IMG/VR virus record: IMGVR_UViG_3300050139_000064
Location: 1-32,364 of that record
DNA: 32,364 nt
Origin: a virus
Reading direction: 5' to 3' (one strand)
Position numbers and translations under genes: made by a program. Positions 1-32,364 of the stretch are shown here, piece by piece. Position 1 is the stretch's first letter. Each line of letters begins with the position of its first letter. The notes below the pieces were generated by a model. That model was not told the origin of the DNA and ran no database searches. It worked only from the letters and a program-made list of their open reading frames with translations.

Positions 1-74
1 CCCGCACCAAAACCAGTCGCAGTATCTGGGACATTTAATGATGAGATATTCCCAAATGGTGAGGTGGATGACAT
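1..74 (-). CDS. Partial CDS, N-terminus only, likely virion protein
   Basis: An open frame begins with ATG at 74, four bases after the stop of the tail-collar gene, and runs off the window at base 1. The 24 visible codons read MSSTSPFGNISSLNVPDTAT and on. They are rich in Ser, Thr and Gly, as tail-fibre proteins often are. There is no clear Shine-Dalgarno site; translation may be coupled to the collar gene. The function cannot be told from so short a piece. It is real only if the frame stays open beyond the window. Confidence 0.45.
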   Translation of the reverse strand, partial: MSSTSPFGNISSLNVPDTATGFGA

Positions 75-77
75 GGA

Positions 78-1133
78 CTATGTTTTAATTATAAATGTAA
101 CGCCCATCTCAGGTTGAATGTTGGCGTGGGCACCATCACCACCCGTTGAACCTGTATTTATATTGTTGTTCTGATTAACAGCGCGTCCTTGAACATTGGA
201 ACCACCGGTCGTTGTATTTGAAGTTTCTGCTTGCATTGCGTGAACGTGAGCTGGCATTTCAGGAGTTGTGAGAGTATGCGTTTCCTCTCCTTTCCATCCA
301 CCACGGGCAACCGCCGTAAGTGCGGTTCCGCCAGCGGGAAGCCCTGTTCCAGCAGCACCACCACCAGTACCAGTTCCAACGCCGACGGGGACACGTCCGC
401 GTAAGTCTGGAACATTGAAGTGCGAACCATCCGCAGAACCATAGGTAGTTCCTATAATTGCAAATAGGGCGGAATATGAGGCGTTCAAAACGGAACTACC
501 GTCACAAAGTAACCATCCAGTGGGCGCTGCCGCACCAGCATACATAGAAATCAAACCACTTGGTGCATTAGCTATCGGAGCAAAAAGAGTAGTTGGGTCA
601 GCCGAAGGAACGCGAACGTCGTTATTTCCAACTGCAATAGGGTTGGAGGCAAGAACAGGGGCTACAGACAACTTGCTAACGCCCTTGACTGTCGTGGAGG
701 CGTCAGAGACTGTTCCCGGTACGATTGGAGTATTCGTAAATGTCCATTGTCCATCCACAGTTTCGTCATTGTTCTTGTTGGTAAATGTATTCCAAAAAGC
801 AACGTTGTCGGTAACAACCAACTTAGTGCCCCCCGCATGAGCACGAACCAGACCAGATGTCTCTGTGTAAGGGCTCTTAGCTAGGACTGTCTTAACGCCA
901 GTCAAAGTGTAAGTACCGTTTGCGTTTGCTGTAATCCCAGTAAAGGTAGCGGCTTCTTCATTTGTTGTGTCTGGCTCTAGAGTGATATACCCAAAAGCAC
1001 CGAAATCTGTCATTGTTAGAACATTAGCATAAATGTCTGTCAATGAAGTGAGAACGACCGAAGTTGCACCAACGACAACCCCATAACCGGCGAGATACAA
1101 GGTATTCGATTGACAATATTTAAGTGCTGACAT
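78..1133 (-). CDS. Tail-collar domain (microcystin-dependent-protein-like) fibre protein
   Basis: 351 aa. The second half carries the phage tail-collar signature: ISMYAGAAAPTGWLLCDGSS near residues 195-214, then FNVPDLRGRVPVG near 240, then the His-rich HTLTTPEMPAHVHAM and a Gly/Asn-rich stretch ending GVTFIIKT. This fold (Pfam Phage_Collar family) sits at the distal end of tail fibres and binds the host surface. The N-terminal 190 residues are beta-rich and probably trimerise or attach to the tail. It is the last complete gene of the leftward virion block and has its own extended -10 promoter in the short gap before it. Domain assignment is strong; the exact role (fibre or tip) is inferred. 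Confidence 0.85.
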   Translation of the reverse strand: MSALKYCQSNTLYLAGYGVVVGATSVVLTSLTDIYANVLTMTDFGAFGYITLEPDTTNEEAATFTGITANANGTYTLTGVKTVLAKSPYTETSGLVRAHAGGTKLVVTDNVAFWNTFTNKNNDETVDGQWTFTNTPIVPGTVSDASTTVKGVSKLSVAPVLASNPIAVGNNDVRVPSADPTTLFAPIANAPSGLISMYAGAAAPTGWLLCDGSSVLNASYSALFAIIGTTYGSADGSHFNVPDLRGRVPVGVGTGTGGGAAGTGLPAGGTALTAVARGGWKGEETHTLTTPEMPAHVHAMQAETSNTTTGGSNVQGRAVNQNNNINTGSTGGDGAHANIQPEMGVTFIIKT

Positions 1134-1154
1134 TTTATTTTAATTATTATTAAT

Positions 1155-1163
1155 ATTATAACA
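1155..1163 (-). promoter_or_regulatory. Extended -10 promoter for the tail-collar gene
   Basis: On the minus strand this reads TGTTATAAT, a perfect extended -10 (TGN-TATAAT). It lies in the 41-bp gap between the nozzle-like gene and the collar gene, leaving an AT-rich leader of about 15 bases. The same nonamer class recurs before other leftward blocks at 8000, 9343, 11420, 13721, 29904, 29957 and 32106. No good -35 is visible. Confidence 0.6.
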
Positions 1164-1174
1164 TATTTACTGCG

Positions 1175-3112
1175 TCATTGACTTATTGCATTGTTGCCCT
1201 CCGCCGTCATCTTTGAATTTGTTCCGAAGGTAATAAGCTCCCATTGCAAGTCAACCCCGTTAGTCCCAAACGTAATCCCCTCCAAATAAAACGGTACCTG
1301 AAGGTATGTCTTGGCAACATGGAACCACGCGGGCAGAGTAGAGGTATTTATATTTGCCCCACCAAGAGGATCAGAGCCAAGAGGCGTTGTCCCCAATGAA
1401 TGTGCACCACCACCATAACAAACGATATTTCTATCAGACCCATCAACAACCACTGACTGAGAGTTTTGACAGGCATCCAAATCCCCCAACACAGTGGCTG
1501 TTAGTTTAGTGTTTTGCTTGATATACCCCTCAATCCACATCTCATCGCTACCCTTTGACTGAGTTCGGTCTCCCTTGTCATCAAAACAGAAGGTGGCGTT
1601 TGTAACGATGTTCTGGCCATTCAAAGAGCCTCCAGTAAACAGCTTATAACTTTCTGAGGTTGTATATGAGTGTCCGTAAAGCTCTCCATCAACTACATAG
1701 AATCCAGACAATGGATAAGTGACAGGAGCCTCCCAGAACCACGGTTGGGCAGTCACATCTTCGATGTCTCGGTAGTATGATGTGTACTGCTTACTTTGAT
1801 CCGTCATATTATAGATACGAATGATTCCGGACTTTGGAATGGCCTCGTAAATAAAGTTCTTATGGTAGAAGAGGGAAGCGTCAGTCAGGTCGTACGCGTT
1901 TTGGTCATCAATAATGGGGAATGAGAAGTCTATAATTGCTGGAACGTATTGGTATGACTGATACCCAAAGAAATTAAGAGTGTTGTCATTGGCAGCAAAA
2001 ACAATTTCGTTCTTCATTTTGGTAACAAGTCTTTCTGATTTTGCCCCCAAAAGTGGTGCAACCTTTAACCTTCTATTTGTTATAGTCTCTTTCGTCAAGT
2101 CAGAAGATATCGTCATTTCAACAACAGCCCACGCATTAAGGCCTTGGGATATATACATATCCGTCCCAAGCGTTGTGGTCTTGTCTTCCTGTGCAATAAA
2201 TTTAGTTGCTGGGGCATCAAGTTGCAAGAGAAACCCTTCTTCAGAGACACGCACAGGTGTTGTATAAGCATAATTAGTGAAATCATTTACCTTTGATATA
2301 TAAACACTGACTGAATTAGAAGCACCAAGATAAAGCTGATTTTTCTGTCCGCAACCAACAACGGTTGGACCATAAGTGGCCGAGATGCCAGTCATGGCAG
2401 AAAGGGCAGTAGTCACAACCTGTTGGTGAATAATAGACGCCACTGGGTACGTCGTTGTGTTTGAGAAATCAACAGACACCCCCGTCAACGTGGTAGTACC
2501 AGCACCGCCAGTATAAGTAGCTGGTACTCCACCAATGACGATACTCCCAGTAGCCGAAAACCCCTCCTGTGCCCATGTAGTTGTACCCTGCTTAGTCACA
2601 GTAGCAGCAGTTGCTGAGGCGAGGGTGGTTACGGCCCCATTCCACTGGAAAACGTTGTTTGAGCCATCTACCCACGTGACTAGATTAACTAGGGCGGTCA
2701 CATCATTGTAGGTCGTAAACGAAAGGCGGACGTTTGTGAGAGAACTTTTTAGAGTGACCCAGTTTATGGTGTTCGTGGCGTCTTTATAACGATACTGAAG
2801 TTTGCCATCATTAGCAGCTGAGGTCATAAATCCACAACGAAGATTGCGGACATTGCCCTTGAAATTAGTGAAGTCAAAGTGAGAAAGAATCCCCGAGTCG
2901 ATAACTGTTGAACCGGCACCATCCAAGGCGTAACCTTTTACCGAAGCAACTCTGCCAGACGTATTGGTGACAACATTCTGAGATGGCGAAATAAGCGTCC
3001 CAACGGGAAGAGTGGTTTTGTCTTCACGGGCACGATAACCAAGAAACTTGGTGACAAGTTGATAGTCACCTATCTTATGGGTAGCGTCTTTTGTTGGTTT
3101 TCTTTCAGCCAT
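1175..3112 (-). CDS. Tail nozzle / tail-tube hub-like structural protein
   Basis: 645 aa, beta-rich throughout, with no membrane segment. The N-terminal part (LPVGTLISPSQNVVTNTSGR, about residues 36-55, then VKGYALDG) resembles the opening of podovirus nozzle or stabilisation proteins, which start with a 'lp.g.....qNv......g.v..r.G' pattern before a beta-propeller-like body. It directly follows the adaptor-like gene (2-nt gap), which is the usual order of adaptor then nozzle in short-tailed phages. I recognise no catalytic motif. The family call rests on pattern, size and position, so an alternative is a generic tail protein or spike-like protein. Confidence 0.5.
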   Translation of the reverse strand: MAERKPTKDATHKIGDYQLVTKFLGYRAREDKTTLPVGTLISPSQNVVTNTSGRVASVKGYALDGAGSTVIDSGILSHFDFTNFKGNVRNLRCGFMTSAANDGKLQYRYKDATNTINWVTLKSSLTNVRLSFTTYNDVTALVNLVTWVDGSNNVFQWNGAVTTLASATAATVTKQGTTTWAQEGFSATGSIVIGGVPATYTGGAGTTTLTGVSVDFSNTTTYPVASIIHQQVVTTALSAMTGISATYGPTVVGCGQKNQLYLGASNSVSVYISKVNDFTNYAYTTPVRVSEEGFLLQLDAPATKFIAQEDKTTTLGTDMYISQGLNAWAVVEMTISSDLTKETITNRRLKVAPLLGAKSERLVTKMKNEIVFAANDNTLNFFGYQSYQYVPAIIDFSFPIIDDQNAYDLTDASLFYHKNFIYEAIPKSGIIRIYNMTDQSKQYTSYYRDIEDVTAQPWFWEAPVTYPLSGFYVVDGELYGHSYTTSESYKLFTGGSLNGQNIVTNATFCFDDKGDRTQSKGSDEMWIEGYIKQNTKLTATVLGDLDACQNSQSVVVDGSDRNIVCYGGGAHSLGTTPLGSDPLGGANINTSTLPAWFHVAKTYLQVPFYLEGITFGTNGVDLQWELITFGTNSKMTAEGNNAISQ

Positions 3113-3114
3113 AG

Positions 3115-4320
3115 TTACCTATTATTGTTAAGAAACAATCCCCCTCTTTTCTTTGGTCTATAGTACGTGCTGCCCTTAAGAATTGTCTCGCTTGGATTCA
3201 ATCCTTTGTATTTCTGAAGAGCCTTCTCATATTGAGTCTCCCAAATGGTGTAGTCGTAGTCAGCATCGGCACCCTGTAATGACTGGGCAACGAACTGAGC
3301 CGCCTTATTAAAGAGGAGATTATAACTATCAGTGTCAAGGTTAATTATTGTATTTCCATCAGTAGCGACATCCACAACAGTTTCTTGGAACACATTGGTG
3401 TTTGGATTTCTAAACAAGTATTTTGAGTAGTATTGCAAGTCCAATATATACCCAGTGTTTGAAGTGAGACTACAGAATTTCAACCCTGTTTGAAGAGTAG
3501 AGTTATATGCAACCGTTAATTGAACTGAATCAAATGCGGTGACCACAGGTGTCCCAACCTTAGTAGCAGATGTCCAAGGAAGAGCAATCAAATTCCATCC
3601 AGATTGAAATGCGGTACCTTGTTGTGTTGTTGTGACGGTTAGGTGATAGTAATTAGCTGTTATATCAGACCCCCAACGCAATCCAACACTTGTAATGGCC
3701 GATGCCGATGGCAGATATACCCAAAAGAATAGTGTGTCTATGTTTACATTTGTAGTGACATCAACTGGATTGAGAGTCGATATTTGTACAGAGCCAGTAG
3801 AAGAACCCGCTGCCAAATCAAACACAATAGCGCCACCGCCAGCCACATTGTTTGTGGTATCAAGAGAAATGTTCTGAGCTCCGGCTGTCGCGGTCCATCC
3901 AGTAATAGTAGATGTGTCGCATAACCCAAGAGGGGCTTTTAAAGTAGGAGCTTCAATACGGAGAGTTTTAACACCGGTATTCCATTGAGTGATTATCTTA
4001 TTTGCCCAACTGACACCCTTGTTAGCATCAAAATCGAGGGAATATCCCTGAACAAAAACATCACTAGGAGTCCTGCCAGCCTGTGGTCTTAGGTCGACAA
4101 TTCTGTCTCCCTTAACGTCAACAGGAATGGCATAATCAAAGACACTGTTAAACACCTGAGCCAAAGACACGATTCTCTGGGTTTCCTTTGGATCCACGTC
4201 TTGCAAAACTTGTCTAGCAGAACGGTTGATAATACCAAAGATACCAGGAACCTTGTTAATAGTGGTGCCGTGAACAACCCCAGCTAAGTCATTTAGCAAT
4301 GTCTGAACTGAATAAGCCAT
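3115..4320 (-). CDS. Head-tail adaptor-like protein with inserted beta-sandwich
   Basis: 401 aa. The N-terminal ~60 residues (VQTLLNDLAGVVHGTTINKV, then NRSARQVLQDVDPKETQR) and the C-terminal ~80 residues (LLFNKAAQFVAQSLQG, then WETQYEKALQKYKGLNPSE) look alpha-helical, like adaptor or gatekeeper proteins that sit under the portal. Between them, about residues 110-300, is a Ser/Thr-rich beta region (for example LFFWVYLPSASAITSVGLRW and GWNLIALPW). It resembles a carbohydrate-binding or jelly-roll sandwich. Position between capsid genes and the nozzle-like gene supports an adaptor role. The insert would probably project from the virion neck. The domain split is my reading of composition and is not a database match. 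Confidence 0.5.
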   Translation of the reverse strand: MAYSVQTLLNDLAGVVHGTTINKVPGIFGIINRSARQVLQDVDPKETQRIVSLAQVFNSVFDYAIPVDVKGDRIVDLRPQAGRTPSDVFVQGYSLDFDANKGVSWANKIITQWNTGVKTLRIEAPTLKAPLGLCDTSTITGWTATAGAQNISLDTTNNVAGGGAIVFDLAAGSSTGSVQISTLNPVDVTTNVNIDTLFFWVYLPSASAITSVGLRWGSDITANYYHLTVTTTQQGTAFQSGWNLIALPWTSATKVGTPVVTAFDSVQLTVAYNSTLQTGLKFCSLTSNTGYILDLQYYSKYLFRNPNTNVFQETVVDVATDGNTIINLDTDSYNLLFNKAAQFVAQSLQGADADYDYTIWETQYEKALQKYKGLNPSETILKGSTYYRPKKRGGLFLNNNR

Positions 4321-4331
4321 TGTATTTTAAG

Positions 4332-4598
4332 TTAGGCTACCTTTGTAAAGACAGTAACATCGTCAGCTGTCGAAAGTGTGAGTGTAAGATTTGTATAACG
4401 AACACCATTAGGAACTGTGTGATAGTTTCCAACTGGAGTTGCGGCCGCAAAGTTTGCAACGGCTGTAGAACCCTCAGCAACAACCAATGTTCCAACAAGT
4501 GTTTTGTTTATACCGATGTTATACATCAATACTGATCCGAGCGTAGTTGCAGTAGCCCCGTTGTACACAACCTTCTTTACATTTGATTCATTTCCCAT
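4332..4598 (-). CDS. Small beta-rich virion protein
   Basis: 88 aa, no cysteine, no membrane segment. Alternating Thr/Val strands (SVLMYNIGINKTLVGTLVVA, YTNLTLTLSTADDVTVFTKV) suggest an all-beta fold. It lies within the capsid-to-tail run, 11 nt before the adaptor gene, so it is probably translated with the virion genes. A head-decoration or fibre-base role is possible. I do not recognise the family. Confidence 0.6.
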   Translation of the reverse strand: MGNESNVKKVVYNGATATTLGSVLMYNIGINKTLVGTLVVAEGSTAVANFAAATPVGNYHTVPNGVRYTNLTLTLSTADDVTVFTKVA

Positions 4599-4634
4599 AA
4601 TAATTTTATTACTTTAATAATGTCCCCATCCCAG

Positions 4635-4650
4635 CCCCAGAACTGAGGGG
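4635..4650 (-). other. Intergenic hairpin, possible weak terminator or processing site
   Basis: CCCCAG-AA-CTG-A-GGGG gives a G+C-rich stem with one bulged A in the 57-bp gap between two small virion genes. No strong T-run follows on the leftward strand, so it may tune read-through or mark an RNA end; it is not a convincing full terminator. Confidence 0.35.
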
Positions 4651-4655
4651 AGAAA

Positions 4656-4976
4656 CTATATTGGGCAAGATCCGAACTGAACAAGCACAACACCAGTTGA
4701 AACTCCATTTACAAGAGAAGTAGTTGAAGCTACGAATCTTACAGGAGTTGCTGTTGATGTGGCTGTAGTTTGAATACAACCCAATGAGATGGTGGAAGTA
4801 GCTGTGTTTGATGTATTCACAGTTAACCCGTTTACTGTCATCAAATCGTAGTTCGTTGAACGAATATCTGATGGGGTAACAGCACCACCCAGTTTTCCAC
4901 CGAATGAACCACGGAGAGCATATCCAACAATAATTATTAGAACTACTCCTATGGCTATCTTTATGTTTTTAGACAT
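4656..4976 (-). CDS. Membrane-anchored or exported small protein with Ser/Thr-rich beta domain
   Basis: 106 aa. Lys-rich start MSKNIKIAIG, then a hydrophobic helix (IGVVLIIIVGYAL, residues 9-21) reading as a signal anchor, then GSFGGKLGGAVTP and a Thr/Ser/Val-rich domain with two cysteines (LGCIQTT and FGSCPI) that could pair outside the cytoplasm. Proteins of this style are frequent in Patescibacteria genomes; that is a hint about the host and does not prove it. It lies between MCP and adaptor genes, so it is expressed with the virion. Possible roles are a minor virion protein, or a cell-surface protein altering the infected host. Function unknown. Confidence 0.6.
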   Translation of the reverse strand: MSKNIKIAIGVVLIIIVGYALRGSFGGKLGGAVTPSDIRSTNYDLMTVNGLTVNTSNTATSTISLGCIQTTATSTATPVRFVASTTSLVNGVSTGVVLVQFGSCPI

Positions 4977-5003
4977 ATTTTTGTTCTAGTTAAGTCTTAA
5001 TAA

Positions 5004-5666
5004 TTATGCTGTTGTACCCTTTGCACCAACGATACCTATGTAATCAGGAGCGAATACTTCCTCTCGGAAGTTTGCCTGATAGAAGTAAGTACGGTTGTTT
5101 GACATTGTCCAATCTCGTAGAGATGTGACAACACCTTGTCGAACGAATCGGCGAACCTGATGTCGAGCGCTATCAAGCAAGAACCATGCTGTGTCTGATC
5201 CAAGACCATCTGGTGAAGCTGTTCCCAACCATACTGATTGGAATACCTTCACTGAGTAATCCATAGAGAAGACGTTAACTGCGTTGGTTCCGTTTTCAGG
5301 AACAAGAGCAGAAACTGCGATTTGTCGAGCTGTGATATACAATGCTGGGGGTACCAATAGGACATCTCCGACACATTGTAGAGGAACACCAGCTTGTGAT
5401 TTCATTTCAGCAAGTCGCTTCATAGCGATGTTGAATGCTGATGTAGTCAAAGCTGTTGATGTTGCACCACTGATGTCAGCAGTAACGACTTCGTTGTTTG
5501 TAGTACCACCACCGATAAGAGTGTGTGATGAACAAAGAGCGGCACCGTCAGCTGTCAAAGTTGTGGTGAAAGCACCTCGGAAAATCTTGAAGGCGTTGAA
5601 ATCTTGAGTTCGGCGAGCCATGATAGCGAAATCGCTAACTTGGTTTTCCCATTCTCCGTGAATATC
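5004..5666 (-). CDS. Major capsid protein, exon 2 (C-terminal 220 residues)
   Basis: Second exon of the MCP. After splicing it begins DIHGEWENQVSDFAIMARRT and continues through AFKIFRGAFTTTLTADGAAL, the conserved stretch of HK97-fold, Mu gpT-like capsid proteins. The first ATG in this piece (5621) is an internal Met, so calling a gene at 5004-5621 would lose 15 residues and hide the split. Start of the exon at 5666 follows from (i) phase with exon 1, (ii) a G as the last intron base at 5667, and (iii) P10 pairing of the first seven exon bases (GATATTC) with GAATATT in the intron guide sequence. The spliced protein is 101 + 220 = 321 aa, normal for this family. Confidence 0.88.
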   Translation of the reverse strand, partial: DIHGEWENQVSDFAIMARRTQDFNAFKIFRGAFTTTLTADGAALCSSHTLIGGGTTNNEVVTADISGATSTALTTSAFNIAMKRLAEMKSQAGVPLQCVGDVLLVPPALYITARQIAVSALVPENGTNAVNVFSMDYSVKVFQSVWLGTASPDGLGSDTAWFLLDSARHQVRRFVRQGVVTSLRDWTMSNNRTYFYQANFREEVFAPDYIGIVGAKGTTA

Positions 5667-6432
5667 CAGAATTTGTTAATCTATCAGGCTCTTTATCCTG
5701 ATCTCATGAACTTGTAAATACTTTTTTGCTTTATCAATAAATCCAGACTCTATTATTCCCAAAACGATATTACATCGTCTGCACAATAGAGCCCTCACCT
5801 TATTTGTTTGATGACAGTGGTCTACGCAAGGAAGTTTATTTATATTAGATGTGTTTTTCTCTAATTCAAACTCGTTTTTGCATATGGCACACTGGTTATT
5901 TTGATCTGCCAACATCTGATTGTATTTTTCCAAAGAGAGACCGTATTTTTTCAAAATAGAATTTTTGAAATTTCTATGTTGGAACTTCTCCTTGTTCGCC
6001 TTGTAATAACTCTTTCTCTTCACCTTTTCCCCCTGAGAATTATTAGTCCAGCGATTATTATGGTATGCCCTACAGGTTTTACAACTTTTATTGAGCTTAC
6101 CATGAAAGTTACCAAATTCGTTAGAATTTTTCTCTTTCTTACAAACAGTGCATTTGATGATTTCCATTCATTCATCATAGCAATCTAGTATTTACTTGTC
6201 AATGTTCAGACTATATCTTCACTCTTTTGAGTGTCGGGCACTCGTGGATGGATTATGTTCTCTTGCGAGGTTCACCATCTAGTCGTTAGAGCGTTAATCT
6301 TTTTTAAAGGATCACTTGCTACGGGATTGTCCATTTCTGAATTTTCCCCGTTTAACCCGATTTACCTTCTACTTCCTAAGCCGCAACGGGAGAACTGAAG
6401 TAGATTGACGACAATATTCGAAACTTACGTTT
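5667..6432 (-). ncRNA. Group I intron (IA-like) interrupting the major capsid gene
   Basis: 766 nt on the minus strand. P1: exon-1 end TTGACGAT pairs with intron GTCGTCAA (plus 6405-6412), with the diagnostic U-G wobble at the 5' splice site. P10: exon-2 start GATATTC pairs with GAATATT (plus 6413-6419), directly 5' of the P1 guide. P2: CTACTTC/GAAGTAG (plus 6369-6375 and 6397-6403). Core: ACGGGGAA ... GGACAATCCCGT (plus 6321-6351), very like the phage td intron P4-P6 segment; R element TAACGACTAGATGG (near 6275-6288); S element GAAGATATAGTCTGAAC (6204-6220). The P7 GACTA/TAGTC pairing is present. The intron ends in G. The endonuclease ORF lies 3' of the catalytic core. Confidence 0.92.
5676..6167 (-). 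CDS. Intron-encoded HNH homing endonuclease, recombination endonuclease VII-like
   Basis: 163 aa. Zinc-binding and catalytic pattern of the endonuclease VII family: an N-terminal CTVCKKEK...CKTCRAYH module (residues 6-35), then CAICKNEF near 93, then CVDHCHQTNKVRALLCRRCN (about 113-132) with the DHCH active-site segment and final C..C. Such enzymes cut intron-less alleles and drive intron homing. The whole ORF lies inside the group I intron and stops 9 nt before the 3' splice site, in the same frame as exon 2. No strong ribosome site is seen (ATGATGAATGAATGG surrounds the start). AT-rich relative to the capsid exons, consistent with a mobile origin. Confidence 0.88.
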   Translation of the reverse strand: MEIIKCTVCKKEKNSNEFGNFHGKLNKSCKTCRAYHNNRWTNNSQGEKVKRKSYYKANKEKFQHRNFKNSILKKYGLSLEKYNQMLADQNNQCAICKNEFELEKNTSNINKLPCVDHCHQTNKVRALLCRRCNIVLGIIESGFIDKAKKYLQVHEIRIKSLID

Positions 6433-6735
6433 ATCGTCAAACAAGTTCTTTGAGATATCAATTCCTTCTGCAAAGTCTGAAATAGTAACAGTCCACTTGT
6501 TTGCAACCTTTGCAACATAAGAAGGAACTGCTTGTACTTCTCCAATCTTTGAGAAGAGTCCTGGACCCTTGTGAATCGTACCAATGTACGCTGCGTGAGT
6601 TGTATCAGTAACCTTGAAGATTTCTCCTGTCAATGCTGTTGCATATGATGGGGGAACTGTAGCTTCGTAAGATTGCTTGAACACTTCATCGAGTTCAGTC
6701 TGGACGAGACTAAAATTTTGTGTTTCTGTAAACAT
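6433..6735 (-). CDS. Major capsid protein, exon 1 (N-terminal 101 residues)
   Basis: First exon of the MCP, from ATG at 6735 to the last base of a GAT codon at 6433. It encodes MFTETQNFSLVQTELDEVFK and ends DISKNLFDD. Homologous Mu gpT-like/HK97-fold capsid proteins continue 'LFDDNMHGEW...'. Joined to exon 2 this gives LFDD-DIHGEWENQV, so the product is uninterrupted. Without splicing, the frame runs into the intron and stops at 6376 after an unrelated KRKFRILSS tail. The gene lies downstream of scaffold and decoration genes, the normal capsid order. Capsid expression, and therefore virion production, depends on splicing. Confidence 0.88.
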
Positions 6736-6779
6736 TAGAATAAGTGTTAATTAGTAAATCCCAGATGAAACTGGAACCA

Positions 6780-7289
6780 CTAAACGTTTGCGTAGTTTAC
6801 CAATGGTGACCACGAAAATGCGACCTTACCTGGGTATCTTGCGATATCTAGGTATTCAACGATACAACCATTTCCAGCAGCGTCTGTTGCTAGAATTGTG
6901 TAAGTACCAGTTGTGTTATCAAGAACGACACGTGAACCTACAAGTGCGTTGTACTCTGCTTGAGTGTCCCATGATGTTGGTGCATTTGGGGCAATCAACC
7001 AAATTTGACCAGCGTTTGCTGGTATAACGTCAACTATTCCTGAGACCGAAGCGGTTTCGTTTGATGTTGATGCTGCAACCCCAGCGATCCTTGAAGATGC
7101 TGTTGGAGTGTTTGTTAATGCAGCTCTAACACCCGCAACTCCTGCGGCCTTAGTAACAGGCTCACCTGCTTTGATTCTTGAAACTGTGTTGTCTGAACCA
7201 GTAGCACCGGTTGCGACATAGAATTTCATAGAACCCGCCATTTTTGAAGAATTTGGATTCTCAAAAGGCATAATATCTCCTGCTGCCAT
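6780..7289 (-). CDS. Probable capsid decoration / head-stabilising protein
   Basis: 169 aa, Ala/Thr/Gly/Ser-rich, no membrane segment. Two similar beta blocks around IKAGEPVTKAAGVAGVRAAL and IAGVAASTSNETASVSGIVD are typical of small proteins that cap the head between scaffold and MCP genes. The C-terminal half (GSRVVLDNTTGTYTILATDA, then CIVEYLDIARYPGKVAFSW) is a beta-barrel-like domain. Position directly before MCP supports the call. No enzymatic motif. The family name is not certain. Confidence 0.6.
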   Translation of the reverse strand: MAAGDIMPFENPNSSKMAGSMKFYVATGATGSDNTVSRIKAGEPVTKAAGVAGVRAALTNTPTASSRIAGVAASTSNETASVSGIVDVIPANAGQIWLIAPNAPTSWDTQAEYNALVGSRVVLDNTTGTYTILATDAAGNGCIVEYLDIARYPGKVAFSWSPLVNYANV

Positions 7290-7313
7290 GTTTTTGTTTA
7301 AGCTAATGAATAA

Positions 7314-7802
7314 TTAGCGGTTTGCGAGGATGTTTTTCTTGGCTTGTTCAACGTAGGCATCAACATCTTTGACTTTCAACCTTACGGCTGTTTCTTTAAT
7401 CTTGATTATCTGTTGTTCAGAAAGGATATTGTCCTTAACCTCAATAGCATCTCCCGATCCACCGCCGATAGAAGCGGATGGACGATTTTTAAGGGCCAAA
7501 CGGAGTTCAGCGTTTTCTTTGATAATGCGCTTAGTTTCTGCTTCTTTCTCTTGATTTACTTTCTTAATCTCATTGTCTAGCAATGTGATTCTTACTTGTT
7601 CCTCAACAGAAAGTTCAGTCTTTTCGCCAGCAACGAAGTCTGCGTCTCCGGGTAATTTCCCCAGTCTCTTGAGTGCAACATTTTTGTAATTATCGCGTTC
7701 CTCAGTCAACTTAGCGATTTCTTCATCTTTGGCTGCGATTGGGTCAACCTCTGGAATTACTTCCACAGCCGGCACAATCACTTCCTTTTTTTCATCGTTC
7801 AT
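7314..7802 (-). CDS. Capsid scaffold protein
   Basis: 162 aa, highly charged and mostly helical. An acidic, Pro/Val-rich N-terminus (residues 1-25) precedes long coiled coils (AKDEEIAKLTEERDNYKN and LLDNEIKKVNQEKEAETKRI), a Gly-rich hinge (SIGGGSGD), and a basic helical C-terminus (AVRLKVKDVDAYVEQAKKNI). This layout and its place just before decoration and capsid genes are those of phage scaffolds, which bind the MCP through a basic C-terminal helix and leave or are degraded on maturation. A 197-base leader with hairpins and two minicistrons lies upstream, so scaffold dosage may be controlled there. Confidence 0.72.
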   Translation of the reverse strand: MNDEKKEVIVPAVEVIPEVDPIAAKDEEIAKLTEERDNYKNVALKRLGKLPGDADFVAGEKTELSVEEQVRITLLDNEIKKVNQEKEAETKRIIKENAELRLALKNRPSASIGGGSGDAIEVKDNILSEQQIIKIKETAVRLKVKDVDAYVEQAKKNILANR

Positions 7803-7847
7803 TTTTATTTTAAATCGCTTTGCCGAAGCTGGGTTGCGATCCCCCGT

Positions 7848-7901
7848 TTAATTTTTAATTCGTTTCTCCTTGTGGGAAGGCATTCGAACGCCTAAAGCCA
7901 T
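7848..7901 (-). CDS. Leader minicistron 2 (17 aa) upstream of scaffold
   Basis: ATG at 7901 opens a 17-codon frame (MALGVRMPSHKEKRIKN) ending TAA at 7848. A perfect AGGAGG lies 12 nt upstream (plus CCTCCT 7914-7919), overlapping the stop of minicistron 1. Its start codon sits in the CATAGG/CCTATG stem. The peptide is basic. It may be a real small protein or a translated leader that remodels the mRNA; no similarity is recognised. Confidence 0.4.
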   Translation of the reverse strand: MALGVRMPSHKEKRIKN

Positions 7902-7917
7902 AGGGGGCTTTGTCCTC

Positions 7918-7947
7918 CTATGAAAACACTCTGGGGAATGTCTTCAT
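7918..7947 (-). CDS. Leader minicistron 1 (9 aa) upstream of scaffold
   Basis: ATG at 7947 opens MKTFPRVFS and stops at TAG 7918, within the AGGAGG of the next minicistron. Its own AGGAGG is at plus 7960-7965, 12 nt upstream. The codons overlap the 3' arm of the CTGGGGAA/TTCCCCAG hairpin, so ribosomes on this ORF would open that stem. It is very short and could be chance. Confidence 0.3.
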   Translation of the reverse strand: MKTFPRVFS

Positions 7948-7999
7948 ACGAGGGCGGAACCTCCTATAAAACAAACTTCCCCAGAAATCTGTTGACTAT

Positions 8000-8008
8000 A
8001 TTATACCA
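8000..8008 (-). promoter_or_regulatory. Extended -10 promoter before scaffold-capsid operon
   Basis: Minus strand TGGTATAAT within TGTGTGGTATAATATAG. It lies just after the stop of the 8015-8347 gene and about 195 bases before the scaffold start, separating the portal-side small genes from the capsid operon. It is one of the best matches of the recurrent promoter family. Confidence 0.65.
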
Positions 8009-8014
8009 CACAAG

Positions 8015-8347
8015 TTAATCTTTTTTAGAGAGAACGTGTATGACATTCATCATAAAGTGACCCCAGTGCTTGAGAGCCTTTGCAAATTGCACCTGGTCAA
8101 AGTCTGTACTATGAATGAGGGCCAGGTTATAAGCCTCGTTTATAACTGACGCGTTAAGAATCTCCCACAAGCGAGAGGAGTTTAGGTTTTCCGCTTCATC
8201 TCTAAGAACCGAGCGTAGGGTGGACTCTATTTCAGTCTTGCCAATATAAATTTTGCCCTTAACTACAGTGAAGACACTATCTTCTAGGCTACTGTAGCTT
8301 GGCGATTGGTCCTGGCTTTGCGAAGTCTGGGATTGGGGTTTCTTCAT
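8015..8347 (-). CDS. Hypothetical protein, helical, in portal-scaffold interval
   Basis: 110 aa. A Gln/Ser-rich N-terminus (residues 1-20) leads to a helical domain with LEDSVFTVVKGKIYIGKTEI and ALKHWGHFMMNVIHVLSKKD at the end. No signal peptide or known motif. It overlaps the 3' end of the preceding small gene by 59 nt. Position suggests a head-assembly accessory. Function unknown. Confidence 0.6.
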   Translation of the reverse strand: MKKPQSQTSQSQDQSPSYSSLEDSVFTVVKGKIYIGKTEIESTLRSVLRDEAENLNSSRLWEILNASVINEAYNLALIHSTDFDQVQFAKALKHWGHFMMNVIHVLSKKD

Positions 8348-8522
8348 CGGATTTAATTATTGACGCACTTGTTGTGTAATATTGAAGCGGTGCAGATGTA
8401 CCACTTGGCACAGATGTTGTTTCTGGCTCTGCTAATAACACCTCTAACATCCCCATAACGTAGTCAATACGAGGAGCGTCTTTCTTTAATTCTTCTTGTA
8501 TTTTCTTTAGTATTGGTTTCAT
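8289..8522 (-). CDS. Hypothetical small protein in head-gene cluster
   Basis: 77 aa from ATG at 8522 (MKPILKKIQEELKKDAPRID). A helical N-terminal half is followed by a Ser/Thr/Pro-rich, likely disordered tail. I prefer 8522 over 8537 because it leaves a 1-nt gap to the upstream stop and has the AATAATATG context common in this phage. Overlaps the next gene. Function unknown. Confidence 0.55.
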   Translation of the reverse strand: MKPILKKIQEELKKDAPRIDYVMGMLEVLLAEPETTSVPSGTSAPLQYYTTSASIIKSDEETPIPDFAKPGPIAKLQ

Positions 8523-8523
8523 A

Positions 8524-8946
8524 TTATTCAGAGACAATGTTCTCTATTTTAATCTCAGAAATAGGGTGCTTCATAAACTCATGGGCGCTGTATTGAGCAA
8601 GCGTATTCCCGAAACGTTCTAGTAACTTAGCCATTTCCTGGGCATTTTCTAGCTCCAACAAGCCAATCAAAGAAATAATGGCTGTCTTAATTTCTGAAGG
8701 CTGTTCTTTGTCCAGATTGATTTCCAAGTCTTTAATTAGAAGAGCTGCAACTTTCTTATCCAATTCGATCTTAACGAAGCCGGACAATGCACCAAGAACG
8801 GTCTGTGCATCGTATATACTCTTTTGGTCTTTCAAATAGGGAAACATTAACTTAACGAGAGTCTTCTCTCTGTTTATCTTCTCAATGTTCTTCAAGTCAG
8901 CAATTAGCTGGTCTTTGCTCTTATTTACTCTTTTTGGTTTTGGCAT
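8524..8946 (-). CDS. Hypothetical helical protein in head-gene cluster
   Basis: 140 aa from ATG at 8946 (MPKPKRVNKSKDQLIADLKN). Basic start, then leucine-rich helices (KTAIISLIGLLELENAQEMA) and an acidic end. An earlier ATG at 8991 would give a 44-nt longer overlap and an unlikely extension. It overlaps the upstream gene by 26 nt and is probably translationally coupled. No recognised domain. Possible assembly chaperone or second scaffold-like protein, by position only. Confidence 0.55.
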   Translation of the reverse strand: MPKPKRVNKSKDQLIADLKNIEKINREKTLVKLMFPYLKDQKSIYDAQTVLGALSGFVKIELDKKVAALLIKDLEINLDKEQPSEIKTAIISLIGLLELENAQEMAKLLERFGNTLAQYSAHEFMKHPISEIKIENIVSE

Positions 8947-9283
8947 CATCTGTTTCATTAACTGGTAAAACATCTTCCTCAATAGGGGCAACTGTCATAG
9001 AGCCCTCCTTACCAACTATCTCACCGAGTGGTGGATGTAATTCTGAGTGAACCTTGGCCAATGTTAACTCCCAAGCACGATGAAACGTCTCTGTTGAGCC
9101 AATATATGCAATCATCTTCTCTAGTGAGATTGCAGATAGGTCTGCTTCAGAATAACCATCGTTGACAACTCTCTGATCGACAATCTCCGTGATACCAGTT
9201 CGTGGTATATCAAAAGCCTTAATCAAAACTTCCTTGGTTTCCTTAGGTAAGTTTATCCAAACTTGTGGGTAAATTTTCTCCAT
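8921..9283 (-). CDS. Hypothetical protein downstream of portal
   Basis: 120 aa. Starts MEKIYPQVWINLPKETKEVL; the middle has helices including LSAISLEKMIAYIGSTETFH, and the end is Lys/Asp-rich (DDAKTKKSK). First gene after the portal, with its own promoter at 9343 overlapping the portal 3' end. No motif is recognised. Context suggests a virion-assembly role. Confidence 0.6.
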   Translation of the reverse strand: MEKIYPQVWINLPKETKEVLIKAFDIPRTGITEIVDQRVVNDGYSEADLSAISLEKMIAYIGSTETFHRAWELTLAKVHSELHPPLGEIVGKEGSMTVAPIEEDVLPVNETDDAKTKKSK

Positions 9284-9342
9284 ATTAAATTATTAGTTAT
9301 TAAAACATCCCAGATATCCCAGAAGAGAATATCTTACGATAT

Positions 9343-9351
9343 ATTATACCA
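9343..9351 (-). promoter_or_regulatory. Extended -10 promoter after portal
   Basis: Minus strand TGGTATAAT in AATTGTGGTATAATATATCG, immediately 3' of the portal stop at 9355, about 60 bases before the next ATG (9283). The flanking AATT.GTGGTATAATATA is shared with sites at 29957 and 32106. Confidence 0.65.
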
Positions 9352-9354
9352 CAA

Positions 9355-11409
9355 TTATTTCATTGCCATGTTCTGTAGAAGAGCCCTTCCCCCGCCCATA
9401 GGTGCATTTGGCTTTGCCATCGATCCTCCATTTGGCTGTTGTCCCGCCCCTGGTTGTAATGGTTGTCCATCTGGACCCATTTGTTGTGGTGGTGCTGGTG
9501 GTTTGACGTAATCCTTTGGGTCTCTGGCCGTCTTAGGGTTTGATGACATAAGTAAGTTGGTAAACAACTTTTCCTGGTCAGCCACTGACGACATTATGGC
9601 TCTATCGTAAGTTTCTAGATCAAATGCTCTCTCAAGTTCTGCTGAACGTGGGTTAAGAACGTCACTATCAATGGTGAACTTGTATTTATATTCTCTAAAG
9701 AGTGTTGGGTTTGCCTTCCACAATCGAAGATTAGACTTAGTTCCTCCTTGCTTTATGAGCAAAGCATAAGAGAGGTCGAGCTTCTCATCGTCTGTCATGG
9801 TCTCCGGAAGGTTAGCGTCAAATGATATCTTATTCATCTTTCCATTAGCTCCGGCATCCTTAGCGAAGAATGTCTTGTAGATTAATCCGCCCTCGCCGGT
9901 TGTTTTTTCAGCATCAGCAACTGTTGTGTACTGAAGGATGTCTGAGAGAAGTAGTTTTCCATAAGGAATGACGTGGCTGTTAGCCATAAATTTCATGGTA
10001 AGCCCCAATACCGTGGCTGCATTCTGCTCAATACGGCTGATTTCATAAGCGGTGCTTGGCATGCCTGGATTTTGCTGTCCGGCCTGTAGTGGGTCTTGGC
10101 TTGACTCGCTAAGAGACTTCTCGACTTGTTCCATGACTTTCATAGCTGTCACGATAGAATTTCCATCAACAGTGGAGACTTTCTTGATTTCCACGTCCTT
10201 ATCGCTGAAAGCGAGGTTAAGTCCTGGCACAATGACGTCCATACCTACCTTATCTGAGCCTGTGGTGACCGTAGGAGGGAAGAGGTTCAAGTAGTTGGCA
10301 TCGTTGATGATCTGGTACTGAGTGTTCAATAGCGAGCTTTCTGGTCCCAATGCGAAGATGAGCGACTTACCCGCAATGCACCTTTCATTGATTGGTAAAT
10401 AATAAAACGCATCAAATGGGTACTGGTGGTCCTGTCGTGGGTTTTGCTCATAGGGAGCGGTAAGAAGAACCCCATTAACAAGGATATCCTTGCTATCTGT
10501 GGACTTTCTCCATCTAATAACCTCCTCAACGTCGTATCTCCTCATATGAGGGTCGTACATCTGGTAGAAGCCCCTGTTGGCGTCGTCCATAACTATCTGA
10601 ATACCCGGTGTAACATATTGAAAGTTCTTTTTGTCTCCGTACTTAGCCTTGGCCTTGTCATAAGACATAATGCGACGAAGAATAATAAAGTCTTGGTCCT
10701 GACACTCCCTAGTATAGAAATCAGCGAAAAATACCTGATCGGTAGCTATTGGAATATGCTTGAAGCATGATTGGCTTTCGTCCAGGACTCTCTTGTATTT
10801 AGGTGTGCCGTCCTTGGTCTCTCCGTCCCTCTCGTTCCTGTAAGTCTCTGTGTATTCAGAGTACCCCCATGAAATAGGGCTGTAGAGAGAAGCAATCGTG
10901 CGGTACAAAGCCATGAACGGATAGTTTGCTTGTTCTCTGGCCCAATCAACTAAGAATGACATCACTTTGGCTGAGTCCTCTTGTTCTTCGTCTTGGTCGT
11001 CATATGCAAACACCTTAGGGACAAGTTGTCTGGCTGTCATGTGAGCTGTAATGCTGATGGCTTTGTTTCTCTGCACCGGTCGCATTGCTGTTGAGCGCCA
11101 TCCTCCTAGTCTGTCTTCCTCCATTGGGTTGCCATCGTTCTCTTGGTAGGTGTTAAAGGCCAACATATCAGTGATGTGTCTCTGGTAGAGAGAATAATCA
11201 TTGAATTCTGGTCTAGGTAGGTGCATTGTCTGCCATCCCATTCTAAAGTCTTCCAATATCTCATTTCGACATTGAGTTTCTAGTGGGGTAGGAACATAAG
11301 CACTCTTAACCGCCTTCGGGTCTTTCTTTAAATTAAAGGTAATAACCTTAGCACTATCTTTTTTATAGCGCCCTGTTTTTGGCTCTGTGACATCTGTAAT
11401 TATTGACAT
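9355..11409 (-). CDS. Portal protein
   Basis: 684 aa, a normal size for podovirus-type portals. It follows the terminase and precedes scaffold and MCP. Features fitting a portal: a helical N-terminal wing region (ETQCRNEILEDFRMGWQTMH), YCRTIASLYSPISWGYSEY-like membrane-free core segments, a central stretch GPESSLLNTQYQIINDANYL ahead of LFPPTVTTGSDKVGMDVIVP, a stem/crown helix ISRIEQNAATVLGLTMKFMA, and a Gly/Pro/Gln-rich C-terminus (PPAPPQQMGPDGQPLQPGAG) as in many portals. The portal forms the dodecameric DNA channel and docks TerL. The promoter at 11420 places the start codon at most a few bases from the likely RNA start, so the transcript may be near-leaderless. Confidence 0.8.
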   Translation of the reverse strand: MSIITDVTEPKTGRYKKDSAKVITFNLKKDPKAVKSAYVPTPLETQCRNEILEDFRMGWQTMHLPRPEFNDYSLYQRHITDMLAFNTYQENDGNPMEEDRLGGWRSTAMRPVQRNKAISITAHMTARQLVPKVFAYDDQDEEQEDSAKVMSFLVDWAREQANYPFMALYRTIASLYSPISWGYSEYTETYRNERDGETKDGTPKYKRVLDESQSCFKHIPIATDQVFFADFYTRECQDQDFIILRRIMSYDKAKAKYGDKKNFQYVTPGIQIVMDDANRGFYQMYDPHMRRYDVEEVIRWRKSTDSKDILVNGVLLTAPYEQNPRQDHQYPFDAFYYLPINERCIAGKSLIFALGPESSLLNTQYQIINDANYLNLFPPTVTTGSDKVGMDVIVPGLNLAFSDKDVEIKKVSTVDGNSIVTAMKVMEQVEKSLSESSQDPLQAGQQNPGMPSTAYEISRIEQNAATVLGLTMKFMANSHVIPYGKLLLSDILQYTTVADAEKTTGEGGLIYKTFFAKDAGANGKMNKISFDANLPETMTDDEKLDLSYALLIKQGGTKSNLRLWKANPTLFREYKYKFTIDSDVLNPRSAELERAFDLETYDRAIMSSVADQEKLFTNLLMSSNPKTARDPKDYVKPPAPPQQMGPDGQPLQPGAGQQPNGGSMAKPNAPMGGGRALLQNMAMK

Positions 11410-11419
11410 GATTGCTAAT

Positions 11420-11428
11420 ATTATACCA
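11420..11428 (-). promoter_or_regulatory. Extended -10 promoter immediately before portal
   Basis: Minus strand TGGTATAAT, 10 nt upstream of the portal ATG at 11409. With the usual ~7-nt spacing from -10 to the start of RNA, the leader would be about 3 nt, i.e. effectively leaderless. It overlaps the 3' end of the HExxH gene. Confidence 0.55.
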
Positions 11429-11789
11429 TATTAAAATGCTTATTAACTATTTGAGCTATGTGGTCTGTCAACCTTTCCCTTTCCATTTCGAGACTTTTCT
11501 TAGAGGGGAAATCCATCACCACAGCATAGAATGGGTCTGTTATTGTATGACAAAACTCATGAATCATTCTTCTCTCTGCGTCTTTTTTATCCTTAATCCA
11601 ATCATTTAATGATGCTTTGGAATAAAGAATTGTGATATCGAGGTAGGGATAATTAAACTTAGAAGCCAAGTAAGCGTCGCTGTCTTTATCTAGTTCAGAT
11701 TTAAGGTGATACTGCTCAATAAACAAAACCTTTTTATATTTATTATACATTTGCTCAATCCACTTTTTATATTGTTTTTCTTTTTTCAT
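11421..11789 (-). CDS. HExxH-motif putative zinc metalloprotein
   Basis: 122 aa. It contains RRMIHEFCHTI (residues ~72-82), an HExxH zinc-peptidase motif, followed about 25 residues later by LEMERERLTDHIAQ, which could give the third ligand. The N-terminus is Lys/Tyr-rich. It sits between TerL (4-nt ATGA overlap) and the portal. Possible roles are a prohead or head-maturation protease, or a SprT-like DNA-associated enzyme. The motif is clear; activity is inferred. Confidence 0.55.
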   Translation of the reverse strand: MKKEKQYKKWIEQMYNKYKKVLFIEQYHLKSELDKDSDAYLASKFNYPYLDITILYSKASLNDWIKDKKDAERRMIHEFCHTITDPFYAVVMDFPSKKSLEMERERLTDHIAQIVNKHFNMV

Positions 11790-13042
11790 GTAAATTTATT
11801 TAAATTAATCTTACTTCCACCATATGGTCTATGCTGTGTTCCGTAATGCACCTTCGGGGTGGTTGAGGAAGAAGTAAGGTCTGACATGATAACGTAACGC
11901 AGAGCGTCGAGTAGGTGGTCATTCTTCCCGATGGGGAGTTCCGTTGCATTTTTTTCTGGGGACCAGTCAGGATAAGCGTAGGATTCCAACTCTTGAATAA
12001 GGTTAATGCAGGACTTGTGAATAAATAGGCGGTTTGCTTTAAATGCGTCCCTTACATTCTGGATGCCATTAACTATGGAGTTCTTTCCCTTCTTGACATC
12101 CCTGAGATTAATGCCTTTTTTAGCCATGGCACTGATTGCGGACTGGTTCTCAGGATCTGGGAACACCTTATTGAATTTCATTGAGGCGACAGCATCAACA
12201 ACCTGCTCTTCCGTTTGCTCTGTTCTGTACCACTCATTGGAGACATAATATATGTTTTCCATATCTTTCTTGACTGTCACTATGGCCGTGGGATTCCTGT
12301 ATCCAAAGTCTACGCCCCCCAACGTTTCTACGACAAGCTCTGGAAGTTTTTCAATGAGGTGACGGTTACGGTCAAATTCCTTGTAAACTAGGCCTTCCAT
12401 CTTCCTGAAGTCCGCTAAATACTCTTGAGCAAACTTGTCGTCCGTCATTTCCTGTTTGGCCTTTTCTATTTCCTCAACAGGCATGTGAGGATTGTCGTAT
12501 GTCGTAAAGTGGAAGGATTTATAGTCGGAACCCTTGATTGGGTCGTTTTCCATATTATACAACTCGTAGAGCCAGTTAAACCCAGAAGGAGTTCCGATAA
12601 ACAAGACTTCTCCCTTGCGATCTGTTAGGGCTGGTCTAAGAACCTCCTGCCAACTAGTCCAGAAATCACGCATGTTGGAAATTTCGTCCAATACAAGCAT
12701 GTCATATTTTTGCCCTCTCATTGTTTCTACTGACTCCCAGCCGTGAAGAGAGATTTGAGAGGTATTACCAAATCTATTCTTGATAGTAATCTCCAAACGA
12801 GACTCATTAACGTTCTCAGAGAGTTGAGCACAGACTTTCTTTAATTCAGCCCACGCAATATCACGCGCCTGGGCGAACGTTGGTGCCATATAAGTAATAC
12901 GCCCATCATCTGTAGCAACAGCTTTGGCGAACATTTCCCATGCAGACAAAGTCGTTTTCCCGAATCTTCTTCCAGCCACAACAACGCGGTAACGATGTCT
13001 GTCCGTTGCAATGGCACTCTGTGCTGGGGTCAGTTTCATCAT
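11786..13042 (-). CDS. terL: Terminase large subunit
   Basis: 418 aa, the DNA-packaging motor. ATPase domain: Walker A GRRFGKTT at residues 24-31, Walker B MLVLDEIS near 117, coupling segment EVLFIGTPSG near 150. RNase H-like nuclease domain: GVDFGYRNP near 243, FPDPENQSA near 297, and the final acidic site KNDHLLDALRYVI near 374. All three nuclease Asp residues are visible. The start is ATGATG at 13042, overlapping the HNH stop by 4 nt; downstream it overlaps the HExxH gene. Order TerL then portal is standard. Confidence 0.95.
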   Translation of the reverse strand: MMKLTPAQSAIATDRHRYRVVVAGRRFGKTTLSAWEMFAKAVATDDGRITYMAPTFAQARDIAWAELKKVCAQLSENVNESRLEITIKNRFGNTSQISLHGWESVETMRGQKYDMLVLDEISNMRDFWTSWQEVLRPALTDRKGEVLFIGTPSGFNWLYELYNMENDPIKGSDYKSFHFTTYDNPHMPVEEIEKAKQEMTDDKFAQEYLADFRKMEGLVYKEFDRNRHLIEKLPELVVETLGGVDFGYRNPTAIVTVKKDMENIYYVSNEWYRTEQTEEQVVDAVASMKFNKVFPDPENQSAISAMAKKGINLRDVKKGKNSIVNGIQNVRDAFKANRLFIHKSCINLIQELESYAYPDWSPEKNATELPIGKNDHLLDALRYVIMSDLTSSSTTPKVHYGTQHRPYGGSKINLNKFT

Positions 13043-13578
13043 AACTCTAGATGGTTAATGATTCTTTTAAGGTGAAATAGGAACTCTTCGACTGGGTGGT
13101 TCAATTTCATATAATTACAAACCTTGCAACAAGGAACTGAATTCTTCTTGGTATATCCAACAGATGAATCTATTCTATCAATACCTAGAGGATTAGGAAA
13201 ACCACAATAAACACAGGGTTCCTGTATAAAAGCCTCAAATTCTTCTCTTGTAAATTCAAAATCCCAGTTTTTATGCTTTGCCCTTTCGTAGTACCGGTGG
13301 TACTGCTTCATTATGGGATGACCCTGTTTCCATTTCTTGGCTCTTTCTATACAGGATTTACTATTTTTAGAATACCATTCGTTAAAGACCTCTGTTATAT
13401 GGTCAGCTTTTTCTGTTCTCCTTACCTTGTCGTACTCAGACTTTCTTTTTCTGACTTCTGGCTTGGCCCAGTACTTAATAAACGACTCTCTTGCCTTATC
13501 TTTATTGTTTAAATACCACAAATGAGCACGTTGACGCGCCTCTTCTTTCTGTTCATCATTAAGTTGTTTCCTCACCAT
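13039..13578 (-). CDS. Free-standing HNH endonuclease next to TerL
   Basis: 179 aa from ATG at 13578 (MVRKQLNDEQKEEARQRAHL). The C-terminal half holds the HNH/zinc signature: PCVYCGFPNPLGIDRIDSSV, then CCKVCNYMKLNH, two CxxC pairs around the ID-R-ID core. The N-terminal half is Lys/Arg-rich and helical, as in DNA-binding arms of homing nucleases. It overlaps terL by ATGA, so it is embedded in the packaging operon. HNH proteins beside TerL can assist cos cleavage; it may equally be a selfish homing enzyme. A longer start at 13632 would overlap the small basic gene and is less likely. Confidence 0.75.
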   Translation of the reverse strand: MVRKQLNDEQKEEARQRAHLWYLNNKDKARESFIKYWAKPEVRKRKSEYDKVRRTEKADHITEVFNEWYSKNSKSCIERAKKWKQGHPIMKQYHRYYERAKHKNWDFEFTREEFEAFIQEPCVYCGFPNPLGIDRIDSSVGYTKKNSVPCCKVCNYMKLNHPVEEFLFHLKRIINHLEL

Positions 13579-13588
13579 AACTTGAGAG

Positions 13589-13690
13589 TTACTTCTTCTT
13601 AGCAGCAACACCCTTAGCCTTAAGTTCGGCATTAGTAACTTGTGCCTTACCCTTGTTTTCAGCTTGAACGAGCTTTTTTACGCCTGACAT
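13589..13690 (-). CDS. Small basic protein, 33 aa, first gene of packaging operon
   Basis: ATG at 13690 opens MSGVKKLVQAENKGKAQVTN and ends with AAKKK at TAA 13589. It is very Lys/Ala-rich. The extended -10 promoter at 13721 lies about 30 bases upstream, and the HNH ORF follows after 10 nt, so it is the leading cistron. Possible DNA-binding tail or leader peptide. No family is recognised. Confidence 0.55.
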   Translation of the reverse strand: MSGVKKLVQAENKGKAQVTNAELKAKGVAAKKK

Positions 13691-13720
13691 TGATTTAAAT
13701 ATTAATTAGTAACTGTAAGT

Positions 13721-13729
13721 ATTATAACA
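13721..13729 (-). promoter_or_regulatory. Extended -10 promoter of the terminase operon
   Basis: Minus strand TGTTATAAT in GATGTGTTATAATACTTAC. It is followed by an AT-rich leader to the small basic gene. No clear -35; consistent with the extended -10 class seen elsewhere in this genome. Confidence 0.65.
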
Positions 13730-13740
13730 CATCTAGACTT

Positions 13741-14130
13741 GAATGAATGGTTTGCATAGCTAAGTCGAGCATAAATGAATGTTTAACATTAAATAATGGT
13801 TTGCATCACTTGTCAAATGTCAAAATTGGGAAAAATCTGGCAAGCCAGTATCTATATATGTCTCGCGCTTTAAAAACTGGGGTCTGCCCCACCCCCCGCC
13901 TTGTGTATATATTCATAGTCAAAGTCAATCATAGTTAATGTCATACATATGTATGTATGTCAATAGATAAAGGCTCACATTGTACCCATATATGCATACA
14001 TCAATGGCTAACATATGGCTATATAGAGCCATTAATTAATGCTAAACATAGCTTAATGACCGCAAATGGTTATTGTGCGACGCGTGTTTTATAGGGCTAT
14101 ATAGAGCCATAAACTAATGGCTAACATTAT
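13741..14130. repeat. Gene-poor spacer with palindromes and short repeats
   Basis: About 390 bases between the TerS-like and packaging genes. It holds two copies of the stem-loop ATGGCTATATAGAGCCAT (14015-14032; second copy with G for AT at its start, 14094-14110), stem GGCT/AGCC. The word ATGGTTTGCAT occurs twice (13746 and 13795 regions), TGGCTAACAT twice (about 14004 and 14118), and there is a CATACATATGTATG palindrome near 13952. No convincing gene is seen. It could be a protein-binding packaging (pac/cos) or control region, given its place between TerS and TerL. Confidence 0.5.
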
Positions 14131-14490
14131 CTATTGACTATTTTCAATAAGTGTTGCGTCTGCTTTTACGGGTAAATTATGCTTCTGGATCAATTCTAAG
14201 GGTAAGAATATTAAAGGGTTGCCGTCTTTGCCGGATATCTCCATGCCTTGCACAGATTTGCCATAGGAACGATCGAGAAGCTCCTTAATGGCCATCATAT
14301 CGCCATCTAAGGCCTTAGCATATAAAACCTCATACAATGGCAATAAACGCTTTGTGGTCTGTTCTGTTATCCATTTTCTCGCTTCTTGTGCCGTTAGTGT
14401 ATGACTAGCAACGGATCCAAGCGGACGACCGCCAAGCAAGCCATTAATTTTCGCCTGCTCCTTTCTTTTATCAACTTTTATGTTTTCCAT
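14131..14490 (-). CDS. Putative small terminase subunit or TerS-like phage protein
   Basis: 119 aa. Basic N-terminus with GLLGGRPLGSVASHT (residues 17-31), helical EARKWITEQTTKRLLPLYEV, then KALDGDMMAIKELLDRSYGK (55-75) and an EISGKDG segment. This 'GGRP ... GD..AIKE..DR..GK..Q..E' pattern occurs in phage proteins encoded beside terminases and often called small terminase subunits. It is separated from TerL by a repeat-rich spacer, a small gene and an HNH gene. Role inferred: DNA recognition for packaging. Alternative: a transcriptional regulator. Confidence 0.5.
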   Translation of the reverse strand: MENIKVDKRKEQAKINGLLGGRPLGSVASHTLTAQEARKWITEQTTKRLLPLYEVLYAKALDGDMMAIKELLDRSYGKSVQGMEISGKDGNPLIFLPLELIQKHNLPVKADATLIENSQ

Positions 14491-14505
14491 TTGTTTATGC
14501 TAAAC

Positions 14506-14511
14506 ATTATA
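14506..14511 (-). promoter_or_regulatory. -10 promoter element of the TerS-like gene
   Basis: Minus strand TTGTATAATG, a perfect TATAAT 15 nt before the ATG at 14490, giving a leader of about 8 nt. A TG lies directly 5' of the hexamer. Confidence 0.5.
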
Positions 14512-15032
14512 CAATAAAAAACCAAAAAACCTAAAATAACCTATTAAAGCAATAAACACACATTATATTTATGTCAATACCATTTTTACACCTCTTTTGC
14601 TTACGATAATATCAAAGCTTGTTAAAGCTTGTTTATGTATATACATTTAACATTTAATAAGCTTTTATATGGCTCAACCACAACGAGGGTAAAACCCCCA
14701 AAATGGGGATTTTTAACCCGTTCGTTTTTTGAAGAAAAACACACTTTAAAGCTTGTTTTTCTCGATAAATAACATTTAATAAGCTTTTATGTGGCTCAAC
14801 CACAATGACCACCTATTGACAAAACCCTTATCCACAGTTATAACATTAATAATTGCTTGCGATAACTTGCGATAAGCATAAACTATAAACAGAACATAAG
14901 AACGCAATAGACTGGAAGCAATGGGGATAACACGCAAAGCAAGTCAAAGCCTCCGGCCGAGATAGCCACGCTCAACCTTGTTTCTGGTCTATTGTGTCCT
15001 TATGCTCAACATTAAAAGATAATAAACACCAA
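14512..15032. other. Candidate replication origin / divergent control region
   Basis: AT-rich intergenic DNA between leftward virion genes and rightward early genes. Seen: (i) a 38-nt direct repeat AACATTTAATAAGCTTTTAT... at 14649-14686 and 14771-14808, two mismatches; (ii) AAGCTT at five places (about 14617-14782), three preceded by AAAGCTTG; (iii) a perfect DnaA-box consensus TTATCCACA at 14828-14836; (iv) tandem CTTGCGATA at 14856-14864 and 14866-14874, with a near copy CTTACGATA at 14600-14608; (v) AAACCCCCAAAATGGGGATTTTT hairpin near 14692-14714. Iteron-like repeats, a DnaA box and AT-richness at a transcription divergence are the usual marks of an origin. No gene is seen here. Confidence 0.5.
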
Positions 15033-15326
15033 ATGTATAAAACCCATCCCCAAACAGCCGAGCTAATCCACAACAGCAAAGCAAAGCAAGCTAAACGCCT
15101 CCGTACGCTTCTCTTTGTGTTACTAGCATTCAGTGCCTTGATCTTTGGCGGTACACGCTTAATCAAAGAGCATGCTCAGCAATTCCGTGATCAAATCAAA
15201 ATTCAACAGCTAAACGACGAATATGCTAGACGTCAAGAGATGATCAAAACAAACGTGGTAAGCGAACGAGCAACACGCACCCTCAACCAAATCAAAGCCT
15301 TAACCGCTAACTATAATAATAACTAA
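15033..15326 (+). CDS. Small single-pass membrane protein with coiled coil
   Basis: 97 aa from ATG at 15033 (MYKTHPQTAELIHNSKAKQA). One transmembrane helix RTLLFVLLAFSALIFGGT (about residues 24-41) after a basic cytoplasmic stretch, then a charged coiled coil (QQLNDEYARRQEMIKTNVVS). A GTG start at 14994 is possible but less likely. First rightward gene after the origin-like region. Function unknown; could be an early membrane effector or replication-anchoring protein. Confidence 0.55.
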   Translation: MYKTHPQTAELIHNSKAKQAKRLRTLLFVLLAFSALIFGGTRLIKEHAQQFRDQIKIQQLNDEYARRQEMIKTNVVSERATRTLNQIKALTANYNNN

Positions 15327-15327
15327 T

Positions 15328-15492
15328 ATGCTAATCACCTCAAACCCTCACGCTCCACTCTCTCTCCGCTACCGAGCAACATACAAAACCTATTTTGTAG
15401 CCTATGGCCGAACCCATGCCGAAGCTATAAACAACTGCCTCAACCAAATGCAAGCCAAACGAGAGCAAGCCTTACAAATGCTAAACGCCTAG
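15328..15492 (+). CDS. Hypothetical 54-aa protein
   Basis: ATG at 15328, one base after the previous stop, in the AATATG context common here. Reads MLITSNPHAPLSLRYRATYK, then TYFVAYGRTHAEAINNCLNQ and a helical end to TAG 15490. The middle resembles small phage proteins with a beta hairpin then helix (as in 'Y.v.a.s..eAi...l..m'). No function assigned. Confidence 0.5.
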   Translation: MLITSNPHAPLSLRYRATYKTYFVAYGRTHAEAINNCLNQMQAKREQALQMLNA

Positions 15493-15505
15493 CACCCCTT
15501 AGAAC

Positions 15506-15552
15506 GCCTTACCCTAACCCGTAAGGCTTTCACTAGGGCTTGCAAGCAAGCC
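15506..15552 (+). terminator. Two adjacent intergenic hairpins
   Basis: GCCTTAC-N8-GTAAGGC (15506-15527) and GGCTTGC-AA-GCAAGCC (15537-15552), each a perfect 7-bp stem, between two early genes. There is a short T-rich stretch after the first (GGCTTTC) but no long T-run, so partial termination or RNA processing fits better than full termination. Confidence 0.4.
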
Positions 15553-15583
15553 TACCCGTTTACCGCTCTTTTACATCATTAAT

Positions 15584-15991
15584 ATGGATTACAACAAACA
15601 AGCTTTAAAGTTCGTGAAAGATTTTGAATTGAACTTATCTATCAGACTAGCAATACCACAGAGAGAGCCGAACTGGATAAAAGAAGGCGAGGGCTATGGA
15701 AAATGTTATTCTTTCACGTTATCAAACAAAGACGGAAAGCATTATTCTAGTTTTTTCTGGGGTAGTATCAAAGACAAGCAAGAAAGCAAAGGCATTAAGC
15801 CTTACGACGTTTTAGCCTGTTTAGATACATATAGCGACGGACTTACTTTTAGCGAGTTCTGCGCTGAATATGGATATGATGTTGATAGTATAAGAGTAAA
15901 CAAGATATTTCAGGACGTTATAAAGCAAACAGAGGGGCTAAAGAAAGTTTTATCACCAAAGGCCATTGAAGCTCTTAATGATATAAACTAA
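15584..15991 (+). CDS. Hypothetical early protein
   Basis: 135 aa, soluble. N-terminal MDYNKQALKFVKDFELNLSI, an aromatic beta-hairpin-like segment (KCYSFTLSNKDGKHYSSFFW), then PYDVLACLDTYSDGLTFSEF and an acidic helical end. No known catalytic motif. Four bases before the next gene, so co-transcribed with it. Function unknown. Confidence 0.65.
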   Translation: MDYNKQALKFVKDFELNLSIRLAIPQREPNWIKEGEGYGKCYSFTLSNKDGKHYSSFFWGSIKDKQESKGIKPYDVLACLDTYSDGLTFSEFCAEYGYDVDSIRVNKIFQDVIKQTEGLKKVLSPKAIEALNDIN

Positions 15992-15995
15992 TTCT

Positions 15996-16325
15996 ATGGC
16001 CAAACTCTACGCAACGCTAGAAAATAGCAAGGGCAAAACCGTGAGCATAAGCGATAACGAGGAGATAAAAGCAACCGTATACGATGGCAATATGAAAGCC
16101 TATAGCGTCATAATAAGCTGGTACAATATGGGCGAACCAGAAGGAGAGGAGGGTGGAACACCAGACTACGGGGCTATTATCACAACAAGGGAATGGAGAA
16201 ATGAGCCAGAGGAGAGACGAAAGGTAAAAGCAACAGGCACAAAAGAACTTATGATAGAACAAGGAACTTGTAAAAAATGCGGTAAATATTTTTTACAGTG
16301 TCCCTGCGATAAGTTTACGGAATAG
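15996..16325 (+). CDS. Hypothetical protein with C-terminal zinc ribbon
   Basis: 109 aa. The C-terminus has CKKCGKYFLQCPCDKF, i.e. CxxC...CxC, a likely zinc knuckle. The N-terminal part is beta-rich (KLYATLENSKGKTVSISDNE, then AYSVIISWYNMGEPEGEEGG). It is followed by a strong terminator, so it closes this early operon. Function unknown; nucleic-acid or protein binding is possible. Confidence 0.6.
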   Translation: MAKLYATLENSKGKTVSISDNEEIKATVYDGNMKAYSVIISWYNMGEPEGEEGGTPDYGAIITTREWRNEPEERRKVKATGTKELMIEQGTCKKCGKYFLQCPCDKFTE

Positions 16326-16333
16326 CCACAAGC

Positions 16334-16406
16334 AAAAACCATACACAAAAATTACAACTATTCACGCTAAGCGTGGGGAGCGGTAAACGGGGTGTATGGT
16401 TTTTTT
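16334..16406 (+). terminator. Intrinsic terminator with nested hairpin
   Basis: A 13-bp stem, AAAAACCATACAC (16334-16346) with GTGTATGGTTTTT (16392-16404), followed by T-rich sequence. The 45-nt loop holds an inner hairpin CACGC-TAA-GCGTG (16363-16375). The long loop is unusual; the structure could also be the end of a small RNA. It closes the 15.0-16.3 kb operon. Confidence 0.7.
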
Positions 16407-16593
16407 GTATACCCAAAAGATCCACGCCCAACATTTCCAAAAACACACTTCAGGGAAGAATGAATCCCTCCAAAACAAAACCCATTTTTAAAAATTAGTG
16501 CTCAACGCAATCGTATTTCAAATTTCCAGAAATTTAAACTTTTCAAACTGAAAGTCAATTTGCCTTTTATCGCAAGTGTGCTATTCTGTATGT
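16407..16593 (+). promoter_or_regulatory. Promoter with CTTGCGATA operator-like motif, possibly leaderless
   Basis: AT-rich spacer ending in TTGCCT-N16-TATTCT (-35 at about 16560, -10 at 16582-16587) with TG before the -10. The motif TATCGCAAG (16568-16576, the reverse complement of CTTGCGATA) fills the spacer between -35 and -10, as a repressor site would. The ATG at 16594 is 6 nt after the -10, so the mRNA would start at or next to its start codon. Confidence 0.5.
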
Positions 16594-16782
16594 ATGAAAA
16601 CCAAGTCAGAGATAGCCAGACTACGCATAGCAAAGTTAGGTGGCTCCGCATACATGTCCGCCTTAGCTAAAGCTCGCCATTCAAAATTGACCCCCGAAGA
16701 ACGTCACGCCCATTCTATGAAGATGCTTGAAGCAAAGAAGCTCTCCTCTTCCTCGAAGCTAAACGATTCCGTTCAAGAGTAG
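16594..16782 (+). CDS. Small basic early protein
   Basis: 62 aa, MKTKSEIARLRIAKLGGSAY, then KLTPEERHAHSMKMLEAKK. Basic, helical, likely nucleic-acid binding; similar Gly-Ser-x-x and 'LTPEER...KM..A' patterns occur in small uncharacterised phage proteins. The GTG at 16576 lies upstream of the predicted RNA start, so 16594 is preferred. Its 3' end overlaps the convergent gene by 68 bases. Confidence 0.5.
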   Translation: MKTKSEIARLRIAKLGGSAYMSALAKARHSKLTPEERHAHSMKMLEAKKLSSSSKLNDSVQE

Positions 16783-17023
16783 CAATGTAAGAACAACCAC
16801 TCTTCTCTCTCCATGACCCACAATAGCGCTTGTTCCTATCAATCTTGACCTTACCACAACGCTCACACCACTTGACGACCCTCTCCTTCTTGGTCCAGCC
16901 CTTCTTGATATTCCTATATTTCTTGGCTAACTGTTTACATTTAAAACATCGAGCTATGATCACCTTATTTTTACGCTCAACATATTCCTGACAGCCTTCA
17001 GTGGCACATTTAATGATTATCAT
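16715..17023 (-). CDS. Cys-rich basic protein, probable zinc-finger
   Basis: 102 aa, about 25% Lys/Arg. Two cysteine clusters: CATEGCQEYV...ARCFKCKQL (residues 6-30) and WCERCGKVKIDRNKRYC...GC (53-77). Such small zinc proteins usually bind nucleic acid. Start overlaps the stop of the 17023-17613 gene by one base, so both form one leftward transcript. The 3' end is convergent with 16594-16782. Function unknown. Confidence 0.65.
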   Translation of the reverse strand: MIIIKCATEGCQEYVERKNKVIIARCFKCKQLAKKYRNIKKGWTKKERVVKWCERCGKVKIDRNKRYCGSWREKSGCSYIATLERNRLASRKRRASLLQASS

Positions 17024-17613
17024 TACCTCATGTTCCTTACACTTTGCTCCTTATAATATCGAACCCCTTCTAAACGCTTCCCCTCCTTCATGCTCGCCCT
17101 TATTAGGACCTCATTGGCGAGCAGATATTCCTTAGGAAGCAACGATATATCCACCACCTCAAACTTCTCAACTTCAATGAAAGTCACCGATCCATGGTCA
17201 TCAACAATGCGAGACTCCGGTGTTTCCACCTGAGCCAGCTTATTAATAGCCGTCTCAAGCTTTAGATTGCCCTTTCCAGGGGCTACGCGAGCCAACAACG
17301 CATCTTCAGCCTCCTTTCGAGCTACCAATGCCTCGCTTTGATATTTGCCCATTTTGAGCCTTATAGAGCTAATAGCCTCGGCAAGCATAGTCTCGACCGG
17401 CTTGTACTTGATTCGTATCTCTTTGAGAGCCAGGTTAAGAGGCACGGTGACCTTCTGCTTATCAGCCTCCACTTGGTCATTCCATTTGTTTAGTTGGGAT
17501 AGAATGTTCGTGGCTTCTGGTAAACTCTCCGCGGTTATTACAATACTTTGGCTTTTAGAAACAAGTGGGGACAACTTCGTCTCGATGACGGCTATTTCGT
17601 TTTTGTTTTTCAT
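17023..17613 (-). CDS. Phage coiled-coil protein of recombination/replication context
   Basis: 196 aa, helical. The central region LSQLNKWNDQVEADKQKVTV through MGKYQSEALVARKEAEDALL is a charged coiled coil; the end VLIRASMKEGKRLEGVRYYK is shared in style with phage proteins of the kind '...AVKAG...IPGVRIYEE', found beside RecT- or SSB-type genes. I do not know a proven function. It is transcribed divergently from the RepA-like gene, with TTGATA-N17-TATACT directly before its ATG. That spacer again contains the CTTGCGATA motif. Confidence 0.6.
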   Translation of the reverse strand: MKNKNEIAVIETKLSPLVSKSQSIVITAESLPEATNILSQLNKWNDQVEADKQKVTVPLNLALKEIRIKYKPVETMLAEAISSIRLKMGKYQSEALVARKEAEDALLARVAPGKGNLKLETAINKLAQVETPESRIVDDHGSVTFIEVEKFEVVDISLLPKEYLLANEVLIRASMKEGKRLEGVRYYKEQSVRNMR

Positions 17614-17708
17614 AAGTATACTCTACACTATCGCAAGTATCAACGCAATGGAGTTATCCACACCCCAGCTATTTTATTTATTTCGCAAGGAGGTATATAA
17701 TACTGCGT
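17614..17708. promoter_or_regulatory. Divergent control region of replication genes
   Basis: 95 bases between genes at 17613 (leftward) and 17709 (rightward). Leftward: TTGATA-N17-TATACT with CTTGCGATA in the spacer (plus TATCGCAAG 17629-17637). Rightward: TATAAT at 17696-17701, seven bases before the ATG, again leaderless-like, with a near motif TTTCGCAAG at 17681-17689 and AGGAGG at 17688. TTATCCACA (DnaA-box match) is at 17654-17662. Two motif copies between opposing promoters resemble a repressor-controlled switch. Confidence 0.5.
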
Positions 17709-19049
17709 ATGCACCAAGACAAAAACAAAATACTTAGTGACCAAGAGGCCATCATCGATTCAGAAGTTATAACAACGTCTGGTGCAGTCGATGGTGGCCT
17801 TTCGAGCATTAAGTCAGAAGAAAGAGCTTATAAATTATTTAATGGTTCTAAGTGGGATGTAAATAAACAAACAATATTAATTCCTTTGTTCATTGATGAA
17901 TTTATTGACAAATTAAATAGAGAAGAACTATGGAAAAAATTACAAGAAAAAAATTCTGAACATATTTTCAAATGGTCAGATGAACACTTACTGGAATTTT
18001 TTAATCAAGTCTTACCACAATCATCAACATTATCTTTCTCCGAACTAATCACAAGAGAATTCCCTCCAGCAAGATATGCCCTAGAACCTTACTTTGAAAT
18101 GGGGGCCGTTAATATGGTATCCGCACCACCAAACACATGGAAAAGTTGGCTTCTATTTTATTTCGCAAGCTTTATAGCTAGTGGCACTCCGGTGTTTGAT
18201 AAGTTTGCCACCACCAAGATGAATGTCCTCATAGTTAATGAAGAAGATAGTTTTAGAGCCATACAAGACAGGTTTAAACTGCTACACATAACTGATGAAA
18301 CCCTCCCAATTTATTTCCGAGTAGCACAAGGAGCCAAGTTAGAAGACAAATTTATTAAGGAAATTATTAAAGAATGTGCAGAGAAAGACATTAAATTAGT
18401 GATGTTTGATTCCCTAAGATCAATGCACGAGGCTGAAGAGAACGATTCTACGGCCATGCAGTTGGTTATGGACCAACTTAAGAAACTCGCTAGAGAGGAC
18501 ATCACAGTTATCTTTACCCATCACCACAGAAAGAAGAGTGCCTTTAGTAAGGGGGACGATGCTGAAGCATCCAGAGGATCAAGTGCCATTAATGCCGCCG
18601 TTTCTGGGCATATATCCCTTGATGAAGAAGAAAGAGAGTTGGGTAGATTCCTTATTGTTAGACATTTGAAAAGCAAAATAGGACAGAAAGCAGAACCAAT
18701 GGAAATCAAAATTATTCAAGAGCCAAACAAGATTGAATTTCACTATGAGGGACAATTTAAGAGTGGCGAAGGTAAGTTGATGCAGACTAAGAATGCCATT
18801 ATGTCTTTAATGGAGGTTGGTGAGATAAAGACAGCCAGCGATTTTATAAACCTAGATATCGCCGGGGCTAGTGTAATTCGAGCGTCATTAGCTGAGCTTG
18901 TTAGATATGGGACTATATCTTGTTATACAAGAGCTGAGGCTAGACTTAAGGGGTTGGTTCCTTTATTAGGAGGGCAATCAAAGGAGAAAATCTATATGCT
19001 TCCCACAGATGCTGAGGCTAAAATGAGTGACATGTATGAAGAAATCTAA
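17709..19049 (+). CDS. RepA-like AAA ATPase / replicative helicase
   Basis: 446 aa. RecA-like core (AAA_25/RepA type): Walker A position NMVSAPPNTWKSWLLF (residues 135-150), Walker B KLVMFDS (229-235), and FTHHHRKK near 269 as the sensor-like segment; NVLIVNEEDS near 172-181 is also typical. The C-terminal 130 residues include a winged-helix-like segment (MSLMEVGEIKTASDF... LAELVRYGTIS). It would unwind DNA or load the helicase at the origin. The Walker A lacks both usual glycines (see findings). The start at 17709 has AGGAGG 15 nt upstream, too far, and a -10 seven bases upstream, so leaderless initiation is likely. Confidence 0.75.
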   Translation: MHQDKNKILSDQEAIIDSEVITTSGAVDGGLSSIKSEERAYKLFNGSKWDVNKQTILIPLFIDEFIDKLNREELWKKLQEKNSEHIFKWSDEHLLEFFNQVLPQSSTLSFSELITREFPPARYALEPYFEMGAVNMVSAPPNTWKSWLLFYFASFIASGTPVFDKFATTKMNVLIVNEEDSFRAIQDRFKLLHITDETLPIYFRVAQGAKLEDKFIKEIIKECAEKDIKLVMFDSLRSMHEAEENDSTAMQLVMDQLKKLAREDITVIFTHHHRKKSAFSKGDDAEASRGSSAINAAVSGHISLDEEERELGRFLIVRHLKSKIGQKAEPMEIKIIQEPNKIEFHYEGQFKSGEGKLMQTKNAIMSLMEVGEIKTASDFINLDIAGASVIRASLAELVRYGTISCYTRAEARLKGLVPLLGGQSKEKIYMLPTDAEAKMSDMYEEI

Positions 19050-19665
19050 CCCCTTCCTTGGCCGAGACCTCAACAGCATCCTTCGCTTCCCAACGATTAG
19101 TTGGAGTTCATATAATGCGTTCAAGAACTACGATAAGGATGAATGGTACGAGTCCTATGTACTGGGCAACCGTTCTAAGCCAAACAAAGCCATGCTCTTT
19201 GGTCAATTCATTGGAGAGAAGCTCGCCATTAATCCTGACTTCATGCCGGAGGTGCCCCGCCCAGCTATATATGAGCAGGAGTTACACGGGAAACTTGATA
19301 AGATAAATTTAGTGGGGCACCTTGATGGATTAACTCTTGAGCCTAATTGCGAGCTTTTAGAGTATAAAACTTCTACAAACAGAAACAGGTGGAATCAAGA
19401 ATCTGTGAATAACTGGGGACAAGTGACGTTCTACTGTTTACTGCTCTACTTAAACTTTAAGATTGTCCCTGAGGACATAAGAATTAGGTTGGTGTCCATT
19501 ATGGGTGAAGAAGCTGAGGAATCCTTTGATATAACGGAGACAGGAGAATTTTTTGTCTTTGAGACAAAACGTACTCTCAAGGACTTATTGGTGTTTGGGG
19601 CAGAGTTAAAAGCTGTCCACACCCAAATGAAAAAATTTGTTGCAAGTAAAGAAGACTTGCGATAG
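19036..19665 (+). CDS. PD-(D/E)XK nuclease, RecB/Cas4-like
   Basis: 209 aa from ATG at 19036, overlapping the ATPase stop by 14 nt. Motifs: GHLDGLTLEPNCELLEYKTS (about residues 94-113), with Asp of LDG and E-x-K of LEYK, followed by NNWGQVTFYCLLLYL, the Q-x-x-x-Y helix of the RecB/Cas4 family. Likely a DNA end-processing exonuclease used in recombination or replication, paired with the ATPase and the SSB-like protein. The GTG at 19027 is an alternative start. Confidence 0.7.
   Translation: MKKSNPFLGRDLNSILRFPTISWSSYNAFKNYDKDEWYESYVLGNRSKPNKAMLFGQFIGEKLAINPDFMPEVPRPAIYEQELHGKLDKINLVGHLDGLTLEPNCELLEYKTSTNRNRWNQESVNNWGQVTFYCLLLYLNFKIVPEDIRIRLVSIMGEEAEESFDITETGEFFVFETKRTLKDLLVFGAELKAVHTQMKKFVASKEDLR
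19656..19664 (+). promoter_or_regulatory. CTTGCGATA motif near SSB-like gene
   Basis: ACTTGCGATAG overlaps the last codons and stop of the nuclease gene, 36 bases before the next ATG. Same 11-mer as at 17629 (reverse strand) and 21970. Probably an operator or promoter element for the SSB-like gene, though the -10 is unclear. Confidence 0.4.
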
Positions 19666-19700
19666 TATTAATACGTTATCAATTAAGGCAAACAAAATTT

Positions 19701-20315
19701 ATGGCTTTAGAAGAAGCGAAAACAAAGGGCAATTATTTAAATGTATTGGCAGATGGTAAATTCCACCAGGAAGTTCCGGAAGGAACTGAAGGTGCGGTCC
19801 TCCGTGAATATGAAACCTCAGATGGAACTAAGGGTTCTAAACTTGAGAAACTATTCAATTCAGTATCTGGGAAAATAACAAAGGTAGACATATATGATGG
19901 AACCTTTGCGAAGTCACTCTTACTTACAATCGAGGACGAAGGTTGTGAGCCAGTAGTTGTGTCATTCAACACCAATTCAAACTTTGGTGAAGATATGCTT
20001 AAAAAACTGTTTAGCATTAATATGGACGAACCTGTAAAGATCGCTCCATATTCAGTGACTGACGAAACTTCAGGCAAATCAAAGCGAGGTGTTAGTGTTA
20101 TCCAGAACGGTGAGAAACTTAAGAGTTTCTTCCATTCTTATGATGCTCTTACCAAGAAGTCTTCCCCAATTAATGGTTATCCTGATGTCCCTAAGCAAAA
20201 GGGTAAGAAGGCCATCTCATCGGATGAATGGAAGATTTACTTTGCTCAAGCTAGGGTGTTTATGCTAGAGCAGGTAGCTGAGAAGTTTAAGATAGAAGAA
20301 AAAGTTCCGTTTTAG
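19701..20315 (+). CDS. Putative single-stranded DNA-binding (OB-fold) protein
   Basis: 204 aa. Opens MALEEAKTKGNYLNVLADGK. Beta-strand pattern VSGKITKVDIYDGTFAKSLL, LTIEDEGCEPVVVSFNTNSN, then VKIAPYS is that of phage SSB-like proteins of this size. An acidic/basic C-terminal tail (KFKIEEKVPF) with terminal Phe is typical of SSB tails that contact partner proteins. Context: between nuclease and helicase. The fold is inferred from pattern. It would coat ssDNA during replication. Confidence 0.55.
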   Translation: MALEEAKTKGNYLNVLADGKFHQEVPEGTEGAVLREYETSDGTKGSKLEKLFNSVSGKITKVDIYDGTFAKSLLLTIEDEGCEPVVVSFNTNSNFGEDMLKKLFSINMDEPVKIAPYSVTDETSGKSKRGVSVIQNGEKLKSFFHSYDALTKKSSPINGYPDVPKQKGKKAISSDEWKIYFAQARVFMLEQVAEKFKIEEKVPF

Positions 20316-20320
20316 TTCGT

Positions 20321-20413
20321 CCCCCACCCGTCTGGTGGGCGGGTGTCCCCGCGGTTCAATTAGTTGCATATCCAGCAACAGAAGCGTCAGATAACGCGAT
20401 TGAACGGGGGCAT
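20321..20413 (+). ncRNA. Structured intergenic RNA element before the helicase gene
   Basis: The 110-nt gap has no gene but folds well by eye. Outer helix: GTGTCCCC (20343-20350) with GGGGGCAT (20406-20413), continued past a GCG bulge by GTTCAAT/ATTGAAC (20354-20360 with 20399-20405). Inside are two hairpins: GTTGC-N7-GCAAC (20363-20379) and GCGT-N6-ACGC (20384-20397), giving a three-way junction. Upstream, CCCACC/GGTGGG and CACCCG/CGGGTG (20323-20345) are mutually exclusive stems, as in a switch. The helicase ATG follows 12 bases later without a Shine-Dalgarno. It may be a riboswitch-like leader, a processing signal or a phage sRNA. Confidence 0.6.
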
Positions 20414-20425
20414 CTGCTCATCAAA

Positions 20426-21574
20426 ATGAAGCCCCTTAAACACCAAGAGAAGTTTGTTAGTGGCTACACTGGTAGTCGTCTCTTGGTGCACGAGGGAGGA
20501 TCTGGTAAAACTATTTGCGCCTGTCTATGGATTAAAGATGGCAGAGATGCTGACGCCTTAGTTATTTGTCCCAAGAAGGTAGTCCGGAAGTGGGAAAAAA
20601 CCTTAAGTGATTGGGGTACCAAAGCTACCGTGGTCTCCAAAGAAGGATTTAAAAAGATAGAACCTAAGGAGTGGTCAGCCGTGGTGCTAGATGAGGCCGA
20701 TGAATTTGCTAGTCCACTGTTTGTGGCAAAGCAGCGTTCACAACTCACAACTCACTTCTATGAACTGATTCAGAAGTACCCGAACATGCAAACGCTTCTC
20801 TGCACCGCTACACCCATAAGGAGTAATCCATGGAACCTGCACACTCTCCTAACATTCATCGGCGAGTATAAAGACTGGAAACAATGGCGTACTGCATTCT
20901 TTGATTTAACACGGATGCCATACCTTCCACGACCAGCTTATATACCCAAGAAAGATTGGCGACAAAAGATTCGTGTAATTCTTGAAAAGCATGCAGACAT
21001 CGTTCTCCTTAAAGACATCGTTGAATTACCTCCAGTGACCGAAAATAAAATACTCGTAGACACTCCTAAATATGTTAAACAAATTGATGACAAGGATTTC
21101 TTTACGGAACACCGATGGGAACAGCAGAACAAAGCTAAACACATCATTGAGATAGGTAAGGAATACAGGAAGGTTCTAGTAGTAGCTTATTACCGAGAAC
21201 AGATCGCTGAACTAGAGAAACAACTATCCAAAGACAGAGAAGTGTTTGCTATCCATGGTGGTGTGAAGGATCAGGAGGCCATCATCAAACAAGCGTCTGA
21301 GAGTGATGAATGTTTCTTTATTGTGCAGGCCTCAATCGGGGCCGGCTTCGACGCGAATACTTTCTCGTGTGTGGTGTTCGCTTCAATGAGTTATGCCGTT
21401 AGAGATAATGTGCAGATGAAATTTAGAGTGAGAAGAATCCATGACCTTCACGCTGTATGTTATACTTACCTTATCGGAGGGAGATGCGACAGAGCAGTGT
21501 TACGAAACATTGAGCTCGGCAAAGACTTCATTCCGTCTGAATGGAATGCTACCCCCACTACCAAAGAAGAATAG
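20426..21574 (+). CDS. SNF2/superfamily 2 DNA helicase
   Basis: 382 aa. Motif I EGGSGKT (residues 23-29), Walker B VVLDEADE (DEAD at 89-92), motif III TATP (127-130), and C-terminal motifs including VVAYYREQIAELEKQL, SIGAGFDANTFSCVVFASM (motif V) and FRVRRIHD (motif VI). The protein is short for SNF2, as phage versions are. It probably unwinds or remodels replication and recombination intermediates. Its 3' end overlaps the next gene by 29 nt. Its start lacks a ribosome site and is preceded by a structured RNA element. Confidence 0.85.
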   Translation: MKPLKHQEKFVSGYTGSRLLVHEGGSGKTICACLWIKDGRDADALVICPKKVVRKWEKTLSDWGTKATVVSKEGFKKIEPKEWSAVVLDEADEFASPLFVAKQRSQLTTHFYELIQKYPNMQTLLCTATPIRSNPWNLHTLLTFIGEYKDWKQWRTAFFDLTRMPYLPRPAYIPKKDWRQKIRVILEKHADIVLLKDIVELPPVTENKILVDTPKYVKQIDDKDFFTEHRWEQQNKAKHIIEIGKEYRKVLVVAYYREQIAELEKQLSKDREVFAIHGGVKDQEAIIKQASESDECFFIVQASIGAGFDANTFSCVVFASMSYAVRDNVQMKFRVRRIHDLHAVCYTYLIGGRCDRAVLRNIELGKDFIPSEWNATPTTKEE

Positions 21575-21941
21575 AAAACTAGAACTAGATTTTAATACTA
21601 TCTTTAGGCAGTATGTTGAAAAGCACGGACTCAAATACGAGGCACAATACGAACTCAAAGATACTCGTGGCAAGAATTATTTTTATATAAAAGAACTAGA
21701 CGAGAAACAAATCAATCATGCACTTAGGGCTAAGACACCTAAGGGTAACTTGGTTAGAATTATGAACGGTACTCCGGGCGCACCGGACTTTGTTTATTAT
21801 AAGAACTGCAAGTACTCCTTCATTGTTATCCGCTACCCCGGGTTTATGGCATTCATAGACATAGATGATCTGCTTAATGAGAAAACGAAGTCCCTCACCT
21901 CTACTAGAGCCCTCGAAATAGCCACCTTTTCCTCCCTCTGA
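21546..21941 (+). CDS. Possible PD-(D/E)XK-fold (RecU/Hjc-like) protein
   Basis: 131 aa from ATG at 21546 (MLPPLPKKNRKLELDFNTIF), inside the end of the helicase gene, implying coupling. Segment GTPGAPDFVYYKNCKYSFIV, then IRYPGFMAFIDIDDLLNEK and SLTSTRALEIATFSS. The G.PDF and following beta strands resemble resolvase-type nucleases, but the E-x-K is replaced by V-I-R-Y. It may be a degenerate or divergent nuclease. Small helicase-associated gene; function uncertain. Confidence 0.45.
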   Translation: MLPPLPKKNRKLELDFNTIFRQYVEKHGLKYEAQYELKDTRGKNYFYIKELDEKQINHALRAKTPKGNLVRIMNGTPGAPDFVYYKNCKYSFIVIRYPGFMAFIDIDDLLNEKTKSLTSTRALEIATFSSL

Positions 21942-21969
21942 GTTATCCCCACCATAGCTTGCAATACTA

Positions 21970-21978
21970 CTTGCGATA
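21970..21978 (+). promoter_or_regulatory. CTTGCGATA motif upstream of 21,994 gene
   Basis: ACTTGCGATAG, 15 bases before the ATG, with a near copy GCTTGCAATA 13 bases earlier. Followed by AAGGTGG, a plausible Shine-Dalgarno. Third copy of the extended motif in a pre-operon position. Confidence 0.45.
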
Positions 21979-21993
21979 GAGTAAGGTGGATAT

Positions 21994-22179
21994 ATGGACA
22001 AAAAGCAATTAGAAATAGATATCCGGGAGATGCTTGCCGACCAATTTTATCACCAGGCGGACAAGCCTTTCTTAGAGATAGATAGGGACTACCTTGTGGA
22101 ACTTATTATTAAGCAGATGGAGCACGCCTACCACTTGGCCGAGGAAAAGATCAAGGGGGAACTATCTCAAAGTGCATAA
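21994..22179 (+). CDS. Hypothetical small acidic helical protein
   Basis: 61 aa, MDKKQLEIDIREMLADQFYH, then YLVELIIKQMEHAYHLAEEK. It looks all-helical. AAGGTGG precedes the ATG by about 6 nt, one of the few Shine-Dalgarno-led genes here. No function is known. Confidence 0.6.
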   Translation: MDKKQLEIDIREMLADQFYHQADKPFLEIDRDYLVELIIKQMEHAYHLAEEKIKGELSQSA

Positions 22180-22204
22180 GATTACTACTATTAAAAGCAA
22201 TGAT

Positions 22205-22393
22205 ATGAAAAAGAAACTATTAAGAGTGAGAGTTGGGGCGTTTTACAAGGAAACAGTAAATATCTGTAAGCATTTAAAGCTAAGAGGAGAAATCACTACT
22301 GACGAATTTCCACGATGTGAATATGTGGAACTTGTAGAAATATACTGCCCAACTTGTAAAAAATGGGTAAAGTTTGAAATAGCAATAAACTAA
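22205..22393 (+). CDS. Hypothetical small protein with C-terminal CxxC
   Basis: 62 aa from ATG at 22205 (MKKKLLRVRVGAFYKETVNI). CPTCKKW at the end and two earlier cysteines (ICKHL, RCEY) may bind zinc. An upstream ATG in this frame at 22094 overlaps the previous gene and is not preferred. One base separates it from the next start. Function unknown. Confidence 0.5.
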   Translation: MKKKLLRVRVGAFYKETVNICKHLKLRGEITTDEFPRCEYVELVEIYCPTCKKWVKFEIAIN

Positions 22394-22394
22394 T

Positions 22395-23306
22395 ATGAAA
22401 AACCCCCTAAAACAACTTATTAACAGTAACAAGTTCTACTGGGTAAACAGCAACATAGAAAAGAACTTTAAACTAGAAGAAGTTAGAAACACAGATTACA
22501 AACTCTTTCACTTTGATAAGTATGTTTCTTCAAAATATGCTATTAAGGAAATAGAGAATGAAGGATATTGTCCTGCAAACCTAGCAGAATTATTAAACTG
22601 GAAAGATTGGAATAATAAAGATTGGGTAGTAGCTCTTGGCTCAGTCACCGAGATCGGCGGTGGTCGCCGTGTGGCGTACCTCTTCAGGGTCGATTCCGGG
22701 TGTGACCTCGATCTGGGCTGGTTCGACGGTGATTGGGTCGGCGGCTGTCGGTTCCTCGGAGTAAAATCTATAAGTGAATCTAAGAGGGTTGAAATTGAAG
22801 GATTTGACGAATCGTTTATATCTCGCTTTTGGTCGCAAGTCGATAAGACCGATAACTGTTGGAATTGGATTGGGGCTAAACACGAACAAGGATATGGTTT
22901 GATTAAAAGTGGAGAAACGAGTCTTCGTGCTCACAGAATATCGGTGTTAATGTCTGGGAGAGAAATCCCCGACGGATGTAATGTTGACCATCTCTGTAAG
23001 AATACATCTTGTGTTAATCCCGACCATTTAGAAGTTGTTACCCCAAAAGAAAACACATTGCGTGGAGAAGGGATAACTGCTAAAAACGCCAAGAAAACTC
23101 ACTGTGTTCACGGGCACGAGTTTACAGAAGAATCCACTAAGGTTAGAAAAAACGACGACGGTTCAATAAGTCGGGTATGCCTAATGTGTCAACGAAGTCG
23201 CAACTCAACTCTTAAACCCTCTGAAATTAGTTCTGGTCCTTTGACCTTAAAATCTGCTATATCTCTGTGTAAGAAAGAAGGTTATCAGGTAAGTAAAATA
23301 ATGTAA
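22395..23306 (+). CDS. Variable-region protein with in-frame HNH endonuclease domain
   Basis: 303 aa in three parts. Residues 1-123: an AT-rich start followed by VALGSVTEIGGGRRVAYLFR, WFDGDWVGGCRFLGV, a pattern of small CLec-like proteins with variable segments. Residues 138-268: complete HNH endonuclease (FWSQVDKTDNCWNWIGAKHE, GCNVDHLCKNTSCVNPDHLE, and a CVHGHEF/CLMCQ pair). Residues 277-303: SEISSGPLTLKSAISLCKKE and GYQVSKIM, which reads like the normal C-terminus of the first part. So an HNH gene appears to have entered a variable-protein gene in frame. Candidate ligand-binding plus selfish endonuclease. The domain border is my estimate. Confidence 0.6.
   Translation: MKNPLKQLINSNKFYWVNSNIEKNFKLEEVRNTDYKLFHFDKYVSSKYAIKEIENEGYCPANLAELLNWKDWNNKDWVVALGSVTEIGGGRRVAYLFRVDSGCDLDLGWFDGDWVGGCRFLGVKSISESKRVEIEGFDESFISRFWSQVDKTDNCWNWIGAKHEQGYGLIKSGETSLRAHRISVLMSGREIPDGCNVDHLCKNTSCVNPDHLEVVTPKENTLRGEGITAKNAKKTHCVHGHEFTEESTKVRKNDDGSISRVCLMCQRSRNSTLKPSEISSGPLTLKSAISLCKKEGYQVSKIM
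22626..22763 (+). other. Candidate diversity-generating-retroelement variable region
   Basis: Within the 22,395 gene. About 120 bases (22640-22759) are ~65% G+C with ~9% A, while the flanks are AT-rich (~1/3 G+C). Most codons end in C or T and start with any base (GTC, ATC, GGC, GGT, CGC, GAC, GAT, TTC), as when AAC/AAT codons in a template repeat are randomised by adenine mutagenesis. Encodes Gly/Asp/Arg-rich VTEIGGGRRVAYLFRVDSGC and so on. No template repeat or reverse transcriptase is visible in the window, so the copy may be diversified by an element elsewhere or be a fixed relic. Confidence 0.5.
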
Positions 23307-23310
23307 TAAT

Positions 23311-23796
23311 ATGACCCCAAAGAAACTAAACTACGAACGAAACCACTCCCACACCCATTGTTGGGAACAAGACCACCCGAGTGCTTGTGGAATACCCCTA
23401 GAGAAACACACTCAATGTTGTTTGTGTGAGATGCAATATGCAAGAGGGAGTGGCGGATATAATCCCGACTCCCCACAAGCAGAGGAAAGAGAAAGTTGGG
23501 GTAATGAAATACTCGGAGTGCTATATGACTTGGAAGCAAAACAACTAACGGTGGATGATTCGTTTAGAGAACTCCTCGGATTGATGAAGTTAGAAATAGA
23601 ATTAGTTATCTCCAAAGACCGAGAGAAATATAAGGAAGAGGTAGTGCGAGAGATAAGGGAAAAAATACGAAATATGAAAAAGGAGAATTTCGGAACGAAT
23701 CAATATGAAGCAAAGTATGTCTTGTGGAAGGGTTGTCTGATGAAACCCAATGAACTTGGAGTAGATGATATTTTAGAAAACCTAATTAAACAATAA
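23311..23796 (+). CDS. Hypothetical accessory protein
   Basis: 161 aa. The N-terminus is His/Cys-rich (NHSHTHCWEQDHPSACGIPL then CCLCEMQYA), a likely metal-binding module. The rest is acidic and helical with EIREKIRNMKKENF. Starts after a TAATAATATG context. No known family. It may be an early effector or anti-defence factor by location, without motif support. Confidence 0.5.
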   Translation: MTPKKLNYERNHSHTHCWEQDHPSACGIPLEKHTQCCLCEMQYARGSGGYNPDSPQAEERESWGNEILGVLYDLEAKQLTVDDSFRELLGLMKLEIELVISKDREKYKEEVVREIREKIRNMKKENFGTNQYEAKYVLWKGCLMKPNELGVDDILENLIKQ

Positions 23797-23801
23797 CTAA
23801 T

Positions 23802-24449
23802 ATGAAAAACGATAAATACAAATTAACAAAGGAAAGTATAGAGACGTGGGATGGTAAGTTATTTAGAATTGAAGCTTTAAAAGACTTTGGTGGTGTTTCC
23901 AAGGGTGACAAGGGTGGATTTATTAAATGTGAAGCAAACTTAGATTTTTCTGGTGATGCTTGGGTTTCTGGTAATGCTATGGTTTATGGTAATGCTAGGG
24001 TTTATGATAATGCTTGGGTCTCTGGTGATGCTTGGGTTTATGGTAATGCTAGGGTTTATGATAATGCTTGGGTCTCTGGTGATGCTCAGGTCTATGGTGA
24101 TGCTCAGGTCTATGGTGATGCTCAGGTCTATGGTGATGCTCAGGTCTATGGTGATGCTCAGGTCTCTGGTGATGCTAGGGTCTATGGTGATGCTAGGGTC
24201 TATGGTAATGCTATGGTTTATGGTAATGCTTGGGTCTCTGGTAAATTCTCGCTCACTTGCGGATATTTCTTTGGAATGAAATACAACAATGAAGAAATCA
24301 AAACCTACAAAACCGCAGAGAATGAAGAAATAATCTACAAAGGAACTACCGCCAAGATAGAGCCAACAGAGCCAGAAGTTAAATCTCTAAAGGGTAAAGA
24401 AGTAGAAGTTAAATTAGACGGAGTAAGCTATAAAGCAATAATTCAATAA
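23802..24449 (+). CDS. Left-handed beta-helix hexapeptide-repeat protein
   Basis: 215 aa. Residues 52-147 are sixteen hexapeptides of the type D/N-A-x-V-Y/S-G (DAWVSG, NAMVYG, DAQVYG), predicted to coil into a left-handed parallel beta-helix. The N-terminal ~50 residues (KLFRIEALKDFGGVSKGDKG) and a basic/acidic C-terminus (KSLKGKEVEVKLDGVSYKA) cap it. Similar proteins are widespread in phage genomes and sometimes called polymer-forming; their role is unproven. Repeats are nearly identical at DNA level, pointing to expansion by slippage. Confidence 0.7.
   Translation: MKNDKYKLTKESIETWDGKLFRIEALKDFGGVSKGDKGGFIKCEANLDFSGDAWVSGNAMVYGNARVYDNAWVSGDAWVYGNARVYDNAWVSGDAQVYGDAQVYGDAQVYGDAQVYGDAQVSGDARVYGDARVYGNAMVYGNAWVSGKFSLTCGYFFGMKYNNEEIKTYKTAENEEIIYKGTTAKIEPTEPEVKSLKGKEVEVKLDGVSYKAIIQ
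23955..24242 (+). repeat. Sixteen tandem 18-bp units encoding hexapeptides
   Basis: Units of GGTGATGCTCAGGTCTAT and close variants. Four to five copies in the middle (about 24081-24170) are identical or nearly so, flanked by variants with GGTAATGCTATGGTTTAT. Exact copies suggest recent duplication. The reading frame of the opposite phase is open too but is only a shadow. Confidence 0.85.
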
Positions 24450-24454
24450 ATAAT

Positions 24455-24544
24455 ATGAACAAAAATAAATTATTTACTGACTTAGCGATTATATTCGGAT
24501 TACTAGCTTGGTTTAGTTTCGTGGCTTACTTTTTATCAACATGA
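24455..24544 (+). CDS. 29-aa single-pass membrane peptide
   Basis: ATG at 24455 (AATATG context) encodes MNKNKLFTDLAIIFGLLAWF, then SFVAYFLST. The hydrophobic run is one transmembrane helix. TGA at 24542 overlaps the next ATG (ATGA). Possible small toxin, holin-like or regulatory peptide. Shortness limits certainty. Confidence 0.5.
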   Translation: MNKNKLFTDLAIIFGLLAWFSFVAYFLST

Positions 24545-24720
24545 AACCAAAACCTAACTGGCTGGGTTGGATTAAATGGAGACCACTTAAAGCAGAGTTC
24601 TCAATAACTTGTTGCGACTGTGGGCTGGCTCACAAGTTCCAATTCAAAGTAGTGAAGGGAGCTGTTTATTGGCGGGCAAAGAGAGATAAAGAAGCAACAA
24701 AATTAGCAAGACCAAAATAA
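24541..24720 (+). CDS. Small Cys/His protein of a common phage type
   Basis: 59 aa, MKPKPNWLGWIKWRPLKAEF, then CCDCGLAHKFQFKV and a basic end. The TC-CDCG-LAH motif recalls small 'CSDCGLAH' phage proteins whose function is unknown; a zinc site is plausible. It overlaps the previous peptide by ATGA, so coupled translation is likely. Confidence 0.6.
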   Translation: MKPKPNWLGWIKWRPLKAEFSITCCDCGLAHKFQFKVVKGAVYWRAKRDKEATKLARPK

Positions 24721-24731
24721 TTAAAGAGAAT

Positions 24732-25055
24732 ATGAAAACCCCCACAGAGATAAAAGGAAAGAAGATAAGTGAAACACAAAAAGAAATTGTTTCTGTCCTT
24801 GCTACAAACGGCTCACACAATGAAGGTGAACATCTATTAACCTATAAAATCATAGGACAACACCTCAAAGGGTTCAAATTCACTGATATTGCTATCAAAA
24901 GAGGTGTTAGAGATTTAAGGAGGCGAGGTTTTGTAGAATTACGACCTGCCTATAATTTAGAAAATGAGATGAGTGTTTTAGGAAGTGGTTTCAAACTAAC
25001 AGCAGACGGAGATAATCTCTATAAAGAACTTAATCCTAATCAACAAGAAATATGA
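24732..25055 (+). CDS. Winged-helix-like putative regulator
   Basis: 107 aa. Helix-turn-helix-type pattern: ISETQKEIVSVLATNGSHNE, then YKIIGQHLKGFKFTDIAIKR and GVRDLRRRGFVELRP (recognition helix and wing), then GSGFKLTADGDNLYKEL. This fits a small winged-helix DNA-binding protein. Ends overlapping the next ATG (ATGA). Target unknown. Confidence 0.55.
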   Translation: MKTPTEIKGKKISETQKEIVSVLATNGSHNEGEHLLTYKIIGQHLKGFKFTDIAIKRGVRDLRRRGFVELRPAYNLENEMSVLGSGFKLTADGDNLYKELNPNQQEI

Positions 25056-25411
25056 CCCCCTTACCCCACATCCTTAAAGAGGCAGAGATAAAAGGAAAGA
25101 AGAAAGTAACTAAAGAAGATTTGGTAATAGAATTGACAAAAATTAGACAGTCACACGAAGAATGGGTTAGTGGAGATTTAAGGAGAAGAAAGGAATTTGC
25201 AAGGGCGTTTGGCTGGAATAAACCCAAAAAGCAATATGACTATGGTGATGCCGAATTATACGAGCCGACTTGGATAGAGATATTTGTAGAGCTGGGTAAA
25301 CTTTTGTCGGCACGAAACTTTATGGATTTTGAAGGAAATATATCAGAGCTTGAAAGTAAGTTAGATAACCTAGAGAGTAAAATTAGAAAAGAAATACACC
25401 CTAATCTTTAA
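25052..25411 (+). CDS. Hypothetical protein, helical/coiled-coil
   Basis: 119 aa, start MTPLPHILKEAEIKGKKKVT; central EEWVSGDLRRRKEFARAFGW and YEPTWIEIFVELGKLLSARN; C-terminal coiled coil (SELESKLDNLESKIRK). Coupled by ATGA to the winged-helix gene. No recognised function. Followed by repeat R1, the first of the cassette hairpins. Confidence 0.55.
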   Translation: MTPLPHILKEAEIKGKKKVTKEDLVIELTKIRQSHEEWVSGDLRRRKEFARAFGWNKPKKQYDYGDAELYEPTWIEIFVELGKLLSARNFMDFEGNISELESKLDNLESKIRKEIHPNL

Positions 25412-25445
25412 CCCTCCCCAGCAATAGGAGATTATAAGAAATAAG
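25410..25445 (+). repeat. Cassette hairpin repeat R1
   Basis: CCCTCCCCAGCAATAGGAG (25412-25430) then ATTATAAGAAATAAG. Stem CTCC/GGAG. First of six related intergenic hairpins. Its 3' flank (TTATAAGAAATAAG) matches only R6, so R1 and R6 are the outer pair. Confidence 0.7.
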
Positions 25446-25454
25446 TAAAAATAT

Positions 25455-25742
25455 ATGAACCAAACACTAAAATTCAATAAAGAACATAAGATTTCTATCT
25501 TAAAAAAGTATGGTTTTAAGAAAGCTAGTTTTTCAGATGGAGAAATTGGTCTGATTGGCTATTATAAACATTTTGGCTATGCCTCGATATGCGTAGATGA
25601 AGATACCCTTAGAGTCCTCGCTGATTTTGATGAAGGCGGGTCAGTATCTTATGAAAACCAATGCAAGTATTTACAAAAAGAGATTGGAGATGGAATTATT
25701 ATTCCTTTTAACTTAACCCTCCCCAGCAATAGGGGAGATTAG
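25455..25742 (+). CDS. Hypothetical protein in repeat-bounded cassette 1
   Basis: 95 aa. MNQTLKFNKEHKISILKKYG, then SICVDEDTLRVLADFDEGGS. The last ten residues (NLTLPSNRGD) are encoded by repeat R2, meaning the stop codon lies in the repeat. The function is not recognised. AT-rich leader, no ribosome site. Confidence 0.5.
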   Translation: MNQTLKFNKEHKISILKKYGFKKASFSDGEIGLIGYYKHFGYASICVDEDTLRVLADFDEGGSVSYENQCKYLQKEIGDGIIIPFNLTLPSNRGD

Positions 25743-25761
25743 TAACTAATATAAAGATATG
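25715..25761 (+). repeat. Cassette hairpin repeat R2
   Basis: TAACCCTCCCCAGCAATAGG, then GGAGATTAGTAACTAATATAAAGATATG. Stem CTCCCC/GGGGAG. It supplies the end of cassette 1 and the leader and start of the Lar-like gene (ATG 25759). Same 3' flank as R4 and R5. Confidence 0.75.
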
Positions 25762-26019
25762 AAAATAAATAACTACGATACCGAACTACCAGAGTTGCTA
25801 GAATGTCCTTTTTGTGGGGGGAAACCAGTTGCTTTCTTAAAAGGAAATGAATACACCAAAAGCAGGAGTATTACGATAAAATGCCCAAAATGTTTAATTA
25901 AAAGAACAGTCGGAGCAATAAAACAGCCAACCGAATGGCTTGAAAGTAAATCTATACAACTTTGGAATAATAGATACTCTATCCCCTCCCCAGCAATAAA
26001 GGGGGAGATTAGTAACTAA
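25759..26019 (+). CDS. Lar-like restriction alleviation protein
   Basis: 86 aa. N-terminal LECPFCGGKPVAFLKGNEYT, then ITIKCPKCLIKRTVGAIKQP and IQLWNNRYS: the zinc-ribbon plus WN-R ending of the Lar restriction-alleviation family, which in some phages and prophages counters type I restriction. The last residues (SIPSPAIKGEISN) come from repeat R3, so the natural end is probably the Arg/Tyr/Ser before it. Family call good; activity inferred. Confidence 0.65.
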   Translation: MKINNYDTELPELLECPFCGGKPVAFLKGNEYTKSRSITIKCPKCLIKRTVGAIKQPTEWLESKSIQLWNNRYSIPSPAIKGEISN

Positions 26020-26038
26020 CCCCCTCAGTAACATAACA
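25983..26038 (+). repeat. Cassette hairpin repeat R3 plus C-rich 22-mer
   Basis: CCCTCCCCAGCAATAAAGGG then GGAGATTAGTAACTA, followed by TAACCCCCTCAGTAACATAA (26017-26038). Stem CTCCCC/GGGGAG. The 22-mer recurs at 26419-26440. Encodes the last codons of the Lar-like gene. Confidence 0.7.
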
Positions 26039-26043
26039 ACAAT

Positions 26044-26421
26044 ATGATAACACCAAATAAAAGAGAACTAGCAAAAATTGGGTTGTGGCTTATGGACGGA
26101 GATGTCGGGCAGTCTTCTAAAGCTCTGGCGAGTTTTTACCTTACGAGTGGTTTCGGTGGAGATTGTGCTAGTACGCTACCGACACCCATTGACCCTAGTG
26201 ATTTTCAGAGATGTGTTAGATTTCTTGAAGATTGCGTAGATAAGAATAAAAGATATGACTTAATTCGTGCTATTGGAGAAACAACAAAAAATTGGCGTAG
26301 AGTAAGAGATGAATGGTTTGTCTTAATGGATATTTATGAAGATGAAAAACGGCAATTTAATAAAGATTCATTTGGTAGTGCACCGAGACTTTATGCTTTT
26401 ATGAAAAAGATAGAACTTTAA
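26044..26421 (+). CDS. Hypothetical phage protein in repeat-bounded cassette
   Basis: 125 aa. KIGLWLMDGDVGQSSKALAS, then PIDPSDFQRCVRFLEDCVDK, NWRRVRDEWFVLMDIYEDEK and LYAFMKKIEL. This pattern (GxSS...DP.DF.RC...L...V.EW..L...Y...LY..M) is that of a widespread phage family of unknown function. Bounded by R3 and a duplicated C-rich 22-mer at both ends. Confidence 0.6.
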   Translation: MITPNKRELAKIGLWLMDGDVGQSSKALASFYLTSGFGGDCASTLPTPIDPSDFQRCVRFLEDCVDKNKRYDLIRAIGETTKNWRRVRDEWFVLMDIYEDEKRQFNKDSFGSAPRLYAFMKKIEL

Positions 26422-26516
26422 CCCCCTCAGTAACATAACAGAAAGAATAAAAGCATTATAAATCACCTCCCTCCCCAGCAATAAAGGGGGAGATTAGTAA
26501 CTAATATAAAGATATG
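26419..26516 (+). repeat. C-rich 22-mer copy and cassette hairpin repeat R4
   Basis: TAACCCCCTCAGTAACATAA (26419-26440, same as at 26017) then a short spacer and CCTCCCTCCCCAGCAATAAA-GGGGGAG-ATTAGTAACTAATATAAAGATATG (26466-26516). The stem is CTCCCC/GGGGAG. The ATG of the next gene (26514) is in the repeat. Confidence 0.75.
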
Positions 26517-26813
26517 AAACATAAAGATAATTGCCCAGTAAGTAGAGAAAATCCACCTATAACTAAGAATGGTAAACCTTGGAAGTGGACGGGAACAGAA
26601 GCACAAAAGAACGTGAGAAAACTAATTAACCGCAATAAAGCATACGCAGGATTAAAAGACACACTACAACTTTCAGGAGATGTTAAACCAATTAAAGTAA
26701 AAATAACTATAACAGGAACTTCAAGAGAAGTCAGGCAAATACTTTTAAGCAATATGTTTCAACACTTCCAAGAGCTATGGTTACAAGCAAATTCGGTCAA
26801 AAGAAATAAGTAA
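26514..26813 (+). CDS. Hypothetical protein in repeat-bounded cassette
   Basis: 99 aa, basic. MKHKDNCPVSRENPPITKNG, WKWTGTEAQKNVRKLINRNK, then strand-rich VKPIKVKITITGTSREVRQI. Start codon is part of repeat R4. No recognised function. The Lys-rich fold may bind nucleic acid. Confidence 0.5.
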   Translation: MKHKDNCPVSRENPPITKNGKPWKWTGTEAQKNVRKLINRNKAYAGLKDTLQLSGDVKPIKVKITITGTSREVRQILLSNMFQHFQELWLQANSVKRNK

Positions 26814-26819
26814 TTTATC

Positions 26820-26870
26820 AACCCCTCCCCAGCAATAAAGAGGGAGATTAGTAACTAATATAAAGATATG
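26820..26870 (+). repeat. Cassette hairpin repeat R5
   Basis: AACCCCTCCCCAGCAATAAAG-AGGGAGATTAGTAACTAATATAAAGATATG. Stem CTCCC/GGGAG; compared with R3/R4 the stem changes by one pair, with matching arms (compensatory). Contains the methyltransferase start (26868). Confidence 0.75.
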
Positions 26871-27587
26871 AAAGAAGAAGTCATACAAGGAGATTGCCTC
26901 ATAGAAATGCAGAAGATACCCGATAAGAGTATTGATATGATTTTATGTGATTTACCTTATGGAACTACTGCTTGTAAGTGGGACACTATAATTCCTTTTG
27001 AGCCACTATGGGAACAGTACAAGAGAATTATAAAAGACAATGGAGCAATAGTTTTAACTGCTTCACAACCTTTTACCAGTGCTTTAGTGATGAGTAATGC
27101 AAAGATGTTTAAGTATGAGTGGATATGGGAGAAGACGATTGCATCTAATTTTATGTTATCTAAAAAACAACCACAGAAAAAACACGAAAATGTATTAGTG
27201 TTTTATAAAGAACAACCCAAAATAAACTTACAAATGGAAATTGGAAAACCATATAAGGACACCGTAAGAAAAAGAACAGTAGGTATTCATAACCAAGAAA
27301 CAATAAAAAAAGCAATAGAAAATAAAGGAACAAGATACCCTTCCAGTGTGCAAAAAATAAACTCTATTTCAGAAGGACTCCACCCCACCCAAAAACCAGT
27401 AGCCCTCTTTGAGTATCTCATCAAAACCTACACCAACGAAGGAGACTTAGTTTTAGATAACTGTGCAGGGAGCGGAACGACTGGCGTGGCGTGCAAGAAC
27501 CTCAACCGAAACTTCATCCTAATAGAAAAAGAACCTGAATACATAGACATTATAAACAAAAGATTATCACCCCCTCCCCAGCAATAA
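26868..27587 (+). CDS. DNA methyltransferase, beta-class N6-adenine/N4-cytosine type
   Basis: 239 aa. Catalytic motif IV CDLPYGTTACKWDT (about residues 26-38), followed by TRD-like middle, and C-terminal SAM motif VLDNCAGSGTTGVACKNLNR with FILIEKEPEY (motifs I and II). The motif order IV-then-I is the beta class. It would methylate phage DNA at a specific site to evade restriction or regulate replication. No partner nuclease is next to it, so it is an orphan. The C-terminal SPPPQQ is encoded by repeat R6. Specificity cannot be told. Confidence 0.85.
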   Translation: MKEEVIQGDCLIEMQKIPDKSIDMILCDLPYGTTACKWDTIIPFEPLWEQYKRIIKDNGAIVLTASQPFTSALVMSNAKMFKYEWIWEKTIASNFMLSKKQPQKKHENVLVFYKEQPKINLQMEIGKPYKDTVRKRTVGIHNQETIKKAIENKGTRYPSSVQKINSISEGLHPTQKPVALFEYLIKTYTNEGDLVLDNCAGSGTTGVACKNLNRNFILIEKEPEYIDIINKRLSPPPQQ

Positions 27588-27616
27588 AGAGGGAGATTAT
27601 AAGAAATAAGAAATAA
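27570..27616 (+). repeat. Cassette hairpin repeat R6
   Basis: CCCCCTCCCCAGCAATAAAG-AGGGAGATTATAAGAAATAAGAAATAAG. Stem CTCCC/GGGAG. Contains the last codons of the methyltransferase. Shares the TTATAAGAAATAAG flank with R1, so it closes the repeat-bounded block. Confidence 0.75.
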
Positions 27617-27620
27617 GGAG

Positions 27621-28016
27621 ATGCGCAAATTCACAACAGGAGCCACAAGAAATAGTGATGAAGACAAGTTCGACTACGAAGGATTCTTAAGTCCGTTAGT
27701 CCTTGAACGCTTTGCAGAGTATATGCACAAGCACCGCAAACAAGCTGATGGCGAACTTAGATCCTCGGACAACTGGCAAAAGGGAATTCCAAAGGAAGCC
27801 TATATGAAATCTGGCTGGAGGCACTTTTTCTCTTGGTGGAAAGCTCATAGAGGATTAAAGACGGAGGAAGACATAGAAGAAAGTCTTTGTGCGCTATTGT
27901 TCAATGTTCAGGGATACTTGCACGAGACATTAAGGGAAGATAAGGCAAACATAATTATTGAATTGCCAGACGGAGTAGCCGATAAAATATTAAAGAAGTT
28001 CTTAAAAAACAAATGA
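27621..28016 (+). CDS. MazZ-like dATP/dGTP diphosphohydrolase
   Basis: 131 aa. MRKFTTGATRNSDEDKFDYE, GFLSPLVLERFAEYMHKHRK, NWQKGIPKEAYMKSGWRHFF, and ESLCALLFNVQGYLHE match the N-terminal dATP/dGTP diphosphohydrolase family, which includes MazZ from diaminopurine-genome phages; metal-ligand-like acidic residues lie in the helices. It has a good ribosome site (AAGGAG). It would cut dATP or dGTP to shift nucleotide pools. No PurZ is in this window. Overlaps the next gene by ATGA. Confidence 0.75.
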   Translation: MRKFTTGATRNSDEDKFDYEGFLSPLVLERFAEYMHKHRKQADGELRSSDNWQKGIPKEAYMKSGWRHFFSWWKAHRGLKTEEDIEESLCALLFNVQGYLHETLREDKANIIIELPDGVADKILKKFLKNK

Positions 28017-28315
28017 CCTACTACATCTCAGGCAGCATAACCCAGGGCGACACAGCCACACCAGAAGAGATTGCTCGCAATATGGAGATGTTCGCCATTG
28101 AAGAAACACGCCTACAAAACGAAGGCTTTATAGTGTTCAACCCGGCTAGGCAAGGCGTTGGGGACAGGTATGAAAAGTATATTGTCACAGACGTTCTCCC
28201 TATCATAGACAAGAAACCAATAATGTTAATGTTGCCTAACTGGAAAGATTCCTTAGGGGCGAGAATAGAACACGAACTGGCTGAAAGATTAAGTTTAACT
28301 ATTGAATATAAATAA
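28013..28315 (+). CDS. DUF4406-like nucleoside deoxyribosyltransferase-like protein
   Basis: 100 aa. YISGSITQGDTATPEEIARN (the YISGPIT-type N-terminus), then LQNEGFIVFNPARQGVGDRY, IMLMLPNWKDSLGARIEHEL and AERLSLTIEYK. This is the Rossmann-like fold of nucleoside 2-deoxyribosyltransferases and the DUF4406 family. With the upstream diphosphohydrolase it suggests base or nucleotide salvage or modification. Coupled by ATGA. Chemistry not proven. Confidence 0.7.
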   Translation: MTYYISGSITQGDTATPEEIARNMEMFAIEETRLQNEGFIVFNPARQGVGDRYEKYIVTDVLPIIDKKPIMLMLPNWKDSLGARIEHELAERLSLTIEYK

Positions 28316-28609
28316 GTTATCCACATATTGAAAGTGAGTTCGGGTGTATAATTGTGTATAGACAGATATGAATTGATGGGGGATGAAGTTACCTTTCAAT
28401 GGCAAGCACTACTTCTGGACGTTTGTGTAACGGTTACAGAAGGGTGTTGGGGCGGTTCTGGTCATTCAGAACGGTGAAGATGGTTTGAATCCATGTAAGC
28501 TAAGCCCTGTCGGAAGAAATCACATAAAACTATCTTGCCGTTCCCCACCAGTTCGTATCAAAGTTCTTTGTTAAAAACAATTGTCAACTAATTATCAAAA
28601 CTTTGGTGA
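28316..28609 (+). other. Gene-less spacer with DnaA-box match, dyad and hairpin
   Basis: About 290 bases without a credible ORF. It holds TTATCCACA (28317-28325), a DnaA-box match overlapping the previous stop codon; a GTGTATAATTG -10-like site (28347-28357); the perfect dyad TGTAAC-G-GTTACA (28426-28438), operator-like; and the hairpin GTTCTG-N6-CAGAAC (28455-28472). A TTTGAATCC stretch recalls a T-loop, but no tRNA fits. Composition is nearer 45% G+C, higher than the genes to its left. Confidence 0.45.
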
Positions 28610-28713
28610 GGTGCGTTTAGGATTGTTGGAGGGCGATATTCGTGAGGATATTGCGTTCGGCTTCTTTCGAGGAGTTATATAATATGAGCAACTCCTGCAA
28701 TCCTAAACCCACC
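28610..28713 (+). promoter_or_regulatory. Three-way-junction leader RNA upstream of 28,731 gene
   Basis: Outer helix GGTG-C-GTTTAGGATTG (28610-28625) with CAATCCTAAAC-C-CACC (28698-28713): 15 pairs with one C/C mismatch. Inside: GCGATAT/ATATTGC (28633-28639 with 28648-28654) and AGGAGTT/AACTCCT (28670-28676 with 28690-28696). The loop of the last stem holds ATAATATG, the start of a leader ORF, and the stem sequesters its AGGAG. A strong AAAGGAGG for the main gene follows the outer helix. This is a cis-acting control RNA in form; the ligand or trigger is unknown. Confidence 0.6.
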
Positions 28714-28734
28714 CCATCAAAGGAGGAACGATGA
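28684..28734 (+). CDS. 16-aa leader ORF overlapping the next gene
   Basis: ATG at 28684 lies in the loop of the AGGAGTT/AACTCCT hairpin, 9 nt after AGGAG. Peptide MSNSCNPKPTPSKEER ends with TGA at 28732-28734, overlapping the ATG of the 28731 gene (ATGA). Its translation would open the outer helix of the leader and expose the downstream start. It may be purely regulatory. Confidence 0.45.
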   Translation: MSNSCNPKPTPSKEER

Positions 28735-28991
28735 CCCGCTCAGTCAAGATAGTATCGCTCGGTGCGATTGCTCAGATTGTAGCGGTCATCTGCTCCAATC
28801 CAATCGGGCTGCACGACAAGGTGTACATCTCGTATCTCATTCTCATCGACTCTGATGGGCATGCGATTTGGATGGATGACCCTGACCAGGAGGACTGCGA
28901 ACGGATGTATAAGCACTGTCCCTCAGCTCTCAAGAGCTACAGCGAGAAGCCGTGTATCTGGTGCAAATCCAAACAAACCCTTCCTGAATAA
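28731..28991 (+). CDS. Hypothetical protein of G+C-rich island, C-terminal CxxC
   Basis: 86 aa, MTRSVKIVSLGAIAQIVAVI, then CSNPIGLHDKVYISYLILID and WMDDPDQEDCERMYKHCPSA; end has PCIWCKSK (CxxC). AAAGGAGG is a strong ribosome site, unlike the AATATG starts of neighbouring early genes. G+C is about half. Ends before a strong terminator. Function unknown. Confidence 0.6.
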   Translation: MTRSVKIVSLGAIAQIVAVICSNPIGLHDKVYISYLILIDSDGHAIWMDDPDQEDCERMYKHCPSALKSYSEKPCIWCKSKQTLPE

Positions 28992-29008
28992 GGGGGTGAT
29001 CTCATTCC

Positions 29009-29035
29009 AGTCAGGCCTAAACAGCCTGACTTTTT
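29009..29035 (+). terminator. Intrinsic terminator, rightward
   Basis: AGTCAGGC-N7-GCCTGACT followed by TTTTTAT. A perfect 8-bp stem with a T-run. Ends the transcript of the 28,731 gene. Confidence 0.85.
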
Positions 29036-29041
29036 ATATAT

Positions 29042-29070
29042 AAAAAAAGACCCCGATGTTTTGGGGTCTT
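29042..29070 (-). terminator. Intrinsic terminator, leftward
   Basis: On the leftward RNA, AAGACCCC-N8-GGGGTCTT followed by a U-run (TTTTTTT). It overlaps the stop of the metallophosphoesterase gene and lies back to back with the rightward terminator, insulating two convergent genes. Confidence 0.85.
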
Positions 29071-29854
29071 ACCAGCTAACGAGAAGGTCATGCTTGTCCG
29101 AGAAGAACTTGACCTTGGGGGCTCCCAACTTTGAGGGAGGAAGGCCGAGAGTCTGGCCATAACCACCGTCATACTTGAGGAAACCACCAGTGATGAGAAG
29201 GTGCTTCTTGAACTCCTGCACAGAGCCATTCACGACCCTCTGTCCAACGACAGAAGACGTAATGAGCTTGTGTGCATGCCCCATCGCAACAAGGTCGGCA
29301 AAGAATGATGCCGAGATGCGCTCCAGGGCCAGCAGAGCTGTGCCATCGAACTTCGAGCCAGTGCGTCCGTGCAGGGAGTAGATGGTGTAGGACTGACTTC
29401 CAACCCGGAAGACATTCCAGCACGCATCGCCGAGGTAGCGGACACCGAGTTCACGCGCCATTGCCTTTGACACGTTTACTCCTGAGTCCTTGTAGCAGCG
29501 CTCCTCGTGGTTGCCCTGCAGGGTCCCCAGGATGAGACCCTTCTTGGCGAGAGGCTTGAGCCACTCCACCATTTGCTCATACTGAGACTGGCCAGCGAAC
29601 TCCTGCTCGTACACGCCAGAGCCGACAGAATGCCGGGTAGCGAGTTCGATGAGGTCACCCATCAGTAGAACATAGATGTTGTGCTCAAAGCAGTACTTCA
29701 CCATCTTGAGGAAACGTTCCTTGTCGCACTGCGGCGAACCGTAGTGGACATCGCCCAGAAAGACGACTTCTGCGTACTTCTTGTGGCCGTGGATCTTGAG
29801 GGTCTGTTTGTTGACCCGAATTGCCCGACCATTAATCTTGTCGTTCGGAATCAT
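29069..29854 (-). CDS. Calcineurin-like metallophosphoesterase
   Basis: 261 aa from ATG at 29854. Motifs: GDVHYGSP (GD.H), MGDLIELA (GD), GTLQGNHEERC (GNHE), and GHAHKLI (GH.H) define the two-metal metallophosphoesterase fold (Mre11/PP/YfcE type). It could act on nucleic acid or nucleotides; SbcD-like relatives process DNA ends. Start: AAGGAG lies 7 nt before the 29854 ATG; the upstream ATG at 29905 overlaps a perfect -10 box and is not a likely start. G+C is well above most of the window. Confidence 0.85.
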   Translation of the reverse strand: MIPNDKINGRAIRVNKQTLKIHGHKKYAEVVFLGDVHYGSPQCDKERFLKMVKYCFEHNIYVLLMGDLIELATRHSVGSGVYEQEFAGQSQYEQMVEWLKPLAKKGLILGTLQGNHEERCYKDSGVNVSKAMARELGVRYLGDACWNVFRVGSQSYTIYSLHGRTGSKFDGTALLALERISASFFADLVAMGHAHKLITSSVVGQRVVNGSVQEFKKHLLITGGFLKYDGGYGQTLGLPPSKLGAPKVKFFSDKHDLLVSW

Positions 29855-29903
29855 TTGAATCTCCTTGTTGAGATACCTGTCAATGTGCTTCGTGTCTAAG
29901 TAC

Positions 29904-29912
29904 ATTATAACA
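29904..29912 (-). promoter_or_regulatory. Extended -10 promoter of metallophosphoesterase gene
   Basis: Minus strand TGTTATAAT, about 50 bases before the chosen start (29854). Its presence rules out the ATG at 29905 as start, because the -10 overlaps it. Confidence 0.65.
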
Positions 29913-29956
29913 TTTACTTATGAAAACTTAGTTGTGGACAACAAATTCATTCATAT

Positions 29957-29985
29957 ATTATACCACGAATTCCCCTTTCGGGGAA
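29957..29985 (-). promoter_or_regulatory. Second extended -10 site with upstream hairpin
   Basis: Minus strand AATTCGTGGTATAATATATG (ATTATACCA at plus 29957-29965). Directly upstream of it on that strand is the hairpin TTCCCC-TTTC-GGGGAA (29970-29985). The promoter matches the copy at 32106 over 16 bases. It may be a second promoter for the phosphoesterase or the remnant of a duplicated promoter. A further TGGTATAAT lies at the stop of the lysis gene (plus 30039-30047). Confidence 0.5.
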
Positions 29986-30039
29986 CTCATGATGTTCACA
30001 GCACTATTAGGTTGCCAGTAAATTACGCTGGCCATTGGA

Positions 30040-30426
30040 TTATACCATCTTCCCCCAACAAGACTTACTCCAGTTCCAAGGGGTGGTTCCCTGCTTTTTC
30101 ATCAACCACACTCCAAAAACAATATTTCCCCTTGTTGAGTGAATGTCTATCCCCATTTTTTCACTATCAGCGAGGTGATACTTCTCGTTGATTTGAAACA
30201 AACCTACGTCCAAGGGATTCACTTCTCCTCTTAGCACATTCCCCTTCTTATCAAACTGTCTGATTTTACTTTCACACTTTATTATGGCGATCGCTGTTTT
30301 CGGATTTTGGCCATAAGCGGTGGCGACCTTTGTAATCATTTCTTGCATTTGTTCTGGTGTATCAACAGTATATGCCTTAGCAGACACAGCGTCATAGACT
30401 AAACTAAAACAAATTAATAAGAACAC
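30040..30426 (-). CDS. Lytic transglycosylase-like endolysin or exolysin
   Basis: 128 aa with an N-terminal hydrophobic signal (FLLICFSLVYDAVSAKA) and SLT-like domain: AIAIIKCESKIRQFD with the catalytic Glu, then NPLDVGLFQINEKYH (GLFQI.. motif), then ends WSKSCWGKMV. It cleaves peptidoglycan between MurNAc and GlcNAc, probably outside the membrane. The start is uncertain: only GTG at 30426, or non-ATG codons just upstream (CTG at about 30459), keep the frame; an ATG is not available after the preceding stop. Confidence 0.75.
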   Translation of the reverse strand: MFLLICFSLVYDAVSAKAYTVDTPEQMQEMITKVATAYGQNPKTAIAIIKCESKIRQFDKKGNVLRGEVNPLDVGLFQINEKYHLADSEKMGIDIHSTRGNIVFGVWLMKKQGTTPWNWSKSCWGKMV

Positions 30427-30474
30427 AATTACTGCGCCCAGTATTATTTTATTCAGAGATTATTGGCTAAACTG

Positions 30475-30654
30475 TTAAGCCTTGCGAGCCCCAGCCAAGG
30501 TGATGTCACCTCTTTGATATCGTCTAATAGCTACCCAGAGAGCTAACAAACCAGCAACGATAGTTGTGATTGTGTCACTTGCTAAATTAATGTTAAAGAA
30601 GTGAAGAACTGCTCCAATCAGCAAAACGATCGATGCAATGTATTCCTGTGACAT
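30475..30654 (-). CDS. Small two-helix membrane protein, probable holin
   Basis: 59 aa, ATG at 30654, stop TAA at 30475. MSQEYIASIVLLIGAVLHFF (helix 1), then TITTIVAGLLALWVAIRRYQ (helix 2), then RGDITLAGARKA. Two predicted membrane helices, short loop, charged C-terminus: a class II holin-like layout. It lies 48 nt upstream of the transglycosylase-like gene. Length below common ORF cut-offs means it is easy to miss. Confidence 0.65.
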   Translation of the reverse strand: MSQEYIASIVLLIGAVLHFFNINLASDTITTIVAGLLALWVAIRRYQRGDITLAGARKA

Positions 30655-30860
30655 ATTTTTTATTTAATTATTATTAGACATCCAGAGTGTTAACTCCAAG
30701 CGAGTAGTTGCGAGCCAGGGCATTTAAAAAATGATATTCCATTGTCGCTGTTTCTCTCTATTTATATCTTTGCGAATGACGGAGCCAGTGTGACTTACGC
30801 TCACCGCCTTCAGTAAATAGTTTTTGGGATTAACACTCCAGATGCCTATCTTGAATTATA
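30655..30860 (-). other. Gene-less spacer with long inverted repeat
   Basis: 206 bases without a convincing gene. CATCCAGAGTGTTAA (30679-30693) and TTAACACTCCAGATG (30830-30844) pair over 13 of 15 bases and enclose ~135 nt, so the leftward RNA may fold as one domain. A 22-codon ORF (ATG about 30742, MEYHFLNALARNYSLGVNTL) is seen inside on the minus strand but lacks support. Could be a leader or small RNA for the lysis genes. Confidence 0.4.
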
Positions 30861-31721
30861 TCATGAAAACCATCCCCCAATAGCCTGTTTCATGTGGATA
30901 AGTTGTTGTAGTAAGGCAATGATTTTGGTCATCAAAGTTATCTTCTGTTCAGTGATTATTGGGTTCTCTTTATGGTAAATAACACCACCCTTCTCAATGT
31001 TGCCGGACTTAAAGTAGTCTTCAGAGATGTATTGGTAGCCATTTTCACCGACAGAATCGCCCCAAGAGTTGTGGACCTTGATTACTTTCTTACCATTTCT
31101 AAGCATGGCTCCAGTGCAGACCAAAAAGTGTGACCATTTATCACCATTGCCACCAGGGGGAAGGGGATCCGTTGAGTTCCATGTGCCATTGTTCTGTCCA
31201 GCGATCTGCATAATCATGCCGTCATTGTCTCTGATAGCCTGAGCGAATGATTCTATGTCTGTATTAACAAAGGCGTAACCAGTGGCCTCGTAGGGCACGG
31301 CAGAGGCATCTCCAAGGGAATTGAGGGATGTATCATGCATGAATGTCTCCTGTGGAGGGTGGCCATTATCGTATGATGGCACTAACGACTCGTCTGCATC
31401 ACCATGTTTAACGTGAAAATCAAGGACATCCCTGATTGTTGTGCCTCCTTGTGGGTAGAATATTTGTGAGTAGACATACTTAGCTGAACGCTCTGGGGCT
31501 TTATTTATAAGCGAGGAAAGATAGGCACTGGCTTGTCCGCCACAGGAGAACGAACCATTTTGGTCTTTTGTTTTAACTGGGGACAACTCTGAGTCGAAAC
31601 CGACTTCCCAATTAAAGGGAACGGCGGCCATAGCGATGTCTTTGTATTTAAAATCTCTTAAGTCGAGAGGAGATGGAAGGGCGCCGTGGCCGTGCTGATT
31701 TTCAACTAAAGTGTGATTCAT
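30861..31721 (-). CDS. Papain-like (peptidase C1) cysteine protease
   Basis: 286 aa. PVKTKDQNGSFSCGGQASAY contains the catalytic Cys after the oxyanion Gln; NGDKWSHFLVCTGAM has the His; VIKVHNSWGDSVGENGYQYI has the Asn/Trp pair. The order Cys-His-Asn is that of papain. No obvious signal peptide; the last ~25 residues (LMTKIIALLQQLIHMKQAIG) are amphipathic or weakly hydrophobic. It sits in the lysis module. It may degrade a cell-surface or cell-wall peptide, or act in virion entry; a role as proteinaceous endolysin is inferred. Overlaps the upstream gene by ATGA. Confidence 0.75.
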   Translation of the reverse strand: MNHTLVENQHGHGALPSPLDLRDFKYKDIAMAAVPFNWEVGFDSELSPVKTKDQNGSFSCGGQASAYLSSLINKAPERSAKYVYSQIFYPQGGTTIRDVLDFHVKHGDADESLVPSYDNGHPPQETFMHDTSLNSLGDASAVPYEATGYAFVNTDIESFAQAIRDNDGMIMQIAGQNNGTWNSTDPLPPGGNGDKWSHFLVCTGAMLRNGKKVIKVHNSWGDSVGENGYQYISEDYFKSGNIEKGGVIYHKENPIITEQKITLMTKIIALLQQLIHMKQAIGGWFS

Positions 31722-32077
31722 TTTGTTAAATGATAAATAAGAATGCTTGTTAAAAGGGTAAGAATGCCTATTCCAATACTCATCGTTACTGTTTGGACGG
31801 TCTTTCCAGTCTCCAATCTGCCAATCCTTGCCTCATGGTCACTTATTTGCTTAGAAGTTCCGTCAGTTAGTTTCTGGATATCGTCTCTGACATTTTTTAA
31901 TTCTGATATTGTTTCTGCCCTAAATGATATTAGGGTGTCATGGTCGCTTCCGTTTGCTGCTCCAGCCACCTTAGAAGCTTCAGCCGCTGCGTTAGCGATT
32001 GTTTTTGTTGCCTCTTGGGCTGCGGCTGCGATTACTTTTACTGCTTCTGAAGCTGCCTGGTCTAGTTTACTTGCCAT
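31718..32077 (-). CDS. Coiled-coil protein with C-terminal membrane helix, XhlA-like holin partner
   Basis: 119 aa. Ala-rich N-terminal helix (AASEAVKVIAAAAQEATKTI), then charged coiled coil (AETISELKNVRDDIQKLTDG, HEARIGRLETGK), then a C-terminal transmembrane segment (MSIGIGILTLLTSILIYHL). This is the layout of haemolysin XhlA-type proteins, which act with holins. Coupled to the papain-like gene by ATGA, with the promoter at 32106 and RBS AGG before the ATG. Confidence 0.6.
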   Translation of the reverse strand: MASKLDQAASEAVKVIAAAAQEATKTIANAAAEASKVAGAANGSDHDTLISFRAETISELKNVRDDIQKLTDGTSKQISDHEARIGRLETGKTVQTVTMSIGIGILTLLTSILIYHLTK

Positions 32078-32105
32078 CCTGTTTGCTTAATTGTTAATAC
32101 CTTAT

Positions 32106-32114
32106 ATTATACCA
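32106..32114 (-). promoter_or_regulatory. Extended -10 promoter of lysis module
   Basis: Minus strand AATTCGTGGTATAATATAAG; the extended -10 is TGGTATAAT. It lies about 28 bases before the ATG at 32077. Same 16-base core as the site at 29957. Confidence 0.65.
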
Positions 32115-32121
32115 CGAATTA

Positions 32122-32364
32122 TCAGAAGAACTGGAAGAAATTACCGGTTGAGGCGGGGGCTGCGACTGGTGGCCCGATAAATGCGACAATTACTCCACAC
32201 TCATAAAGACTTTCTGTCGTTAAATCTGTTCCTGTAACTATTCCAATATCTGCCCCTGTTCCTGATGGATAAGTTGTAGAACCTTTTATTTTCTTATAGA
32301 TGAGAGACGCCGTATCGATTGCTTGGGCATTATTTGCACCATCTAGAATTATCTGTATTGTTGG
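32122..32364 (-). CDS. 3' end of a gene, probable tail protein
   Basis: An open frame enters from the right end and stops at TGA 32122-32124. The 80 visible residues include PTIQIILDGANNAQAIDTAS, LIYKKIKGSTTYPSGTGADI and the end VAAPASTGNFFQFF. Beta/Gly/Thr-rich, like tail or fibre proteins. The start is outside the window. It is followed by the lysis promoter. Confidence 0.55.
   Translation of the reverse strand, partial: PTIQIILDGANNAQAIDTASLIYKKIKGSTTYPSGTGADIGIVTGTDLTTESLYECGVIVAFIGPPVAAPASTGNFFQFF

Follow-up and report, generated by a model that had tools for sequence, protein, structure and literature searches.

The window (the whole stretch of viral DNA that was analysed, 32,364 nt) carries two open reading frames on the minus strand, at 6735-6376 and 5621-5004, found as the earlier note had described them, and between these lies an insert with an endonuclease-like reading frame of its own. 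Joining position 6433 to 5666 gave a single open frame of 321 aa (966 nt including the stop codon), and its second part matched the Pfam family Mu-like gpT, the major head subunit of Mu. The spliced 321-aa capsid protein was intact and agreed with those of intronless relatives, whose genes are unsplit, and removal of the insert restored the conserved reading frame, as expected of a group I intron; the view that the two leftward frames are exons of one capsid gene was thus borne out. The junction motif LFDD-DIHGEW, previously proposed as a family motif, was uninterrupted in L001 (LFDDDIHGEW) and L002 (LFDDDMHGEW, with M for I). The features of the locus, all on the minus strand, are as follows.

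6433-6735: exon 1 of the major capsid gene, codons 1-101, 303 nt, ending LFDD; aligned to the intronless L002, L003 and L005
5667-6432: group I intron, 766 nt
6405-6412: internal guide GTCGTCAA, pairing as P1 with TTGACGAT of exon 1 (6440-6433), 8 bp, U.G at the 5' splice site
6413-6419: GAATATT, pairing as P10 with GATATTC of exon 2 (5666-5660), 7 bp; abuts the guide directly
6369-6403: P2 hairpin, CTACTTC (6403-6397) with GAAGTAG (6375-6369), from the Rfam alignment
6198-6362: catalytic core P3-P8, from Rfam, the R1 model and covariation in nine homologous introns
P3: TCGGG (6360-6356) with CCCGA (6238-6234)
P4: ACGGG (6351-6347) with CCCGT (6325-6321)
P7: GACTA (6284-6280) with TAGTC (6213-6209)
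Extra helix between P7 and P3, as in subgroup IA: GATGG (6279-6275) with CCATC (6251-6247)
P8: CACTC (6233-6229) with GAGTG (6224-6220)
6188-6195: likely 5' strand of P9, GTAAATAC, complementary to GTATTTAC at 5721-5714
5676-6167: intron reading frame, 163 aa, putative homing endonuclease with Endo VII motif; Pfam Endonuclease_7 1.1e-15, PHROG 2914 1.2e-29
5683-5702: 3'-terminal hairpin ATCAGG-ATAAAGAG-CCTGAT, kept in related introns
5004-5666: exon 2 of the major capsid gene, 663 nt, starting DIHGEW; Pfam Mu-like_gpT 7.2e-08

Intron core, splice sites and encoded putative endonuclease

Scanning with cmscan returned a single Rfam match in the window, to RF00028 at 6407-6185 on the minus strand (50.6 bits, E = 3.4e-10), which covered the full model (1-253) and reached the gathering score of 50, so that the group I check suggested beforehand was passed by 0.6 bits. 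Moreover, a covariance model built from nine introns of seven relatives with the window left out (R1) scored the window intron at 142.1 bits (E = 5.7e-38), inside the 132-168 bits of its own building introns. The introns of L006 and L007, together with one of the L004 pair, escaped the Rfam search but are found by R1, so Rfam on its own understates this intron family. Helices P3, P4, P7 and P8 were all present, and the P2, R and S elements reported by the earlier note could be located in the Rfam and R1 alignments. Among the nine homologous introns, 22 of the 33 predicted pairs covaried, with both sides changed and pairing kept; these counts come from the nine-sequence alignment because, with the window included, MAFFT gave a faulty alignment of the 5' core. 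Between P7 and P3, GATGG/CCATC and an inner hairpin (6279-6247) correspond to P7.1/P7.2 of subgroup IA, and the outer-helix pairs covary in the homologues. By these extra helices, as predicted from the sequence, the window intron is group IA.

The splice sites had been proposed to the base, and they are indeed fixed at that level because P1 (8 bp with the U.G pair), P10 (7 bp), the final G of the intron and the in-frame join agree. When each G of the intron was tried as the first base of the guide, the best P1 plus P10 combination by far was the 8 bp with the adjoining 7 bp. In a control that tried 18,955 T-ending sites of the window as the junction, with pairing to nt 1-70 of the intron, one site reached at least 15 bp of P1 plus P10.

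The endonuclease VII-like frame noted inside the intron carries the full DHHRN motif. Residues D116, H117, H119, R125 and N133 and the zinc cysteines C93, C96, C129 and C132 (two CX2C pairs) were invariant in nine aligned intron frames, namely that of the window and eight others; D, H, H, R, N and the cysteine pairs are the defining residues of the DHHRN homing endonucleases, a family that takes its name from F-CphI (PMC6083498). The window protein is 35.5% identical to F-CphI over 150 residues. The frame likely sits in the P9 loop, since the segments at 6195-6188 and 5721-5714 are complementary. A search of viral contigs with a single endonuclease protein as query returned one distant relative only.

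Several other genes of the window were recorded. A second, free-standing endonuclease gene at 13632-13039 (PHROG endonuclease VII / HNH) has the terminase large subunit gene on one side, whose start it overlaps by 4 nt, and a probable small terminase gene on the other, and R1 detected no intron at 13039-13632. In the product of 22395-23306, an unrelated N-terminal region of ~140 residues precedes a fused HNH_3 endonuclease domain. The product of 23802-24449 is a YdcK-type beta-solenoid repeat protein whose hexapeptide repeats are nearly identical, and that of 30861-31721, close to where the phage record ends, is weakly similar to the papain family (Peptidase C1).

Intronless relatives, rival explanations and known systems

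Capsid relatives were gathered from IMG/VR and genome bins, and uninterrupted capsid genes were found in L002 (81% protein identity), L003 and L005. A comparison with intronless relatives at the LFDD/HGEW site had been called for, and empty sites exist, both in L001, the closest relative of the window, and in L002, its nearest intronless relative, whose capsid DNA is 76% identical. In addition, the intronless L005 and the intron-bearing L007 share 89% nucleotide identity over 936-nt coding sequences, and their alignment is gapless once the L007 intron is taken out, indicating precise insertion in a near relative. No near-isogenic empty allele of the window itself was present among the relatives compared, which was counted against the interpretation. 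Some relatives came from bins labelled Falkowbacteria, Zambryskibacteria, Pacearchaeota and Erysipelotrichaceae, where their contigs may be stray phage contigs.

Considering the covariance model scores, the splice-site pairings, the intact joined protein and the empty sites, the proposal that a group I intron splits the major capsid gene holds, and we regard it as very probable that a mobile group IA intron interrupts this gene after codon 101 and is spliced to leave a 321-aa capsid protein, with endonuclease-driven homing as its probable means of spread. The core, the pairings, the restored frame, the intronless alleles and the intact endonuclease motif are present in the DNA. We infer actual splicing, endonuclease cutting and homing of the window element as follows. 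The capsid pre-mRNA would fold the intron, guanosine would cut after the U of the P1 U.G pair, P10 would then align exon 2, and the terminal G would direct ligation to yield the capsid message. When related phages co-infect, their intronless capsid alleles are probably cut by the Endo VII-motif protein encoded in the P9 loop, and repair of the cut allele would copy the intron in; the distribution of the introns fits such cutting and homing. Dependence of capsid output on RNA folding, as the earlier note suggested, is a reasonable putative consequence.

There is very little chance that the insert is a decayed or non-splicing intron, with the phage defective or its capsid supplied by another gene, a reading to which the narrow Rfam score lends something; the core, P1, P10, terminal G, both exons and the intron frame are all intact, the R1 score falls within the range of the model-building introns, and a search of this record for a second capsid copy found none. 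Slighter still is the probability that a free-standing endonuclease gene was inserted and that the two capsid pieces are made as separate proteins without RNA splicing: exon 2 does offer a possible internal start (ATG at 5621) and the window does hold a free-standing endonuclease gene (13632-13039), but a group I core with covarying pairs lies ahead of the frame, the inner start would lose 15 junction residues (DIHGEWENQVSDFAI), some of them invariant, and relatives have unsplit capsid genes. A group II intron was ruled out by the group I core, an intein by in-frame stop codons inside the insert, and an assembly error by the same layout recurring in independent metagenomes.

The group IA intron of the window resembles that of mycobacteriophage LittleE, which has a ~0.8-kb intron in its major capsid gene with splicing demonstrated by RT-PCR and N-terminal sequencing (PMC3706429). 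In both, U is the last base of exon 1 and G that of the intron, which encodes a putative homing endonuclease, and intronless relatives exist. However, the phage and host group differ, the LittleE intron was called only most likely group I (PMC3706429) whereas the window core is clear, and the LittleE reading frame runs in the opposite direction, while the window endonuclease is of the Endo VII-motif kind. A further precedent, as cited in the literature, is likewise a group I intron of a phage capsid gene. Thus, phage capsid group I introns with endonuclease genes are already known, and the window element is one more. F-CphI of cyanophage S-PM2 works with a group I intron, and intron-encoded members of its family are known from DNA polymerase genes (PMC6083498); it shares the catalytic motif of the window protein, but it is free-standing beside psbA, whereas the window gene lies inside an intron in the capsid gene. 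The group I introns of Bastillevirinae (PMC11878797) are like the window's family in their similar length, in occurring several per gene and in leaving a small exon between two, but they occupy polymerase, terminase and nucleotide-metabolism genes (PMC11878797) rather than capsid genes.

Distribution and probable repeated entry of the intron family

The intron family occurred in nine distinct phages (the window, L001, L004, L006, L007, L020, L028, L043 and L095), and all 13 introns placed lie in capsid codons 7-18 or 92-104. Codon numbers are our own, taken from the joined reading frames and alignment A1, and the splice sites of L004 intron 1 and L043 intron 1 are uncertain to the base.

First stretch, after codon 7: L028
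First stretch, codon 10: L004
First stretch, codon 15: L001, L020, L043
First stretch, codon 18: L004
Second stretch, codon 92: L006
Second stretch, after codon 100: L006, L043, L095
Second stretch, after codon 101: window
Second stretch, codon 103: L007
Second stretch, after codon 104: L095

Both stretches are well conserved in the capsid protein, and the eight further phages splice in silico to capsids of 307-320 aa. About one in six capsid genes bore an intron (~55 compared, each with at least 35% identity). Across 60 loci (650 kb), R1 gave 12 matches, all within the capsid gene by position, two of them in a duplicate contig (L056 = L043). Most loci were fetched by the patterns LFDD[ND][MI]H or GSDTAWF, which biases against, not for, finding introns of the second stretch. 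A DNA search with the intron core gave no match in 50,697 named phage records. The distribution suggests repeated, target-directed invasion of one structural gene.

Somewhat short of an even chance, we consider, is that the confinement to the capsid gene is partly a sampling effect, which concerns the wider pattern and not the window's intron. The relatives were found via the capsid gene, elements in the remaining genes of other phages were covered only in part, and a capsid-independent scan with sequence patterns placed the family also beside a terminase gene (L096) and in a capsid-like gene of unrelated sequence (L093, L094); against this, all 12 R1 hits in eleven relative records (~425 kb, eight records with introns) lay in the capsid gene, and the rest of these records gave none. 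The introns of L093 (4460-5883) and L094 (3190-1367, minus strand) belong to the same family and carry an Endo VII-motif gene. Their host gene, with the product NFFFGEVLGNTEKW..., has no sequence relation to the window's capsid gene and is presumably capsid-like, judging from gene order. At L096 2285-2123 (minus strand), a weaker family member (85 bits) lies at the end of a terminase-large-subunit-like gene.

L006, L043 and L095 share an insertion site 3 nt upstream of that of the window intron, and the junction GAT/GATA is common to the window, L006 and L043, indicating that the element follows nucleotide sequence and not codon position. Moreover, the introns of the window and L001 occupy different sites and carry unrelated reading frames (Endo VII motif versus HNH), yet their cores match at 94% identity over 88 nt, whereas the capsid coding DNA is 74% identical. 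A recent exchange of cores between sites would best explain this identity, although strong constraint on the core would also raise it.

Paired introns were separated by micro-exons in three phages, of 12 nt in L095, 24 nt in L004 and 25 nt in L006, with in silico spliced capsids of 308, 313 and 308 aa, respectively. In the L095 exon (GACAATATGCAT), the first 8 nt pair with intron 1 as P10 and the last 8 nt pair with intron 2 as P1, each over 8 bp; these segments overlap, so the two introns must use common bases in turn. Such an arrangement has precedent in the small exon between two introns of phage phiNIT1 and in the exon skipping of SIOphi and Twort (PMC11878797).

Tentatively, and with the odds slightly against it, these introns may form a clan specialised on major capsid genes, marked by repeated entry at codons 7-18 and 92-104, at least two unrelated endonuclease types, core swapping, and a pile-up that shrinks exons to 12-25 nt whose bases serve P10 and then P1. 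If so, the endonucleases could be capsid-gene weapons between co-infecting phages. A clan of introns that concentrates on a single structural gene, at two hot spots and with micro-exons, was not found described in the open-access literature searched, a body that leaves out most subscription journals. The preference of phage introns for nucleotide-metabolism, polymerase and terminase genes was raised as an open question (PMC11878797); a phage group with all detected introns in a major structural gene is a direct counter-example to that pattern, and its intron-bearing and intronless members make the question of gene preference testable. The family is also an annotation trap, the capsid gene being called as two or three fragments and several introns falling below the Rfam threshold.

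Two variants of intron layout were recorded. At L095 1120-2640, in the first of the two capsid introns, the endonuclease gene comes after the 5' splice site but ahead of the guide. At L043 4544-4810, L093 4520-5350 and L094 3150-2300 (minus strand), the P1 U.G pair and the reading frame imply a last base other than G, the introns ending AACATAATCA or AACATAAT; either another 5' site one base upstream is used, with one residue lost, or the terminal G is missing.
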